Source: Roseomonas gilardii subsp. gilardii
Lineage (GTDB): Bacteria; Pseudomonadota; Alphaproteobacteria; Acetobacterales; Acetobacteraceae
Length of the DNA: 64,000 bases
Direction of reading: 5' to 3'
Assembly (NCBI RefSeq): GCF_023078375.1
Contig: NZ_CP095554.1
Coordinates: forward strand, 2,406,501-2,470,500
Numbering within the stretch: position 1 is the first letter of the stretch; each line of letters starts with the position of its first letter. The notes under the pieces are model-generated. The model made no database searches and was not told the DNA's origin. It saw only the letters and a list, made by a program, of their open reading frames with translations. The position numbers and the translations under genes are program-made. Of the stretch, positions 1 through 64,000 are shown piece after piece.

Positions 1-899
1 TCGGCGAAGGGCAGCACCGGGCCACAGAGCGCATCCAGCGCGGGATCGTCCAGCAGCGACAGGGCCAGCGCCAGGCGTTCCGCATGCGTGCGGCGGCCAC
101 GCATGGCGGGAGAGACCTGTCCGACCTGGGTGGAGAGGAGGCGCAGGCGGCGCGCGTGGAAGGCTTCGCCGAGCGGCAGGCCGATCTCGGCATCGCCGAA
201 CCAGGAGGCCTCCAGGATGCGTGCCTCCGGCGCCGCGCAGCGGAGCGCGAGGCGCAGCCCCTCCGCGCTGGCGCTGGCATGGATGACCAGTTCCCGTTCC
301 GCCGGCGCCTCCTCCGGCATGGCGAAGCGCAGGCCGAGCCCTTCCGCCACCGCGCGCCGCGCGGGGTCACGGTCCAGGATATGGAGTTCGACACCGGGAA
401 TGCGCGACAGCAGGAAGGCGGTGAGCAGCCCGACCACGCCGGCACCGATCACCAGGGCGCGCTCGCCCATCAGCGGCGCGGCATCCCAGAGGATATTGAG
501 GGCCGTCTCCATATTCGCGGCCAGCACGGCACGGCGGTCGGGGATGCGGCCGGGCACGGGGATGCACATCGCGGCCGGCGCCACGAAACGGTCCTGGTGC
601 GGATGCAGGCAGAAGACCCGGCGCCCGCGCAGCCGCTCCGGCCCGGACTCCACCACACCAACCGCCGCATAGCCGTATTTCACGGGGAAGGGGAAGGCGC
701 CGCCCATCAGCGGCGCGGCCATGATCCCCCACTGGCTTTCCGGCACGCGCCCGGCGAGCACGAGGCGTTCCGTGCCGCGCGAGATGCCGCTGGCGAGGCT
801 GCGCACCAGCGCTTCCTCCGCGCCCGGTGGCGGCAGGGTCTCGCGGCGCAGCTCGGCCCGGCCGGGCGCGACGCTCCAGAGCGCCGTCGCCTCCGTCAC
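1..899 (-). CDS. Zinc-type alcohol dehydrogenase-like protein (partial, 3' end outside window)
   Basis: Reading from a GTG at 899, the frame stays open to the window edge, giving about 299 residues without a stop. The residues look like the MDR dehydrogenase superfamily: an N-terminal GroES-like part with S-G-I-S-R-G-T-E-R, a K-Y-G-Y segment where classical members have G-H-E, and a Rossmann nucleotide-binding motif V-I-G-A-G-V-V-G-L near residue 145. The usual catalytic zinc ligands are not evident, so alcohol dehydrogenase activity is not assured. The GTG overlaps the stop of the upstream RibD-like gene (GTGA), so the two are probably translationally coupled. A dehydrogenase beside a pteridine or flavin-type reductase suggests a shared small-molecule pathway; that is inference. 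Confidence 0.75.
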   Translation of the reverse strand, partial: MTEATALWSVAPGRAELRRETLPPPGAEEALVRSLASGISRGTERLVLAGRVPESQWGIMAAPLMGGAFPFPVKYGYAAVGVVESGPERLRGRRVFCLHPHQDRFVAPAAMCIPVPGRIPDRRAVLAANMETALNILWDAAPLMGERALVIGAGVVGLLTAFLLSRIPGVELHILDRDPARRAVAEGLGLRFAMPEEAPAERELVIHASASAEGLRLALRCAAPEARILEASWFGDAEIGLPLGEAFHARRLRLLSTQVGQVSPAMRGRRTHAERLALALSLLDDPALDALCGPVLPFA

Positions 900-1693
900 G
901 CCGTGGCTTCCCGGATGGGCGGCGCATCCTGGCAGATGCCGGGCCTGGCCCGGTCCAGGGGGATATCGAAGAGCACATCGTCGCCAAGCGGATGCACCGT
1001 CCAGGCGAAGCGCAGACCCTCGGCGATGCGCGCGACCTGCGGCAGCACGAAGGCGGGCCGGCCGGAACCCAGGATGACCGGCGCCACGGTCAGGTGCAGC
1101 CGGTCCAGCAGCCCCGCCGCCAGGAAGCGGGACACGGTGACGCCGCCTCCTTCCACGAAGACGCGGTGCAGGCCACGGGCGAAGAGCTCGCACAGCAGGG
1201 CGGGCAGGAAGCCGCCGCGCGGCAGGCGCAGGATCTCGGCGCTGCCGTGATGCGTGCCGCCATCGCCTGGCGCGTCCTCGGCGCAGGCCAGCAGGGTGCG
1301 CGGCGGACCGGAGAAGACGCGGTAGCCGGTGCCCAGCCGCCGTTCCGTGTCGATCACCACGCGCACGGGGTTCGGGCCATCCACCTCCCGCGTCGTGAGC
1401 TGCGGGTTGTCGGCGGCGACCGTGCCCGCGCCGACCACCACGGCATCGAAGAGCGCGCGCAGCCGGTGCGTGTGCAGGATGTCGCCCCGGCCGCCGATCC
1501 AGTGGCTGGCGCCGCAGGCGGTGGCGATGCGCCCGTCCAGCGTCTGGGCGAGGCGGCCGAGCACGAGGCAGCGCCCGGCCCCGTCCCTGGCGGGGCGCAG
1601 CAGCGGCATGAAGAGGCGCGCGAGCGGATGGTCCGGTGGTGGCCCGCCGGAAGCAGCCCGCATCAGCATGGCCCAGGCGTCGTCATCTCCCAT
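896..1693 (-). CDS. RibD C-terminal (dihydrofolate reductase-like) domain protein
   Basis: A 265-residue protein with the RibD reductase fold and no deaminase domain. Visible motifs are L-A-Q-T-L-D-G-R-I-A near residue 45, V-G-A-G-T-V-A-A-D-N-P-Q-L near 85 and V-E-G-G-G-V near 195, which form the NADPH and ribosylamino-pyrimidine pocket in this family. Members reduce pyrimidine or pterin substrates, but the substrate here is unknown. I chose the ATG at 1693, preceded by GGAGG; an in-frame ATG at 1744 has less support. The stop overlaps the start of the dehydrogenase gene. The start lies about 95 bases downstream of the flagellar FlgN-like gene on the same strand, but it belongs to a different function. 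Confidence 0.8.
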   Translation of the reverse strand: MGDDDAWAMLMRAASGGPPPDHPLARLFMPLLRPARDGAGRCLVLGRLAQTLDGRIATACGASHWIGGRGDILHTHRLRALFDAVVVGAGTVAADNPQLTTREVDGPNPVRVVIDTERRLGTGYRVFSGPPRTLLACAEDAPGDGGTHHGSAEILRLPRGGFLPALLCELFARGLHRVFVEGGGVTVSRFLAAGLLDRLHLTVAPVILGSGRPAFVLPQVARIAEGLRFAWTVHPLGDDVLFDIPLDRARPGICQDAPPIREATA

Positions 1694-1787
1694 GCCTCCG
1701 GCTATGCCGCAGGGCGGAACGGCGCGCCATCCCGGGCGTGGCATTCGCCCCGGCGGCTCGCGCGATTGTTCGGCGCGGCGCCGCCGT

Positions 1788-2195
1788 TCAGGCGCGGGTG
1801 CCGATGCTCAGGAAGGGAACCGGACGCAGCGGCGTGCGGCGGCCGGCGGTGGTGTAGGTGACGGGCTGCGCATGGGGCAGGGCGGCACCGGCGATGGTCT
1901 CGATCACCTTGGCCTGCAAGGCGATGGCGCGTTCCAGCAGGCGGCGGTTCTCGTCCGAAAGGTCCTTCAGGCGCAGGGACAGCCGCTCCGTTTCCGCACG
2001 CTGGGTGTCGTCGGCGATCCGCGCGCCCGTCCGGTGCACAGCGACATGCGCGGCGGAGAAGGCCTCGGAGGCCCGGATCTTGGCATCCGCGAGCTTCGCG
2101 GCGCGCAGCAGGTCGAGCTGCGCCAGGGCCTCGTTCTCCTCGGCCAGGGCCTCGGCGAGGCGGTGGCCGGCGGTGATCAGCGACTGCATCATCAT
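1788..2195 (-). CDS. FlgN-like flagellar chaperone
   Basis: A 135-residue, mostly helical, Ala/Glu/Leu-rich protein with heptad character from about residue 10 to 110 and a proline-containing tail. Sequence alone is weak, but the size, coiled-coil nature and position directly after flgI and the flgJ-like rod protein fit FlgN, the export chaperone that delivers hook-filament junction proteins to the flagellar type III apparatus. Its ATG overlaps the stop of the flgJ-like gene by four bases (ATGA). An unnamed flagellar coiled-coil protein is the alternative. Confidence 0.55.
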   Translation of the reverse strand: MMMQSLITAGHRLAEALAEENEALAQLDLLRAAKLADAKIRASEAFSAAHVAVHRTGARIADDTQRAETERLSLRLKDLSDENRRLLERAIALQAKVIETIAGAALPHAQPVTYTTAGRRTPLRPVPFLSIGTRA

Positions 2196-2542
2196 GCGGG
2201 GGATTCTCCACCGTCAGGGGTTGAGGAAAGGTTCGCGGCCTCCGTTCCGGTTCCGCCGTCCGCGCCGGCATGCATTCCCTGGGCGCGCAGCATCTCCTGG
2301 AACACCGAGGCGGCAAGGCCGATGCCGCCCTGGCGGCTCCAGGCCTCGGCATAGGCATCCACCAGCATCGGCCGCCACTGCCCCTCCGCCGCGCCGCCGC
2401 CGAAGCTGCCAGCGCTGACGGTGGCGAAGGCTGGCTGCAACAGCGCGCCCAGGGCCTGGGCCTCGAATTTCCGCGCGGCCTCGCGCATCGCCTCCAGGCG
2501 GGGCGGCTGGCCGGAGACGGTGGCGGGCAGGGCGGGGCCCAT
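2192..2542 (-). CDS. flgJ: Rod-binding protein, FlgJ N-terminal domain (CheL type)
   Basis: A 116-residue protein with the rod-binding domain: A-A-R-K-F-E-A-Q-A-L-G near residue 22 and M-L-V-D-A-Y-A-E near 60, followed by G-G-I-G-L-A. It lacks the C-terminal peptidoglycan hydrolase domain of enterobacterial FlgJ, as is usual for alphaproteobacteria, where the short form helps rod assembly in the periplasm. The start overlaps the flgI stop (TGATG) and the stop overlaps the next ATG, so flgI, this gene and the FlgN-like gene form one operon. Confidence 0.85.
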   Translation of the reverse strand: MGPALPATVSGQPPRLEAMREAARKFEAQALGALLQPAFATVSAGSFGGGAAEGQWRPMLVDAYAEAWSRQGGIGLAASVFQEMLRAQGMHAGADGGTGTEAANLSSTPDGGESPA

Positions 2543-3669
2543 CAGCGCACCTCCAGCTCGGCCTGCAAGGCGCCCGCCGCCTTGATGGATTGCAGGATGG
2601 TGATCATGTCGCGCGGCCCGACGCCCAGGGCGTTCAGCCCGTTCACCAGATCCTGCAGCGTGACGGAGCGCGGCAGGATGCCGAGGCGGCGGCCGTTCTG
2701 GTCGTCCACCTCGATGCCCGTGCGCGGCACCACCGTGGTCTGGCCGTTGGAGAGCGGCGCGGGCTGGCTCACCTGCGGCGTCTCGGTGATCCGGATGGTC
2801 AGGTTGCCCTGGGCGATGGCGACGGTGGAAATCCGCACATCGGCGCCCATGACGATGGTGCCGGAGGCTTCCTCGATCACCACCTTCGCCGCTTGGTCGG
2901 GAACGACACGGAGCTGCTCGATCTCCCCCAGCAGGCCGGCCACGTCCATGCCGCGCGTCATCATCACCACCGTGCGCGGGTCGGTGGCGGTGGCCAGGCC
3001 GGGGAAGCGCGCGTTGATCGCCCCGGCGATGCGGCGCGCCGTGGTCATGTCCGGGTTCCGCAGGCCAAGGCGGACGCGGTCATGCCCGGCGAGCTCGAAG
3101 GGAATCTCCCGCTCCACCACCGCGCCGCTGGCGATGCGTCCGGCGGTGGGCACGCCCCGCTGCACCGAGGCGGCCTGGCCCCGGGCGCCGATCGCCCCGG
3201 TGGCGAGCGCGCCCTGGGAGACCGCATAGACCTCCCCATCCGCGCCCAGCAGCGGCGTGACGAGCAGCGTGCCGCCGGTGAGGTTGGAAGCGTCGCCCAG
3301 GGCGGAGACCGCGACGTCGATGCGCGAGCCGGGCCGGGCGAAGGCGGGCAGGTTCGCCGTGACCATCACCGCGGCGACGTTCTTGGTGTCGAGCTGCTTC
3401 TCGTTGTCGCGGGTGTTGACGCCCAGGCGTTCCAGCATGCCGACCAGGGACTGGCGGGTGAAGACGGCGGAGCGGAGCTTGTCGCCCGTGCCGGGCAGGC
3501 CGACCACCAGCCCGTAGCCGACGAGCTGGTTGTCCCGCACCCCCTCCACATCGGCGATGTCCTTGATCCGCACCTGGGCGAGGGCCGGTGCGGCCAGGGC
3601 AGGCAGGACGGCGAGGGCGAAGCCCAGCAGCAGCGCGGGCAGCGCCTTGGTGAATCCGCATCCGGCCAT
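2542..3669 (-). CDS. flgI: Flagellar P-ring protein FlgI
   Basis: A 375-residue protein, close to the usual 360-370. A signal peptide ends at A-P-A-L-A before Q-V-R-I-K-D-I. The mature part carries the family landmarks G-Y-G-L-V-V-G-L-P-G-T-G-D near residue 50 and the C-terminal V-T-L-Q-D-L-V-N-G-L-N-A-L-G region. FlgI forms the periplasmic P ring around the flagellar rod. I prefer the ATG at 3669 over one at 3711 because it gives a compact signal peptide and leaves about 48 bases of leader below the sigma-54 promoter at 3727-3742; the upstream ATG would leave almost none. Divergent fliX next door is the Caulobacter-type arrangement. Confidence 0.95.
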   Translation of the reverse strand: MAGCGFTKALPALLLGFALAVLPALAAPALAQVRIKDIADVEGVRDNQLVGYGLVVGLPGTGDKLRSAVFTRQSLVGMLERLGVNTRDNEKQLDTKNVAAVMVTANLPAFARPGSRIDVAVSALGDASNLTGGTLLVTPLLGADGEVYAVSQGALATGAIGARGQAASVQRGVPTAGRIASGAVVEREIPFELAGHDRVRLGLRNPDMTTARRIAGAINARFPGLATATDPRTVVMMTRGMDVAGLLGEIEQLRVVPDQAAKVVIEEASGTIVMGADVRISTVAIAQGNLTIRITETPQVSQPAPLSNGQTTVVPRTGIEVDDQNGRRLGILPRSVTLQDLVNGLNALGVGPRDMITILQSIKAAGALQAELEVR

Positions 3670-3726
3670 GTTTGCCGTTCGGAAACCGGTTCGGGGGAGG
3701 ATAGGGCGCATCACGCCACGGCACAG

Positions 3727-3742
3727 CGCAACCGCCGTGCCA
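3727..3742 (-). promoter_or_regulatory. Sigma-54 (RpoN) promoter for flgI
   Basis: On the minus strand the sequence reads TGGCAC-GGCGG-TTGCG. This gives an intact -24 TGGCAC, a spacing of five, and a -12 TTGC, a near-perfect RpoN promoter. Transcription would start near 3717 and run into flgI. Late flagellar genes of alphaproteobacteria are classically RpoN-dependent and activated by FlbD with FliX, and fliX is the divergent neighbour. Confidence 0.75.
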
Positions 3743-3820
3743 GGCATGGGCCGGGGCCCAGGCGGCAGAAGCTGCCGCCAACCCGGCCAAACGCGCCCCC
3801 GGCGGCAAAAGGAGCCCAGA

Positions 3821-4237
3821 ATGATCCAGCGCATCACCGAGACCCGGCCCGGCCTCGCCCCCGGCGGCCCGCGCCGCGCCACCGGGCGGGGTACGGCCTT
3901 CCGGCTGGGGGAAGGCGACGAGGCCCATGCCGCCGCCGCGGACGGCGCCCTGCCGGTCCTCGCCCCGGGGCTGCTGGCGATCCAGGAGGACGGGGAGCGG
4001 GACGGGGATCGCGACCGGCGGGCGGCCCGCCGGGGGGCAGCGATGCTGGAGGAACTGGTGGGCTTCCAGGCGGACCTGCTGCGGGGCCGGGCCGACCCCG
4101 AACGGCTGCGGCGGCTGGCCGGCCTGTCGGAAGGCGAGATGCCGTCGGACCCCCGCCTCGCGGAGGCCCTGGCGGCCATTTCTTTGCGCGCGAAGGTGGA
4201 GTTGGCCCGCCTGGAAGTTCGCCGGCGTGGCGTTTGA
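3821..4237 (+). CDS. fliX: Flagellar assembly regulator FliX
   Basis: A 138-residue protein starting M-I-Q-R-I-T, with a disordered basic N-terminus and a conserved C-terminal half: L-E-E-L-V-G-F-Q-A-D-L-L near residue 85, then D-P-R-L-A-E-A-L-A-A-I-S-L-R-A-K-V-E-L-A-R. In Caulobacter, FliX couples early flagellar assembly to late gene transcription by binding the RpoN activator FlbD. The ATG at 3821 has an AGGAG eight bases upstream. The head-to-head position with flgI supports the assignment. Confidence 0.85.
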   Translation: MIQRITETRPGLAPGGPRRATGRGTAFRLGEGDEAHAAAADGALPVLAPGLLAIQEDGERDGDRDRRAARRGAAMLEELVGFQADLLRGRADPERLRRLAGLSEGEMPSDPRLAEALAAISLRAKVELARLEVRRRGV

Positions 4238-4361
4238 GCACCCTGTCTCTGAAACATCTCAACTGCCCTCTTGGCTTGGCAGCCATGCGCCTTGTATGAG
4301 GCTCACGGTTTTGTGGACCGGGAATGCCGCCGGTGCTCACGAAGACTGAGGGATGTGCGTA

Positions 4362-4778
4362 ATGCTGGTGACCCTACCGCCGGATTATCGTCCGACCGAA
4401 TCCGAGCCTTTCATGAACCCTCAGCAGCTGCAGTATTTCCGGCAGAAGCTGCTGCGCTGGCGTCAGGACCTGTTGCGGGAGGCCGGAGAGACCCTGAGTT
4501 CCATGGGGCAGGGGGGCATCATCGAGGCTGACCTGACCGACCGCGCCAGTGTCGAGACCGACCGGGCCCTGGAACTGCGGACCCGGGACCGCGCCCGCAA
4601 GCTGATCAGCAAGATCGACATGGCGTTGGAGCGGATCGAGAACGGCACCTACGGCTATTGCGAGGAGACCGGTGAGCCGATCGGCCTGAAGCGCCTGGAG
4701 GCCCGCCCGATCGCCACCCTCTCCATCGAGGCCCAGGAGCGCCACGAGCGCATGGAGCGCGTCCACCGCGACGACTGA
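4362..4778 (+). CDS. dksA: RNA polymerase-binding transcription factor DksA, zinc-ligand-poor form
   Basis: A 138-residue DksA/TraR protein. It has a long coiled coil (about residues 20-95) and a C-terminal globular region, T-Y-G-Y-C-E-E-T-G-E-P-I-G-L-K-R-L-E-A-R-P. DksA enters the RNA polymerase secondary channel and acts with ppGpp. Classical DksA binds zinc through four cysteines; here only Cys100 remains, and the other positions hold Thr, Ser and Ala, so zinc is probably not bound, as in other alphaproteobacterial homologues. I chose the start M-L-V-T-L-P because that N-terminus is conserved in the class. Monocistronic. Confidence 0.93.
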   Translation: MLVTLPPDYRPTESEPFMNPQQLQYFRQKLLRWRQDLLREAGETLSSMGQGGIIEADLTDRASVETDRALELRTRDRARKLISKIDMALERIENGTYGYCEETGEPIGLKRLEARPIATLSIEAQERHERMERVHRDD

Positions 4779-5244
4779 GCCGGCGGCTCCTCCGCCCAAG
4801 GGCCGAATCGGTGCCCCGGGGCCGTCCCGTCCCCCTTCTCCGCCGGGGGAACGGGCACGGCACCCCGGGCGTGCCCTGTCCCGTCTCCGACGCGCTCCGG
4901 TTCCCCGGCGCTTCCAGGTCACATCCCTCCCTGGAAGGACCGGGCCGCCGGGCGCGCGCCGGTCTCCGCGGAGCCGCGCGGGCCGTGTTTCCACCCTGGG
5001 AATGCCACCGGAGAGGCCGAGGATGCTTGCAATTCCGGCTCCGACAGCGCAAATGTGCCAGCGCGATAGCGGGGGTCCGGCATCCCCCGGGTTCATCCCC
5101 GGGTTTACCCTCTGGGGTCACCCCGAGGCGGACCAGAACCCTTGAGTGAGAACCAGTCTGGCGGGCGAGGCGGCGAGGAGCCGCCCCGGTCCCGCCGCAA
5201 TGCTTACCCGCGCGGCAGGCGCCGCGAGCTTTTGGAGGCCCACC
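4779..5244. other. Non-coding stretch between dksA and fusA
   Basis: No convincing gene on either strand. It holds G/C-rich short inverted and direct repeats, notably several GGG-TCA-CCCC/GGG-TTC-ATCCCC-like runs at 5070-5125, and presumably the fusA promoter and leader. No promoter can be assigned with confidence. The GGAGG at 5234-5238 serves the GTG of fusA. Confidence 0.4.
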
Positions 5245-7326
5245 GTGGCGCGTACCCCGCTCGACAAGATCCGGAACATCGGGATCACGGCGCATATCGA
5301 CGCCGGCAAGACCACCACGACCGAGCGCATCCTCTACTACACCGGCAAGTCCCATAGGATCGGTGAGGTGCACGACGGCAACACCACGACCGACTACATG
5401 GAGCAGGAGCGGGAGCGTGGCATCACGATCACCTCCGCCGCCGTGACGGCCGTGTGGCATGACTACCGCATCAACGTCATCGACACCCCGGGCCACATCG
5501 ACTTCAACATCGAGGTGAACCGCTCGCTGCGCGTGCTCGACGGTGCGGTGTTCATCATTGAGGGCGTGGCCGGCGTGCAGCCGCAGTCCGAGACCAACTG
5601 GCGCCTGGCCGACCGCTACAACGTCCCGCGCATCATCTTCATCAACAAGCTGGACCGCACGGGCGCCGACTTCTACCGCGCCGCGGACACGCTGACCGAG
5701 AAGCTGGGCATCAACTGGGTCGCCCTGCAGCTGCCGATCGGCATCGAGGAGAACCTCAAGGGCGTCATCGACCTGGTCGAGATGAAGGCCCTGGTCTGGG
5801 AAGGCGACGAGCTGGGCGCCAAGTACCACGAGGCCCCGATCCCCGACGACCTGAAGGAGAAGGCGGAGGAGTACCGCCAGAAGCTGCTCGACACCGTGCT
5901 CGGCATGGATGACGCGGCCATGGAGCAGTACTTCGAGAAGGGCGACGTGGATGTCGCGACCCTGAAGAAGTGCATCAAGAAGGGCACGATCTCCGGCGAG
6001 TTCCGCCCGGTCTTCTGCGGCTCGGCCTTCAAGAACAAGGGCGTGCAGCCGCTGCTGGACGGCGTGGTGGACTACCTGCCGAGCCCGGTGGACATCGAGG
6101 GCATCAAGGTCGCCCCCGAGGAGGGCGAGGACGAGGACGCCGAGCGCCGCATCATCCCGGCGACCGAGGACGGCCCCTTCGCCGGCCTGGCGTTCAAGAT
6201 CATCAACGACAAGTACGGCAACCTGACCTTCGTCCGCGTCTATCGCGGCGTGCTGCGCTCCGGTGACCAGGTCCTGAACACGACCAAGGGCAACAAGGAG
6301 CGCGTCGGCCGCATGTTCCAGATGCATGCCGACAAGCGCGAGGAGATCAAGGAGGTCTTCGCCGGCGACATCGCGGCCTTCGTGGGGCTGAAGGACACCG
6401 GCACGGGTGACACCCTGGCCTCCTCCGACGACCCGGTGGTGCTGGAGCGCATGGCCTTCCCGGTGCCGGTGATCGACATCTCGGTCGAGCCGAAGACCAA
6501 GGAGGGCATCGAGAAGATGACCCTTGGCCTGCAGAAGCTCGCGGGCGAGGACCCCTCGCTGCGCCTGAAGACCGACCAGGAGACCGGCCAGACCATCCTC
6601 TCCGGGATGGGCGAGCTGCACCTGGAGATCATCATCGACCGCCTCCGCCGCGAATACGGCGTGGACGCCAATATCGGCGCCCCGCAGGTCGCGTACCGCG
6701 AGACGATCACCAAGGCGCATACCGAGACCTATACCCACAAAAAGCAGTCGGGTGGCTCGGGGCAGTTCGCCGAGGTGAAGATCATGTTCGAGCCGCTGGA
6801 GCGGAACCAGGGCATCGAGTTCGTGAACGCCGTGGTCGGCGGCACGGTGCCGAAGGAGTACATCCCGGCGGTCGACAAGGGCATCAAGGTCCAGGCCGAG
6901 ACCGGTGTGCTCGCCGGCTTCCCGACGGTGGACTTCAAGTTCACCCTGCTGGACGGCAAGTACCACGACGTCGACTCGTCCGCCCTGGCCTTCGAGATCG
7001 CCGGCAAGGCCTGCTTCCGCGAAGGCATGAAGAAGGCTGGCCCGGTGATCCTGGAGCCGATCATGGACGTGGAGGTCACCACTCCGCAGGACCATGTCGG
7101 TGACGTGGTGGGCGACCTGAACCGCCGCCGTGGCGTGATCCAGTCGCAGGACATGGCCGGCACCTCGGTCATCGTCCGGGCGCATGTCCCGCTGAAGGAG
7201 ATGTTCGGCTACATCTCCAACCTGCGTGGCATGACCAAGGGCCGCGCCTCCTTCTCGATGCAGTTCCACCACTATGATCCGGTGCCGCGCAACGTGGCCG
7301 ACGAGATCATGAAGGCCAGCGCCTGA
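5245..7326 (+). CDS. fusA: Translation elongation factor G
   Basis: A 693-residue EF-G. The G domain shows [13 protein letters not shown] (P loop), R-G-I-T-I-T (switch), D-T-P-G-H-I-D-F and N-K-L-D-R; domains II to V follow to G-R-A-S-F-S-M-Q-F. It catalyses GTP-driven translocation on the ribosome and helps ribosome recycling. The GTG at 5245 follows GGAGG by six bases and gives the canonical N-terminus [12 protein letters not shown]; an upstream ATG at 5146 would add 33 non-conserved residues. Unusually, rpsL, rpsG and tuf are not adjacent, so this copy is outside a str operon. Confidence 0.97.
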
Positions 7327-7335
7327 TCTTCAGGC

Positions 7336-7418
7336 GTCCCTTCCGGCCCCGCCTGGCGGGGCCGGAGAAGGTCCGAAAGACGAGAAAACCCCGTGCCATT
7401 CCCGGCACGGGGTTTTTT
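7336..7418 (+). terminator. fusA: Rho-independent terminators after fusA
   Basis: Two hairpins follow the fusA stop. The first, at 7343-7365, pairs CCGGCCCCGC with GCGGGGCCGG over a CTG loop. The second, at 7389-7412, pairs CCCCGTGCC with GGCACGGGG over a six-base loop and is followed by six T (7413-7418). Four A precede its left arm, so it could also stop transcription from the opposite side. Confidence 0.9.
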
Positions 7419-7532
7419 CATGCCCGCATGGCCCATCCTGGCGACGGTGTTGGCGTCGCTTCCCGGCGTGATCCGGCCGACAGCAGGAACCAGCAAACCG
7501 GGTTCAGGGCGCGCCGAGTCCTGGCGGAGTGG

Positions 7533-7581
7533 GGGTTCCGGGGGCGAGGCGGAGCCTTGCCCCCGGAGGATAGCGGAACCC
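7533..7581. repeat. G/C-rich inverted repeat (REP-like)
   Basis: A nested inverted repeat: outer arms GGGTTCC and GGAACCC, inner arms CCGGGGGCGAGGC and CCTTGCCCCCGG around GGAG. It lies between fusA and the tonB stop. A similar GGGGGC-rich palindromic fragment occurs near 24195-24260. It may be a dispersed extragenic palindrome or a weak terminator; there is no T run. Confidence 0.5.
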
Positions 7582-7606
7582 GGGAAGAGCGGCGCGCTGG
7601 CCGCGT

Positions 7607-8461
7607 TCAGCGCCGCGCGACGTTGAAGTTGATCGGCACCGCGGCGCTGAAGGTGTCGTCGCTGAACTCCTCCGGCACCGGAGGGAGCGAAGCGCGCTGC
7701 AAGGTCTCCACGGCCGCCTCGTCGAGGAGCTCGCTGCCGCTGCTGCGGGACACCCGGGCCGAGACCAGCGTGCCGTCCCGGCGCATGGTGAAGGCCACGA
7801 CCACGACGCCCTGGATGCCGCGCATCTCGGCCTCGCGCGGGTAGCGCTTGGCGCGGTTGATCGCGGCCGAAAGCCGGCTGGTCCAGTTCGGCGGCGGTCC
7901 GGCGGCGGCCATGCGCGGGCGTGACGGGGCGGCGGGCGCGGCGGTGGCGGCCGGGGGCGTGTACTCGCGGGCCGGCGGTGCCTCGGTGACGGCCGGACGC
8001 GGCGGAGCGGGCCTCGGCGGGGCGGGGCGGGGCGGTGTCGGGCGCGGCGGCACCGGGCGGGGCGGCGGGGGCGGCGCGGGGGGCGGCGGCTCCGGCAGGG
8101 GCTCCAGCGCCGGCTCCGGATCGGGCGGTGGCGCTTCTGCGACCTGCACCGGCTCCGGCTTCACCGGCTCGATCTCGGGGGGCGGCTCGGCCGTCTGCAC
8201 GGGCGGTGGCGGTTCGGCCACGTCCGGCGGGGGCGGCTCCACGGCTTTGACGGTCTCGGCGGGCGGCGGGGGCGCGGCGGCCTCCGTGACTTCCGCCGGG
8301 CTGTCCGGCGTTTCCTCCGGGGCCATCACCGCCAGTTCGACCGGCATCTCCACCTCGGCGGCCGGGGGCGGGGGTTCAGGGATCAGGAACAGCGGCACAG
8401 CCACCGCCGCATGCAGCACCAGGGAAGTCCCCCAGCCGAGGACCTGCGCGCGCGTTGCCAT
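7607..8461 (-). CDS. tonB: TonB family energy transducer
   Basis: A 284-residue protein with one N-terminal membrane anchor (about residues 8-26). A long Pro/Glu- then Pro/Arg-rich periplasmic spacer follows (about 30-180), with tandem R-P-A-P-P and R-P-T-P-P units. The C-terminal TonB domain has Y-P-R-E-A-E-M-R-G-I-Q-G near 212 and a final F-N-V-A-R-R. TonB passes proton-motive energy from ExbBD to outer-membrane receptors for iron chelates and cobalamin. It is the last gene of an exbB-exbD-tonB operon, four bases after exbD. Confidence 0.92.
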   Translation of the reverse strand: MATRAQVLGWGTSLVLHAAVAVPLFLIPEPPPPAAEVEMPVELAVMAPEETPDSPAEVTEAAAPPPPAETVKAVEPPPPDVAEPPPPVQTAEPPPEIEPVKPEPVQVAEAPPPDPEPALEPLPEPPPPAPPPPPRPVPPRPTPPRPAPPRPAPPRPAVTEAPPAREYTPPAATAAPAAPSRPRMAAAGPPPNWTSRLSAAINRAKRYPREAEMRGIQGVVVVAFTMRRDGTLVSARVSRSSGSELLDEAAVETLQRASLPPVPEEFSDDTFSAAVPINFNVARR

Positions 8462-8465
8462 GGGA

Positions 8466-8915
8466 TCAGCGCGCCTGGACGGGGGGCGTGCCCGGCTCCG
8501 CCTCGGCGATCAGCGAGACGCGGGAAATGCCGGCGGCGGTGATGCGGCCCATGACCCGCAGGACCACGCCATAGGGGGTGTCGCGGTCGCCGCGCACATA
8601 GACGGGGGTGTCCGGATCGTCCCCCTGGGCTTCCTTGATGCGGGCGCCGACCTCGGCCTCCGGCACCTCGTCCTGCTTGATGAAGGTGCGGCCCTCGCGG
8701 TTCACCGTCAGCACCACGGGCGGCTTGGGCGCGGCGACGCGGGCGGCGGAGGTCTTGGGCAGGTTCACGGGAACGCCCACCACCATCATCGGGGCGGCCA
8801 CCATGAAGATGATCAGCAGCACGAGCATCACGTCCACCAGGGGCGTGACATTCATCTCGGCGAGCGGGCGTGCGTCGTCCTCGTCACCGCCGAGATCGGG
8901 TCCGGCAAAGGCCAT
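8466..8915 (-). CDS. exbD: Biopolymer transporter ExbD
   Basis: A 149-residue ExbD/TolR protein: short cytoplasmic N-terminus, one membrane helix carrying the conserved Asp (N-V-T-P-L-V-D-V-M-L-V-L-L, near residue 28), and a periplasmic domain ending in G-I-S-R-V-S-L-I-A-E. With ExbB it forms the proton-driven motor that energises TonB. It lies 11 bases after exbB and is followed directly by tonB, which favours ExbD over TolR. Confidence 0.93.
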   Translation of the reverse strand: MAFAGPDLGGDEDDARPLAEMNVTPLVDVMLVLLIIFMVAAPMMVVGVPVNLPKTSAARVAAPKPPVVLTVNREGRTFIKQDEVPEAEVGARIKEAQGDDPDTPVYVRGDRDTPYGVVLRVMGRITAAGISRVSLIAEAEPGTPPVQAR

Positions 8916-8926
8916 GGTGGAATGCC

Positions 8927-9652
8927 TTACTCCGCCGCGGCGCGCAGGCGGGTGTTGGTGCGGCGCGACAGGTTGGCGGCCAGATCCCCGGCGGCGGCGG
9001 CGCCTTCCTGGCGGATGCGGGCGATGGCCACGTTGAAGCGGTTATAGGCCATGACCGCCGGGATGGCGGCGAAGAGGCCGATCGCCGTGGCGAAGAGCGC
9101 CTCGGCGATACCCGGCGCCACGACGGCCAGCGAGGTGTCGTTGCTGGCGGCGATGCCCTGGAAGCTGTTCATGATGCCCCAGACTGTGCCGAACAGGCCG
9201 ACGAAGGGGGCGACGGAACCGGTCGTGGCCAGGATCGGCAGGCCCGGCTCGGCACGGCGCAGCGCCTTGGTCAGCATCCCGCGCATGGACCGTTCCATGC
9301 GGTCGCGGAACTCGGCGCGGCTCTCATCCTCCTCGCGCCCTTCGCGCCATTCACGCAGCCCGGCCTGCAGGGTCTCGCCCGCCAGCCCGTCCTGCTGCAC
9401 CGGGGCGCCGGTCGGCAACCCGTCATGCACGATGCGCGCGAAGTTGCGGACCTGGCGGCGCAGGCGGCCCAGGGTGATGGTCTTCTCGACCATGATCGCC
9501 CAGCAGGCGATCGAGGCCAGGATCAGCAGCAGCATCACCGCCTTCACCACGATATCGGCCTGCAGGAAGAGGCCCAGCATGGTGAGGTCGTGGGGCGGGG
9601 GCACCGGCACGGCGGGGAGGGCGGTGGCGGGAAGGGCGGCGTCCGGATTCAT
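8927..9652 (-). CDS. exbB: ExbB/MotA/TolQ-family proton channel protein
   Basis: A 241-residue protein with three predicted membrane helices: about residues 30-55, then 145-170 ([16 protein letters not shown]) and 185-210 ([20 protein letters not shown]), the family's signature pair. ExbB forms the pentameric inner-membrane channel that surrounds ExbD. Gene order with exbD and tonB marks it as ExbB rather than TolQ. Confidence 0.93.
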
Positions 9653-9731
9653 GGGGGTCAGACCCTCGGGCTCGGGGTTTCGTTGGCCAAGGCCCTGGCG
9701 AAGGGCGCTTCGCCGAAGGCAGTCGTCTGCA

Positions 9732-10289
9732 TCACTTGTCGAAGCTCACGCCCTGCACGCGCGATGAGGTCGCGATCCGCGGCAGGCAGGCGCTGCGCCC
9801 TTCCGGCTCCGGGCCACAGGCGAGGAGGTCGTTCAGCAGCACGCCGGTGATGCCGTCGCAGGGCAGGCCGGACAGGTCGAAGATCCGGGCCAGCGTCTTG
9901 TTGGCGGGCAGGGGACCGACATCCAGCGCCAGGCGCCGCGCGATCACCCCGTCCTTGCCGAAGAGGATCAGATCCAGCCGCAACGGGTCCAGGGCGGTGT
10001 CGCCTGGGTTGCGCATCAGCAGCCAGGCGCGGCAGCCGGCCGGCTGCAGGTCCGGCTTCGGCTCCAGCCGGTTCAGCTCCAGGCTGATGGGCCTGGGGGT
10101 ATCCTGCTGCGCCGCGGCCGGCAGGGCCAGGGCGGTAGCGGCGGTCAGGGAGAGGGCGGCGGTGAGAAGGCGGGACGCAGCCACCCTCACGCCGCTTCCG
10201 CGCCGCGGCGCAGCAGGAAAGGCGGAGAGGCTTTTCGCGTTGGCGCGGCCGGACCGGAGGAGGCTGTTCCGGATGGGGGGCTGCGGCAT
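9732..10289 (-). CDS. Exported protein of unknown function upstream of exbB
   Basis: About 185 residues from the ATG at 10289, which has GGAG six bases upstream. An internal R-R-G-S-G-V-R followed by a hydrophobic Ala/Leu stretch ends at L-P-A-A-A-Q, so it carries a Sec- or Tat-type signal; a GTG at 10190 would give a shorter standard signal peptide. The mature part has two Cys pairs (A-G-C-R-A-W and L-P-C-D-G, then L-A-C-G and S-A-C-L) that could form disulfides. It precedes exbB by 79 bases on the same strand and may belong to the same iron-uptake operon. No domain recognised. Confidence 0.6.
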   Translation of the reverse strand: MPQPPIRNSLLRSGRANAKSLSAFPAAPRRGSGVRVAASRLLTAALSLTAATALALPAAAQQDTPRPISLELNRLEPKPDLQPAGCRAWLLMRNPGDTALDPLRLDLILFGKDGVIARRLALDVGPLPANKTLARIFDLSGLPCDGITGVLLNDLLACGPEPEGRSACLPRIATSSRVQGVSFDK

Positions 10290-10419
10290 GCGGATCTCCG
10301 GTGAAAGACGGCGCACAAGGGCGCGGCACCACGGCCCCGGCGCCGGGGAAGCCCGGTCGGACAGGGAAGATGGCACCGCAGCAATGTCGGGCTGTCTTTC
10401 GCTCCTGGCGATCGGTTTA

Positions 10420-10438
10420 GCAAGTGAGAATTGCTTGC
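10420..10438. promoter_or_regulatory. Candidate Fur-like operator ahead of the exb/ton operon
   Basis: A 19-base imperfect inverted repeat, GCAAGTGAGAATTGCTTGC, about 130 bases upstream of the exported-protein gene that leads into exbB-exbD-tonB. The length and the TGAGAAT core resemble Fur boxes, and the operon is of the iron-uptake type; the right half matches poorly. The rest of the 375-base stretch 10290-10664 shows no gene. Confidence 0.35.
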
Positions 10439-10664
10439 AAATAACCGGTCGCAATCCTGTTCCTCGGGCAGGTCATGGCCCATGGACGTGTCCCATCTCC
10501 CCGGCCGCTGGTGGAGAGGCTCTGCCTTCCCCCCGGACCAGAAGGTGCGGCGCCTCACCGGAGGTGCCCAGGCTGGGACAGGCCCCAGGAAGCCGCCGCC
10601 CGCAGCATACCGGCCGGCCTTCCGGACGGCCCACCGGCGCTGTGGGCGAAACCGCCGGGCGATG

Positions 10665-10937
10665 TCAGAGCGCGGCGGTGGCCGACTGGTGCGAGTAGAG
10701 GTCGGTCGCCCGCACCTGTGCGCCGCTGAGACCCGCCAGCGTGACCGGAATCCGGTCGGCGATGCGTCCGTTGCCGGCCACGGCCACGATATGCGTGCCA
10801 GTCTGGTGCGTGGTCGGCCCGCCGCCCGCGAAGAGGTCGTAGGCGACCTCGGCGCTGTTGCCACCGGTGAAGCTGTCGCCCTGCACCTCGATAAACCGGC
10901 CGCCATCGAGGATGGCGCGGAGCTGGATATGCGGCAC
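10665..10937 (-). CDS. Small protein of unknown function, in frame after the LGFP-repeat gene
   Basis: Ninety residues from a GTG at 10937 with GAAGG seven bases upstream. The sequence is beta-rich, with D-G-G-R-F-I-E-V-Q-G-D-S-F-T-G-G near residue 10 and a G-T-H-I-V-A-V-A-G-N-G strand later. No family recognised. The frame is the same as that of the upstream LGFP gene, from which only a TAG and 15 codons separate it, and those 15 codons contain no further stop. It may therefore be the C-terminal domain of one longer protein cut by a nonsense codon, or a separate coupled gene. Confidence 0.5.
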   Translation of the reverse strand: MPHIQLRAILDGGRFIEVQGDSFTGGNSAEVAYDLFAGGGPTTHQTGTHIVAVAGNGRIADRIPVTLAGLSGAQVRATDLYSHQSATAAL

Positions 10938-10982
10938 GGGGACGCCTTCGCCGATATGTTCATGCGCGCCGCCGGCTGACGT

Positions 10983-11489
10983 CTAGCGCATCATCCCGCC
11001 CTGGAAGCGCTGCATCCGGCCACCGCCGGGCTGGTCGCGCTCCTCCTCCAGCGGGTAGTGCAGGGCGCTTTTCTCCCAGCCCATCTGCGCCCAGCGGTCG
11101 CGGATGGCACCATAGACCTCATGCGGGCCGGTGGCCGGCGTCCAGTAGATGGAGGCTTCCGGACGGCCCGGGCGCTGCATCGCGCGGAAGTGGTTGAAGC
11201 GCCCGACCTGGTCGGGGCAGCTGGTCTCGTCGTTGATCGGATAGCCGAACTGCTCCCGCCCGATCTGGCGCCAGCGGACGCCAATCGCGCCGTAGACTAG
11301 GTGCGCCCCGGTATTCGGATGCCAAACGATGGTCTGGCCGCTCTGGAAATCCTGGAACCGCCCGGTGCCGTCAAAGGTCGGCGTTTCGTTGTTGAGAGGC
11401 GCGCCGAGGCGCCCGCCGAGGCCGCCGAGGCTTAGCCACTTCTTCTCGATATCCCCGAAAACCACGAGGTTCCCTACTTGAGTCGGCAT
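10983..11489 (-). CDS. LGFP-repeat protein
   Basis: A 168-residue protein without signal peptide, built from about three LGFP-type repeats of some 50 residues. Landmarks are I-E-K-K-W-L-S-L-G-G-L-G-G-R-L-G-A-P near residue 12, I-G-V-R-W-R-Q-I-G-R-E-Q-F-G-Y-P-I-N near 70 and I-R-D-R-W-A-Q-M-G-W-E near 125, each followed by an aromatic-rich strand (I-V-W-H-P-N-T-G-A-H; I-Y-W-T-P-A-T-G-P-H). LGFP repeats occur mainly in cell-wall-associated proteins of Actinobacteria. Start chosen for its GGGAG; an upstream start would add arginine/proline-rich sequence. It ends in TAG, in frame with the next gene. Confidence 0.75.
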   Translation of the reverse strand: MPTQVGNLVVFGDIEKKWLSLGGLGGRLGAPLNNETPTFDGTGRFQDFQSGQTIVWHPNTGAHLVYGAIGVRWRQIGREQFGYPINDETSCPDQVGRFNHFRAMQRPGRPEASIYWTPATGPHEVYGAIRDRWAQMGWEKSALHYPLEEERDQPGGGRMQRFQGGMMR

Positions 11490-11832
11490 CGTCCTGCTCC
11501 CTGGATCATGTCCACAGGGGGAGCCTGGACGTGGGCGGCTGGGGTTTCGCCCCGCAAATGGAGCAGGGCGGGATGACGCCGCGGTCATGTCGTTCTGATA
11601 AAGGAATAAACCGACGCGGGCTTGGCCAGGATCAGAAACCTATCCGGGCGCAGGCCGACCCGCCGCGACGGTCATGTTGCCCTTGCTGGCCGGGCTGTGC
11701 CTGATGGAGGTCTCGCCATGAGAACGGCGCGGGCAGATGCCGCCTCACCCGATCGTGATCAGGCTCGGCCTGTTGCCGCGGCGCTGGGACGGGAACTCGG
11801 GGGAAGGGGAAAGCCCGTCAGAAGCCGCCACC
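11490..11832. other. Non-coding stretch between queC and the LGFP gene
   Basis: No supported gene on either strand. It should contain the promoter for the LGFP gene (minus strand) and the 3' end of the queG-queC transcript. No clear terminator hairpin with a T run is visible. Confidence 0.35.
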
Positions 11833-12552
11833 TCAGCCCGGCGGCTCGGCGACGAAGCCTTGCCAGCCCCGTGCACGTAGCTCGCAGGCGGGACAGGTGC
11901 CGCAGCCATAGCCCCAGGGATGGCGATGCGTGCGGTCGCCCAGATAGCAGGTGTGGCTGTCCTCCAGGATCAGCTCCACGAGCTCCTGCCCGCCGAGGTC
12001 GCGGGCGAGGCGCCAGGTGGCGGGCTTGTCGCGCCACATCAGCGGGGTGTGGAGGACGAAGCGGCGTTCCATGCCGAGATTGATGGCCACCTGCAGCGCC
12101 TTGAGCGTGTCGTCGCGGCAATCCGGATAGCCGGAGTAGTCCGTCTCGCACATGCCGCCGACGAGATGGCGCAGTCCCCGGCGATAGGCGAGGGCCGCGG
12201 CGAAAGTGACGAAGAGGAGGTTGCGGCCGGGCACGAAGGTATTGGGCAGCCCGTCCTCGCGCATCCGGATCGCGATCTCCGCCGTCATGGCGGTGTCGGA
12301 CACCTGCGACAGCGCCTCCAGCGGCAGGGTGTGGTCGGGTCCGAGCTTCGCCGCCCAGCGCGGGAAGCGTTCCGCGAGGCGCCGGCGGAAGGTGTCGCGG
12401 CATTCCAGTTCCACCCGGTGGCGCTGGCCGTAGTCGAAGCCCAGCGTCTCCACATGGGCGAAGCGGTCCAGCGCCCAAGCGAGGCAGGTGGCGCTGTCCT
12501 GGCCGCCGCTGAACAGGACCAGGGCGCCGTCCCCGGAAAGATTGTCGGTCAT
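11833..12552 (-). CDS. queC: 7-cyano-7-deazaguanine synthase QueC
   Basis: A 239-residue enzyme that converts 7-carboxy-7-deazaguanine to preQ0 with ATP and ammonia. The PP-loop [10 protein letters not shown] lies near residue 15, with G-F-D-Y-G-Q-R-H near 38. The C-terminal zinc site is complete: S-H-T-C-Y followed by [10 protein letters not shown]. The ATG overlaps the queG stop (ATGA), so queG and queC are co-translated. The later pathway genes queF, tgt and queA lie 4 kb away; queD and queE are not in the window. Confidence 0.95.
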
Positions 12553-13664
12553 GGCGTGAGGTTCTCCAGGCGGGAAACGGCCCAGGCGGCCGCCTCCGCC
12601 ACCACGGGGTCGGGGTCTCCGGCGAGGCGGCGCGCTTCGGGCAGGAGCGACGGGTCGGCCGAGTTGCCGATGGCATAGAGCACGTTGCGGACGAAGCGGT
12701 CGCGGCCGATGCGCTTGATGGGGGAGCCGGAGAAGAGCGCGCGGAAGGCGGCGTCGTCCAGCACGGCCAGATCCGCCAGGCGCGGGGCGGCGAGGTCCTC
12801 CCGCCCGATCAGGGCCGGCTCGGTGGCGGCCCGGGCGAACTTGTTCCAGGGACAGGCGGCAAGGCAGTCGTCGCAGCCATAGATGCGGTTGCCAAGCCGC
12901 GGGCGCAGCGCCTCCGGGACCGGCCCCTTGTGCTCGATGGTGAGGTAGGAGACGCAGCGGCGGGCATCGAGCCGGTAGGGGCCGAGGAAGGCATCGGTCG
13001 GGCAAGCGGTCAGGCAGCGGTGGCACTGGCCGCAATGGTCCGTCTCCGCAGCATCGGGCGCGAGGTCGAGCGTGGTATAGACCTCGCCCAGGAAGAGCCA
13101 GGAGCCGTGCGCGCGGGACACCAGGTTGCTGTGCTTGCCCTGCCAGCCGATCCCGGCCTGCTGGGCGAGCGGCTTTTCCGCCACCGGCGCGGTGTCCACG
13201 AAGACCTTGAGCTCCATGGGAGATTCGCCTCCGGCGAAGCGGGCCATCATCCAGCGGGCCAGGGCCTTCAGCCGCTTCTTCACCACGTCATGATAATCGC
13301 GGTGGCGGGCATAGACGCTGATCGTGCCGCGATCGGGGCGGGACAGGTTGGCGAGCGGGTCCTCCTCCGGCCCGTAATTCATGCCGAGGCTGATCACCGA
13401 GACGGCCTCCGGCCAGAGCGCCCGCGGGTGGCTGCGCTGCTCGGCGCGCTCGGCCAGCCAGCCCATCTCTCCATGCATCCCGGCCTCCAGGAAGGCCCCC
13501 AGGCGCTCGCGCACCTCCGGCCCGAGATGCGCACGGGCGAAGCCCACCGCGTCGAAGCCCAGGCGCAGGGCCTCGTCCCGGATGGCGTCGCGAGCGGTGC
13601 CCGGGGCCGGCGGAGCGGGGCTGGCCGTGTCGGGACGGGATGTGGCGCGGAGGGTGGCGGACAT
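12549..13664 (-). CDS. queG: Epoxyqueuosine reductase QueG
   Basis: A 371-residue cobalamin-dependent iron-sulfur enzyme that reduces epoxyqueuosine in tRNA to queuosine, the last pathway step. Two 4Fe-4S motifs are visible: [13 protein letters not shown] near residue 215 and [11 protein letters not shown] near 265. A HEAT-like C-terminus ([12 protein letters not shown]) follows. Start M-S-A-T-L at 13664; the first 25 residues are Pro/Ala/Thr-rich and not conserved. First gene of the queG-queC pair. Confidence 0.95.
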
Positions 13665-13778
13665 GGTTCCGGCCCTATCTGTCGCCCCCGGCACCGCACT
13701 GCAAGGATGGACGCGCGCCGGCGGGGAGTCATGCCAGGGGGCGATAGCGGGGTGATGGCCGAGAGGGAGTCGGGGGCG

Positions 13779-14546
13779 ATGGAGAAGGAATTCGCGGGGC
13801 GGCGCGTGGTGGTGATGGGCGGCAGCCGGGGCATCGGGCGTTCCACGGCGCTGCTCTTCGCCGCGCGCGGAGCCGCCGTGTCGATCTGCGCGCGCGGCGC
13901 CGCGACGCTGGAGGAAACGCGCCAGGAGATCGCCGCCCTCGGCGGCCTGGCCCATGCCGGGGTGGCCGACCTGTCGCGGGAGGCGGATATCGCCCGCTAC
14001 ATCCCCGAGGCGGCGGCGGCGCTGGGGGGCCTCGACGTGCTGGTGAACAACGCCTCGGGCTTCGGCATGTCGGATGACGAGGCGGGCTGGGCGGCCTCGC
14101 TGAACGTCGATGTCATGGCGGTGGTGCGGGCGAGCCACGCGGCGCTGCCCTTCCTGGAGGCATCGCCGCGGGAGAAGGGCGGCGGCAGCATCGTCAACAT
14201 CGCCTCGATCTCGGCGATGCGGGCCTCGGCGCGCTCGGCGCCCTATGGGGCGGTGAAGGCCGCGGTGATCCATTACACCGGCAGCCAGGGGAAGATGCTG
14301 GCGCGCCGGGGTATCCGCGCGAACTGCGTGGCGCCGGGCTCCATCGAGTTTCCTGGCGGAAGCTGGGAGCAGCGCCGGCTGGCGGGGGAGAAGCTCTATG
14401 CCGACACCCTGGCCTCGATCCCCTCCGGACGGCTGGGCCGCCCGGAGGAGGTCGCGGAGGTCATCGCCTTCCTGGCCTCGCCGCGCGCGAGCTGGGTGAC
14501 GGGGCAGACCATCGTGGTGGATGGCGGCCAGCTCGTCGGCCCCTGA
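13779..14546 (+). CDS. SDR family oxidoreductase
   Basis: A 255-residue short-chain dehydrogenase/reductase. It has the cofactor motif G-G-S-R-G-I-G near residue 14, the N-N-A-S-G strand near 90, the catalytic Ser in N-I-A-S-I-S and Y-G-A-V-K near 155, and the C-terminal G-Q-T-I-V-V-D-G-G. An Arg in the cofactor turn (C-A-R-G) suggests NADP(H). The substrate cannot be told. Start at 13779 with GGGAG upstream; an ATG at 13755 would add eight residues. Divergent from queG and convergent with the Ldh2-type gene. Confidence 0.9.
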
Positions 14547-14578
14547 CGGACAGGGACCGGCAAAACGGGCGGAGGGCC

Positions 14579-15664
14579 TCAGCCTTCCGCCTGGACCCCC
14601 ACGGACCGGGCCGCGGCGACGATCCCGGCCCAGCTCGTCTCGTCGATGGGGATGCCCTCGGCGAGGCGCCGCGCCATGGTCCGGCGCTCCGGCTCCCCGG
14701 CCACCAGTACCTCCTCGCCCGGCTGCGGCGGGGACGCCTTCACATGCGCGATGCAAGCGGCGACCTCCCGCTGGAACTCCGCCACGTCGCCCAGCCGGGC
14801 GGGGTCGAAGACGAAGCTCAGCATGTTGTTGACGATGCCGCGCCGGGGGCTGTCATCCCCGACATTCGGCCCGCCGCCGCTCAGGCCGCCGGCCAGCACC
14901 TCGCACATCAGCGACAGGCCGAAGCCCTTGTGCCCGCCGAAGGGCAGCAGGCAGCCATGGGCGCCCTGGCCATCGGCATTGCCGGCCCCCTTGTCCTGCG
15001 TGCCGTAGAGGGCGTTGGGATCGTCCGTCGGGCGCCCCTCCGCATCCAGCAGCACCGGGGCGGGCAGCTTCTTGCCGGCATTGCGGGCGACGCGGACCTT
15101 GCCCATGGCGATGGCGCTGGTGGCGAAATCCAGTACCAGGGGCGGCTGGCCCTCGCCGCAGGGCACGGCGATGCAGAAGGGGTTGGTCTGCAGCCGCCCG
15201 TCGCTGCCGTTATGGGGCGCGACGAAATAGCTGGGGCCGAGCCGCACATTGGCGAAGTGGATCGAGATCAGCCCGGCGGCGGCCGCCATCTCGCCGAAGG
15301 CGCCGATGCGGGCGAGGTGGTGGGAGTCGCGGATCGCCGCCACGGCGATGCCGGTGGTGCGCACGCGGTCGATGGCCCAGCGCATCACCTCGCGCCCGAT
15401 CACCTGGCCGAAGGCGTCGCGGGCATCCACCACCGCGAAGGGGCCGTCGTCGCGCAGGAAGCGGGGCGGCGTGTTGGGCACCAGATGCCCGTCCTTGCAG
15501 TCCTGGAGATAGTCCGGGATCAACCCGACGCCGTGGCTGTCATGCCCCTTGAGATTGGCCTCCACCAGATCGCCGGCGACGGTCGCGGCCTCCCCGGGGC
15601 TGCTGCCGGCGGCCTGGAAGATGCTGGCGGTGAGGGATTGCAGGCGATCGCAGGCGATCAGCAT
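14579..15664 (-). CDS. Ldh2-family malate/L-lactate dehydrogenase-type oxidoreductase
   Basis: A 361-residue protein of the Ldh2/YlbC NAD(P)-dependent family, which is unrelated to classical lactate dehydrogenase. Landmarks: [11 protein letters not shown] near residue 40, the catalytic [10 protein letters not shown] near 110, [11 protein letters not shown] near 235. Members act on malate, lactate, ureidoglycolate, delta-1-piperideine-2-carboxylate or sulfolactate; the substrate is not decided by sequence. Monocistronic. Confidence 0.88.
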
Positions 15665-15894
15665 GGCGGGTTCTCGCTCCCTGTGACGGGTTCTTGGGGC
15701 TCTGATTCCTGCCCGGAAGCCTGGACGCGGAGGGGCGGGTGCACAAGCCGCGCGGGCCGCATGGCGGCCACCGGCCAGGGGAACTCCGTGGCGGGAAAAG
15801 AGCCGTTTGGCCGTTTGGGCATTCCATGTGCGGGCCGAAGAGACTATCTGCCCCCGGTTCAGACGTTTTTTCTTCAAGTCACGGTGATTGCTTC

Positions 15895-16113
15895 ATGACC
15901 CCTGCCGAGATCGCCCAGGTCCAGGCCCATCTGCGCAAGCAGTTCAACAACCAGCAGATCGTGGTGGCTGCGCCGAAGCGCCGTGGCGGCAGCGTGGAAC
16001 TGCGCATCGGCGACGAGTTCATCGGCACCATCCACCGCGATGCCGAGGATGGCGAGGTCTCCTACGCCATCCAGATGGTGGTGCTGGCCGAGGACCTGAA
16101 CCAGATCGACTGA
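15895..16113 (+). CDS. DUF3126 family protein
   Basis: A 72-residue protein of the alphaproteobacterial DUF3126 family: helix with I-A-Q-V-Q-A-H-L-R-K-Q-F, then strands with V-E-L-R-I-G-D-E-F-I-G-T-I-H-R-D-A-E-D-G-E and a final D-L-N-Q-I-D. The function is unknown and the protein is cytoplasmic. A long palindrome at 16121-16144 separates it from convergent queF. Confidence 0.85.
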   Translation: MTPAEIAQVQAHLRKQFNNQQIVVAAPKRRGGSVELRIGDEFIGTIHRDAEDGEVSYAIQMVVLAEDLNQID

Positions 16114-16120
16114 TGCGGAT

Positions 16121-16144
16121 GGCGGCCTGCCGTGGCAGGCCGCC
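16121..16144. terminator. Palindromic hairpin between DUF3126 and queF
   Basis: GGCGGCCTGCC and GGCAGGCCGCC pair perfectly over a GT centre. The hairpin sits between two convergent genes and could terminate both, although no T run follows on either strand. Confidence 0.5.
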
Positions 16145-16177
16145 GGATCGCGGCCTCCGCTCCCGGTCCCGTTCCGC

Positions 16178-16726
16178 TCAGCCCCGGCCGCGATAGCCCG
16201 GCACGTCCTGCGGCGGAATCCAGACCCCCTCCGGCGCCGCACCCGTCTGCCAGAAAACGTCGATCGGGATGCCGCCGCGCGGATACCAGTAGCCGCCGAT
16301 GCGCAGCCAGTGCGGCTTCAGCTCCCGCACCAGCCGGTCGCCGATCTCCACCGTGCAGGCCTCGTGGAAGGCGCCATGGTTGCGGAAGGAGGTCAGGTAG
16401 AGCTTGAGCGACTTGCTCTCCACCAGCCAGCCATCGGGCACATAGTCGATCACCAGATGCGCGAAATCCGGCTGCCCCGTGATGGGGCAGAGCGAGGTGA
16501 ATTCCGGTGCGGTGAAGCGGACGCAATAGCGCTTGTCCGGATGCGGGTTCGGCACGCGCTCCAGCCGCGCCTCCTCCGGCGAGGCGGGCTGGGCGGTGTG
16601 CTGGCCGAGCATGGTCAGCCCTGCCAGGGGATTGATGCCGGGGCTGCCCGGCGGGAGGTCGGCGGCGCTCTCATGGCCGGGGGTGGGGCGGCCGGTGGTG
16701 CCGGAGGAGGTGTCGTTGTCGCTCAT
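16178..16726 (-). CDS. queF: NADPH-dependent 7-cyano-7-deazaguanine reductase QueF
   Basis: A 182-residue unimodular QueF that reduces preQ0 nitrile to preQ1 amine. It has the nucleophile Cys in [11 protein letters not shown] near residue 80, the E-S-K-S-L-K-L-Y-L motif near 103 and F-H-E-A near 120. About 40 N-terminal residues are Gly/Pro/Ser-rich and look disordered. Its ATG overlaps the tgt stop (ATGA), so it is third in a queA-tgt-queF operon. Confidence 0.95.
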
Positions 16727-17952
16727 GCTTCTGCACTCGTTGCGGGGGCGGGGCCGCCCGCCGGGCCACCCGTGGGATCGGCCGAGGCGCGGCCGGCGGA
16801 AGGGAGCGTGGCCTGGCCCGTGGACGCGGCGGCGGTCTCCGCGGCGCCCTCCGCCCATCCGGCCCCGATGCGCGCGGCCTCGTCCTCGAACCGCCCTTCC
16901 AGGATGGCATCGCGCAGCCGCGCCATCAGCCTCTGATAGTACCGGATGTTGTGCCAGGTCAGCAGCATCGGGCCGAGCATCTCCTCGGCCTTGAAGAGAT
17001 GGTTCAGATAGGCGCGGCTGTGCCGGGTGCAGGCGGGGCAGTCGCATTCCGGGTCGAGCGGCCGCAGGTCCTCGGCGAATTTCGCATTCCGCAGGTTCAT
17101 CACGCCGCGCGAGGTATAGGCGCGCGCGGTGCGGCCCGAACGCGTCGGGATCACGCAGTCGAACATGTCGATGCCGCGCCGGACGGCGCCGATGATGTCG
17201 GAGGGCGTGCCGACCCCCATCAGATAGCGCGGCTTGTCCCGGGGCAGCAGCGGCGTGGTGACGTCGAGGGTGGAGAACATCATCTCCTGCCCCTCGCCGA
17301 CCGCGAGGCCGCCGACCGCATAGCCCTCGAAGCCGATCTCCGTCAGCGCCCTCACGCTCTCGGCGCGCAGCCCGGCATAGACGCTGCCCTGCACGATGCC
17401 GAACAGGCCATAGCCGGGGCGCGGCACGAAGGCCTCGCGGCAGCGGGCGGCCCAGAGCATGGACTGGCGCATGGATTTCGCGGCCTCCTCCTCCGTGGCG
17501 GGGAAGGGGGTGCATTCGTCCAGGCACATGGTCACGTCGGCATCCAGCAGGTGCTGGATCTCGATGGAACGCTCCGGCGTCAGCCGGTGCTTCGAGCCGT
17601 CGATATGCGAGTGGAAGGTGACGCCATCGGCATCCATCTTCCGCAGCTTGCTCAGCGACATGACCTGGAAGCCGCCGGAGTCCGTCAGGATCGGGCCGGA
17701 CCAGTCGACCATCCGGTGCAGCCCGCCCAGGCGGCCGACGCGCTCCGCGCCGGGGCGCAGCATCAGGTGATAGGTGTTGCCCAGGATCATGCGGGCGCCG
17801 GTGGCGCGCACCGCGTCGGCGGTCATCGCCTTCACCGTGCCGGCGGTGCCCACGGGCATGAAGACCGGCGTCGGCACCTCCCCATGCGCGGTATGCAGCA
17901 TGCCCGCGCGGGCGCCGCCATCGGTGGTCTCGAGCGTGAAGGACAGGGTCAC
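16723..17952 (-). CDS. tgt: tRNA-guanine(34) transglycosylase Tgt
   Basis: A 409-residue enzyme that exchanges guanine 34 of GUN-anticodon tRNAs for preQ1. Visible: the proton-accepting Asp in D-S-G-G-F-Q-V-M near residue 91, G-I-V-Q-G-S near 185, G-G-L-A-V-G-E-G near 215, the nucleophilic Asp in F-D-C-V-I-P-T-R near 264 and the zinc site C-D-C-P-A-C followed by H. About 35 Ala/Pro/Gly-rich residues extend the C-terminus. It starts with GTG overlapping the queA stop. Confidence 0.96.
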
Positions 17953-19007
17953 GGGGCGGAATCCTCCCGCCGCAGCAGCGAGGCATCGCCATAGGAATAG
18001 AAGCGATAGCCGGATGCGATGGCGTGGTCATAGGCCGCGCGCACGCGCGCCGTGCCCGCATAGGCGCAGGCCAGCATGAACAGCGTGCTCTTCGGCAGGT
18101 GGAAGTTGGTCAGCAGCACCGGCGCCGAGCGGAAGCGGTGGCCGGGCAGCAGGAAGAGTTCGGTGAGGCCGCGGAAGGGGGCGATCGTGCCATCCTCCCG
18201 CGCGGCGCTTTCCAGCAGGCGCAGCGCCGTGGTGCCGACCGCGACGACGCGGCGGGCGGCGTTGATGCGGGCAGCGGCCTCGGGCGTGATCTCGCCCCAT
18301 TCGGCATGCAGCCGGTGCTCGCGCGGGTCGTCGCCGCGCACGGGCAGGAAGGTGCCGGCGCCGACATGCAGCGTTACCGTGGCCCGCCCGATGCCGCGCT
18401 CCTCCAGCGCCGCCAGCAGGCGCGGGGTGAAATGCAGGCTCGCGGTGGGCGCGGCGACGGCGCCGGGCCGGTCGGCGAAGACGGTCTGGTAGTCCTCCCG
18501 GTCCGCCGCCACCGGGCCGCCGGGGCGCTGGATATAGGGCGGCAGCGGCACCTCCCCGGCACGTTCCAGCGCGGTGAGCAGCGCGGCCTCGTCGGGGCCG
18601 AAATCCACCAGCACGGCCCCGCCCTCTTGCCGCTCCACCACGCGGGGCGCGAGTTCCGGGGCGCCGTCGATGGCCAGGATGTCGCCGGGGCGCAGGCGGC
18701 GGGCGTTGCGGGCCAGGGTATGCCAGACGCCCCCGCCCTCGGAACGGTTCAGCAGCAGCTCGATCGCGGCCTCCCCGCGCCGGGCATGGAGGCGGGCCGG
18801 GATGACGCGGGTGTCGTTGACCACCAGCAGGTCGCCCGGCTCCAGCAGGCCGGGCAGGTCGGAGACATGGCGGTCGGCGAGGCCGTCCGGACGCACATCC
18901 AGCAGCCGCGCGCTGTCACGCGGCTGGGCGGGGGACTGGGCGATGGAGGCTTCGGGGAGGGTGAAGTCGAAATCCACCGTCCGGAGGGGTGGGAGGGAAT
19001 GAGGCAC
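17949..19007 (-). CDS. queA: S-adenosylmethionine:tRNA ribosyltransferase-isomerase QueA
   Basis: A 352-residue QueA, which transfers and isomerises the ribosyl group of SAM onto preQ1-tRNA to give epoxyqueuosine. Family motifs: D-F-D-F-T-L-P-E near residue 13, [10 protein letters not shown] near 60, [10 protein letters not shown] near 215 and N-F-H-L-P-K-S-T-L near 300. The start is a GTG without a strong ribosome-binding site. First gene of queA-tgt-queF. Confidence 0.95.
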
Positions 19008-19097
19008 GCTTGAGGACTCGCTGGCAGGCGGCGGCCCCTAGACCGCGCGGCCACGCCTGTCCAGTCTCGCCCCCTCCCATGGGCAGGGAGGGGGAGG

Positions 19098-19481
19098 TCA
19101 GGTCTCCTTGGCGATGATGCCGTTCAGGGTGCGGCAGGCCGCGACCACGGCGATCAGCAGCACGCCATTGCGGATCAGCCCTTCCGGCGTGACGTCATGG
19201 CCACCGAGATAGAGGGAGCGGGGCAGTTGCGTCACCACGCTCTGCAGCATCGGGTCGAGATGCAGGTTGGCGGCAAGATTCACCAGAACCCACCAGGCGA
19301 TGCCGGCAACCAGAAACAGGGGCGCCAGGATCTCGGCGACCTGCTCGATGAAGGTCAGGGCGAAGGTCGCCACGCCACAGATCAGGATACGCAGGGTCCG
19401 GCCCAGGATGGCTTCCAGCCGGGCCATGGGCGAGCGGTCCGCACGATCATCCAGAACGCCTCGGCGCGACACACCCGACAT
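19098..19481 (-). CDS. Small membrane protein of unknown function
   Basis: A 127-residue protein with two clear hydrophobic segments (about residues 28-48 and 50-70) and a third near the C-terminus (G-V-L-L-I-A-V-V-A-A-C). The charged N-terminus carries several Arg and Asp. No family recognised. I chose the ATG at 19481, seven bases after GAGGGG, over an ATG six bases upstream. Downstream of queA on the same strand, but its start lies away from that operon. Confidence 0.65.
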   Translation of the reverse strand: MSGVSRRGVLDDRADRSPMARLEAILGRTLRILICGVATFALTFIEQVAEILAPLFLVAGIAWWVLVNLAANLHLDPMLQSVVTQLPRSLYLGGHDVTPEGLIRNGVLLIAVVAACRTLNGIIAKET

Positions 19482-19700
19482 CGCCATTCCCCTCAAAATC
19501 CAGCACCGCCTCAGGCCCGGCGGCAGGACAGAGGCTTGCCGGCCATACCGCCAGGACGGCCACACTAGCCTCAGGGGCCGGGGGAAGGCCACCGAGGACC
19601 GATCACGCTCGCGATGGTTGCAGGCTCCGCGCAACAGGCGTGGCCCCGGGAGCACGCCGGCTGCCGGGTGGCAGACGTCCTCCGGACGCAGGGCCCTGCC

Positions 19701-19823
19701 TCAGTGACGGGGACGGCGGTCCTGGGCGCGGACAGGGATGGGAGCTGGCTGGCCAGCCGCCTGCGCGGCGGCAGCGGCCGCTGCGGCGATGGCGGCCAGG
19801 GCAAGGGAAATCGCGATCATCAT
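19701..19823 (-). CDS. Putative small secreted peptide
   Basis: A 40-residue open frame starting with two ATGs (19823 and 19820) behind AAGGAAGG. The first 25 residues form an Ala/Ile/Leu-rich signal-like helix; the rest is short and basic (Q-D-R-R-P-R-H end). The ribosome-binding site and signal-like start support a real gene, but the size and composition leave doubt. A long hairpin lies 46 bases upstream at 19869-19916. Function unknown. Confidence 0.4.
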   Translation of the reverse strand: MMIAISLALAAIAAAAAAAAQAAGQPAPIPVRAQDRRPRH

Positions 19824-19868
19824 CCTTCCTTTCCTGCCACGGCCGGGAACCGCGTGACACGATATTCC

Positions 19869-19916
19869 GGAACGGGGACATCCGCGGCGGGTTCCTCGCC
19901 GCACATCCCCCGTTCC
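19869..19916. repeat. 48-base two-tier inverted repeat
   Basis: Outer arms GGAACGGGG and CCCCGTTCC enclose ACATCC/ACATC spacers and inner arms GCGGCG and CGCCGC. The RNA would fold into a long interrupted stem on either strand. It sits in a gene-free stretch just upstream of a putative small secreted peptide; a leader structure, small RNA or operator are all possible. Confidence 0.5.
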
Positions 19917-20414
19917 TCTGGAGCGGCGGAAGCGCCTCGGACGGTTTCCGCCGGGGACAGGGCGATGTCCCTCGGCCTCCACCGCCCGGATCGCAGCCCC
20001 GGCTGCCCTCTGCCCGGGTTCCGGGCCGGAGGCGGGGGCCGAGGTGCTTCCGCACCATGCTTCCGTCATAGATTTTACGGGCCGGGCCGCCGGACAAGAT
20101 GCCTGCGGGGAGGCCCACCAATGCGGCGGGCGCAACCCGCCGGAAACAAACCCTTTGGGCGCAGCGCCGGATCGGCGCCGCATACCGGGCGCGGAACCGG
20201 CCAGCGGCGCAGGCGCCGCCCGTCCCGTCCGGTCCGACCATGCCGGTCTGCCTCTCCGCCATCCTGACCTCCGACGGCATCCCTCTTCCCGCGCCTGCTC
20301 AACGCGCCGATCGCCCATCGGTTCGGCAGCCACTGTGCGGATGCGGCGGAATCAGCGGAAATTTCCGCCCCGCCGTGGCTTGCCGCACCCGGTTCCGTCC
20401 GTAAGCTCCGCCGC
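19917..20414. promoter_or_regulatory. Gene-free region with a perfect 14-base palindrome before the amidohydrolase gene
   Basis: No supported gene lies here. At 20355-20368, 47 bases upstream of the next start, GCGGAAATTTCCGC is perfectly palindromic and has an AT core in otherwise G/C-rich sequence, as expected of an operator for a dimeric regulator. No regulator gene is adjacent. Confidence 0.35.
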
Positions 20415-21626
20415 ATGAGCCAGAGCAACATCCAGCCCGACACCGACCGCTTCCTGGCGGACCTCAACGAGCTGCGCCGGATCGGCGCCTTCAGGACCGG
20501 CGTGCACCGCCCGACCTTCAGCGAGCAGGACATGGAATCCCGCCGCTGGCTGATGGCGCGGATGGAGGAGGTGGGGCTGGTCCCCGAGATCGACGGCATC
20601 GGCAACGTGCTGGGCCGGCATCCCGGGCCGGGACCGAAGCTGCTGGCGGGCTCGCATATCGAGAGCCAGAACGAGGCCGGCTGGCTGGACGGCGCGCTGG
20701 GCGTGGTCTCGGCGCTGAACCTCGCCCGCGCCGGCCTGCCGGTGGACGTGATCGCCTTCGCCGATGAGGAAGGGCACTACGGCTCCTTCATCGGCTCGCG
20801 CTCCTTCACCGGGCTGCTGGAGGAGGCGGAGATCGACCGCCTTTCCAACCGCTATCACGGCAAGCCGCTGCGACAGGCGTTGCAGGAGGCGGGCCTCGCC
20901 GGCAAGCCCCGGCTGCGGATGGAGGAAGGCCGCTACAAGGGCTTCCTGGAGATGCATATCGAGCAGGGCACGACGCTGGAAAGCGCCGGGCAGCAGATCG
21001 GCGTGGTCACCGGCATCGTGGCGATCTGGCAGTACCGCATCGCCTTCGAGGGTATGCAGGACCATGCCGGCGGCACCACCATGGCGGAGCGGAAGGATGC
21101 CGGCCTGGCGGCGGTGCGCCTGCTCGCCTGGCTGGACCAGGAATTCCCCCGCCATTGCGGCGAGCGCACGGTCTGGACCTGCGGCCGCATCGTGCTGGAC
21201 CCGGGCGCGGCCTCGATCATCCCCGGCAAGGCCGAGGTGCTGTTCCAGTTCCGCGACATCTCCATGGAGGTGCTGGAGCGGCTGGACGGGGTGCTGCGCC
21301 GGGGCGTGCAGGAAAGCAACCGGCGCGAGCGCTGCACCGCCACGCTGGAGGTGGTGAGCCAGTCGAAGCCGGCCCCCTGTGACCCGAAATGGCAGGAGGT
21401 CCTTTCCGCCGCGGCGGAGGCGCTGACCCCGGGCGGCTGGCAGCGCATGCCCTCCGGCGCCGGGCACGATGCCCAGTACATGGCCCCGCATGTGCCGACG
21501 GCGATGCTCTTCGTGCCCTCGATCGGCGGCATCAGCCACCACTGGAGCGAGGACACCAGGCCGGAGGACCTCGCCATGGGCCTGCGCGTCATGGCCGAAG
21601 GGGCGCGGCGCTTCCTGGCCGAATGA
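20415..21626 (+). CDS. M20-family amidohydrolase (N-carbamoyl-amino acid hydrolase/allantoate amidohydrolase type)
   Basis: A 403-residue zinc-dependent hydrolase of the HyuC/AllC group. Metal and catalytic motifs: G-S-H-I-E-S-Q near residue 79 with D-G following, A-D-E-E-G-H-Y-G-S-F near 115, M-H-I-E-Q-G near 179 and S-G-A-G-H-D-A near 350. The substrate is a carbamoyl or ureido amide; which one cannot be told from sequence. Monocistronic, with a palindrome in its upstream region. Confidence 0.85.
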   Translation: MSQSNIQPDTDRFLADLNELRRIGAFRTGVHRPTFSEQDMESRRWLMARMEEVGLVPEIDGIGNVLGRHPGPGPKLLAGSHIESQNEAGWLDGALGVVSALNLARAGLPVDVIAFADEEGHYGSFIGSRSFTGLLEEAEIDRLSNRYHGKPLRQALQEAGLAGKPRLRMEEGRYKGFLEMHIEQGTTLESAGQQIGVVTGIVAIWQYRIAFEGMQDHAGGTTMAERKDAGLAAVRLLAWLDQEFPRHCGERTVWTCGRIVLDPGAASIIPGKAEVLFQFRDISMEVLERLDGVLRRGVQESNRRERCTATLEVVSQSKPAPCDPKWQEVLSAAAEALTPGGWQRMPSGAGHDAQYMAPHVPTAMLFVPSIGGISHHWSEDTRPEDLAMGLRVMAEGARRFLAE

Positions 21627-21876
21627 GCGAGGGGCGGCGGGAGGTCGATTGCAGCCGCCGGAGCGCTTCTCCTTCCCTCAGGCCCTGCCGGGTCCGGAGG
21701 CCGCCCCGAAAGGCAGCCGGACCCCCGCGCGATGAAGCCCTGGAGAGAGGCGCCCGGGGCACAGCCCAGGGGTCATGCCCGCCCGCACGGGCCGCCGTGC
21801 CGAGAGGCGGCTTACGCCACCCCCCTTGGACGTGTAGTCTTGTCCCGAGAGTTTCACCCGGGGAGATAGCGTCCGG

Positions 21877-22638
21877 ATGTCCGCACAGGTTGCCAATCTC
21901 CGCCCCGGTGGGGCCGTCGATCTCTTCCGGCTGAGAGCCGCCAATTTCAGCCTGCTGGTCCTGCGCCTGTTGGATGCACGGGTGGAGGCGGTGGTGCCGG
22001 CCATCGCCGACCAGTTCCGCCGCGCCCCGGGCTTCCTGCGCAACGCGCCGATCGCCATCGGGCTGGACGACCTGGAGGACGGCGCGCAGGTCGATTTCGA
22101 GACGCTGATCCGGGAACTGCGCGCCGCGGCTATCCAGCCCATCGGCACCACCGGCGGCTCGCCCGCCCTGCGCTCGGCCGCCCTTTCGGCCGGGCTGCCG
22201 CCCCTGCGCAGCGTGGGGGACGCGAAGGAGGAGATTCCCGCCTTCACCCAGGCCCCGTCCGCCGCCCCGGCGCCCGAACCGGTGGCCGCGCCGGAGGCGC
22301 CGCCCGCCCGGCGCACCATGATCGTGGACGGTTCCGTGCGCGCCGGGCAGCGGGTCTGGGCCCAGGGCTGCGACCTGGTGATCAACGGCACGGTCAATCC
22401 GGGCGGGGAGGTGATCGCGGACGGCCATGTCCATGTCTGGGGCGCGCTGAAGGGCCGGGCCGTGGCCGGTGGGGCGGAGGATACCGAGGCGCGGGTCTTC
22501 GCCTTGCAATTCGACCCCGAACTGGTGTCCATCGCGGGTTACTACGCGGTGCGCGACGGGCTGGGCGAGGCGCCGATCGGCAAGGCGGTGCAGGCACGGC
22601 TGGTGGGCGAGAGCATGCGCTTCGACCGGCTGGGCTGA
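21877..22638 (+). CDS. minC: Septum site-determining protein MinC
   Basis: A 253-residue MinC: N-terminal FtsZ-inhibiting domain (about 1-105), Pro/Ala-rich linker (125-150) and C-terminal beta-helix that binds MinD, with R-A-G-Q-R-V-W-A-Q-G-C-D-L-V-I-N-G-T-V-N-P-G-G-E split across residues 158-182 and L-V-S-I-A-G-Y-Y near 220. It blocks Z-ring assembly away from midcell. First gene of minCDE. Confidence 0.95.
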   Translation: MSAQVANLRPGGAVDLFRLRAANFSLLVLRLLDARVEAVVPAIADQFRRAPGFLRNAPIAIGLDDLEDGAQVDFETLIRELRAAAIQPIGTTGGSPALRSAALSAGLPPLRSVGDAKEEIPAFTQAPSAAPAPEPVAAPEAPPARRTMIVDGSVRAGQRVWAQGCDLVINGTVNPGGEVIADGHVHVWGALKGRAVAGGAEDTEARVFALQFDPELVSIAGYYAVRDGLGEAPIGKAVQARLVGESMRFDRLG

Positions 22639-22748
22639 TCCCCGGCCATGGGGAGGCGCCCCGTGCAGGGGCCGGCGGGTCGGGCTGGGGCTGACTCGCC
22701 GGGGCCGGTGGTGCTGTAAGACGGGTTTGACAAGGGGGACTGGGCGCG

Positions 22749-23567
22749 ATGGCGCAGGTGATCGTGGTGACTTCGGGCAAGGGCGGCGTGGGCAAGACCA
22801 CGTCCTCCGCCGCCATTGCGACCGGGCTGGCACAGACGGGCAAGAAGGTGGCGGTGATCGACTTCGACGTCGGCCTGCGGAACCTGGACCTGATCATGGG
22901 TGTCGAGCGGCGCGTCGTCTTCGACCTGGTGAACGTCATCTCCGGCGAGGCGCGGCTGAGCCAGGCGCTGATCCGCGACAAGCGCGTGGATACGCTGAGC
23001 ATCCTTCCCGCCTCCCAGACGCGCGACAAGGAAGCGCTGACGAAGGAGGGCGTGGGCAAGGTCATCGACGACCTGGGCAAGGACTTCGACTACATCCTCT
23101 GCGACAGCCCGGCGGGCATCGAGAAGGGCGCGCTGCTGGCGCTCTACTTCGCCGATCAGGCGATCGTGGTGACCAATCCCGAGGTCTCCTCGGTCCGCGA
23201 CAGCGACCGCATCCTGGGCGTGCTGCAGAGCAAGTCCCGCCGCGCCGAGGAGAACAAGGACCCGGTGCGGGAGCACCTGCTCGTCACCCGCTATGACCCG
23301 GCGCGGGTGGAGAAGGGCGAGATGCTGAAGCTCGACGACATCCAGGAGATCCTGCGGATCCCCCTGCTGGGCGTGATCCCGGAGAGCGAGAGCGTGCTCA
23401 AGGCCTCCAACACCGGCAACCCGGTGATCCTGGATGCCGAGAGCAATGCCGGCCAGGCCTACAAGGATTCGGTGGCCCGTTTCCTCGGCGAGGAGCGGCC
23501 GATGCGCTTCCTGGGCGTGGAGAAGAAGGGCCTGCTGTCGCGCCTGTTTGGCGGGAGGGCCGCATGA
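22749..23567 (+). CDS. minD: Septum site-determining protein MinD
   Basis: A 272-residue ParA/MinD ATPase with the deviant Walker A G-K-G-G-V-G-K-T-T at residues 10-18, D-F-D-V-G-L-R-N-L-D near 40, and C-D-S-P-A-G-I-E-K-G near 120. The C-terminal amphipathic membrane-targeting helix is G-L-L-S-R-L-F-G-G. It recruits MinC to the membrane and oscillates with MinE. Its stop overlaps the minE start. Confidence 0.97.
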   Translation: MAQVIVVTSGKGGVGKTTSSAAIATGLAQTGKKVAVIDFDVGLRNLDLIMGVERRVVFDLVNVISGEARLSQALIRDKRVDTLSILPASQTRDKEALTKEGVGKVIDDLGKDFDYILCDSPAGIEKGALLALYFADQAIVVTNPEVSSVRDSDRILGVLQSKSRRAEENKDPVREHLLVTRYDPARVEKGEMLKLDDIQEILRIPLLGVIPESESVLKASNTGNPVILDAESNAGQAYKDSVARFLGEERPMRFLGVEKKGLLSRLFGGRAA

Positions 23568-23977
23568 GTTGGCTCGCCTTCTTCCGCAACCGCAAGCCGG
23601 AGCCCCAGACCGCCGCCGCGGCCAAGGACCGGCTGCAGATCATCCTGAGCCATGAGCGGATCAGCCGGAACGGCGAGGATTTCCTGCCCAAGCTGCAGCA
23701 GGAGATCGTCGAGCTGGTGGCGCGGCATGTCGCGATCAACCCGGAGAAGGTGAAGGTCGATCTGGAGCGGGGCTCCGATCTCTCGGCCCTGGCCATCACC
23801 GTGGAACTGCCGGGCCCCGAGGCGGTGGCGCCGAAAGCCGCCGCCAAGGCATCCGAGGGGACGGCCGGGAAGGCGGCTGCGAAGGCCGAGGGGGAGAAGG
23901 CCCCGGGAGGCGACAAGCCAGCCGAGAAGGCGGCCGCCAAGCTGCCGGAAAAGGCCCGCGAGAAGCACGTCGGCTGA
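23564..23977 (+). CDS. minE: Cell division topological specificity factor MinE
   Basis: A 137-residue MinE. The conserved part (residues 1-90) has the membrane helix M-S-W-L-A-F-F-R-N, A-K-D-R-L-Q-I-I-L-S-H-E-R near 22 and I-V-E-L-V-A-R near 50. A C-terminal extension of about 45 residues, rich in Ala, Lys and Glu, is longer than in enterobacterial MinE (88 residues) and looks disordered. It starts inside the minD stop (ATGA) and stimulates MinD ATPase. Confidence 0.95.
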   Translation: MSWLAFFRNRKPEPQTAAAAKDRLQIILSHERISRNGEDFLPKLQQEIVELVARHVAINPEKVKVDLERGSDLSALAITVELPGPEAVAPKAAAKASEGTAGKAAAKAEGEKAPGGDKPAEKAAAKLPEKAREKHVG

Positions 23978-24067
23978 CACCCGTTTCCCACCCGCCGGGG
24001 TGCCGCGAAGGTTGACCTTCGCGCCCCCACGCCCTATAGGCCCCGGCCAAATTCGGAAGTGTTTGTG

Positions 24068-24175
24068 ATGAAGATCCGCAATAGCCTCAAGAGCGCCAAG
24101 ACCCGTGACAAGAACTGCGTGCTGGTTCGCCGCCGCGGCCGCCTGTACGTGCTCAACAAGAAGAACCCCGGATGA
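24068..24175 (+). CDS. rpmJ: 50S ribosomal protein L36 (bL36, cysteine-poor), 3' end apparently frameshifted
   Basis: As read, a 35-residue protein with the bL36 pattern [24 protein letters not shown] and N-K-K-N-P, then G and stop. It lacks the zinc ligands of the C+ form (one Cys only). The family ends N-P-R-M-K-A-R-Q-G, and exactly M-K-A-R-Q-G-stop is present one frame over at 24172-24192. One extra C in the run at 24166-24169 would restore the expected 41-residue protein, so a sequencing indel is likely. A terminator follows at 24271. Confidence 0.9.
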
Positions 24176-24270
24176 AGGCCCGCCAGGGCTGAGATCCGGG
24201 GGCGCGGGAACTCCGGCGCCGTCCGGGCTTCCCGGACCCTGGCCGGGGCGGCTCCGCCCCCTCAGACGAA

Positions 24271-24303
24271 AAGCCCGCCGTGGGTTCCACGGCGGGCTTT
24301 TTC
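24271..24303 (+). terminator. Strong bidirectional terminator between rpmJ and the MarR gene
   Basis: AAGCCCGCCGTGG and CCACGGCGGGCTT pair over a GTT loop, with T's on the right and A's on the left, so it can end rpmJ on the plus strand and the convergent marR-type gene on the minus strand. Confidence 0.9.
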
Positions 24304-24336
24304 GTTCCGAATCCCTGCCGGGCAGGAGCCCGGACC

Positions 24337-24789
24337 TTATCCTGGCCGGATCGTCGCGATGCGTTGGTCGAGCTGTTCCAACACCCTGGTGCAGAGCTGG
24401 AGCTCGTCCTCCGGCAGGCCGGCGAGCAGCTCCTGCTCCATCTCCTGGATGCGCGGCCGGACCTGGGCCACGATGGCCTGGCCTGCGGGGGTCAGGCGCA
24501 GGCAGCGGGCGCGGCGGTCGTTCTTGTCGGCGTTGCGCTCCACGAAGCCGTCCCGCTCCAGCGCATCCAGCAGCCGGACGAGGCTGGGCCGCTCGATCCC
24601 GAGTGAGGCAGCCAAGTCCTTCTGATGCACTCCATCGCCCAGCTTGGCGAGATGCACCAGCGGCCGCCAGACGGCATCCGTCAGCCCCTCCTGCTGCAAC
24701 CGCGCGTCGATCAGGGCCCGCCAGCGCCGCGCCAGCAGCAGGAGGCGGTAACTGAAGTCCAGGTTGGTGGGGGCGTGCGCCTGATCCAT
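24337..24789 (-). CDS. MarR family transcriptional regulator
   Basis: A 150-residue winged-helix regulator. The helix-turn-helix region is H-Q-K-D-L-A-A-S-L-G-I-E-R-P-S-L-V-R near residue 55, with the wing D-K-N-D-R-R-A-R-C-L-R-L-T-P-A-G near 88 and a long C-terminal dimerisation helix. MarR proteins repress drug, aromatic-acid or stress genes and release DNA on ligand binding; the target is unknown and no efflux gene is adjacent. Confidence 0.9.
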   Translation of the reverse strand: MDQAHAPTNLDFSYRLLLLARRWRALIDARLQQEGLTDAVWRPLVHLAKLGDGVHQKDLAASLGIERPSLVRLLDALERDGFVERNADKNDRRARCLRLTPAGQAIVAQVRPRIQEMEQELLAGLPEDELQLCTRVLEQLDQRIATIRPG

Positions 24790-24955
24790 GGTCGGATGGG
24801 CTTAGCACGGGAAATCGTTCCGGTCAGGCGTACCATTCCCCCAGCCGTACCATTCCCCTGGCCCCTGGGGAGCGGAAAATCCCCCGCTGGGGCAGCCCCG
24901 CAAAGGGGCCGGCCACCACCGGCCCCTGGGGCACTGCTTCTCAGGGCTTGGTTTC

Positions 24956-25120
24956 TCAGGGCTTGGTGATGCTGTTCACCGTGCGGTCCATCGACCGGCC
25001 CACCGATTCGGCCGGGCCGCTCGGCGGGTCCAGCGTGTCCCGGATCTTCTGGCCGGTGGTCCGCTCGGCACAGGCGGCGAGGCTCACCGCGGCCAGCAGG
25101 ATCAGGGCGGCGGGCTTCAT
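24956..25120 (-). CDS. Small lipoprotein of unknown function
   Basis: A 54-residue protein: hydrophobic signal M-K-P-A-A-L-I-L-L-A-A-V-S followed by lipobox L-A-A-C, then a short polar tail with T-T-G-Q-K-I-R-D-T and S-M-D-R-T-V-N-S. It resembles entericidin-like peptides in size only. A 15-base tandem repeat (24940-24967) duplicates the end of the gene including the stop codon. Confidence 0.65.
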   Translation of the reverse strand: MKPAALILLAAVSLAACAERTTGQKIRDTLDPPSGPAESVGRSMDRTVNSITKP

Positions 25121-25269
25121 GATCGACAAGGGCATTCTCCTCTGGGAACTTCGCAGGAGGTAACCGGGCGAATCCGGGCCGGGTTGCAGCGCCGCCGCGT
25201 GGCGCCCGGGGCGGGTGGCGGGAATGTCACAACGCTTGCGTCACGCCGTCATGGCGCCATCCTCAGGCC

Positions 25270-25878
25270 ATGCGCATCGCTCCCGCCCTGCTCCTGCCGA
25301 CGCTCCTGCTCCCCACCATCGCTCCGCAGTCGTCTGTCCGGGCCGAGGCCCAGCTCCTGCCCATCCAGGCCAGCCGGCGCCCCGATCCCGCCGCCTCCCA
25401 GGCCGAGACGCAGCGCCTGCTGGACGCCCTGGCCCGCGCCCCGGATGGCGAGGCCGCATCGGCCATCGAGGCGCAGATCCGTCGCCTCTGGGCGGCCCGG
25501 GCCAGCCCGGCGGCGGCCCTGCTGATGCAGCGCGCGGCGCGGAACATGGAGGCCCGGGCCTATGCGGATGCGGTGGAGGACCTGGATGCCGCCATCACCC
25601 TGCAGGCGGATGACCCACGGAGCTGGGTCCTGCGCGGCCAGGCCCAGGCGGCATTGGGGGACCGCCGGGCGGCGGCGCTGGACCTGCGGGAGGCGCTGCG
25701 CCTGGAGCCCCGGCAGTTCGACGCGCTCCTGGCCCTGTCCACGCTGCAGCAGGACAGCGGCGACCTGGCCGGCGCCTTGCGCAGCCTGGAGGCAGCGATG
25801 AAGATCAACCCGCGCATGGCGGGCGGCGAGGCGAGGCTGCGCGAATTGCGGCGGCGCGCCCTGGGCGACAGCACCTGA
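25270..25878 (+). CDS. Periplasmic tetratricopeptide-repeat protein
   Basis: A 202-residue protein with an N-terminal signal-like segment (A-P-A-L-L-L-P-T-L-L-L-P). At least three TPR units are visible: A-R-A-Y-A-D-A-V-E-D-L-D-A-A-I near residue 95, W-V-L-R-G-Q-A-Q-A-A-L-G-D near 117, A-L-L-A-L-S-T-L-Q-Q-D-S-G-D near 150. It probably serves as a protein-interaction scaffold; the partner is unknown. Next gene, NUDIX, is 46 bases downstream. Confidence 0.75.
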   Translation: MRIAPALLLPTLLLPTIAPQSSVRAEAQLLPIQASRRPDPAASQAETQRLLDALARAPDGEAASAIEAQIRRLWAARASPAAALLMQRAARNMEARAYADAVEDLDAAITLQADDPRSWVLRGQAQAALGDRRAAALDLREALRLEPRQFDALLALSTLQQDSGDLAGALRSLEAAMKINPRMAGGEARLRELRRRALGDST

Positions 25879-25924
25879 GGCGACCCCCGGAACGCAACGA
25901 GGCAAGCAGGAAGGGATATCTCTC

Positions 25925-26506
25925 ATGGACGACCGCGTGCGCATGCGCGAGGTCCGCGTGCTGTCCGACGACACCTATATCCTGCGGCGGAACACCTTCG
26001 ATTTCCGCCGCCGCGATGGGCGCTGGCAGACCCTGGTGCGGGAAACCTATGACCGGGGCGATGGGGCCGCGATCCTGCTCTGGGAGCCGGAGAAGCGCAC
26101 GGTGCTGCTGGTGCGGCAGTTCCGCTTTCCCGCCTATGCGGTGGGGCACAAGGAGGATCTGGTCGAGGTCCCGGCCGGCCTGCTGGACGCGCGCAGCCCC
26201 GAGGAAGCGATCCGGCGCGAGGCGGAAGAGGAGGCCGGCATCCGCCTGGACATGCCGCGCCGGCTCTTCGAGGCGTTCATGAGCCCCGGCGCCGTGACCG
26301 AGCGGATCACCTTCTTCATGGCCGAGTACAGCGCCGCCGACCGCATCGGCGCCGGCGGCGGGCTGGAGGAGGAGGGCGAGGATATCAGCACGCTGGAGGT
26401 GCCACTGGACGAGGCCCTGGCGATGATCCGGCGTGGCGAGATCGTGGACGCCAAGACGATCATGCTGCTGCAATACGCCCGCCTGCACGAGCTGGGCGAA
26501 GCCTGA
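25925..26506 (+). CDS. NUDIX hydrolase (ADP-ribose/GDP-mannose pyrophosphatase type)
   Basis: A 193-residue protein with a complete Nudix box: G-L-L-D-A-R-S-P-E-E-A-I then R-R-E-A-E-E-E-A-G-I near residues 82-103, plus P-A-G preceding it and S-P-G-A-V-T-E after it, which is the layout of the NudK/NudF group that splits nucleoside diphosphate sugars. The exact substrate is unknown. Confidence 0.88.
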   Translation: MDDRVRMREVRVLSDDTYILRRNTFDFRRRDGRWQTLVRETYDRGDGAAILLWEPEKRTVLLVRQFRFPAYAVGHKEDLVEVPAGLLDARSPEEAIRREAEEEAGIRLDMPRRLFEAFMSPGAVTERITFFMAEYSAADRIGAGGGLEEEGEDISTLEVPLDEALAMIRRGEIVDAKTIMLLQYARLHELGEA

Positions 26507-26574
26507 CGGGGAGGGGCGGATACCGGCGCAACGCCCGGATGGCGGGCAGGGCCCTTGCCATGGGACAGGAAGAC

Positions 26575-27759
26575 ATGAGCGACACCCTGCTTTCCCCTCC
26601 CGAAGCGCCCCTTCCCGATGAGGCGGACCGCCTCTGGGACTCGCTGCTGCGACGCGAGCCGCGCCGCGACGCGGTCTATGCGGTGACAACGCAGGGCGTC
26701 TGGTGCCGCTTCGGCTGCCCCTCGCGCCTGCCCCTGCGCCGCAACACCCGCTTCTTCGCCGATGGCGGGGCGGCGGAGGCGGCGGGCTTCCGGCCCTGCC
26801 GGCGCTGCGACCCTCGTGGCGAGCGGAGCCGGCTGCATGCCGAGGCCGTGCGCGCCGCCTGCGAGATGATCGAGACGGCGGAGGGCATCCCCTCCCTGGC
26901 CGTGCTGGCGGAACGGGCAGGCTATGCCCGGCATCACTTCCTGCGCCTGTTCCGCGAGGTGACGGGCGTGACGCCACGTTCCTATGCCGAGGGCGTGCGG
27001 GCCCGGCGGCTGCAACGCGCGCTGGGCGAGGGCGCGCGCGTGGCGGATGCGGTCGCGGAGGCCGGTTTCGGCAGCGAGAGCCGCGTCTACGGGGCGCCGG
27101 GCAGCGTGCTGGGCATGACGCCGGGCGCGGCGCGGCGGGGCGGGGCGGGGGAGGAGATCCGGACCGCCTTCGCCGAGAGCACCCTGGGCCTGCTGCTGGT
27201 GGGCGCCACGGAGAAGGGGGTCTGCTTCCTGGGATTCGGGGAGGACCGGGAGGGGCTGGAGGGCGACCTGCGGCACCGTTTCCCCCGGGCCGCGATCCGC
27301 CCGGCGCCAGAGGAGCTGGCGGACATCCTGCGCGGCGTGGTGGGCTTCATCGCGGAGCCGAAGGCGGCCCTGTCGCTGCCGCTGGACCTGCGCGGCACCG
27401 CCTTCCAGCGGCGGGTCTGGGAGGCACTGCAACGCATCCCCCTGGGCGAGACGCGCAGCTATGGCGCTCTGGCCCGCGCCATGGGCGAGCCCCGGGCGGT
27501 GCGGGCGGTGGCACGGGCCTGTGCCTGCAACCCGGTCTCGCTGGCGGTGCCCTGCCACCGCGTGCTGGGGCAGGATGGCGACCTCACCGGCTACCGCTGG
27601 GGCCTGGAGCGCAAGCGGGCGCTGCTGGCCGGCGAGGCGGCGGGGCAAGGGGCGCGGGCATCACGCCCCGGGAAGGACCGGTCCGCGCGAGCGGCCTGTC
27701 CCGCCGACGAACCCCCGGGTGGGCGCAGCACGGCCACGGCCGGGGCCGTGGCGGGCTGA
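26575..27759 (+). CDS. ada: Ada: methylphosphotriester-sensing regulator and O6-methylguanine-DNA methyltransferase
   Basis: A 394-residue three-domain Ada. N-terminal zinc domain with the Cys set W-C-R-F-G-C-P near residue 42 and F-R-P-C-R-R-C-D near 75. AraC-type helix-turn-helix: L-A-V-L-A-E-R-A-G-Y-A-R-H-H-F-L-R-L-F near 105. C-terminal methyltransferase with the acceptor Cys in A-V-P-C-H-R-V near 330. It repairs alkylated DNA and, when methylated, activates its own regulon. The ATG at 26575 has AGGAAG. The last 45 residues are an unusual Arg/Ala/Gly-rich tail. Confidence 0.95.
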   Translation: MSDTLLSPPEAPLPDEADRLWDSLLRREPRRDAVYAVTTQGVWCRFGCPSRLPLRRNTRFFADGGAAEAAGFRPCRRCDPRGERSRLHAEAVRAACEMIETAEGIPSLAVLAERAGYARHHFLRLFREVTGVTPRSYAEGVRARRLQRALGEGARVADAVAEAGFGSESRVYGAPGSVLGMTPGAARRGGAGEEIRTAFAESTLGLLLVGATEKGVCFLGFGEDREGLEGDLRHRFPRAAIRPAPEELADILRGVVGFIAEPKAALSLPLDLRGTAFQRRVWEALQRIPLGETRSYGALARAMGEPRAVRAVARACACNPVSLAVPCHRVLGQDGDLTGYRWGLERKRALLAGEAAGQGARASRPGKDRSARAACPADEPPGGRSTATAGAVAG

Positions 27760-27766
27760 ACCCGCG

Positions 27767-28239
27767 CTACTTCTTCGCCGGGGCGGGCTTGGCGGCCTGC
27801 GCCGGCGGAGTGGCCCCCTTGGAGGGCGGCGGCGCGGCCTGGGCGCCCGGCGGGGGTTGCCACGGAAGCTCAGCGTCTCCGTTCCCACCTGATCGGTGCC
27901 CACCAGCGTCCATTGGCCGGTCAGCGTGCCGTTGGGCAGGATCTTGTAGATCGCCAGGCCGGGCTGGCCGCCCGCCGTGAAGCCCACCGCGAAATTCTCC
28001 TTGGTGGACATGGCATAGCCCTCGTAGCGGCCGATGTTGGTTTCCCAGAGCACCTGCCAGGAGGCCTCGCCGACACGGTGCATGGCGAGGGTGCCGTCAT
28101 AGGAGGAGCCGTCGGGCCCGTTGCCGATGACGTTGTAGAAGCCGTCCTTCTGCGCATGCGCCGCCGTGGGGACGGCGAGGCAGAGGCCCAGCGGCAGGAG
28201 GGCGGTGATGAGCCCCGTCAGGAGCCGGCGGCGGAACAT
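27767..28239 (-). CDS. Secreted protein of unknown function, 3' part frameshifted
   Basis: Starts M-F-R-R-R-L-L-T-G-L with a signal peptide ending A-A-H-A-Q. The mature part is beta-rich (G-F-Y-N-V-I-G-N-G, L-A-M-H-R-V-G, W-Q-V-L-W-E-T-N-I-G-R-Y-E-G) and well formed to T-E-T-L-S-F-R-G-N-P. As sequenced, the frame then turns into an Arg/Pro run that continues to 27661 inside ada. Adding one G to the G5 run at 27852-27856 instead gives a Pro/Ala/Lys tail ending P-A-P-A-K-K-stop at 27767, clear of ada. I annotate that end. It starts eight bases after the pyk stop. Function unknown. Confidence 0.65.
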
Positions 28240-28246
28240 CCGGGAA

Positions 28247-29706
28247 TCAGCCTTTCTTGTCTGGTGCCTTGTCGCCGACGGTGGCGACGCGGAGGGCGTT
28301 GGTGGTGCCGGCCTGGCCGAAGGGGACGCCCGCGGTGACGACGATCTCCTCGCCGCGATTGGCGAAGCCCTCGGTGGAGGCGGCACGGGTGGCGCGGCCG
28401 ACCATCTCGGTCATCGAGTGCGGCGTGGCGGAGTGCAGCGCATGCGCGCCCCAGACCACGGCAAGGCGGCGGGCGGTGTCCTCCTCCGGCGTCAGGGCCA
28501 GGATGGGGGAGGAGGGCCGCTCCCGCGCCACACGCAGCGTGGTGGAGCCGGTGGAGGTGAAGGTGGCGATCGCCTGGGCGCCGATGGTGGCGGCCACCTG
28601 CCGGGCGGCGGTGGCGATGGCGCCGGCGGTGGTGGCCAGCGGTTCCGGCCGGGCGGCATCCGTCAGGCGCCGCCAGCCCTCGTCGCTCTCCACGCGGGAC
28701 AGGATGCGGTCCATCATGTTGACCGCCTCGAAGGGGTACTGGCCCGCCGCGCTCTCGGCCGAGAGCATCACCGCATCGGCGCCGTCGAAGACCGCGGTGG
28801 CGACATCCGAAGCCTCGGCCCGGGTGGGCGCGGGGGCGGAGATCATGCTCTCCAGCATCTGGGTCGCCACCACCACAGGCAGGCCGCGGTTGCGCGCGGC
28901 ACGCACGATGCGCTTCTGGATCAGCGGCACTTCCTCGGGCGGGCATTCCACGCCCAGGTCGCCGCGTGCCACCATGACGCAGTCGGTCAGCGACAGGATC
29001 GCGTCGAGATTCTCGACCGCCTGCGGCTTCTCCATCTTCACCATGATCCAGGCGCGGCCATCGGCGATCTTCTTCGCCTCCGCCACGTCCTCGGGGCGCT
29101 GCACGAAGCTCAGGCCGATATACTCGATGCCCAGCGGCAGCACGAAGGCGAGATCGGCGCGGTCCTTCTCCGTCAGCGCAGGGATCGGCAGCACCACGTC
29201 GGGCACGTTCACGCCCTTGCGGTCGGACAGCGGGCCGCCCACCACCACCTCGGTCTCCAGGTGGTCCTCGCGCTTGCGGGTCACGCGCAGGCGCAGCTTG
29301 CCGTCGTCGAGCAGCAGCGTGGTGCCGATGTTCGCGGCCGCGATGATCTCGGGATGCGGGAGCTGCACGCGCCGCGAATCGCCCGGCACCGGCGAGAGGT
29401 CGAGGCGGAAGCCCTGCCCCGTCTGCAACTGCACCCGGCCGCCGCCGAACTTGCCGACCCGCAGCTTCGGCCCCTGCACATCGGCCAGGATGCCGATCGG
29501 GCGGCCGACCTTCTTCTCCAGCGCCCGGATCGAGACGATGTTGGCGGCGTGGCCCTCATGCGAGCCATGGCTGAAATTCAGCCGGAACACGTCCGCGCCC
29601 GCGCGGAACAGGCGCTCGATCATCTCCGGTGTCGAACTCGCCGGGCCCAGCGTGGCCACGACCTTGCGGTGCGGCGCCGGCGGCGCAACGGAATCCTCTG
29701 TGGCAT
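28247..29706 (-). CDS. pyk: Pyruvate kinase (5' end apparently frameshifted)
   Basis: About 485 residues. Family motifs: A-T-L-G-P-A-S-S-T near the start, F-R-L-N-F-S-H-G-S-H near 45, D-V-Q-G-P-K-L-R near 80, V-M-V-A-R-G-D-L-G-V-E near 245 and A-T-Q-M-L-E-S-M near 285. It makes pyruvate and ATP from phosphoenolpyruvate. The only ATG with a strong ribosome-binding site (AGGAGG, 29706) reads M-P-Q-R-I-P-L-R-R-R-R-R-T but is one frame away from the body; one missing base near 29661-29665 would join them. Without it, translation would have to begin at a GTG at 29659, cutting into the first strand. Confidence 0.9.
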
Positions 29707-29877
29707 GAAGCCTCCTGAAAGGGTCCGGCCGGAAGGGACAGGGTCGGCAAGAGGCCGCCAGCTTCCGGCAAGGCCTCTTCCCACAGGCGTCCCTGGGTGC
29801 CAAGCCGGGGTGGACGTGAAGCGGGTTGCGCCCAGCGCGGGGCAAGGGTGCGGGGCCAAGGGCTGGGGATATCGGCG

Positions 29878-30402
29878 ATGACGGAAGGGCCGGGCGAGGC
29901 CGCCCCCTGGCGGGCCATGGCGGCGGCGGATCTCGCTTCCGTCGGGTGGGTCGCGGAGCGGGTGCATGCCGACTACCCGGAGGATGCGGCGGTCTTCGCC
30001 GAACGCCTGTCGCTCTTCCCCGAAGGCTGCCTGGTGCTGGCCCCCGCATCCGGAGGGATCGGCGGCTACGTGATCGCCCATCCCTGGCAGATCGGGCAGC
30101 CACCCGCCCTGAACAGCCTGCTCGGCGCCCTGCCGGCGGCCCCGGATACGCTCTACATCCACGATATCGCCCTGCTGCCGGACCGGCGCGGGGGTGGGGC
30201 CGCCATGCAGGCGCTGGCGCGGCTGGAAGACCTGGCGCGCCGGCAAGGGCTGCCGGGCCTGTCGCTCGTGGCGGTCGGGGGATCGCCCGGCTTCTGGCTC
30301 CGGCGCGGCTTCCGGGAGCAGGCGGACGAGGCACTGCACGGGAAGCTGCGGAGCTATGACGGGGCGGCGCGTTATATGGTGAAGGACCTCGCCGCGGGCT
30401 GA
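29878..30402 (+). CDS. GNAT family N-acetyltransferase
   Basis: A 174-residue acyl-CoA-dependent acetyltransferase. Strand and motif A are visible: Y-I-H-D-I-A-L-L-P-D-R-R-G-G-G-A-A-M near residue 85-105 (acetyl-CoA pyrophosphate loop R-R-G-G-G), then L-S-L-V-A-V-G-G-S-P-G-F-W-L-R-R-G-F. The acceptor is unknown. Divergent from pyk. Confidence 0.85.
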   Translation: MTEGPGEAAPWRAMAAADLASVGWVAERVHADYPEDAAVFAERLSLFPEGCLVLAPASGGIGGYVIAHPWQIGQPPALNSLLGALPAAPDTLYIHDIALLPDRRGGGAAMQALARLEDLARRQGLPGLSLVAVGGSPGFWLRRGFREQADEALHGKLRSYDGAARYMVKDLAAG

Positions 30403-30662
30403 TGCCGGCCCACCGGCCCGTCCATCCCTGGGCCGGAAGCCATTTTTCCCTTGCGGAAAGATGGCCGAATGTCCATGTTCCTGCCCGATCCGGGCCCCTC
30501 TGGCGTCCCGGCGGATCGGCCGGCCTGTCCCACGGACAGGGCCGCGCGCGTTCCGCCACCGCGATGTCGGATCACCTTTCGCGCAACCGGGCCCGGCGCG
30601 CATCCAGAATTCCCGCATGCGGATTCTGCCGTCTGGCCCTTTGAGAGGAGGAGCCACCCGGC

Positions 30663-31688
30663 ATGGAGGCCTCACCGCTTTTCTGGGTCCTGTTCAACGC
30701 GGGCGTCCTTGGCCTGCTGCTGCTCGACCTCGGCGTCTTCGCGAAGAAGGATGCCAGCGGCGCGCCCGCGCCCGTTCCCGTGCGCACCGCGCTGATCAAA
30801 TCCGCCGCCTATATCGCCCTGGCGCTGCTGTTCTTCGGCTGGATGCGGATGAGCTACGGCCTCACGCCCGAGGAACGGGCGACCAACAGCCTGGAATTCC
30901 TCACCGGCTACCTGATCGAGTGGTCGCTCTCGGTCGACAACATCTTCGTCTTCGTCCTGCTCTTCGCCCGCTTCGGCGTGCCGGCGGCCTATCAGCACCG
31001 CGTGCTGTTCTGGGGCATCATCGGCGCCCTGGTGATGCGCGGCGTGATGATCCTGGTCGGCACCGCGCTGCTGCGCGAATTCGACTGGCTGATGGTGGTC
31101 TTCGGCCTGTTCCTGGTCTGGTCGGGCTGGAAGATGCTGCGTTCCGCCGAGCAGGAGCACGACCCCGCCGACAGCGGCGTGCTCCGCTGGATGCGGGCGC
31201 GCCTGCCGGTGACGGACGGCTTCCGCGGCAATGCCTTCACCGTGCGGGAGGCCGGCAGGTGGATGGTCACGCCGCTGCTTCTGGTGCTGGTGCTGATCGA
31301 GCTGACGGACCTGTTCTTCGCGCTGGACAGCATTCCGGCCATCTTCGCCGTCTCGACCGACCCGTTCATCGTCTACACGGCGAATGTCTTCGCCATCCTG
31401 GGCCTGCGCGCGATGTACTTCGCCCTGGCGGGGGTGATCCACCGCTTCCACTACCTGAAGCACGGGCTCTCGGTGGTGCTGATGATCGTGGGCGCGAAGA
31501 TGCTGGCCAACTGGTATGCGGGCGGCAAGGCGGTGCCGGTGGAATACGCGCTGCTGCTGACCGGCGCGATCATCGCCACCTCCATCGCCCTGTCGCTGTG
31601 GAAGACCCGCAACGACAAGCCGCAGGACGTGGCGCATCAGGGGGCCGCACCGGAGAAGGTGGAGGCGCTGAGCGGCAAGAGCGGCTGA
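30663..31688 (+). CDS. TerC/Alx family membrane protein
   Basis: A 341-residue integral membrane protein with about eight helices. The family's acidic intramembrane motifs are present: S-L-S-V-D-N-I-F-V-F near residue 85 and F-F-A-L-D-S-I-P-A-I-F-A near 220. Alx/TerC proteins are linked to manganese export and to tellurite resistance. The upstream 260 bases hold GAGAGGAGGAG as ribosome-binding site; I could not recognise a yybP-ykoY manganese riboswitch there. Confidence 0.9.
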   Translation: MEASPLFWVLFNAGVLGLLLLDLGVFAKKDASGAPAPVPVRTALIKSAAYIALALLFFGWMRMSYGLTPEERATNSLEFLTGYLIEWSLSVDNIFVFVLLFARFGVPAAYQHRVLFWGIIGALVMRGVMILVGTALLREFDWLMVVFGLFLVWSGWKMLRSAEQEHDPADSGVLRWMRARLPVTDGFRGNAFTVREAGRWMVTPLLLVLVLIELTDLFFALDSIPAIFAVSTDPFIVYTANVFAILGLRAMYFALAGVIHRFHYLKHGLSVVLMIVGAKMLANWYAGGKAVPVEYALLLTGAIIATSIALSLWKTRNDKPQDVAHQGAAPEKVEALSGKSG

Positions 31689-31911
31689 TCCGGGCCGGCG
31701 GCCTGCCTCGGCCCCGGCCGGGGCGGCATCTTGCATCCGGCCGCAGCGAGGGCCAGCGAATGGCAGGTTCAGGAGCCCCAATGGGAGACCGGAGCTCCTG
31801 GCGGACAGAGGAGTATGGGGGGCTGAGGCCATGCCTCAGCCGGAGCCTTCCCCCGGGCCGAAAACGCGACGCCGGACCATCCAGCGCCGTCGCGACCGGT
31901 CCCGCGGCCGC

Positions 31912-33327
31912 CTACTCCGCCGGCAGCGCGCGCGGATCTGGCCGCGACAGCCGCCAGCGCAGTACATCCACCGCAAGGAAGCCGATCAGGCTGACGCCTG
32001 CGACCGGCAGTGCCCAGCCCAGTGCCAGCGCGACCGCCACGGCCGACCCGCGCTGCAGCAGGGAGAGGCGCAGGAATGCATGGAGCAGCGTCCTGGGCGG
32101 CGCTCCGGGCGCGGGGCGGTTCTGCCACCAGATGCGGTAGCCATAGAGGGTCGCGGCGATCAGCCCGACCCCGGTGGCTGCCATCAGCACCTGGCTCGCC
32201 AGCCCGAAGAGCAGGCCCATATGAAGGTCGATGCCCCAGCGGATCAGCTTGGCGACCAGAGGGAAGTCCGCGAAGTCGGCGCGATCCGTCACCGCCAGCG
32301 TGCGCGGGTCGATGGCCACCGTATCCGCCTGCGTCGGCCAGTTCCGGTCGAATTCCCGCACCACCCAGGCCTGTCCGCTGCGCGGCAGGCGAAGCTCCAC
32401 CAGTGGCGAATTGATACCGGCGGCCCGTGCCACGGCCAGCACGGCGTCGAGCTGCGGAACCGGTGCCGACAGGGCTGGCGACGCGGCGGTGGCCGGCATC
32501 GCCGCGCCGCTGGCGTGATGGCCCGCATGTTCCTCTGCATGCTGCGCGCCGGGCGCTCCGGCTGAGCCCCGGGCTGCATCCGTCGCGTCCGCTGGCAGGG
32601 CGAGACTTACCGACGGGGTCACCCAGCCAATCTCGGCGCGCAGCACGCCGATCCGCCCCCCGGCCCATTGCGACCAGGTCAGACCGGAGGCCGAGAGGAA
32701 CAGGAGGCCGAGCGAGACGGTGACGCCGATCAGCCCGTGCAGTCGCCGCGTCCGCAGGCGCCGGTTCGCCGGATTCTGCCGCGACAGCCGGCCGGTGCGC
32801 CGCCAGAGCCAGAGCAGCACGCCGCCCAGGGCCATGATCCAGAGCCAGGAGGCCGCGAGCTCGCTATAGGCGCGCCCGTAGGCGCCCAGCATCAGGTTGC
32901 TGTGCAGGTAATCCAGCGCGGTGCGGAAGGGCAGGACGCCGGTGGTGCCATAGACCGTGAGGTCGCCCCGAATCGCCAGCGTCACCGGGTCCACGAAGAC
33001 CGCGCGGCTCTCGGAATCGCCCAGGCCGGGCTGTGCGAACAGCACCCGCGTGGTGTGGCCCGGCGCGATGGCGGGCCGCACCGCCGAGAGGCGCGGCGCC
33101 GGACCGACCAGGGCACGCGCGGCCTCGGCCTGTGCCTCCAGGCTGTGCGCCGGGCCGGTCGTATCGGTGCGCAGCACGTCGCGGTACAGAGCGTTCTCGA
33201 TCTGCGGGGTCAGCACGTAGAGCGTGCCGGTGAAGGCGGCGACCAGCAGGAAGGGGCCGACGAACAGGCCGATCAGGAAGTGCAGCCGGGCGATGAAGGC
33301 CCGCAGCTCGGGATTGGCGGCGCTCAT
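31912..33327 (-). CDS. PepSY-associated transmembrane protein
   Basis: A 471-residue protein with four or more membrane helices (about residues 12-35, 140-160, 190-210 and two near 380-440), the layout of the PepSY-TM/PiuB group of inner-membrane proteins linked to iron-chelate or metal reduction. Between the helices, a periplasmic region contains a His-rich loop, H-A-E-E-H-A-G-H-H, around residue 270. Its ATG overlaps the stop of an upstream 39-codon frame, and a DUF2946-type gene lies further upstream on the same strand. No TonB receptor gene is adjacent. Confidence 0.85.
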   Translation of the reverse strand: MSAANPELRAFIARLHFLIGLFVGPFLLVAAFTGTLYVLTPQIENALYRDVLRTDTTGPAHSLEAQAEAARALVGPAPRLSAVRPAIAPGHTTRVLFAQPGLGDSESRAVFVDPVTLAIRGDLTVYGTTGVLPFRTALDYLHSNLMLGAYGRAYSELAASWLWIMALGGVLLWLWRRTGRLSRQNPANRRLRTRRLHGLIGVTVSLGLLFLSASGLTWSQWAGGRIGVLRAEIGWVTPSVSLALPADATDAARGSAGAPGAQHAEEHAGHHASGAAMPATAASPALSAPVPQLDAVLAVARAAGINSPLVELRLPRSGQAWVVREFDRNWPTQADTVAIDPRTLAVTDRADFADFPLVAKLIRWGIDLHMGLLFGLASQVLMAATGVGLIAATLYGYRIWWQNRPAPGAPPRTLLHAFLRLSLLQRGSAVAVALALGWALPVAGVSLIGFLAVDVLRWRLSRPDPRALPAE

Positions 33328-33443
33328 ACGGCGCTTCCCGGGCCGGCGGAGCGGGGGCGGCGGCCGGGGGCATGGCGGCGCACGCGCAGGATGTGGCCGA
33401 GGCGCGCGACCTCGGGCAGCCATCCATGGGAATGGTCGGGCAA
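33324..33443 (-). CDS. Candidate 39-residue protein between DUF2946 and PepSY genes
   Basis: A TTG at 33443 lies seven bases behind CAGGAG and opens a 39-residue frame (P-D-H-S-H-G-W-L-P-E-V-A-R-L-G-H-I-L then an Arg/Pro-rich tail) whose stop overlaps the PepSY ATG (ATGA). The strong ribosome-binding site and overlap suggest a translated coupling peptide with several His; the product could be metal-related. TTG starts with the same overlap style are used elsewhere here (39471). Confidence 0.4.
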   Translation of the reverse strand: MPDHSHGWLPEVARLGHILRVRRHAPGRRPRSAGPGSAV

Positions 33444-33486
33444 GAGAGTTCTCCTGAAGGAAACGGCGTATGAGGAGGGTTTCGCT

Positions 33487-33882
33487 TCAGGCCAAGGGAG
33501 GGGCGCGGGAGTGCCGGACCCGTGGCGGATCAAGAAAGGAGAAAAGGCGGACCAGCGCCAAGGTGGCGATGGCCGGGGCGGTAGCCTCGCGCGGACCCTG
33601 GATCGTCGGCAGGGGCGTCGGTTCCGCGCCCGGCATGGGGCCGGGGCAGAGGAGGCAGCAGAGCGGCGGGGCGGCATCCCGCCCGGCCGGCTGTCCGTCC
33701 TCGCCGAGCTGGATCGTCCGCATGCCGTCGGGCGAGCAGATCATCACCGTCTCGCCCTTTACGCCGTCCGGGGAGACACCGTGGGAGATGCCGGGCAGGA
33801 GATGCGGCAGCATCCCGCCCGCCCACTGCAGCAGCAGCAGGATGGCCAGGAGGCGGAGCAGGGGGCGGGCCAAGCGCGGCAT
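33487..33882 (-). CDS. DUF2946-like membrane-associated protein
   Basis: A 131-residue protein with an N-terminal hydrophobic segment (L-L-R-L-L-A-I-L-L-L-L-Q-W), a Cys pair P-L-C-C-L-L-C-P-G-P near residue 75 and a second hydrophobic region near 105. This matches DUF2946 proteins, which often sit with copper or siderophore uptake genes. Start chosen at ATG 33882 with AGGGA. Upstream of the small frame and the PepSY gene in one apparent operon. Confidence 0.6.
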   Translation of the reverse strand: MPRLARPLLRLLAILLLLQWAGGMLPHLLPGISHGVSPDGVKGETVMICSPDGMRTIQLGEDGQPAGRDAAPPLCCLLCPGPMPGAEPTPLPTIQGPREATAPAIATLALVRLFSFLDPPRVRHSRAPPLA

Positions 33883-33948
33883 CGATATGTTCCCTAGCAA
33901 CCGTGCCGGGGCCGGTCACGCCCTGGCCACGCGCCCGGGTTCGGGGGC

Positions 33949-35277
<1,329 letters not shown>

Positions 35278-35297
35278 GCGGGCGGCCCTCCGGAGGA

Positions 35298-35564
35298 TCA
35301 GACGTTGGCGCTGTGGATAGCGTCGCAGACCGCCTCGGTCACCTCCTTCGTGGTCGCCTTGCCGCCCAGGTCGGGGGTGAGGAGGCCGCTGGCGGTCAGC
35401 CGCTCCACCGCGCGCATCAGCCGCGCTGCGGCCTCCTTCTCGCCCAGGTGCTCCAGCATCTGCGCGCCGGTCCAGAAGGTGGCGATGGGGTTGGCGATGC
35501 CCTTGCCGGCGATGTCGAAGGCCGAGCCGTGGATCGGCTCGAACATCGAGGGGAAGCGGCGCAC
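35298..35564 (-). pseudogene. ttuC: Truncated tartrate/isopropylmalate dehydrogenase-family gene (3' end only)
   Basis: Only the last 88 residues of an isocitrate/isopropylmalate-dehydrogenase-fold protein remain: R-R-F-P-S-M-F-E-P-I-H-G-S-A, D-I-A-G-K-G-I-A-N-P-I-A-T and a C-terminal T-T-K-E-V-T-E-A-V. The linkage to glycerate kinase points to TtuC-type tartrate dehydrogenase. Homology stops abruptly near 35560, an in-frame TAG lies just upstream, and opposite-strand sigma-factor sequence begins. The N-terminal three quarters, including the NAD site, is absent. Confidence 0.75.
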
Positions 35565-35565
35565 C

Positions 35566-35705
35566 CGGCGCGAGCACTATGCCGGCCCGTGGCTGCCCGA
35601 GCCGGTGCGGGGCGCGGCGGCCGCTGCTGCATCTGGGTCGGATCAACAACCTGCCAGGCTATGCGACGCTGGCGGCCGATGGGCTGCCGCAGGTCACGGC
35701 GCTCG
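35566..35705 (+). pseudogene. Remnant of an ECF41/SigJ-type RNA polymerase sigma factor
   Basis: Two fragments in different frames read like this family. The first is R-R-E-H-Y-A-G-P-W-L-P-E-P-V, the linker after sigma region 2. The second, about 20 codons later, is I-N-N-L-P-G-Y-A-T-L-A-A-D-G-L-P-Q-V-T-A-L-E, a strand of the C-terminal SnoaL-like domain. Roughly 200 residues between them, and both ends, are missing. It abuts the truncated ttuC on the other strand, marking a rearrangement. Confidence 0.5.
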
Positions 35706-35776
35706 AAGGGGGGGAGACTGGCGAAGCGGGGGCGGCGATGCCACTTGTGCCGCCGGACGCATTCCGGAGGACCCGC

Positions 35777-36124
35777 ATGCCCGCACCGCAGCCCGAGGCC
35801 ATCATCGACACCGGCGCCGCCGCCCATCTCACGCCCGAGCAGCGCGAGGCGCTGGAGGCCGCCGCCTTCCGCAAGCTGGTGGCGCATCTGCGGAGCCGGA
35901 CGGATGTGCAGAACATCGACCTGATGAACCTCGCCGGCTTCTGCCGCAACTGCATGTCGCGCTGGTACCGCGAGGCCGCCGCCGACCGGGGCATCGCCAT
36001 GGAGGACCCGGCGGCGCGCGAGGCGATCTACGGCATGCCCTACAAGGAATGGCAGGCGAAGCACCAGCGCGAGGCGACGGCGGAACAGAAGGCCGCCTTC
36101 GCCGCCGCCAATCCCGGCCACTGA
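35777..36124 (+). CDS. DUF1244 domain-containing protein
   Basis: A 115-residue protein of the DUF1244 family, with the signature N-L-A-G-F-C-R-N-C-M-S-R-W-Y near residue 55 and Y-G-M-P-Y-K-E-W-Q-A-K-H near 85. Small helical cytoplasmic protein of unknown function, conserved in alpha- and gammaproteobacteria. Start at 35777, six bases after GGAGG. Confidence 0.88.
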   Translation: MPAPQPEAIIDTGAAAHLTPEQREALEAAAFRKLVAHLRSRTDVQNIDLMNLAGFCRNCMSRWYREAAADRGIAMEDPAAREAIYGMPYKEWQAKHQREATAEQKAAFAAANPGH

Positions 36125-36148
36125 GGGCAGGGGAGTAACGCGACGGGA

Positions 36149-36871
36149 ATGTCCGCCGTTCTCGCGAGCCTCTGGCTGCCCTTCCGGCAACTGGGCGACC
36201 CCGGCTTCCGGGGGCCGCTGTGGAAGGGGCTGCTGGGCGCCGTCCTGAGCTTCGGCCTGCTGGTCTGGCTGGCCGACTGGGGGCTGTCCGCCCTGGCCGG
36301 CATGGCCGCCGGGGGGCAGGGCTGGATCGCCACCCTGGCCGGGGTGCTGGGCGGGCTGCTGGTGCTCTTCTCGGCCATCTGGCTCTTCGTGCCGATCATG
36401 CTGGCCATCGCCGGCTTCTTCACGGACCAGGTGGCGGAGGCGGTGGAGCGCCGCTTCTACCCCTGGCTGCCGCCGCCCTCCGGCGGCGCCTCCCTGGCGG
36501 CGCAGGCGCGCTACAACCTGCGCCTGACGCTGCAGGTGCTGCTGCTGAACCTCGTCCTGCTGCCGCTGGCCTTCGCCCTGCCGGTGGTGGGGGCGGCGCT
36601 GCTCTGGGTGGTGGCCGCCATCGCCCTGGGCAACGGGCTCTTCGAGGGGGTGGCGCAGCGGCGCATGCCCGTGCCCGCCGCGCGGCTGTTGCGCCGCCGC
36701 CGCCGGGTGCAGGTCTTCCTGCTGGGCGGCATCCTCGCCGCCCTGGCGGTGGTGCCGGTGGCGAACCTGCTGGTGCCGATCCTCGGCACCGCCGCCATGA
36801 CGCACCTGCTCCACCGGGGGCAGGATACGCTGCCGCCAGCGGAACGGGCGGTGCCGGCCCGCGCGGGCTGA
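36149..36871 (+). CDS. EI24 domain (CysZ-like) membrane protein
   Basis: A 240-residue inner-membrane protein with four main hydrophobic regions (about residues 28-50, 60-88, 130-165 and 190-215), matching the EI24/CysZ family. CysZ imports sulfate, but most EI24 proteins are uncharacterised, and no sulfate genes are adjacent. Follows DUF1244 by 24 bases, so the two are probably co-transcribed. Confidence 0.8.
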   Translation: MSAVLASLWLPFRQLGDPGFRGPLWKGLLGAVLSFGLLVWLADWGLSALAGMAAGGQGWIATLAGVLGGLLVLFSAIWLFVPIMLAIAGFFTDQVAEAVERRFYPWLPPPSGGASLAAQARYNLRLTLQVLLLNLVLLPLAFALPVVGAALLWVVAAIALGNGLFEGVAQRRMPVPAARLLRRRRRVQVFLLGGILAALAVVPVANLLVPILGTAAMTHLLHRGQDTLPPAERAVPARAG

Positions 36872-36899
36872 AGGCGCCGGGGCGCCTCGCCCGGCGGCC

Positions 36900-37913
36900 T
36901 CAGCCCGCCAGCGGCGCCTCGCCGCTGCGCAGGATGGCCTCGACGATGCTCTGCACCTCGTAGGCTTCCTCCAGCGTCGCCAGATGATGCGCCTCGCCAC
37001 GGGTCATGCGCGCCACGCCGTCGAGCTGGCGTTGCAGCGTCAACGGGCGTGCCTTCTCATGCGGCATGGCGGAGGGATCGCCCTGCCAGCCGCCGGCCGC
37101 GTCGCGGCGTTCCGCCAGCGCCCAGTTCCGCAGCCGCACGGCGCCCGAACGGCCGGTGGCGGTGAAGCTGTTCGCCTCGTCCTCCGCGACCCGCCCGACC
37201 GAGCCGGTCAGGCTGAGCGGCAGGCCCCCGGCGGTGAGCCGGGCCTCGATGGCGCGCTCGCTGCGCCCCGCCTCGGGGAAGAGCGCCCGGGCCTGGAGCA
37301 GCACCAGCGGGCCGAAGAGGCGCCGCGCCAGGAACAGGAAATGCGACACGACCTCCCGCGTGAAGCCGCCCTGGGCGGGGCCGTCGAGCCAGCCGGCGGC
37401 GGCATGCTGCCAGCCCCGCGGCCAGCGGGCGAAATCGGCGGTGATGGCCAGGCTCTCCGCCTGTCCGATGACGCCGCCGTCCAGCCATTCGCGCAGCCGC
37501 TCCACCGTGGGGGAGGAAGCGAAGGGGAAGTTGACGGCGGCCCGGGCTCCCCGCGCCTCCCGCAGGAAGCGGCCGGCATCGGCCACATCCACCGCCAGGG
37601 GCTTCTCGCAGAACAGCGCCTTGCCGGCCTTCAGCGCGGCGCGGGCATGCGGCAGGTGGGTGGCGGGGGGCGAGGCGACATAGACGCAATCCGCACTCTC
37701 GATCACCGCGGCGGCGGAGGGCTGGAAGGGCGTGCCGGGCAGCTCCGCCCCGAGGCGTGCGACCGCCTCCGGCGCCGGGTCCCAGAGCCCCGTGACCAGG
37801 ACCCGGTCCTGCCCGGCGGCGGCGCGCAACAGGCGCTCTCCCATGATCCCCGCCCCGATGATGCCCAGCCGCACCGTTCCGGTGCCGGGGGGAACGATCT
37901 CCGCTTCGCTCAT
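36900..37913 (-). CDS. Gfo/Idh/MocA family oxidoreductase
   Basis: A 337-residue NAD(P)-dependent oxidoreductase: Rossmann motif L-G-I-I-G-A-G-I-M-G-E-R-L near residue 16, the diagnostic C-E-K-P-L-A-V-D near 100, and a C-terminal substrate domain ending Y-E-V-Q-S-I-V-E-A. The family acts on sugars, inositols and bile pigments; the substrate is unknown. An ATG at 37931 is an alternative start, six codons upstream. Confidence 0.87.
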   Translation of the reverse strand: MSEAEIVPPGTGTVRLGIIGAGIMGERLLRAAAGQDRVLVTGLWDPAPEAVARLGAELPGTPFQPSAAAVIESADCVYVASPPATHLPHARAALKAGKALFCEKPLAVDVADAGRFLREARGARAAVNFPFASSPTVERLREWLDGGVIGQAESLAITADFARWPRGWQHAAAGWLDGPAQGGFTREVVSHFLFLARRLFGPLVLLQARALFPEAGRSERAIEARLTAGGLPLSLTGSVGRVAEDEANSFTATGRSGAVRLRNWALAERRDAAGGWQGDPSAMPHEKARPLTLQRQLDGVARMTRGEAHHLATLEEAYEVQSIVEAILRSGEAPLAG

Positions 37914-38097
37914 CCTCGCTGCCTGCTCCATGTTCCCGGCGGAACCTACAGCGGCCGGTGAGGCTGCCAATGGGGCCGGCGCGGATTCGGGCGGGGCCAT
38001 GCGGCGGGCGGCGGGCTGCCAGACGGCGCGGCCCGGCACGGCGTGTTGGCGCGGCTGTTCCCGGCGGCTATACCCGGCGCCTTTCGGGGATGAACAT

Positions 38098-38373
38098 ATG
38101 TCGGACGTGACCGATCAGGACCAGGAGCAGGACACCGATGTCGGCGGCATCGCCGCGGACCGTCTGCGCTCCATCATCGAGCGGGTGGAGCGGCTGGAGG
38201 AGGAGCGCAAGGCGCTGGCCGACGACATCAAGGACATCTTCGGCGAGGCGAAGTCCGCGGGTTTCGACGTCAAGGTGATCCGGCAGATCATCCGCCAGCG
38301 CAAGCAGGAGCCCGCCGAGGTGGAGGAGCAGGAGACCCTGCTCGACCTCTACCGCCGCGCGCTCGGCATGTGA
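38098..38373 (+). CDS. gapR: DUF2312 protein, GapR family nucleoid-associated protein
   Basis: A 91-residue protein, nearly all helical: R-L-R-S-I-I-E-R-V-E-R-L-E-E-E-R near residue 22, D-I-K-D-I-F-G-E-A-K-S-A-G-F-D near 43, I-I-R-Q-R-K near 63. This is DUF2312, whose Caulobacter member GapR encircles overtwisted DNA ahead of replication and transcription. The length matches. Followed ten bases later by arfB. Confidence 0.9.
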   Translation: MSDVTDQDQEQDTDVGGIAADRLRSIIERVERLEEERKALADDIKDIFGEAKSAGFDVKVIRQIIRQRKQEPAEVEEQETLLDLYRRALGM

Positions 38374-38383
38374 GGCGCCGCGC

Positions 38384-38845
38384 GTGGCGCCAGAGGAGCC
38401 GGGGCAGGGGGGACGAAGCGGGAAGCTGATCCCGGTCAATGCCCGGCTGGCGCTGCGCGAGGACGAGATCACGGAAAGCTTCGTCCGTGCCTCCGGGCCG
38501 GGCGGGCAGAACGTGAACAAGGTCTCCACCGCCGTCCGCCTCAGCTTCGACCTGCGCAACTCGCCCTCGCTGCCCCCGGCGGTGAAGGCGCGGGCGGCCC
38601 GGCTCGCCGGGCACAGGCTGACCTCGGAGGGCGTGGTGGTGATCGCCGCGCAGCGCTTCCGCTCGCTGGAGCGGAACCGCGAGGATGCGCTGGAACGCCT
38701 GCTGGAGCTGCTGCGCGAAGCGGCGGTGCCCCCCGTGCCGCGCATCGCCACCCGCGTGCCGAAGGGGGAGAAGCGGCGCCGGGTGGAGGGCAAGGTCCGG
38801 CGCGGCGAGATCAAGCGGATGCGCGGGAAGCCGGTGGGAGATTAG
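38384..38845 (+). CDS. arfB: Alternative ribosome-rescue factor ArfB (peptidyl-tRNA hydrolase YaeJ type)
   Basis: A 153-residue class-I release-factor-like protein with the catalytic G-P-G-G-Q-N-V-N-K near residue 38 and a basic C-terminal tail (K-G-E-K-R-R-R-V-E-G-K-V-R-R-G) that enters the empty mRNA channel. It frees stalled ribosomes. The start is a GTG ten bases after the gapR stop. Confidence 0.92.
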   Translation: MAPEEPGQGGRSGKLIPVNARLALREDEITESFVRASGPGGQNVNKVSTAVRLSFDLRNSPSLPPAVKARAARLAGHRLTSEGVVVIAAQRFRSLERNREDALERLLELLREAAVPPVPRIATRVPKGEKRRRVEGKVRRGEIKRMRGKPVGD

Positions 38846-38886
38846 GACGGGGGGATTAGGACGGGCCGGCACCGTTCCGGCGCCTG

Positions 38887-39471
38887 CTACGTCAGCAGGC
38901 TGGCGGGCCGCGTGCGGCGCCGCCCGGGAATGCGCGCCAGTTCGGCGCAGGCCCGCTCCACCAGTTGCGGCACCGGCATCTCCGACCGCAGCCGCAGAAC
39001 AGGGCAGGGCAGCCCGGCCAGCCAGCCCTCGTGCAGGGCGCGGGAGCGGATTTCCGGCCCCGCCGTATCGTAGCTCTCGGCCCAGGCCAGGAAGGCGGCG
39101 CTGGCCTCGGCCATGTCGCCGCCCGGACGGATGCGGGCGCCGTGGCGCGCTTCCTCCCGCGCCAGGAGGCGCCGCATCCGTTCCGCCGGATCGAGGCTCA
39201 GGAAGACGACCAGGTCGAAGCGGGGCACGAGGCTTTTGCCCCAGGAGATCATGGAGCCGCTCAGCACCCAGCCCGCGGCATCGTCCAGCGCCTGCTCCAG
39301 CAGGGCGAGCCGCTCCGGCACCGGCCGCTTGGTGGTGAAGGGCGGGTCCGTCCGCCGCCAGTAATAGAGGTCGGTATCCTCATGCGGGCAGCCGAGGCGC
39401 TTCGCCAGGGCCGCGCCCAGGGTCGTCGTGCCGCTGCCGGATGCGCCGAGGATGTGGATCCGGTGACTCAA
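38887..39471 (-). CDS. P-loop NTPase, adenylate/shikimate-kinase-like
   Basis: A 194-residue nucleotide-binding protein with Walker A G-A-S-G-S-G-T-T-T at residues 9-17, a D-T-D-L-Y-Y-W-R motif near 32, V-L-S-G-S near 69 and a lid-like Arg-rich segment (R-M-R-R-L-L-A-R-E) near 100. A small-molecule kinase or AAA-type ATPase of unknown substrate. It starts with TTG overlapping the stop of the upstream acyl-CoA synthetase (TTGA), so translation is coupled. Confidence 0.75.
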   Translation of the reverse strand: MSHRIHILGASGSGTTTLGAALAKRLGCPHEDTDLYYWRRTDPPFTTKRPVPERLALLEQALDDAAGWVLSGSMISWGKSLVPRFDLVVFLSLDPAERMRRLLAREEARHGARIRPGGDMAEASAAFLAWAESYDTAGPEIRSRALHEGWLAGLPCPVLRLRSEMPVPQLVERACAELARIPGRRRTRPASLLT

Positions 39472-41186
39472 TACAGCGCCTCCACCAGCGGGGCATGCTG
39501 CTGCAGCACGATCCGGCGGCGGACCTTCATGGTCGGCGTCATCAGCCCGTTCTCGACGGTGAAGGGCTCCACCACCCGCCAGCGGCGGATGCGCTCGATG
39601 CCGGACAGGCGCCTGTTCACCCGGTCCACCGCGGGGCCGACCCGGTCCTCCGCGCCATCCGCCGGCACCAGCAGCGCCACCACGCCCGGACGGCCCTCTC
39701 CGGCGATCACGGCCTGGGCGATCTCCGGTTCCCCCATCAGCAGCCCCTCGATCTTGGCGGGGCTCACCATGTCACCTCCCAGGGTTTTGATGAAGTCCCG
39801 CTTGCGATCGCTGATCACGATATGGCCGGCCGAGTCGATCTCCCCGATATCGCCGGTGTGCAGCCAGCCGCCTTCCAGCGCCGCCTCGGTCGCCTCGGGC
39901 GCGTTCCAGTAGCCGTCCATCACCAGCTCCCCCCGCAGCAGGAGTTCGCCATCCTCGGCGATCCGCGTCTCGACGCCCGGCAGGGGGGCGCCGACACTGT
40001 CGCGGCGGTTGTCCCAGGGCAGGTTGACGCTGACCACCGGACCCGCCTCCGTCTGGCCATAGCCCTGCAGCACGGTGACGCCGAGCGCCAGGAAGAAGCC
40101 GGACAGTTCCGGATCGAGCCGCGCGCCGCCGGACACCAGCGCCACAAGCCGCCGGCCGAAGCGGGCGCGCAGCTTGCGCCGCACCAGCCGGTCCAGCGCC
40201 GCGTCCTCGATCCGCTCCAGCAGGGACAGGGGCGGCCCGTCCATCCGCCGCAGGCCGAGGGCGAGGGCGCGGTGGAACAGGCGCTGCTTCCAGGCGGGCT
40301 CCTTGTCGAGCTGGGCCAGGATGCGGTGGCGCAGCACCTGGAACAGGCGCGGCACCGCCGTCACCAGGGCGGGCTCGATCTCGGTGAACTCGGCGGCCAG
40401 CCGGTCGGCGCCGCGGCTGTAGACCACCTCCATGCCGAGCGAGGGCAGCAGGAAGTTGCCCACCGTATGCTCATAGGCATGGGAGAGGGGGAGGAAGGAG
40501 AGGTAGCGCTCCCCGTCGAGCTTCAGCCGCGCCACCACCTCCGCCAGCCCGGCCTGGTTCGCCAGCATGGCCCGGTGCGGCAGCATCACGCCGCGTGGCT
40601 GCCCGCCGGTGCCGGAGGTATAGACAAGGCAGGCCAGCCGCCCGGGCGGGATCTGCGCCACCTCCGCCACCAGCATGGCGAGGTCGCCCGGGTCGGCGGT
40701 CAGCGCCTGCCAGGACAGGGTTCCGGGTGCCTCCTCCATGCAGACGAGCAGGTCGAGCCCCGGATCGTTGCCGCCCTGTCCGCCCTGGGCCAGCCGTGCC
40801 GCCCCGGCCAGTTTCGCGGCCAGATCGGCTGTGGAAGCGATGGCCACCCGGGCGCCGCAGTCGCGCAGGATATGGGCGTGGTCGGCCACGGTGTTGGTGG
40901 TGTAGGTCGGCACGGTCACGGCGCCGATGGCCATGATGGCGGTGTCGGCGATGGGGAATTCCGGCCGGTTCTCGCTGACCAGCAGCACGCGGTCGCCCGG
41001 CATCACCCCGCGGGCGCGCAGCCCGGCGGCGGTGGCGGCCACCGCCTGGGCGAAGCCGGCCCAGCTGATCCGTCGCCATTCCGCGGCCGATCCGTCCCGG
41101 ACCCAGTGGCGCAGCATCGGGCGGTCGCGCCAGCGCGCGGCCAGGCCCAGCAGCATGCCGGGGAGGCTCTCCCAGCGTTCCGTCAT
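39468..41186 (-). CDS. Long-chain acyl-CoA synthetase (AMP-forming)
   Basis: A 572-residue adenylate-forming enzyme that activates fatty acids to CoA thioesters. Motifs: Y-T-S-G-T-G-G-Q-P-R-G-V near residue 190 (ATP loop), G-Y-G-Q-T-E-A-G-P near 375, L-H-T-G-D-I-G near 445 and the hinge D-R-K-R-D-F-I-K-T near 460. Peripheral membrane or cytoplasmic. The chain-length preference cannot be told. The P-loop gene follows in the same operon. Confidence 0.92.
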   Translation of the reverse strand: MTERWESLPGMLLGLAARWRDRPMLRHWVRDGSAAEWRRISWAGFAQAVAATAAGLRARGVMPGDRVLLVSENRPEFPIADTAIMAIGAVTVPTYTTNTVADHAHILRDCGARVAIASTADLAAKLAGAARLAQGGQGGNDPGLDLLVCMEEAPGTLSWQALTADPGDLAMLVAEVAQIPPGRLACLVYTSGTGGQPRGVMLPHRAMLANQAGLAEVVARLKLDGERYLSFLPLSHAYEHTVGNFLLPSLGMEVVYSRGADRLAAEFTEIEPALVTAVPRLFQVLRHRILAQLDKEPAWKQRLFHRALALGLRRMDGPPLSLLERIEDAALDRLVRRKLRARFGRRLVALVSGGARLDPELSGFFLALGVTVLQGYGQTEAGPVVSVNLPWDNRRDSVGAPLPGVETRIAEDGELLLRGELVMDGYWNAPEATEAALEGGWLHTGDIGEIDSAGHIVISDRKRDFIKTLGGDMVSPAKIEGLLMGEPEIAQAVIAGEGRPGVVALLVPADGAEDRVGPAVDRVNRRLSGIERIRRWRVVEPFTVENGLMTPTMKVRRRIVLQQHAPLVEALY

Positions 41187-41288
41187 TCCGCGCTTCCCCC
41201 TATCGTCATCGCCCGCCTGTCTTGGTGGGAGGCGGGGTGGTCATATATCCAGGCCGTTCCACTCCTCCCGCGAGGCGCACGCATTTCC

Positions 41289-43154
41289 ATGTTTCGACCG
41301 ACCTGCCTAGCCGACTCCTTCCGCCATGGCCGCGCCACCCTCGACATCTCCGGCCGCGCCGGGGGCGGCGGGGGCGAGGCCCTGCCGGAATGGGATCTGT
41401 CGGACCTCTATGCGGGGATCGAGGACCCGAAGCTCAACGCCGATCTCGGCCATGCGGAGGCGGAGGCCCGGGCGCTGGAGGCGGAGGCCGCCGGAAAGCT
41501 CGCGGACCTGTCCGGCGACGCCCTGGCCGGAGCGATCCGGCGCTATGAGGCGGTGGAGGAGATCCTGGGCCGGGTGCTGTCCTTCGCCCAGCTCCTCTTC
41601 GCGGGCGATGCCACGAAGCCGGAACATGGCCGCTTCTACCAGACCATGCAGGAGCGGGCGACCGACATCAGCAGTCACCTGCTCTTCCTGACGCTGGAGC
41701 TGAACCGGCTGGAGGATTCCGTGCTGGAGGCCAAGTTGGCGGAATCCGCTGGCCTGGCCGCCTGGCGCCCCTGGCTGCGCGACCTGCGGGTGTTCCGCCC
41801 GCACCAGCTTTCCGACGAGCTGGAGAAGCTGCTGCACGAGAAGGAGGTGACCGGCCGCTCCGCCTGGAACCGCCTCTTCGACGAGACCGTCGCCGCCATG
41901 AAGGTCCGCGTGGGGGCGGAGGACCTGACCGTCTCCTCGGCGCTGAACAAGCTCTCCGACAAGGACCGTGCGGTGCGCGAGGCGGCGGCCAAGGGGGTCT
42001 CGGCGGCCTTCGCCGAGCGTGCCCCGCTCTTCTCGCTGATCACCAACACCCTGGCCAAGGACAAGGAGATCATCGACAACTGGCGCCGCTACCCGCGCCC
42101 CGGTTCCTCCCGCAACCGCGCCAACATGGTCGAGGACGAGGTGGTGGACGCGCTGGTCTCCGCCGTGCGCGCCAGCTACCCCCGCCTGTCGCACCGCTAC
42201 TACGCCATGAAGGCGAAATGGCTGGGGCTGGAGAAGCTGCAGCACTGGGACCGCAACGCGCCGCTGCCCGACGAGGAAGACCGCACCATTCCCTGGTCCG
42301 AGGCCAAGGAGCGGGTCTTCGCCGCCTACAACGCCTTCTCCCCGGAGCTGGCGGCGATCGGCAGGCGCTTCTTCGACAACCCCTGGATCGACGTGCCGCC
42401 GCGCCCGGGCAAGGCGTCCGGCGCCTTCGCGCACCCGACCGTGCCCTCGGTGCATCCCTATCTGCTGCTGAACTACCATGGCAAGTCGCGCGACGTGATG
42501 ACGCTGGCGCATGAGCTGGGGCATGGCGTGCACCAGATCCTGGCCTCGAAGCAGGGCTATCTGCGCTCCGGCACGCCGCTCACCCTGGCCGAGACGGCCA
42601 GCGTCTTCGGCGAGATGCTGACCTTCCGCGCCGTGCTGGATGCCGAGACCGACCCCACCCGCCGCCGCATGCTGCTGGCCGGCAAGGTGGAGGACATGCT
42701 GAACACGGTGGTGCGGCAGATCGCCTTCTACACCTTCGAATCCCGCCTGCACGAGGCACGTCGGAAGGGCGAGCTGTCCTCCGGGCAGATCGGCGAGATC
42801 TGGATGAGCGTGCAGGGCGAGAGCCTCGGCCCGGCCTTCGAGTTCACGCCGGACTACAACGTGTACTGGGCCTATGTGCCGCATTTCGTGCACACGCCTT
42901 TCTACGTCTATGCCTATGCCTTCGGGGACTGCCTGGTGAACGCGCTCTACAGCGTCTATCAGTCCGGCGAGGTGCCGGGCTTCCAGGAGAAGTATCTCGA
43001 CCTGCTGCGCGCCGGCGGCACGCTGCGGCACAAGGAACTGCTGGCGCCCTTTGGCCTCGACGCTTCCGACCCGGGCTTCTGGAACAAGGGCCTCGACGTG
43101 ATCGACGGCTTCATCACCGAGCTGGAACAGCCGGCCGTCAAGAGGACCGCATGA
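41289..43154 (+). CDS. pepF: M3 family oligoendopeptidase F
   Basis: A 621-residue zinc metallopeptidase that degrades short peptides in the cytoplasm. The active site is H-E-L-G-H-G-V-H near residue 408 with the distal Glu in E-T-A-S-V-F-G-E near 434. The C-terminus has Y-A-Y-A-F-G-D-C-L-V. The ATG at 41289 lacks a strong ribosome-binding site, and the first 30 residues are not conserved, so a later start is possible. The stop overlaps the start of the ABC1-kinase gene. Confidence 0.93.
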   Translation: MFRPTCLADSFRHGRATLDISGRAGGGGGEALPEWDLSDLYAGIEDPKLNADLGHAEAEARALEAEAAGKLADLSGDALAGAIRRYEAVEEILGRVLSFAQLLFAGDATKPEHGRFYQTMQERATDISSHLLFLTLELNRLEDSVLEAKLAESAGLAAWRPWLRDLRVFRPHQLSDELEKLLHEKEVTGRSAWNRLFDETVAAMKVRVGAEDLTVSSALNKLSDKDRAVREAAAKGVSAAFAERAPLFSLITNTLAKDKEIIDNWRRYPRPGSSRNRANMVEDEVVDALVSAVRASYPRLSHRYYAMKAKWLGLEKLQHWDRNAPLPDEEDRTIPWSEAKERVFAAYNAFSPELAAIGRRFFDNPWIDVPPRPGKASGAFAHPTVPSVHPYLLLNYHGKSRDVMTLAHELGHGVHQILASKQGYLRSGTPLTLAETASVFGEMLTFRAVLDAETDPTRRRMLLAGKVEDMLNTVVRQIAFYTFESRLHEARRKGELSSGQIGEIWMSVQGESLGPAFEFTPDYNVYWAYVPHFVHTPFYVYAYAFGDCLVNALYSVYQSGEVPGFQEKYLDLLRAGGTLRHKELLAPFGLDASDPGFWNKGLDVIDGFITELEQPAVKRTA

Positions 43155-44509
43155 GCGACACCAGACGCGGCAACAGCCTGTTCGGCGAGATCCGTCGCAT
43201 GGCGCGCACCTCCGGCGCCGTGGGCGGCATCGCTGCCCGCGTGGCGGGGGAGCGCTATCTCGGGCTGAAGACCGACAAGTCCGCGCATGCCGAGGACCTG
43301 CGGGCGGTGCTGGGCGGGCTGAAGGGCCCGATGATGAAGGTGGCGCAGCTTCTCTCCACCATCCCCGACGCGCTGCCCGAGGAATATGCGCGGGAACTGT
43401 CGCAGCTCCAGTCCAACGCCCCGCCGATGGGCTGGCCCTTCGTGCGGCGGCGCATGTCCACCGAGCTGGGCCCGGCCTGGCAGTCGCGCTTCTCCGCCTT
43501 CGGCCAGGAAGCGGCGGCGGCGGCCTCGCTGGGGCAGGTGCACCGCGCCACCCTGCTGGACGGGCGGGAGGTGGCCTGCAAGCTGCAATATCCGGACATG
43601 CCGAGCGTGGTGGAGGCCGACCTGCGGCAGCTCCGCCTCGCCATGGGCATCTACGCGCGCATGGATAGCTCGATCCAGAGCGACGACGTCTATGCCGAGC
43701 TGAGCGAGCGCCTGCGCGAGGAGCTCGACTACGAGCGCGAGGCCGCCCATATGCGGCTCTACCGCCTGATGCTGGCGGGCGAGCCGGAGATCCGCGTGCC
43801 GGAGCCGGTGCCGGAGCTGACGACCAAGCGGCTGCTGACCATGACCTGGCTCGACGGCCGCGCGATCCAGTCGCGCATCGAGGAGAACCCGCCGCAGGAG
43901 GAGCGCGACGCCTATGCGCGGGTGTTGTTCCGCGCCTGGTACGTGCCCTTCTACCACTACGGCGTGATCCATGGGGACCCGCACCTGGGCAACTACCAGA
44001 TCCGGTCCGACCTGCACGGGATCAACCTGCTCGACTTCGGCACCATCCGCGTCTTCCCGCCGCGCTTCGTCACCGCCGTGGTGCGACTCTACGAGGCGGT
44101 GCGCGATGGCGACGACGAGAAGGCCATCCATGCCTTCGAGGCCTGGGGCTTCCGCAACCTGCCGCGGGAGACCTGGGAGGTGCTGATGAAATGGGCGCGC
44201 TTCCTGCACGAGCCGCTGATCGACGACCGGGTCCGCCCGATCTCCGAGACCCAGGACCCGCAATTCGGGCGCAAGGTGGCGGAGGAGGTGCATGCCGGGC
44301 TGAAGAAGACCGGCGGCGTGCGGCCGCCGCGGGAATTCGTGCTGATGGACCGTTCCACGGTCGGCCTGGGCAGCGCCTTCCTGCGGCTCAAGGCGCGGCA
44401 GAACTGGCACCGGCTCTTCGAGGAACTGATCGCCGGCTATGACGAGGAGGCCCTCGCGGCGCGGCAGGCCGAGGCGCTGCGCCAGGCGGAGGTGCCGACT
44501 TCGGACTGA
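43151..44509 (+). CDS. ABC1/AarF (UbiB-like) atypical kinase
   Basis: A 452-residue protein of the UbiB/COQ8 family linked to ubiquinone synthesis. It shows K-V-A-Q-L-L-S-T near residue 64 in place of the more common K-x-G-Q, the Ala-rich nucleotide loop A-A-A-A-A-S-L-G-Q-V near 118, the catalytic-like I-H-G-D-P-H-L-G-N-Y near 275 and L-D-F-G-T-I near 297. No C-terminal membrane helices are obvious. ATGA overlap with pepF. Confidence 0.87.
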   Translation: MSDTRRGNSLFGEIRRMARTSGAVGGIAARVAGERYLGLKTDKSAHAEDLRAVLGGLKGPMMKVAQLLSTIPDALPEEYARELSQLQSNAPPMGWPFVRRRMSTELGPAWQSRFSAFGQEAAAAASLGQVHRATLLDGREVACKLQYPDMPSVVEADLRQLRLAMGIYARMDSSIQSDDVYAELSERLREELDYEREAAHMRLYRLMLAGEPEIRVPEPVPELTTKRLLTMTWLDGRAIQSRIEENPPQEERDAYARVLFRAWYVPFYHYGVIHGDPHLGNYQIRSDLHGINLLDFGTIRVFPPRFVTAVVRLYEAVRDGDDEKAIHAFEAWGFRNLPRETWEVLMKWARFLHEPLIDDRVRPISETQDPQFGRKVAEEVHAGLKKTGGVRPPREFVLMDRSTVGLGSAFLRLKARQNWHRLFEELIAGYDEEALAARQAEALRQAEVPTSD

Positions 44510-44689
44510 AGGCCGCTCCGAATCCGAGGTCCCGCCGCCCTTTCCGGTGGCGGGACCGCCGCCCCATGACGGGATTCCCCGTGGGGCCGGGCCGAAAACC
44601 TCCCTAAATTCGCGATGCGTGCCCTTGCGGCCCTTCCGGCGCCCGGTGATCGTGACCGGGCTGAAACGGAAACCCGGAGGGAAGCCTGC

Positions 44690-45844
44690 ATGCGCTTGGC
44701 CGTGCTGAAGGAGAGACGTGCCACGGAGGCACGGGTGGCGGCGACGCCCGAGACGGTGAAGAAGCTGATCGGGCTTGGCCTGGTCGTGGCGGTGGAGAAG
44801 GGCGCCGGCCTGTCCGCCGGCATTCCCGACGCGGCCTATGCCGAGGCGGGGGCGGAGGTCGCGCCCGATGCTGCCGCGGCGCTGGCCGGGGCAGGCATCG
44901 TGCTCAAGGTCCGCGCGCCGCTGGCGGCGGGCGAGGGGGAACTGGACGAGATCGCCCTGATCCCCGAGGGCGCGGTGCTGATCGGCACGCTGGAAGCGGC
45001 CTCCGCGCCGGAACGCAACCAGGCCTATGCGGCACGCCACATCACCGCCTGCGCCATGGAACTGGCCCCGCGCATCACCCGGGCGCAGAGCATGGACGTG
45101 CTCTCCTCCCAGGCGAACCTCGCCGGCTACCGCGCGGTGATCGAGGCGGCCTCGGCCTTCGACCGGGGCTTCCCCATGCTGATGACGGCGGCGGGCACCA
45201 TCCCGGCGGCGAATGTGCTGGTGCTGGGCGCGGGCGTGGCGGGGCTGCAGGCCATCGCCACGGCCCGGCGCCTGGGCGGGCGGGTCTCGGCCTCCGACGT
45301 GCGTCCGGCGGCGAAGGAGGAGATCAAGTCCCTCGGCGCCAGCTTCGTCGGCGTGGAGGATGAGGAAAGCGCCGCCGCCCAGACCGCCGGCGGCTATGCC
45401 AAGGCGATGAGCCCCGAATACCTGCGCAAGCAGGCCGAGGTCGTGGCCACCGCCGCCGCCAAGGCGGATATCGTGATCTGCACCGCGCTGGTGCAGGGCC
45501 GCAAGGCGCCCGTCCTGCTCACCGAGGCCATGGTCGCCGGCATGAAGCCGGGCTCGGTGGTGGTGGACATCGCCGCCGAGGCCGGCGGCAACTGCGCCGC
45601 GACCGTGCCGGGGGAGGCCGTGACCACGGAGAACGGGGTGAAGGTGCTGGGCTGGCGCAACTGGCCCGCCCGCATCCCGGCGGCGGCGAGCAGCCTCTAT
45701 GCCCGCAACCTGCTGACCTTCCTGACCACCTTCTGGGACAAGGAGGCCGGGATGCCGAGACTGCCGGAGGAGGACGAGATCGTGCGCGGGGTGCTGCTGA
45801 CCCGTGGCGGCGCGGTCGTCCATCCGCAATTCCAGAACAGCTGA
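44690..45844 (+). CDS. pntAA: NAD(P) transhydrogenase subunit alpha 1 (NAD-binding domain)
   Basis: A 384-residue soluble domain I. Motifs: A-A-T-P-E-T-V-K-K-L near residue 18, R-A-Q-S-M-D-V-L-S-S-Q-A-N near 127 (the RQD-type loop region), N-V-L-V-L-G-A-G-V-A-G-L near 175 and D-V-R-P-A-A-K-E near 205. It passes hydride from NADH to NADP+ with proton-driven domain II/III. In this three-gene form alpha is split in two, as in Rhodospirillum. GGAGGG precedes the ATG. Confidence 0.95.
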   Translation: MRLAVLKERRATEARVAATPETVKKLIGLGLVVAVEKGAGLSAGIPDAAYAEAGAEVAPDAAAALAGAGIVLKVRAPLAAGEGELDEIALIPEGAVLIGTLEAASAPERNQAYAARHITACAMELAPRITRAQSMDVLSSQANLAGYRAVIEAASAFDRGFPMLMTAAGTIPAANVLVLGAGVAGLQAIATARRLGGRVSASDVRPAAKEEIKSLGASFVGVEDEESAAAQTAGGYAKAMSPEYLRKQAEVVATAAAKADIVICTALVQGRKAPVLLTEAMVAGMKPGSVVVDIAAEAGGNCAATVPGEAVTTENGVKVLGWRNWPARIPAAASSLYARNLLTFLTTFWDKEAGMPRLPEEDEIVRGVLLTRGGAVVHPQFQNS

Positions 45845-45856
45845 GGGGGACATCCG

Positions 45857-46297
45857 ATGAACCCGAACGAGACCGTCCCAGGGGCTGCTCAGGCCCTGGC
45901 GGGCCGGGCCGAGGCCCTGGCGGCCCAGGCGCTGGACCTCGCCCGCCAGGCGAGGCTGGCGGCGGAGCAGCATGCTCCCCTGGCCATGGAGCAGGTCGCC
46001 CATGGCGCCGCCGTGGTGGAGCCTTTCCTGCTGCTGCTGACGATCTTCCTGCTGGCCTGCTTCGTCGGCTACCACGTCGTGTGGAACGTGACGCCGGCGC
46101 TGCATTCGCCGCTGATGGGCGTCACCAACGCCATCTCCTCGGTGATCGTGGTGGGCGCCATCCTGGCCACGGGCCTGGGCGATTCCATCGCCGCCAAGGT
46201 CTTCGGCTTCCTGGCCGTGACACTGGCCAGCGTGAACATCTTCGGTGGCTTCCTGGTCACGCGCCGGATGCTCGCGATGTTCAAGCGGAAGGGCTGA
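45857..46297 (+). CDS. pntAB: NAD(P) transhydrogenase subunit alpha 2 (membrane)
   Basis: A 146-residue small membrane subunit with three to four helices: [15 protein letters not shown] near residue 56, [10 protein letters not shown] near 95, and [17 protein letters not shown] near 115. The N-terminal 40 residues are Ala/Gln-rich and longer than usual. Between pntAA (12-base gap) and pntB (four-base gap). Confidence 0.95.
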
Positions 46298-46301
46298 GGG
46301 C

Positions 46302-47711
46302 ATGTCGCACACCCTCTCCACGCTCGCCTATCTCGTCGCCGCCGTCCTGTTCATCCTGGCGCTGCGCGGCCTGAGCCACCCGGAAACCAGCCGGCGCGGC
46401 AACCTCTTCGGCATGATCGGCATGGGCATCGCGGTGGTCGCGACGCTGGCACAGCCCGGCATGTCGGGCGGCGGCATCACCATCGTGCTGGCCGGCCTCG
46501 TGATCGGCGGCGGCATCGGCGCCTACCTGGCCAACCGCATCCAGATGACGGCGCTGCCGCAGCTCGTCGCGGCCTTCCACTCGCTGGTGGGCCTCGCCGC
46601 CGTCTGCGTCGCGGCCGCCGCCTTCTACGCGCCGCAGAGCTTCGGCATCGGCGTGCCGGGCGACATCCATGCCCAGTCGCTGGTGGAGATGTCGCTGGGC
46701 CTCGCCATCGGCGCCATCACCTTCTCCGGCTCCGTCATCGCCTTCGCCAAGCTGCAGGGGCTGATGAGCGGCGCGCCGATCCTGTTCAAGGGGCAGCACT
46801 GGCTGAACCTGGCGCTCGGCATCCTGCTGCTGATCCTGGTGATCGGCTTCGTGGCCAGCGGCAACGCGGCGCTGTTCTGGCTGATCGCGATCCTCTCCTT
46901 CGCGCTCGGCTTCCTGCTGATCATCCCGATCGGCGGCGCGGACATGCCGGTCGTGGTGTCCATGCTGAACAGCTATTCCGGCTGGGCGGCGGCGGGCATC
47001 GGCTTCACCGTCGGCAACCTGCTGCTGATCATCACCGGCGCGCTGGTCGGCGCCTCGGGCGCGATCCTGTCCTACATCATGTGCAAGGGCATGAACCGCT
47101 CGATCATCAACGTGCTGCTGGGCGGCTTCGGCTCCGATTCCGGGGCGGTCACCGCCAGCGGTGGGGCGGCGCAGCCGGCGCGGCCGGTGAAGTCCGGTTC
47201 CCCGGAGGATGCCGCCTACATCATGAAGAATGCCGGCAAGATCATCATCGTGCCCGGCTATGGCATGGCGGTGGCGCAGGCGCAGCAGGTGCTGCGGGAG
47301 ATGGCGGACCTGCTGAAGAAGGAAGGCGCCACGGTGGAATACGCCATCCACCCGGTGGCGGGGCGCATGCCCGGCCACATGAACGTGCTGCTGGCCGAGG
47401 CCAACGTGCCCTATGACGACGTGAAGGAACTGGAGGAGATCAACCCCGAATTCGCCGAGGCCGACGTGGCCTATGTGATCGGGGCGAACGACGTGACCAA
47501 CCCGGCGGCCAAGACGGACAAGTCCTCGGCGATCTACGGCATGCCGATCCTGGATGTGGAGCGTGCGAAGACGGTGTTCTTCATCAAGCGCGGCATGTCC
47601 AGCGGCTATGCCGGGGTGGAGAACGAACTCTTCTTCCGCGACAACACCATGATGCTCTTCGGCGACGCCAAGAAGGTGACGCAGGAGATTGTGCAGGCCT
47701 TGCAGAAGTAG
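46302..47711 (+). CDS. pntB: NAD(P) transhydrogenase subunit beta
   Basis: A 469-residue subunit: nine or so membrane helices forming the proton path (to about residue 270), then the soluble NADP(H)-binding domain III with V-P-G-Y-G-M-A-V-A-Q-A-Q near 317, H-P-V-A-G-R-M-P-G-H near 347, G-A-N-D-V-T-N-P near 405 and K-R-G-M-S-S-G-Y-A-G near 437. With pntAA and pntAB it makes NADPH using proton-motive force. Confidence 0.97.
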   Translation: MSHTLSTLAYLVAAVLFILALRGLSHPETSRRGNLFGMIGMGIAVVATLAQPGMSGGGITIVLAGLVIGGGIGAYLANRIQMTALPQLVAAFHSLVGLAAVCVAAAAFYAPQSFGIGVPGDIHAQSLVEMSLGLAIGAITFSGSVIAFAKLQGLMSGAPILFKGQHWLNLALGILLLILVIGFVASGNAALFWLIAILSFALGFLLIIPIGGADMPVVVSMLNSYSGWAAAGIGFTVGNLLLIITGALVGASGAILSYIMCKGMNRSIINVLLGGFGSDSGAVTASGGAAQPARPVKSGSPEDAAYIMKNAGKIIIVPGYGMAVAQAQQVLREMADLLKKEGATVEYAIHPVAGRMPGHMNVLLAEANVPYDDVKELEEINPEFAEADVAYVIGANDVTNPAAKTDKSSAIYGMPILDVERAKTVFFIKRGMSSGYAGVENELFFRDNTMMLFGDAKKVTQEIVQALQK

Positions 47712-47818
47712 CATTGCCCGCGGCCCGGGGGCGGCCATGCTGTCCCCGGAAGCCCGCGGCAGGCGGATCATCCGCCGCCTCGCGGCCAGGGACGCCCGGA
47801 ACGGGCACCCCCAAACTG

Positions 47819-47856
47819 AAAAACCGCGGTCTGCGGGGATGAGCCCGCACCGCGGT
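47819..47856 (-). terminator. Terminator between pntB and rpsU
   Basis: ACCGCGG pairs with CCGCGGT and TGCGGG with CCCGCA around a six-base loop, with a two-base bulge. On the minus strand it is followed by five T (47819-47823), so it ends rpsU transcription and probably also serves convergent pntB. Confidence 0.75.
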
Positions 47857-47903
47857 GTTTCAAACGGCTCTCTGGCACCCTTCCCGCAGGAAGGGGAGAG
47901 GGC

Positions 47904-48107
47904 TCAGAAGCCCTCGCGCTCCAGGCGCTTGCGCTCGACCTTGCGGGCGCGGCGAACGGCCTCGGCGGCCTCGCGGGCGCGGCGCTCGGACGGCTTCTCG
48001 TAGTGCCGGCGGAGCTTCATCTCGCGGAAGACGCCCTCGCGCTGGAGCTTCTTCTTCAGGGCCTTCAGGGCCTGGTCAACATTGTTATCCCGAACGACGA
48101 CCTGCAC
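47904..48107 (-). CDS. rpsU: 30S ribosomal protein S21
   Basis: A 67-residue bS21: [18 protein letters not shown] near the start, [12 protein letters not shown] near 30 and a basic helical C-terminus. It joins the 30S platform and helps initiation. The GTG at 48107 gives the canonical N-terminus and has AGGAGG upstream. Monocistronic, divergent from def. Confidence 0.96.
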
Positions 48108-48285
48108 GCGGCTCGGTCCTCCTGTTGCAAAAAGGGTGATAAAAGACGTGCCGAACCACAGGCGCTGCCGCCCGATCCTCGGGAGCGGCGCCGATAGCAC
48201 GTCCGCCGCCTGCAAGGAAGCCCTTCCAGTCGGCACCGGGCATCCCAGATGGGGTTTCCGTTTCTCTTTATCCAGGGACCAGTCG

Positions 48286-48813
48286 ATGGCCATCCTCAAG
48301 ATCGCGCGAATGGGCCATCCGGTGCTGCTGCGGCGTGCCGAGCCCGTCGCCGACCCGCGTGACCCAGAGATCCGCCGCCTGGCGGAAGACATGGTGGAAA
48401 CCATGCTCGATGCCGGGGGCATCGGACTCGCCGCGCCGCAGGTGCATATGCCGCTGCGCCTCTTCGTCGTGCGGGAATGGGAGGGCGGCCGCGCCCTGAT
48501 CAACCCCGAACTGGAACTGCTGGGCGAGGAGGTCGAGAGCGGCTGGGAAGGCTGCCTCTCCATTCCCGGCCTGCGCGGCTGCGTGCCGCGCGCGAAGCGG
48601 CTGCGCTGGCGGGCGCTGGACCTGGAGGGGCGGGAGATCGGCGGCGAGGCCGAGGGCATGAGCGCCCGCGTCCTGCAGCACGAATACGACCATCTGGAGG
48701 GCACGCTCTACACCATGCGCATGCCCGACCTGTCGCTGCTGGGCTTCGAGCAGGAACTCGCCCGTGCCGCCGCCGAGCGGCGGAAGGCGGAAGAGTCGGA
48801 GCACGCCTCGTGA
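48286..48813 (+). CDS. def: Peptide deformylase
   Basis: A 175-residue Fe/Zn enzyme that removes the N-formyl group from new proteins. All three motifs are present: G-I-G-L-A-A-P-Q near residue 45, E-G-C-L-S-I-P-G near 88 and the metal-binding Q-H-E-Y-D-H-L-E-G near 132. The stop overlaps the GTG start of the COQ9 gene. Confidence 0.95.
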
Positions 48814-49427
48814 TCGCCTGCCTGCCGCCCCCACCCCGGATCGCGCCGCCGGAGCGCAGCCCGGAGCGGGATGCGCTGCTGCGGGCGAGCCTGCCGCATG
48901 TGCCGCGCCTCGGCTGGAGCATGGCGGCCCTGCGTGCCGGCGCCGCATCGGCCGGACAGCCGCCGGAACTCGTGGAATCGCTGTTTCCGGGCGGCGTGGC
49001 CGGGGCGCTCGAAGCCTGGTGCGACCTGGCGGACCGGGAGATGGCCGAGGCCGCCGACCTGGCCGGGCTGCGGACGCCACAGCGAATCCGTGCCTTGATC
49101 GCCACCCGGCTCCGTCTCGCCCGGCCCGACAAGGAGGCGGTGCGGCTGGCCCTGGCGCAGCAGGCGCTGCCCTGGAATGCCCGCCTCGCCGCCAGGACCC
49201 TGGCGCGGACCGTCAGCGCGATCTGGGAGGCCGCGGGTGACCGTTCCGACGACCTGTCCTGGTACACGCGGCGCGCGACGCTGGCGGGGCTCTATGGCAG
49301 CGTCCTGGCCTACTGGATGGGCGACCCCTCGGAGGACGATGCCGCGACGCTGGCCTTCCTGGACCGGCAGCTCGCGCGCCTCGCCCGGGTGCAGAAGCCG
49401 CGTCCGAGATGGGGGAAGGTTGCCTGA
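48810..49427 (+). CDS. COQ9 family protein
   Basis: A 205-residue helical protein with the COQ9 C-terminal pattern: I-A-T-R-L-R-L near residue 90, Y-T-R-R-A-T-L-A-G-L-Y-G-S-V-L-A-Y-W near 155, D-D-A-A-T-L-A-F-L-D-R-Q-L near 180. COQ9 binds lipids and supports COQ7 hydroxylation in ubiquinone synthesis. It starts with GTG overlapping the def stop (GTGA). Confidence 0.88.
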   Translation: MIACLPPPPRIAPPERSPERDALLRASLPHVPRLGWSMAALRAGAASAGQPPELVESLFPGGVAGALEAWCDLADREMAEAADLAGLRTPQRIRALIATRLRLARPDKEAVRLALAQQALPWNARLAARTLARTVSAIWEAAGDRSDDLSWYTRRATLAGLYGSVLAYWMGDPSEDDAATLAFLDRQLARLARVQKPRPRWGKVA

Positions 49428-49587
49428 CGCTTCTGCCATGGCATTTCGGCAACGAAGCGCAAGCCATTGCTCTCCCTTGATCCAGCTACCCGAAAATCTC
49501 TCCTGTGCAGGGCGGCTGGCGACCAGTATAGGGCGGTGTGGGGGCAGGGGGTGCCCTCGTCATTCTTGATCGGAGAACCCGGCTGCG

Positions 49588-50127
49588 ATGAAGCCGTCTC
49601 GCTTTCTGCTCGCCGGCCTGGCAGCGGCCTTCGCCGGCGCCGCCACGCCCGCCCTTGCCCAGTCCTGCATCCAGCCGTCCGAGAAGGCGGCCTTTGATGT
49701 GCGTGCCCTTCAGAGCCAGCTCATGGTCGTGGCGCTGACCTGCAAGCACGAGGACGTCTATAACGAGTTCGTGAAGCGCTATAACACGCAGCTTCACGGC
49801 GCCTACAAGACCATCGACGCCAGCTACCGCCGCGCCGGTGGCCAGAAGGCGCTGGACAGCTACATCACCTCCCTGGCGAACGTGCAGTCGCAGGAAGGCA
49901 TCCGGATGGGCTCGCGCTTCTGCCAGAACAGCGCCGACCTCATCAAGACCGCCCTGGAAGCGCCGAGTGACGTGACGGCCCTGTCGCGCCTCGCCGTGGC
50001 GAACAACCTGGCCAACCCGCATGGCCGGGCGGAATGCGCCACCACGACCGCGGCGGTGACCCGTACGGCGGCGCCGAGCAAGCCGCAGGTCCGCAAGGTG
50101 TCCGCCACCACCACCAAGAAGCGCTGA
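49588..50127 (+). CDS. Exported protein of unknown function
   Basis: A 179-residue protein with a typical signal peptide ending T-P-A-L-A-Q before S-C. The mature part is helical, with Cys residues in Q-S-C-I, L-T-C-K and R-F-C-Q-N that could form disulfides. The tail is Thr/Ala/Lys-rich. No recognised domain; it looks like a conserved periplasmic protein. A UUCG-loop terminator follows. Confidence 0.7.
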   Translation: MKPSRFLLAGLAAAFAGAATPALAQSCIQPSEKAAFDVRALQSQLMVVALTCKHEDVYNEFVKRYNTQLHGAYKTIDASYRRAGGQKALDSYITSLANVQSQEGIRMGSRFCQNSADLIKTALEAPSDVTALSRLAVANNLANPHGRAECATTTAAVTRTAAPSKPQVRKVSATTTKKR

Positions 50128-50180
50128 AACCTGGAGGCACCCCGGGGGGGCGGGGGCCATCGGGACAGAGTTCGCGAAAA

Positions 50181-50203
50181 GGGCGCCTTCGGGCGCCCTT
50201 TTT
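50181..50203 (+). terminator. UUCG-tetraloop terminator
   Basis: GGGCGCC and GGCGCCC pair over TTCG and are followed by five T, ending the exported-protein gene. Confidence 0.92.
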
Positions 50204-50259
50204 CATGTCTGCCGCCTGGAGAGGCGGGACGGCAATCTCGCCTTCCACAACCACAAAGA

Positions 50260-50287
50260 AGAAGGGCCGGTCCTCGCGGACCGGCCC
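50260..50287 (-). terminator. Terminator for the OmpA-family gene
   Basis: On the minus strand, GGGCCGGTCC and GGACCGGCCC pair over a GCGA tetraloop, followed by a T-rich CTTCTTCTTT. It lies 35 bases past the OmpA-family stop. Confidence 0.85.
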
Positions 50288-50321
50288 CCTTCCTGAAGCG
50301 GCGTATGGAGTGTCCGCGCGA

Positions 50322-51455
50322 TCAGCGCAGGACGATCTCCACGCGGCGGTTCTGCGGCTCGCGCACGCCATCGGCGGTCGGCACCAGCGGACGGCTCTCG
50401 CCGAAAGCCTCGACCGTGATCTCCGAACGCTGCACGCCGTTGCGCACCAGCTCGGCGGCCACGGCGTCGGCGCGGCGGCGCGACAGGCCCATGTTGTACT
50501 GCGGCGTGCCGGAGCGGTCGGCGTGGCCGGCCACCTCGATGCGGGTCGAACCCGTGCTGCGCGCGTTCTGCGCCGCCTCGGCGATGATCTGCCGGGCGCG
50601 GTCCGTCAGGTTGTAACGGTCCCAATCGAAGAACACGAGGTAGGTGCGGGCCACGGCCTGCGGCGGCGCGACCGGGGCAACGGCCGGCGGCGGCGGGGTC
50701 GGCGTGTTGAAGGCGTAGCGCAGACCGAAGAAGGCCGAGTGGTTGAAGTTGTCGAACTCGGTCTTCGAGTGCGCCACCACCGTGCGGGTGCCGTTGGCGG
50801 CCACGCTCTGGATCTCGGTGTCGAACTGCGGCTGCAGCGTGCCCAGGAAGCGGTATTCCGCCGTGAAGGACAGGCCCGGCACGGACGGGATCGGGAAGGC
50901 GAGGCCGGCGATGCCCTGATAGGCGAACTGGCCGTTGGTGTCGTCGATCACCAGACGGGCGTTCGGGCCATAGCGGCCGGTCGCGTTGTCCATCTGCACC
51001 CACTGATAGCCCACGCCGGCGCCGATATAGGGCACGACCGGGGTGAACTGCGGGATGAAGCTCGGCAGGGCGAAGTCATAGAGGACATTGCCCATGGCGC
51101 CATAGGTGCGCTGCTTGCCGCCGATCGCGTAGCCGCGCGTGCCGAAGGCGCTGATGTTGTCGATGTCATTCTCGCGGTAGCTGCCCTCGGCCTCGAGGCG
51201 CAGGCCGTTGCCGAAGCCCCAGCCGATGCTGGCCACACCGCCCCAGCCCAGCTCGTACTTCGCCTTCAGGCTGTTGTTCGGCAGCCCCAGGCGAACCAGG
51301 GTGGAGGAGTCGGAGTTGACGTTGTTGTTGGTGCTCTGCACCCAGTTCGCGCCAGCGCCGCCACCGACATACAGGCCGGTGATCGGCTGCGCCTGGGCGG
51401 CCAGCGGCAGCGACAGGATCGTCGCGGCCATCAGTGCCTTGCGAAGGCTCATCAT
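50322..51455 (-). CDS. OmpA-family outer membrane protein
   Basis: A 377-residue protein: signal peptide ending L-A-A-Q-A before Q-P-I-T-G-L-Y-V-G-G-G-A-G; an eight-strand barrel domain (about 20-255) with alternating hydrophobic strands and a final F-F-G-L-R-Y-A-F; a Pro linker; and a C-terminal peptidoglycan-binding OmpA domain with F-F-D-W-D-R-Y-N-L-T, V-A-G-H-A-D-R-S-G and N-R-R-V-E-I. It anchors the outer membrane to the wall. Start preceded by GGGAG. Confidence 0.93.
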   Translation of the reverse strand: MMSLRKALMAATILSLPLAAQAQPITGLYVGGGAGANWVQSTNNNVNSDSSTLVRLGLPNNSLKAKYELGWGGVASIGWGFGNGLRLEAEGSYRENDIDNISAFGTRGYAIGGKQRTYGAMGNVLYDFALPSFIPQFTPVVPYIGAGVGYQWVQMDNATGRYGPNARLVIDDTNGQFAYQGIAGLAFPIPSVPGLSFTAEYRFLGTLQPQFDTEIQSVAANGTRTVVAHSKTEFDNFNHSAFFGLRYAFNTPTPPPPAVAPVAPPQAVARTYLVFFDWDRYNLTDRARQIIAEAAQNARSTGSTRIEVAGHADRSGTPQYNMGLSRRRADAVAAELVRNGVQRSEITVEAFGESRPLVPTADGVREPQNRRVEIVLR

Positions 51456-51679
51456 AAATTCTCCCTCGATCCCATCAGGGCATCGCAACCGCAGACCTCT
51501 GAGGAAGAGCCCCCCTCGATTCACGCTGCGGCGTCACCGGGAGATAGCACTGGCTTTCCCGGAAAGCATCCGCCTGCGTCTCGTTTCTGCATCACTGTGG
51601 CGGCGATGCCACGAGCGTTCCGCCCGCGAAAGCCTCGCCCAGCCTGCTCCGATGGGCATGCTTCCCATGCCCATCGGGC

Positions 51680-52802
51680 TCAGATGCGGCGAAGGAGACC
51701 CGCCTCGTCCGTCTCCGCCAGGGTGCCGAGCGGCAGGAGGAGATTGGCATGGCCCATCTTCCGGCCGGGGCGCGGCGCGCCCTTGCCATAGAGCTGCCCG
51801 ACCACGCCCGGTGCGCCGAGGATCGAGGGCCAGCGCGCCATGCCCTCCGGGCCGATCAGGTTCCGCATCACCGCATCGGCATGGCGCGTGGTGCTGCCGA
51901 GGGGCAGGCCGGCGACGGCGCGGGCCTGCTGCTCGAACTGTCCGGCGATGCAGGCTTCCGGCGTCCAGTGGCCGGAATTGTGCGGGCGCGGGGCGATCTC
52001 GTTGCCCAGCAGGGTGCCGTCCTCCATCAGGAAGAACTCCACCGCCGCCACGCCGACGAGGTCGAGCGCCTCCGCCACCCGCGCGACATGGCGCCGCGCC
52101 TGTTCCGCCACCGCCGCCGGGATGCGGGCGGGGGCGAAGGAAAGGTCGAGGATGTGGTGGGCGTGGCGGTTCTCGGCCACGTCATAGGTCGCCACAGTGC
52201 CGTCCAGGCCGCGCGCGGCGATGGCCGACACTTCCAGCACGAAGGGAACGAAGGCTTCCAGGATCAGCGGGCGGGGGAAAGCCGCTCCCAGGCCGCGTCG
52301 AGATCGGCGGCCTCCCGCAGCACGGCCTGCCCGCGGCCGTCATAGCCCAGGCGCGTGGTCTTCAGCACGGCGGGCAGCCCGAGCTCCGCCACGGCGGCCG
52401 TCAGGTCCTCGCGGCTGTGCACCGCGCGCCAGGGTGCGACGGGAACGCCCGCCCCGGCCAGGAAGGTCTTCTCCTGCAGGCGGTCCTGGCAGACGAACAG
52501 GGCGCGGCGCCCGGGGCGGCAGGGCACGACGGCCTCCAGCGCGTCCAGCGAGGCGACGGGCACGTTCTCGAACTCGAAGGTGACGACATCCACGGCGCGC
52601 CCGAAACGCTCCAGCGCCGCGACATCCTCATAGGGTGCGACGGTGCGGGCGGCGGCGACCTGCATGCCGGGGGAGTCCTCCTCCGGCGCATAGACATGGC
52701 AGCAGTAGCCGAGGCGGGCCGCCGCCATGGCGGTCATGCGGCCGAGCTGCCCGCCGCCCAGGATGCCGATCGTGGCGCCCGGGGGGAGGGGGCGGTGCTC
52801 AA
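51680..52802 (-). pseudogene. purK: 5-(carboxyamino)imidazole ribonucleotide synthase PurK, frameshifted
   Basis: Both halves of an ATP-grasp PurK are intact but in different frames. The N-terminal half has I-G-I-L-G-G-G-Q-L-G-R-M and F-E-F-E-N-V-P and runs to E-R-L-S-P. The C-terminal half begins R-P-L-I-L-E-A-F-V-P-F and has N-E-I-A-P-R-P-H-N-S-G-H. One extra G in the G5 run at 52273-52277 rejoins them. The start is also unclear: a TTG at 52802 overlapping the purE stop would need one more G in the run at 52781-52786, and gives S-T-A-P-S-P-P-G-A-T-I-G. PurK makes N5-CAIR in purine synthesis, so I expect the gene to be functional in the organism. Confidence 0.85.
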
Positions 52803-53332
52803 GCGGGATTCTCCGGTACGGATTCGGTCTGGGCACGGCGATGCGCCGCCAGCCGCTCCGCCAGGGCCTGGTCGGTGCCGGCGAGGATGGCGGCCGCCAG
52901 CAGCCCCGCATTCACCGCCCCGGCGCGGCCGATGGCGAGCGTGCCGACAGGGATGCCGGCCGGCATCTGGACGATGGAAAGCAGCGAATCCATGCCCTTC
53001 AGCGCCTGGCTTTCCACGGGCACGCCGAGCACGGGCAGCGAGGTCATCGAGGCGGCCATGCCGGGCAGGTGCGCGGCCCCGCCGGCCCCGGCGACGATCA
53101 CCCGCAGGCCACGGCCCGCGGCGCCCCGGGCATAGTCGTAGAGCCGGTCCGGGGTGCGGTGGGCGGACACCACGCGGGTCTCGTGCGGCACCTCCAGCGC
53201 GGTCAGGATCTCGGCGGCATGGCGCATCGTCTCCCAGTCGGAGCGGCTGCCCATGATGATCCCCACCAGCGGCGCCGCATCCTGCGGGCCGGGGGCGGGC
53301 ATTCGGGGACTGGTCAGGGCGGCCTCCGTCAC
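52799..53332 (-). CDS. purE: N5-carboxyaminoimidazole ribonucleotide mutase PurE
   Basis: A 177-residue Pur[15 protein letters not shown] near residue 25, S-A-H-R-T-P-D near 57 and [11 protein letters not shown] near 85 are the substrate loops. It converts N5-CAIR to CAIR after PurK. I chose a GTG that overlaps the stop of the upstream DUF465 gene (GTGA), matching local style; an ATG at 53303 is the alternative. Confidence 0.93.
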
Positions 53333-53589
53333 GCAATGATGTCCGGAAGAAGCTGGCTCTCCAGCCAGACGATTTCGTCCTTCAACTTCAACTTCCGTTT
53401 CTTGAGGCGCTGCATCTGGAGCTGGTCGCTGACGCCCAGTTCCATGCGCGTGATGACGGAGTCCAGGTCCCGGTGCTCGCTTCGGAGCTCGTGGAGGCGG
53501 CGAAGGAGGCTGTCGCGATCGGCGAGCATATGGGGCGACGGTTCCGGAAAGGGCTGCAACCCGAAGGGGTCCGCGCCCATAACATACAA
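53329..53589 (-). CDS. DUF465 (YdcH family) protein
   Basis: An 86-residue helical protein whose C-terminal two thirds match DUF465: [15 protein letters not shown] near residue 30, [13 protein letters not shown] near 60. The function is unknown. Its stop is coupled to purE. A second DUF465 gene lies head-to-head 44 bases away. Confidence 0.85.
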
Positions 53590-53633
53590 GAGCGGCCCTG
53601 ACAGCCGCTAATCGGGAGAAGGAACCAAGGCTC

Positions 53634-53807
53634 ATGCAGACTGCCCCGCGCCTGCGTTCGCTGGAAGAACGTCACGCCGCGCTGGAAGCCAGGCTTGCCG
53701 CCGAAACCCACCGTCCCAAGCCCGATGAGGCGGAACTGACCCGCCTGAAGCTGGAGAAACTGCGCCTGAAAGAGGAGATGGAGCGCCTGCGCGGCGCGAC
53801 GGGCTGA
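53634..53807 (+). CDS. Second DUF465 (YdcH family) protein
   Basis: A 57-residue helical protein: [15 protein letters not shown] near residue 8 and [15 protein letters not shown] near 37, the DUF465 pattern. Divergent from the longer DUF465 gene, with GGGAGAAGGA upstream of the ATG. Function unknown. Confidence 0.8.
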
Positions 53808-54014
53808 GGCCCGAGGGGGCATCGGGTGCCTGGGCGGGCGCCGATGCCTCCGCTCCTCCGCTCCCCATCGCGGGGAAGCATCCCGGTCCGGCCATGAGGG
53901 AAGGCGGGCACCATTCCGGTGCACCCCTCTTCGAACGCGCCCCCGCTGCCGGGCCGCGCGGGACGCAACCATGCGGGTGGCTGACCGGTTTTCCGGCGTG
54001 GAGGACCCGCCCCG

Positions 54015-55112
54015 ATGCCCCTCGATGCCACCCGCCACCCAGGCTCCCATGAGGCGATCCCTGGCACCGCGGCGCCGGAACTGAGGCGGGCCGCCCGGTC
54101 GGCCGGGCTGCGCTACGTGACCGACGAAGCGCCGGGGATCACGCGGCGCCGCGCGGGGAGCGGCTTCGCCTACCGCGACCCGGACGGGCATCCCCTGCGC
54201 GACAAGGCGGAACTCGCCCGCATCCGCGCGCTCGCCATCCCGCCGGCCTATCGCGACGTCTGGATCTGCCCGCAGGCGAACGGGCATCTGCAGGCCACGG
54301 GCCGGGATGAGCGGGGCCGCAAGCAGTACCGCTATCATCCCGGCTGGCGGGAGGCACGGGACGCGGCGAAATACGGGCACATGCTGGAATTCGCCGCCTG
54401 CCTGCCGGAAATCCGGAAGCGGGTGGCGGCGGACATGGCCCGCCCGGGGCTGCCGCGGGAAAAGGTGCTGGCCACCGTGGTGCGGCTACTGGAGGAAACG
54501 CTGATCCGCGTCGGGAACGAGGACTACGCGGAGCAGAACGGCTCCTATGGCCTGACCACCCTGCGGCGCCGGCATGTCAGGCTGGGCGGCGACGAGATCC
54601 GCTTCGACTTCAAGGGCAAGAGCGGCAAGCGCTGGCAGCTCGGGTTGCGGGACCGCCGGATCGCGAAGGTGATCCGGGCCTGCCAGGACCTGCCGGGGCA
54701 GGAGCTCTTCGCCTATCGCGACGAGGCCGGGGAGGCGCATGCCATCCGGTCCGAGGATGTGAACGACTACCTCCGGGCGATCACCGGGCGCGACATCACG
54801 GCCAAGGATTTCCGCACCTGGGCGGGAACAGTGATGGCGGCGCTGGCCCTGCGGGAATTCGAGCGCTTCGACAGCCAGGCGGCGGGCCGACGCAACATCA
54901 GCGCGGCCATCGGACAGGTCGCCAGGCGCCTGGGCAACACGCCGGCCGTATGCCGGAAGTGCTATATCCACCCGGACCTGCTGGAAGGCTATCTCGCCGG
55001 CAGGCTGGCGCTGGAGATCCGGGAATCGCAGGAAGAGACCGGCGCGCTGCACCCGGAAGAGGTGGCGGTACTGGCACTGCTGACCCATCTCCGGAGCGGC
55101 CGGGCCGCGTAG
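54015..55112 (+). CDS. DNA topoisomerase IB
   Basis: A 365-residue poxvirus-like type IB topoisomerase that relaxes supercoils by a 3'-phosphotyrosine intermediate. Catalytic residues are visible: R-V-G-N-E-D-Y near residue 165, Y-G-L-T-T-L-R-R-R-H near 178, K-G-K-S-G-K near 198, D-F-R-T-W-A-G-T near 268 and the nucleophile in C-Y-I-H-P near 316. Such enzymes are scattered in bacteria. Monocistronic. Confidence 0.93.
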   Translation: MPLDATRHPGSHEAIPGTAAPELRRAARSAGLRYVTDEAPGITRRRAGSGFAYRDPDGHPLRDKAELARIRALAIPPAYRDVWICPQANGHLQATGRDERGRKQYRYHPGWREARDAAKYGHMLEFAACLPEIRKRVAADMARPGLPREKVLATVVRLLEETLIRVGNEDYAEQNGSYGLTTLRRRHVRLGGDEIRFDFKGKSGKRWQLGLRDRRIAKVIRACQDLPGQELFAYRDEAGEAHAIRSEDVNDYLRAITGRDITAKDFRTWAGTVMAALALREFERFDSQAAGRRNISAAIGQVARRLGNTPAVCRKCYIHPDLLEGYLAGRLALEIRESQEETGALHPEEVAVLALLTHLRSGRAA

Positions 55113-55207
55113 CAGGGGCCTCCCGTGATCGGCGCCGGCCCGCCGGAAGGCGGTGCCTGACGGCACCAGCCTCCGAAACGAGGGGCTGGAGGACCGGAAG
55201 CCGGGCC

Positions 55208-55795
55208 TCAGTAATTCCCCTCGGCTTCGGCCTCGTCCTCGGCCAGCGGCATCACCACCGGGGGCGTGCCCGGAACGCGGTCGGCGGCGGCGGCCACGGC
55301 GGCATTCAGCTCCGACTGGGTGCAGAGGCCCAGGATCACCGGATCGCGCGGCTTGATGTTGGCGGAGTTCGCATGGGTGCGGTCCCGCACCTTGGAGATG
55401 GTCTCCTTGGTGGTGGCCAGCAGCTTCTCGATCTGCGTGTCGGTCAGCTCAGGGTGGTTGCGGAGCAGCCACAGGATGCCATCCGGCCGGTCGGTGCGCT
55501 TGGAGACGGGGATGTAGCGGGCGCCCTTGCCGCGCTTCTTGGGCACCGGGATCGGGCTGGCCAGCAGCTTCAGCCGGGCCTTCGGATCGGCCTCGCAGCG
55601 CACGATCTCGTCGCGCGTCAACTGGCCGTTGGCGACCGGGTCATAGCCCACGATGCCCTGCGCCACCTCGCCATCGGCGATCGCCTGCACCTCCAGCGGA
55701 TGCATGCCGACGAAATCGGCCACCTGCTCGAAGGTGAGGGAGGTCTTGTCGATCAGCCACACGGCGGTGGCCTTGGGCATCAGGGGGCTGGACAT
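55208..55795 (-). CDS. trcR: Cell cycle transcriptional regulator TrcR (DUF1013)
   Basis: A 195-residue DUF1013 protein: M-P-K-A-T-A-V-W-L-I-D-K-T-S-L-T-F-E-Q near the N-terminus, H-P-L-E-V-Q-A-I-A-D-G near 33, L-W-L-L-R-N-H-P-E-L near 107 and a helix-turn-helix-like D-T-Q-I-E-K-L-L-A-T-T-K-E-T-I near 120. The family is restricted to alphaproteobacteria and linked to cell-cycle transcription. The ATG at 55780 is an alternative start. Confidence 0.88.
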   Translation of the reverse strand: MSSPLMPKATAVWLIDKTSLTFEQVADFVGMHPLEVQAIADGEVAQGIVGYDPVANGQLTRDEIVRCEADPKARLKLLASPIPVPKKRGKGARYIPVSKRTDRPDGILWLLRNHPELTDTQIEKLLATTKETISKVRDRTHANSANIKPRDPVILGLCTQSELNAAVAAAADRVPGTPPVVMPLAEDEAEAEGNY

Positions 55796-56152
55796 CGGAG
55801 CGTAACCTCTGGACAGGGGCCTGGCCCCCGGGGAAGGAGCGTCGGGCAAAGAGCATCAGGGGGCCGCCATGGGAAAGGCCCCGTGAACGGGGTGGACCCA
55901 TGAAGGGGCCGGGGGCCGCCCGCTGCGGCAGGTCGGCGCCTCCTATAGTGAGAGGCCCGGGCCGGGTCAAAACCCCGGCGAGCCAATCCCGATCAAAAGA
56001 GTCGGACAGGCGGAAGAGCCGCCATTCCGCGCCGCCAGGGGCGCCAGGACGAGCCTCCCCGGAAACAGGGAAAAGGGCCGGCGGATCGCTCCGCCAGCCC
56101 CATCATCCCAAGGCCCGGAAGAAGCGGACCCAGGGGGCATGCAAGGCCGGGG
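55796..56152. terminator. Gene-free stretch with the hsp20 terminator (56071-56100)
   Basis: On the minus strand GGGCTGGCGGA and TCCGCCGGCCC pair over a GCGA loop and are followed by four T (56071-56074), a good terminator for hsp20. The remaining bases toward 55796 should contain the trcR promoter; no gene is seen. Confidence 0.75.
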
Positions 56153-56635
56153 TCAGGCCGCCTTGGGCTGGCCCTCGCCCGATCTGTTCGCCACTTCCAG
56201 GGCGGCACGAGGCGCGGCCGTCCCGATGGCGATGCGGCGGGGCTTCAGCGCCTCGGGCACCTCGCGCTTCAGGGAGACATGCAGGAGGCCGTTCTCCATA
56301 TCCGCGCCCTGGACCTGGATATGGTCCGCGAGCACGAAACGGCGCTCGAAGGCGCGGCCGGCGATGCCACGATGCAGATAGCGGCGCTGCGTGTCCTCCT
56401 GGGCCGCCTTGCCGGACACCACCAGGACATTGTCCTGCGTCGTGATCTCGATGTCGTCGGGGCCGAAGCCTGCCACAGCCATGGTCAGCACATAGGCGTC
56501 GTCCGACACGCGCTCGATATTATAGGGCGGATAGGCAGGGCCTTCCGCGGCGGCGCGGGCAGTGTCCACGAGGCGCGCCATGCGGTCGAAGCCGATGGCG
56601 GTGCGCAGAAGGGGGGAAAGGTCGAAAGCGTTCAC
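56153..56635 (-). CDS. Hsp20 family small heat-shock protein
   Basis: A 160-residue alpha-crystallin chaperone of the IbpA/HspH group. Landmarks: P-P-Y-N-I-E-R near residue 36, [15 protein letters not shown] near 62, [15 protein letters not shown] near 85 and G-L-L-H-V-S-L near 117. The GTG at 56635 follows AGGAGG by six bases; that ribosome-binding site may be masked by a thermometer hairpin. A CTTGAA-CCCC pair near 56790 could be a heat-shock promoter, though its spacing looks short. Confidence 0.92.
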
Positions 56636-56640
56636 GAGAA

Positions 56641-56662
56641 CCTCCTCAAGCCAAGCAAGGTC
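56641..56662 (-). promoter_or_regulatory. Candidate ROSE-type RNA thermometer at the hsp20 ribosome-binding site
   Basis: Just before the GTG the mRNA reads CCUUGCUUGGCUUGAGGAGG. The UUGCU (56654-56658) can fold over a short loop onto AGGAGG (56641-56646), the hallmark pairing of ROSE elements, with a G-G mismatch opposite the Shine-Dalgarno. ROSE elements precede small heat-shock genes in alphaproteobacteria. Confidence 0.5.
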
Positions 56663-56958
56663 CAGTTGCGGGGCGGCATCCGGGCCGGAACACATCCCAT
56701 CGGGGGCGATGTGCAGGCCGTTGCCGCGCCGGCGACCCCGATCGGGCATCGCTGGCAGCAGGAAGATTGGAAGGGGAAACAGCGTGTTCAAGACCTCTGG
56801 CCGCTGGGAAACCGATGGAAGAGCAGGTCCGGCCGGCATGGGGGCCGCCGCCCCGGCGGGGGCGCTCCACAGCGCCGGAAACGCGAAGGGCCCCGCGGGA
56901 AAGCCCGCGAGGCCCGGAAAGCGCCCATGCTCCCCCCGGCGTGGCCGGGGAGGGGGGC
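56663..56958. terminator. rpmE-hsp20 intergenic region with a terminator-like hairpin (56888-56915)
   Basis: GGGCCCCGCGGG and CCCGCGAGGCCC pair over AAAG. On the minus strand this follows rpmE by about 45 bases; the T content afterwards is low. The rest of the region, toward 56663, is the hsp20 leader and promoter. No gene is seen. Confidence 0.55.
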
Positions 56959-57189
56959 TCAGTCCTTCTTGCGAACGCCGATGCCGGCGAACTTCTTGTT
57001 GAACTTGGCGATCTGCCCGCCCGTGTCGATCACGCGCTGCTGGCCGGTCCAGGCCGGATGGGACTTCGGGTCGATGTCCAGACGCAGCGTGTCGCCTTCC
57101 TTGCCCATGCAGGAGCGGGTCTTGAAGGTGCTGCCGTCGGTCATGATGACCGTGATCTCGTGGTAGTCGGGATGGATATCGGGCTTCAT
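56959..57189 (-). CDS. rpmE: 50S ribosomal protein L31 (zinc-free form)
   Basis: A 76-residue bL31: [12 protein letters not shown] near the start, D-G-S-T-F-K-T-R-S near 20, [11 protein letters not shown] near 42 and [11 protein letters not shown] at the end. It has no C-x-x-C, so it is the C-minus type that does not bind zinc. Monocistronic with an apparent downstream hairpin. Confidence 0.95.
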
Positions 57190-57414
57190 CGGGGGTCTCG
57201 TATCTGGTGGCCGCCCGATGCCGACCGGGCGCGCGGAAACGCGGCTTCTAGCCGCCACGCCCCGGTGGCGCAACCGTCAAGGGCTCTTGGCCAGGGCTCC
57301 TGGCCGCCGCGCCCCGGCCGGATGGCCTTGCCCCCGGCCCGCACCGCGCCCAAACCGGTGCTGCGCCGGTGGATACGCCGGTGGGTGCGATCGTCCCTCC
57401 TTGGTGAAGCCGCG

Positions 57415-58263
57415 ATGAACATCCTCTCCATCCAGTCCTGGGTCGCCTATGGCCATGTCGGCAATGCCTCCGCCGTGTTCCCGCTGCAGCGGCTGGGTGC
57501 CGAGGTCTGGGCGCTCAACACCGTGCAGTTCTCCAACCACACCGGCTACGGCGCCTGGCGCGGCCAGGTCTTCGGGGCGGAGCTGATCCGCGATCTGGTG
57601 GCGGGGATCGAGGAGCGCGGCGTGCTCGGCACCTGCGACGCCGTGCTGTCCGGCTACATGGGCGATGCCGCGATCGGCGAGGCGATCCTGGAGGCGGTGG
57701 CGCGGGTGCGGGCGGCCAACCCGCAGGCGGTCTATTGCTGCGACCCGGTGATCGGCGATGTCGGGCGCGGCGTCTTCGTCCGCCCCGGCATCCCGGAATT
57801 CATGCGCGACCGGGCCCTGCCCGCCGCCGATATCGTGACCCCCAACCAGTTCGAGCTGGAATGGCTGACCGGGCGCACCGTCGCCACGCTGGCCGAGGCG
57901 AAGGAGGCCGTGCGCGCCCTGCAGGAACGCGGGCCGCGCTGCGTGCTGGTGACCTCGTTGCGGGTCGAGGACACGCCCTCCGACGCGATCGAGATGCTGG
58001 CGGCGGAGGGCGGGCACTTCTGGCGGGTCCGCACCCCGCTGCTGCCGATCTCGGTCAACGGCGCGGGCGATGCCATCGCCGCGCTCTTCCTGTTCCACCG
58101 CCTGCGCTGGGGCGATGTGCGGGTGGCGGTCTCCTCCGCCGCTTCCTCCATCCACGGCCTGCTGCGCCGGACGGCCGAGGCCGGGTCGCGCGAGATCCTG
58201 ACCGTGGCGGCGCAGGACGAGTTCGTGCGCCCCAGCCAGACCTTCGTGGCGGAGCCCTGCTGA
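57415..58263 (+). CDS. pdxY: Pyridoxal kinase PdxY
   Basis: A 282-residue ribokinase-fold enzyme that phosphorylates pyridoxal in the PLP salvage pathway. Motifs: [13 protein letters not shown] near residue 5, [11 protein letters not shown] near 37, C-D-P-V-I-G-D near 108, T-P-N-Q-F-E-L near 142 and N-G-A-G-D-A near 217 (catalytic Asp). The N-terminus matches the family exactly. Confidence 0.95.
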
Positions 58264-58331
58264 GAGGGGTCCTGGCCGCGCCGGGGCGGTTGATCTAGCC
58301 TCCCGCGCCGAACGACGCGGGAGGAAAGCCG

Positions 58332-59657
58332 GTGCGCAAGAAGACGATCCTGGTCCTGGCCGGCCTGGCGGCGGGCCTGCCCCTGCTGGCGCCCCCGGCC
58401 GCGCGGGCCGCCCCCGGCCCTGTCACCTGCCCGGACGGCCTGCCCACCGGCACGGAATGCCGCCGCGGGCGCGACGCCAATGGCGCCTATTACTGGATCG
58501 CGGTGCCGAAGGACTGGAACGGCACGCTGGTGGTGCACAGCCATGGCGGCCCCCGCCTCGGCGCGCCGAAGCCGGACGATCCGGTGGAGGACCTCCAGCG
58601 CTTCGCCGTCACCGTGTCGGAGGGCTATGCCTGGGCGGGCAGCAGCTATCGCCGCGGCGGCTACGGCGTGCGCATGGCGGCGGAGGATACGGAGAACCTC
58701 CGCAAGCTCTTCGTGGCCGAGGTGGCGCAGCCGAAGCGCACCTTCATCCATGGCCAGTCCTGGGGTGGCAATGTCGCGGCCAAGGCGATCGAGCTCTATC
58801 CCGGCAGCTATGACGGCGCGCTGCTGACCAGCGGCGTGCTGGCGGGCGGGACGGAGGGCTATGGCTACCGCACCGACCTGCGCGCCGTGTACCAGTACTA
58901 CTGCCACAACCACCCGAAGCCCGATGAGCCGCAGTATCCGGTCAATATCGGCCTGCCCGCCGGCGAGCGGATGACGGCGAAGGAGCTGGCGGAACGCGTG
59001 AATGCCTGCACCGGGGCCGGGAAGCCGGCGGCGGAGCGCAGCCCGGAGCAGGCGCGGAAGCTGGCCGAGATCACCACGGTGACGCGCCTGCCGGAGCGCA
59101 CGCTGATCGCGCACATGAACTGGGCGACCTTCCTGTTCCGCGACATCGTGGCGGAGCGGCTGGGCGGACGCAGCCCCTTCGGCAACGAGGGCGTGCGCTA
59201 CACGGGTTCCTCCGACGACGCGGCGCTGAACGCGGGCGTGCCCCGGCTGCGCGCCGATCCGAAGGCCGTGGCGGAACTGGCGGAGGACAGCGACCTGACC
59301 GGCAAGGTCACGATCCCGACCCTGACGATGCACGCGATCGACGACCCCACCGCCTTCGTCGAGCATGAGAGCCATTACCGCGCGGTGCGGGAGAAGGCGG
59401 GCACGGCGGGGCTGCTGGTGCAGACCTTCACCCGCGAGCATGTGCACAGCAAGCTGCACACGCCGGAATACGCCGCGGCCTTCGCGGCCCTGTCGCGATG
59501 GGTCGAGACGAAGCAGGCGCCGGAACCGGCGGCCATCGCGGCCTCCTGCGAAAGCTACCGCAAGGCCTATCCGGAGACCTGCCTCTTCGACCCCGGCTTC
59601 CACCTGGCGCCCTATGACAGCCGGGTCTATCCGCGCGACCCGGCCGGGAAGGACTGA
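58332..59657 (+). CDS. Secreted alpha/beta hydrolase
   Basis: A 441-residue exported protein from a GTG. The signal peptide ends A-A-R-A-A. The hydrolase core has H-S-H-G-G-P near residue 70 (oxyanion), the nucleophile elbow G-Q-S-W-G-G with Ser143, Asp in H-A-I-D-D-P near 337 and His in R-E-H-V-H-S near 377. Several Cys could be disulfide-bonded. Esterase or peptidase activity is plausible; the substrate is unknown. Convergent with the protease gene, with seven bases between stops. Confidence 0.85.
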
Positions 59658-59664
59658 ACGCGCC

Positions 59665-60444
59665 TCAGGAAATCAGGCCGAGCCGCGCCCAGTCGTCCAG
59701 GATGGCGGCGAAGGCGATGCCCTCGTTGCGGAAATGCGTGCTGTTGCCGTTCGGCTCCGGGATCCAGCCGCCGCTGTGATGCAGGGCGACCAGCGCCCAG
59801 CCGTCGTCGAAGACCGGGGAGCCGGAGGAGCCCGGCATGGTGTCGGTCAGGTACTGCACCACCTGCGCGTCGGCATAGGCGACCTCGTTGTCCACCAGCC
59901 CGATCTGCTTGGGCTGGCCGCCCGGGTGCTGGATGATGTTCACGCGCATGCCGACCGAGGCAACGCTGCGGTACGGCGGCACGAAGCCGAACTGCATCCC
60001 CGGATCGCCCTGCACGCCGACCAGCGTGTAGTCCAGCGCCTCGCTCGTCACGAAGAGGACGTCCGGCGCGCACTGATAATAGGTGCTGGCCATGAGCTGG
60101 CCGGAGGCGTCGGTCTCATAGTTGAAGCGCAGCACGGTCTGGCGCGCGTGATCGGCGCTCGGGATCACATGGTTGTTCGTCAGCAGCAGGTTGGGCGCGA
60201 TCAGGAAGCCGGTGCCGAGGCCGAGGCCGGTCACGATCACCTGCGTGACACAGCGCGCCCGCCGCGTCCCCAGCTCCAGGAAGGAGATGGGCCGCAGGTT
60301 GTTGTCGCCGATCAGCACCTCCTTCTGCGAGAAGGCTTCCTTCTGGCTGCAGACGCGGTGCACCGCCAGCGCCTCCCGCGTCGCACGGGTGTTGTCCTCC
60401 TGGCCGCGCCACTGGAAGCCGGGGCCCTCGATCGCCTGGAACAT
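59665..60444 (-). CDS. Trypsin-like serine protease of the radical SAM operon
   Basis: A 259-residue S1-type protease without signal peptide. The catalytic triad is complete: His92 in L-T-N-N-H-V-I, Asp138 in A-L-D-Y-T-L-V and Ser207 in P-G-S-S-G-S-P-V. Asp201 lies six residues before the Ser, the place of the trypsin specificity residue by simple counting, although D-T-x-P-G-S-S-G-S-P is also common in V8-like proteases. About 60 residues precede the protease fold. Third gene after the radical SAM enzyme and the repeat protein; it may cut that protein at its repeated Arg (inference). GGAGAGGA precedes the ATG. Confidence 0.85.
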
Positions 60445-60593
60445 CGTCCTCTCCGCTTTGTCCTCGTCGCTCCCGCCGGGGAGGGACCGGGGCGGCCTCC
60501 ACGCGCCATGGCGCATCCCTGCCGTCCCGGTCCCTTGTTCCGGCGGCAGCCCCACCCGGTCGCTCCAGGCGGTGCCGCCTCGCCGCTCCCGCC

Positions 60594-61385
60594 CTAGGTG
60601 CCGCTTTCCGAACCCCGCGTTCCGCCGGAAGCCGCGGCGAGCTGCTGGATCTGCTGGTCCAGCGCCTCGCTCTCATTGACCAGGAGGTCCGCCAGAGCGC
60701 GCAGGCCCCGTGCGACATCGGCGATCGTGGCCGCGGCGGGCACCGTCACGGTGAAGCCCCCCTGGACGCTCCCCTGGACGCCCCCCTGGGTCGATTCCTG
60801 CCGGCCCAGCATGCCGCCCAGGCCGCGTTGCCCGGCCGTGGCGACGGCCACCACCACCGTGCTGGCGGCCCTGCCGAGATCGGAGCCGATGCTGCCACGC
60901 TGCCCGGCGCTGGCGGCGACGATGACGACGGTGCTGGCGGCCCTGCCGAGATCGGAGCCGATGCTGCCACGCTGCCCGGCGCTGGCGGCGACGATGACGA
61001 CGCTGCTGGCGGCCCTGCCGAGATCGGAGCCGATGCTGCCGCGTTGCCCGGCACTGGCGGCGACGACGACGACGGTGCTGGCGGCATTGCCCGCCTGGCT
61101 GGCGATGCTGCCGCGCTGCCCGGCCGTGGCGATGGCCACCACCACCGTGCTGGCGGCCAGGCCGCCCAGGAAGCGGCTGCCTTCCGTCAGGTCCAGCGAA
61201 GGCTGGATCTGCTGCTGGAAGTCGGGGCTGTTCACATCGACCCCGTTCTTCTCCAGCAGTTCCAGCGTATCCGCCAGGAAGCGCGCGCGCGCGGTCGGCG
61301 ATTGCAGCAGGCGCTGCTCCAGCGCCTCGAAATTGCCCGGGTCGGAGGATGAGGAGCCCGGGCCGGTACTGCCTGTGTCGGACAT
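60594..61385 (-). CDS. Repeat protein, candidate multi-core RiPP precursor
   Basis: A 263-residue protein with no Cys and no signal peptide. Order: Ser/Gly-rich start (1-17); helical leader-like part (18-70: F-E-A-L-E-Q-R-L-L, A-R-F-L-A-D-T-L-E-L-L-E-K-N-G-V-D-V); five tandem repeats of 24, 24, 24, 24 and 23 residues (77-195); Gly/Gln-rich linker; C-terminal helical part (220-252). Each repeat reads A-A-S-T/S-V-V-x-V/A-x-A-S/T-A-G-Q-R-G and then mostly S-I-G-S-D-L-G-R. No aromatic residue occurs in the repeats. The position right after a radical SAM/SPASM gene and before a protease gene suggests a modified, cleaved peptide precursor; a structural amyloid-like protein is the alternative. Confidence 0.7.
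   Translation of the reverse strand: MSDTGSTGPGSSSSDPGNFEALEQRLLQSPTARARFLADTLELLEKNGVDVNSPDFQQQIQPSLDLTEGSRFLGGLAASTVVVAIATAGQRGSIASQAGNAASTVVVVAASAGQRGSIGSDLGRAASSVVIVAASAGQRGSIGSDLGRAASTVVIVAASAGQRGSIGSDLGRAASTVVVAVATAGQRGLGGMLGRQESTQGGVQGSVQGGFTVTVPAAATIADVARGLRALADLLVNESEALDQQIQQLAAASGGTRGSESGT
60801..61157 (-). repeat. Five tandem 72-base coding repeats
   Basis: The DNA behind the five 24-residue repeats. The three central copies are almost identical at the base level, sharing 20-base blocks such as CTGCCGAGATCGGAGCCGAT on the plus strand; the first and last copies have diverged, and the last is three bases shorter. This points to recent internal duplication and likely copy-number change. 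Confidence 0.92.
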
Positions 61386-61482
61386 GGATGTCTGCTCCGG
61401 ATTGGACGTTCTGGATGGGTCACGGCAGGGGCCCGGGCCTCGGCGGAGGCACCATGCCCCGGCTGCCGTGAGGTGCGAGTCC

Positions 61483-62703
61483 TCAGGCGATGCTGACCGA
61501 GCGGAGGGTGTCGAGGATGACACGCTCCCCGGCCGCATCGCCCTTCTGCGCCCGCACCGCGGCGAGAAGCTGGGTGATCCGCTCGCATTCCAGCCGCTCC
61601 ATCACCGCCAGGATGCGGTCGGCCAGGACCGGGTCGCGGAACAGGCGGTGGCAGAGGTGGCACGGGCCCACCGCCTGCGACGGATCGGGCAGGTCGCGCG
61701 CCAGATCGGCATCGGCCTCCCGCAGCAGGCGGTAGAGTTCCGCGAAATTCTGGCTCTTCATCACCCGCAGCAGCAGGGAGCCCTCGGCGCGGTCCCAGAC
61801 CTCGGACAGCGTGTCGCGATACACGTTGCCGAGGCTGAGCTTCGGCATTTCCCGGTTGTAGACCGAGCAGCAGGGATAGACCTCGCCATCCCAGAAGACC
61901 GTGATGTCGTGGTAGATCCGCTTGTAGCAACTGCCGAAGCCGGGGCTCTGCGGGACATGGCCATAGCTCGCCGGCGTGACGGAGATGTTGCGCTGCCCCA
62001 TGCGCCCGACATCGGGCAGCACCACGCGGTTGACGACATCGATGTCCGGCTGCCCCGCATATTCGGGGAAGATCTGCTCCAGCCGCATCGTGTCGTCATA
62101 GAAACTGGAGCAGAGGCAGACATGCACGCCGCATTCGCGGGCCGCGTCGATGGCATTGCGCACATATTGCAGCGGCACCCAGTTCTCGTGGCTCGGGTCG
62201 TGCGTGGCGGTGAAGACATCGACGCCATGGGCGGCGAGGTCGCGCAGAACGCGCCGCGCCTCCCCCATGTCCTTCGCCCAGTAGCAGGAGGAGATCATGG
62301 AGAAGGGCAGGCCGTGCTTCTGCATGCGCGCCGTGATGCGCATGACCTCGTCGTAGAAAATCAGCGCCTCGCCGCCGGTGAAGCCGCATTGCGCGAAGAT
62401 GCCGAGTTCGGCGGCCTGATCCACCAGGTCCAGCGCCAGCGCCTCGTCCATGGTCTCGCTGCGCTTCGGCGAGCAGCCATAGCAGCAGTAGTCACAGGCC
62501 AGCGGGCATTTCATCGTGTAGTTGAGGATCAGGATGTTGAAGAGATCCGGTTCCGGTGTGAAGCCGGTCATGCGGGCGATGTCCGTATCGACCTGCTGGC
62601 GGCGCAGGGAGCGCGGCGCCATGGCCAGGCGGGGCCGCAGGAGCCTTTCGGGGCGCGTCACCCGGGCATCGAGGGCGGGAATGCGGTGGCAGGGGCTCGA
62701 CAT
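61483..62703 (-). CDS. Radical SAM/SPASM-type peptide-modifying enzyme
   Basis: A 406-residue enzyme. The radical SAM cluster is Cys66-x3-Cys70-x2-Cys73 in K-C-P-L-A-C-D-Y-C-C-Y-G-C; G-G-E-A near residue 109 is the SAM-binding motif. The C-terminal auxiliary-cluster region is SPASM-like: G-S-C-Y-K-R-I, D-G-E-V-Y-P-C-C-S-V, L-S-L-G-N-V-Y and G-P-C-H-L-C-H-R-L-F. Such enzymes usually alter ribosomal peptides. First gene of rSAM, repeat protein (97-base gap), protease (149-base gap), all on one strand. The start at 62703 leaves the AT-rich upstream DNA outside; an ATG at 62841 would add 46 unlikely residues. Confidence 0.88.
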   Translation of the reverse strand: MSSPCHRIPALDARVTRPERLLRPRLAMAPRSLRRQQVDTDIARMTGFTPEPDLFNILILNYTMKCPLACDYCCYGCSPKRSETMDEALALDLVDQAAELGIFAQCGFTGGEALIFYDEVMRITARMQKHGLPFSMISSCYWAKDMGEARRVLRDLAAHGVDVFTATHDPSHENWVPLQYVRNAIDAARECGVHVCLCSSFYDDTMRLEQIFPEYAGQPDIDVVNRVVLPDVGRMGQRNISVTPASYGHVPQSPGFGSCYKRIYHDITVFWDGEVYPCCSVYNREMPKLSLGNVYRDTLSEVWDRAEGSLLLRVMKSQNFAELYRLLREADADLARDLPDPSQAVGPCHLCHRLFRDPVLADRILAVMERLECERITQLLAAVRAQKGDAAGERVILDTLRSVSIA

Positions 62704-63033
62704 GGCTGGGGTCCTGTCTGTTGCTGACCTGGCGGAAGGCAAAGAGATCTCGTCAGCGGACCGGCGGGAAATTTCTTCCGACGGAGCGCATTTGTTCTGA
62801 ATAAATTGTAATAATTTTCCGTTTTTACTGTGACACATCATCCATTTGAATGATAAATCACGGTTCCCGCTGGATATTTACTATGTGATTTCGATATTGG
62901 AACGTTATCACGATCGGTTGATGATTGAGGAACTTCACACAGTCTCAACCGATCCTGGCAGGGCCGCCGTGCCCGGGAACACAGTGGCGCCGCGCCCGGG
63001 CCGTGATGCGCGCCACCCGGTTGGAAAGGCGGC
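62704..63033. promoter_or_regulatory. Upstream region of the radical SAM operon, AT-rich at about 62780-62945
   Basis: Bases 62780-62945 are markedly AT-rich, unlike anything else in the window. They contain runs such as AATAAATTGTAATAATTTT and TATTTACTATGTGATTTCGA. This is the likely promoter and regulatory region of the radical SAM operon, and its composition suggests acquisition from another source or xenogeneic silencing. A plus-strand frame from 62846 begins plausibly but degenerates into Arg/Pro sequence, so I do not call it. Confidence 0.55.
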
Positions 63034-63485
63034 TCAGAAGCCGATGCAGGCGGGACGAAGGACGCGCAGCACGGATTCCTGCCGGAAACGCCGCCGGTAG
63101 GCTTCGGCGAGGGGTTCCAGCCGCGACGCGGCCTCGGCCGGGCCGGCGCCGGGCAGGGCGAGGATCAGCAGCTTCGATGCCTCGCGCTCCGCATGCCCAT
63201 CCGCGCCACGCCACTGGCCCATGGCATCCAGCACCGTCAGCCCGTCCGGGAAGCGCGGCGTGACCTCGGCGGCCAGAAAGGCATCCCAGGCGCCCTCGCC
63301 GACCACCTGCGCGCCATCCCGGTTCCGGCCGAAGAAGAGTTCCGCCACCATGCCCTGCCGCAGCCCGTCCGGGCAGTCCGCCTGCGAGATGGCGGGGGTG
63401 CGGCACAGGCGGAAAGCGCCACCGCCGCGGCCAACGCGGACAGAACGCGCCCGCCGCGCACGGTCTCATCGGCGGGGCGGGCCAT
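63034..63485 (-). pseudogene. DUF3574 lipoprotein, frameshifted
   Basis: The 5' part, from ATG 63485, is a lipoprotein signal (V-L-S-A-L-A-A-A-V-A-L-S-A-C). The 3' part, one frame away, is a DUF3574 domain: Q-G-M-V-A-E-L-F-F-G-R-N, W-D-A-F-L-A-A-E-V-T-P-R-F-P-D-G-L, and a final S-V-L-R-V-L-R-P-A-C. One extra G in the G5 run at 63394-63398 joins them as A-C-A-A-P-P-A-I-S-Q-A-D-C, a 150-residue protein. The function of DUF3574 is unknown. It starts just after the SMR/EamA-like gene. Confidence 0.8.
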
Positions 63486-63486
63486 G

Positions 63487-63822
63487 TCAGGCCACGGCCA
63501 GCAGGGCGACCCCGGCGCAGATCAGCCCCAGCGCCGCCACCTTGGCCGGGCCCAGCATCTCGCCGAAGGCGAAATGCCCGATCGCCGCGACCGCGACATA
63601 GGAAACGGCGGTGCAGGGCAGTGCCACGCTCATCGGCAGCTTGCGCAGCGCCACGATGTAGAGCAGCGCCGCGCCGCCATAGGCACCAAGGCCGATGATG
63701 GTCTGCCAGCGGAAAAGCTGGGTGAGGAAGCCGCCCTCGCCCAGCGTGCCGGCCTTGAGCAGGACCTGGCCGAACAGCGAGGTGCTGATCGCCGCGGCCA
63801 GCGCGATCCAGGAAGGCATCAT
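63487..63822 (-). CDS. SMR/EamA-like four-helix membrane transporter
   Basis: A 111-residue protein with four membrane helices: A-L-A-A-A-I-S-T-S-L-F-G-Q-V-L-L-K near residue 7, A-Y-G-G-A-A-L-L-Y-I-V-A-L near 47, P-C-T-A-V-S-Y-V-A-V-A near 68 and A-L-G-L-I-C-A-G-V-A-L-L at the end. The size fits small multidrug-resistance proteins and ArnE-like lipid-sugar flippases. Its ATG overlaps the stop of the upstream glycosyltransferase gene, which favours a flippase subunit acting on a lipid-linked sugar. Confidence 0.82.
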   Translation of the reverse strand: MMPSWIALAAAISTSLFGQVLLKAGTLGEGGFLTQLFRWQTIIGLGAYGGAALLYIVALRKLPMSVALPCTAVSYVAVAAIGHFAFGEMLGPAKVAALGLICAGVALLAVA

Positions 63823-64000
63823 CGGACTTCGGCACCGTCCCTTTGCACGGCCGCCGCGACGGCCTCGTGGGGCGCCATCTCCGGCCTCGCCCGCAGCTCC
63901 TCGCGCACCACGCCCTGCGGCTTGCCGTTGGCGGACAGGAAGGCGCGGCCGACATACTCGCCCAGCACGCCCAGGATGACGAACTGCACGCCCGCGATCA
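63819..64000 (-). CDS. Glycosyltransferase, C-terminal part (5' end outside window)
   Basis: The last 60 residues of a gene entering from the right: a hydrophobic helix G-V-Q-F-V-I-L-G-V-L-G-E-Y-V-G-R-A-F, then K-P-Q-G-V-V-R-E-E and an acidic/Ala tail. The L-G-E-Y-V-G-R motif ends polyprenyl-phosphate glycosyltransferases of family GT2 (ArnC/GtrB-like). ATGA overlap with the small transporter gene. Confidence 0.7.
   Translation of the reverse strand, partial: IAGVQFVILGVLGEYVGRAFLSANGKPQGVVREELRARPEMAPHEAVAAAVQRDGAEVR

Follow-up and report, generated by a model that had tools for sequence, protein, structure and literature searches.

A variably present three-gene module of Roseomonas gilardii subsp. 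gilardii: a YydG-like radical SAM enzyme, a tandem-repeat protein and an S1-family protease

Three genes, encoding a radical SAM/SPASM enzyme, a tandem-repeat protein and a serine protease, form a self-contained, variably present and co-inherited module in Roseomonas gilardii subsp. gilardii. The module lies in a window of 64,000 nucleotides (NZ_CP095554.1, positions 2,406,501 to 2,470,500, whose own numbering is used below) from a genome of 4.6 Mb (G000); its predicted mode of action is that of a RiPP system with an epimerase, yet it misses several features that define the epipeptides. As to its function, we give an even chance to an epipeptide-like RiPP module, in which Val/Ile residues of a multi-repeat precursor would be epimerised before a protease of the glutamyl-endopeptidase type trims it. 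No description of such a module was found among the titles and abstract openings listed by a literature search that covered a minority of subscription papers.

Organisation and inheritance of the block

The three genes are read on the minus strand from 62703 to 59665, with the coordinates, order and shared strand that the original prediction had assigned to them. The enzyme gene (62703-61483; 406 residues) is followed, after a gap of 97 nt, by the repeat-protein gene (61385-60594; 263 residues) and, 149 nt further, by the protease gene (60444-59665; 259 residues). The start codons were picked by eye, and for the protease an in-frame GTG at 60555 is an alternative to the ATG at 60444 that would cut the 149-nt gap. 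An A+T-richer region upstream (62704-62950, minus strand) holds two sigma-70-like sites (62948-62921 and 62834-62805), which are consensus matches only; two were found in 3.9 kb where shuffled sequences predict 0.2. Within the three-gene block there is no exporter, immunity, NTPase, nuclease or sensor gene.

The proposal that the three genes form one unit was borne out by their recurrence, as the same trio in the same order, in a Nitrobacter MAG, in a second MAG and in a congener. A contig scan with the enzyme returned the two MAG loci, L008 from Nitrobacter and L009 from a MAG titled Candidatus Bipolaricaulis, a title that could reflect a binning error; their identities to the window proteins are 51% and 49% for the enzyme, 49% and 47% for the repeat protein, and 52% and 59% for the protease, respectively. 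The congener (G102) carries the block with five repeats in its repeat protein. In all four loci the repeat gene directly follows the enzyme gene; the three loci outside the window were found via the enzyme or the repeat protein and are not by themselves proof that the partners never separate. Homologues of the repeat protein occurring without the enzyme gene, named beforehand as evidence against the proposal, were not encountered, the leader profile matching only the window's own genome among 385 genomes of the class. The enzyme profile likewise matched that genome alone, both at E 1e-40 (1 of 385 class genomes) and at E 1e-25 (1 of 398 phylum genomes), each genome search covering at most 398 genomes sampled from a larger group. 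A search of the family with the repeat protein gave matches in 6 of 249 genomes, two of them real (G000 and G102); those in G083, G091, G147 and G191 were taken as spurious, the frames at the two of these four loci that were inspected by eye (L004, L007) being quinone-oxidoreductase-like. Viral and phage collections yielded no match, and no repeat protein was found on plasmids.

Within the genus the enzyme is present in 2 of 15 genomes, and one of the remaining congeners (G159) presents what appears to be the empty site. On its contig C31 one match, to window positions 58397-59657, runs up to 15358, and the other, to 63006-64000, starts at 15386; the two flank matches meet and share 29 aligned bases, so that a block of about 3.35 kb is absent as a whole, as judged from match coordinates rather than from a base-by-base junction. 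The unit that is present or absent corresponds to positions 59658-63005 (no strand assigned), with borders that are approximate given the 29 shared bases. Among the other 12 congeners without the enzyme, the flanks are far apart in G631, and in the remaining 11 the first flank lacks any long match. Comparison of the window with G102 gave 394 of 406 identical residues and a dN/dS of 0.085 for the enzyme, 235 of 255 and 0.216 for the repeat protein, and 242 of 259 and 0.203 for the protease; these ratios indicate purifying selection, and the three ORFs are therefore real genes.

The radical SAM/SPASM enzyme and the repeat protein

The enzyme possesses the C66-x3-C70-x2-C73 motif and the SPASM region that had been recognised in it, with Pfam matches above the curated cut-off (Radical_SAM, 9.7e-11; SPASM, 4.2e-9). 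Among NCBIfam models it scores highest with TIGR04078, which describes the YydG peptide epimerase (107.4 bits, 9.6e-31, covering model positions 3-295 of 309), the second being PqqE at 44.4 bits; it reaches no NCBIfam cut-off, the YydG model requiring 300 bits, and is on sequence comparison a homologue of YydG but not an equivalog. The best solved relatives are the YydG structures 8ai1-8ai6 (1.4e-20), in which the YydG Cys pair aligns with C278-C279 and the last two Cys with C348 and C351; C259 falls near the preceding YydG Cys, yet in a different alignment column. For EpeE, Val36 and Ile44 are described as the target residues and Cys223 as the proposed hydrogen donor, whose mutation leads to peptide breakage (PMC8326336). 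By arithmetic on the alignment, the second Cys of the YydG pair is Cys223 if the solved chain has a 25-residue tag in front; in the Macrococcus YydG it is residue 222. Counterparts are found for the proposed hydrogen-donor Cys of epipeptide enzymes, the second of PCCS (the extra Cys C279), and for the auxiliary-cluster Cys (C278, C348 and C351), the pair itself being non-specific. It is conserved in 13 of 13 aligned YydG-like rows; as a control, 16 class genomes gave 13 SPASM matches, two of them the module's own, and the pair occurs in 4 of the 11 others. The idea that the extra Cys could prove an epimerase was weakened by these four unrelated SPASM proteins, and the pair supports an epimerase assignment without proving it.

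In a tree of 22 rows, which contains several long branches, 12 YydG-like rows split from 10 other SPASM proteins with support of 91/94; the module forms one clade (99/99), sister to two enzymes from Allochromatium plasmids (100/99). Epimerisation, one of the modifications originally suggested, is the activity of the nearest characterised relative, YydG/EpeE. In the family of G605 the enzyme profile was matched at E 1e-25 by 7 of 371 genomes, one of which, G1137, having the same contig number and nearly the same place, probably represents the L008 genome a second time. The six other YydG-like loci belong to different operons, with no repeat protein among their same-strand ORFs of at least 100 residues (overlaps thinned).

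The putative precursor consists of a leader (residues 1-76; 61158-61385, minus strand), a repeat block (residues 77-187; 60825-61157, minus strand) and a C-terminal tail (residues 188-263; 60597-60824, minus strand), which is probably helical, as drawn by a low-confidence structure model. The leader is conserved between lineages, more so than any other part. The five 24-residue repeats that were first noticed are indeed present, with cores AAS[ST]VV[VI]xxA[ST]AGQR beginning at residues 78, 102, 126, 150 and 174, and Tandem Repeats Finder scored the DNA array at 429 for period 72 (4.7 copies) and 485 for period 144, against a threshold of 50. Across 14 cores from three lineages the common pattern is A-S-[ST]-[VL]-V-[IV]...G, where A2, S3, V6 and G13 are invariant (14/14), position 5 is V in 12 and L in 2, and position 7 is I in 9 and V in 5; the cores are spaced by 24 residues in the window, 21-23 in L008 and 19-21 in L009. 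The spacer following the same three cores reads GSIGSDLGR in the window and GSLGTDLGR in G102, the cores hardly differing, and such matching changes across copies suggest concerted change among the repeats.

The protein contains no Cys and its block neither Glu nor aromatics (no F, W, Y or H), as had been pointed out for Cys and aromatic residues, and thioether or aromatic cyclophane chemistry is therefore ruled out. It appears unlikely that the repeats instead undergo some other change, affecting Val/Ile or their G-[QR]-R end, such as a TvgB-like conversion to cyclopropylglycine or a crosslink. Such a change would have a precedent in TvgB, a radical SAM/SPASM-family enzyme for which repeated modification of Val within a tandem-repeat precursor has been described (PMC9062424), and core position 6 is Val in 14 of 14 cores; against it stand the lack of Cys in the repeat proteins and of aromatic residues in their blocks, which removes thioethers and aromatic cyclophanes from the possible products, and the best model of the enzyme, which is by a wide margin that of an epimerase. 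The TvgA/TvgB poly-cyclopropylglycine system has in common with the module a Val-containing tandem-repeat precursor and one radical SAM enzyme, and differs in its TVGG repeat and in a cluster with an oxygenase and transporters (PMC9062424).

No Pfam family was obtained for the window's repeat protein at E values up to 1, NCBIfam gave two chance-level matches and nothing else, and no RiPP leader model matched its leader above cut-off. The NHLP-clan model NF038399 weakly matched one of three leaders, that of L009 (0.0021; 18.1 bits, cut-off 40), and not that of the window; across the class it had matches in 5 of 142 genomes, none above cut-off. A leader shared with the neighbours of other YydG-like enzymes was rejected, since among 8 neighbour proteins only that of Collinsella beat all 30 of its shuffles (hhalign probability 4.3%, E 0.0095). 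The structure model of the repeat protein (pLDDT 35.7, unusable) has a leader and a tail that are helical, with each repeat drawn as a strand; both AlphaFold models are poor (mean pLDDT 55.8 and 35.7) and neither backs binding between enzyme and substrate. That the repeat protein is a structural or adaptor protein rather than a substrate, the enzyme and the protease acting elsewhere, seems improbable: its length, the C-terminal helical part in addition to the leader and the absence of any RiPP family above cut-off would agree with such a role, but apart from the enzyme and protease genes the block contains no gene but this one, which directly follows the enzyme gene in four loci, and genes immediately preceding six other YydG-like enzymes also code for products in which stretches are rich in Val/Ala or Asn. 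In Allochromatium, a gene two positions ahead of the sister enzyme encodes a 61-residue protein ending in ELACSTSI[IV]TIVY, which resembles LAASTVVVAI at the first repeat of the window; this likeness may be taken as a lead only.

The protease and the conflict-system connection

The catalytic triad described for the third gene product is complete, with a Pfam Trypsin_2 match at 2.1e-21 and with H92, D138 and S207 invariant in three of three homologues. The N-terminus reads as hydrophilic by eye, and a signal peptide had been noted as absent. The trypsin-like designation holds at the level of the S1 family and gives way at the best solved relative, which is 1p3c, a glutamyl endopeptidase (2.7e-8). 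Identical residues of 1p3c stand opposite D201-T202 and H222 in the alignment; D201 occupies the site of trypsin Asp189, where 1p3c also has Asp, and the Thr and His of the S1 pocket (the equivalents of T202 and H222) are the residues that read a P1 Glu in such proteases. The module's protease has the triad and the S1-pocket Thr/His in common with glutamyl endopeptidase-like S1 proteases, and cleavage after Glu is predicted for it. None of the four precursors has a Glu in its repeat block, whereas the rest of each protein contains 9, 9, 13 and 8 of them, and E68 and E197 flank the block in the window. This distribution fits cutting after Glu and may be read as suggestive only, the repeats being copies and the precursors related. 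Cutting after Arg into single cores, which was also considered, does not fit all lineages, as the L008 cores have Arg in their interior and Pro follows Arg in L009.

The wider protease family matched 84 plasmid records. Among the matches listed, 11 of 30 plasmid rows were named DNA/RNA non-specific endonuclease, and four neighbourhoods of protease relatives contained CHAT and S8 (H15), NACHT (H16), mostly hypothetical genes (H13) or unannotated genes (H17). The triad is shared with the trypsin-like peptidases of conflict systems (PMC7159879), and the plasmid relatives stand in conflict-type contexts; the module's protease, in contrast, stands alone, without the EAD, NTPase or nuclease partner of those systems. 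An intracellular conflict module, in which infection or stress would trigger the protease to free the modified repeats inside the cell, is nevertheless a reading to which we attach a low probability, no higher than for the adaptor. It would draw on the occurrence of the protease family beside or fused to conflict-type genes on plasmids (endonuclease, CHAT/S8, NACHT), on the trypsin-NucA systems described by Kaur et al., who also describe a radical SAM enzyme likely to modify a peptide effector (PMC7159879), and on the lack of a signal sequence by eye and of an exporter in the block; it is opposed by the absence of an NTPase, nuclease or sensor gene from the block and by PADLOC, where the single match of the enzyme was a weak viperin and the protease matches were weak. 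Less probable still is an intracellular effector in which five hydrophobic D-residue strands between helical leader and tail, once freed by a conflict-type protease, would permeabilise the cell's own membrane as a peptide counterpart of the bacterial gasdermins.

Proposed mechanism and relation to known systems

In the favoured epipeptide-like module, the repeat protein would be translated first and serve as the precursor and substrate. By analogy with EpeE, the radical SAM enzyme would select certain Val/Ile residues of the A-S-[ST]-[VL]-V-[IV] strands and take their alpha-hydrogen, and C279 would give a hydrogen back on the other face, leaving D-residues. The protease would then cut after Glu, freeing leader and tail and sparing the Glu-free block. 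What results would be a long peptide in which every repeat carries D-residues, and activity on membranes, as for the epipeptide of Bacillus, is its most plausible property; YydF is described as killing through membrane permeabilisation (PMC7026026). As the block has no exporter, the exporter would be encoded elsewhere or the product would act inside the cell. Weighing against this reading are the distance of the enzyme from the YydG cut-off, the occurrence of the Cys pair in other SPASM proteins, the offset of C259, the YydG-like enzymes in operons where no repeat protein was seen, the leader with no RiPP model above cut-off, the two poor structure models and the lack of exporter and immunity genes in the block. 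The original prediction regarded an unchanged mass of the repeat protein as a refutation; this does not hold, because epimerisation leaves the mass unchanged and a mass comparison is unable to refute it.

If the mechanism is correct, EpeE-type epimerisation, so far that of a 17-residue peptide, would extend to a protein built of tandem repeats, five near-identical sites would offer a natural substrate for studying residue choice by epimerases, and peptide epimerases would be linked to a protease family of bacterial conflict systems; testing should be easy, the module being small and a congener offering the empty site.

Among characterised systems, the epipeptide operons (yydFGHIJ, epeXEPAB) share with the module a homologous radical SAM/SPASM enzyme with the Cys pair, an adjacent precursor gene and a Val/Ile core. 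Their precursor has about 50 residues (L025, L026), whereas that of the module has 263 with five repeats; in the module, unlike in the epipeptide system, the enzyme gene comes first; and the membrane peptidase and ABC transporter of the epipeptide loci (L025, L026) contrast with a cytosolic-looking S1 protease and no ABC transporter. Judged from its gene products, the module falls outside the epipeptide class, the YydG cut-off, the short YydF-type precursor and the membrane peptidase/ABC transporter all being wanting. With the proteusins, which have PoyD-type epimerases, it shares a longer leader ahead of a Val/Ile-rich core and the expectation of D-residues, but the proteusin epimerases are described as being without SPASM (PMC8326336), whereas the module's enzyme matches SPASM at 4.2e-9 and is not of the PoyD type.

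Proteins with Asn-rich or Val/Ala-rich stretches encoded before YydG-like enzymes

Two loci, L031 on the Thermus aquaticus plasmid pTA14 (1054-4529) and L030 on a Collinsella aerofaciens plasmid record (1234-4170), share a gene order in which a protein that contains an alternating, Asn-rich segment of the NANANAN type is followed by a YydG-like enzyme and then by a methyltransferase, the two methyltransferases being 35% identical. This arrangement looks like a polytheonamide-type pathway in which a YydG-type epimerase would replace the PoyD-type one.

At four further loci, L027 (2331-2912), L028 (1289-1978), L029 (1428-1961) and L032 (1421-1927), the gene immediately preceding the YydG-like enzyme encodes a protein of 168-229 aa with a Val/Ala-rich stretch. 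The hosts are an alphaproteobacterium, a streptomycete, an archaeon and an enterococcus. The N-terminal part of the L028 protein gave a weak match (0.0012), under the cut-off, to an NHLP-related RiPP model.

Other operons with YydG-like enzymes

Five genomes of a single genus, g365 (L054-L058), carry closely similar YydG-like enzymes that bear a PCCG motif. The next gene is larger and encodes a Cys-rich radical-SAM-like motif of its own. Among same-strand ORFs of at least 100 aa, overlapping ones having been thinned, no repeat protein was seen in these genomes. At L059 (2864-5031, oriented as in the ORF listing), two adjoining YydG-like radical SAM genes lie beside another SPASM-like gene and one that resembles a glycosyltransferase gene.

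Sister enzymes on Allochromatium plasmids

The module's radical SAM/SPASM enzyme has its sisters on two Allochromatium plasmids (L012 and L013; 4232-6884), where they are located within or next to type III-B CRISPR genes. Their neighbours include a 190-aa protein with zero Pfam matches, a 61-aa protein with the C-terminal end STSI[IV]TIVY, and an EcsC-family gene.
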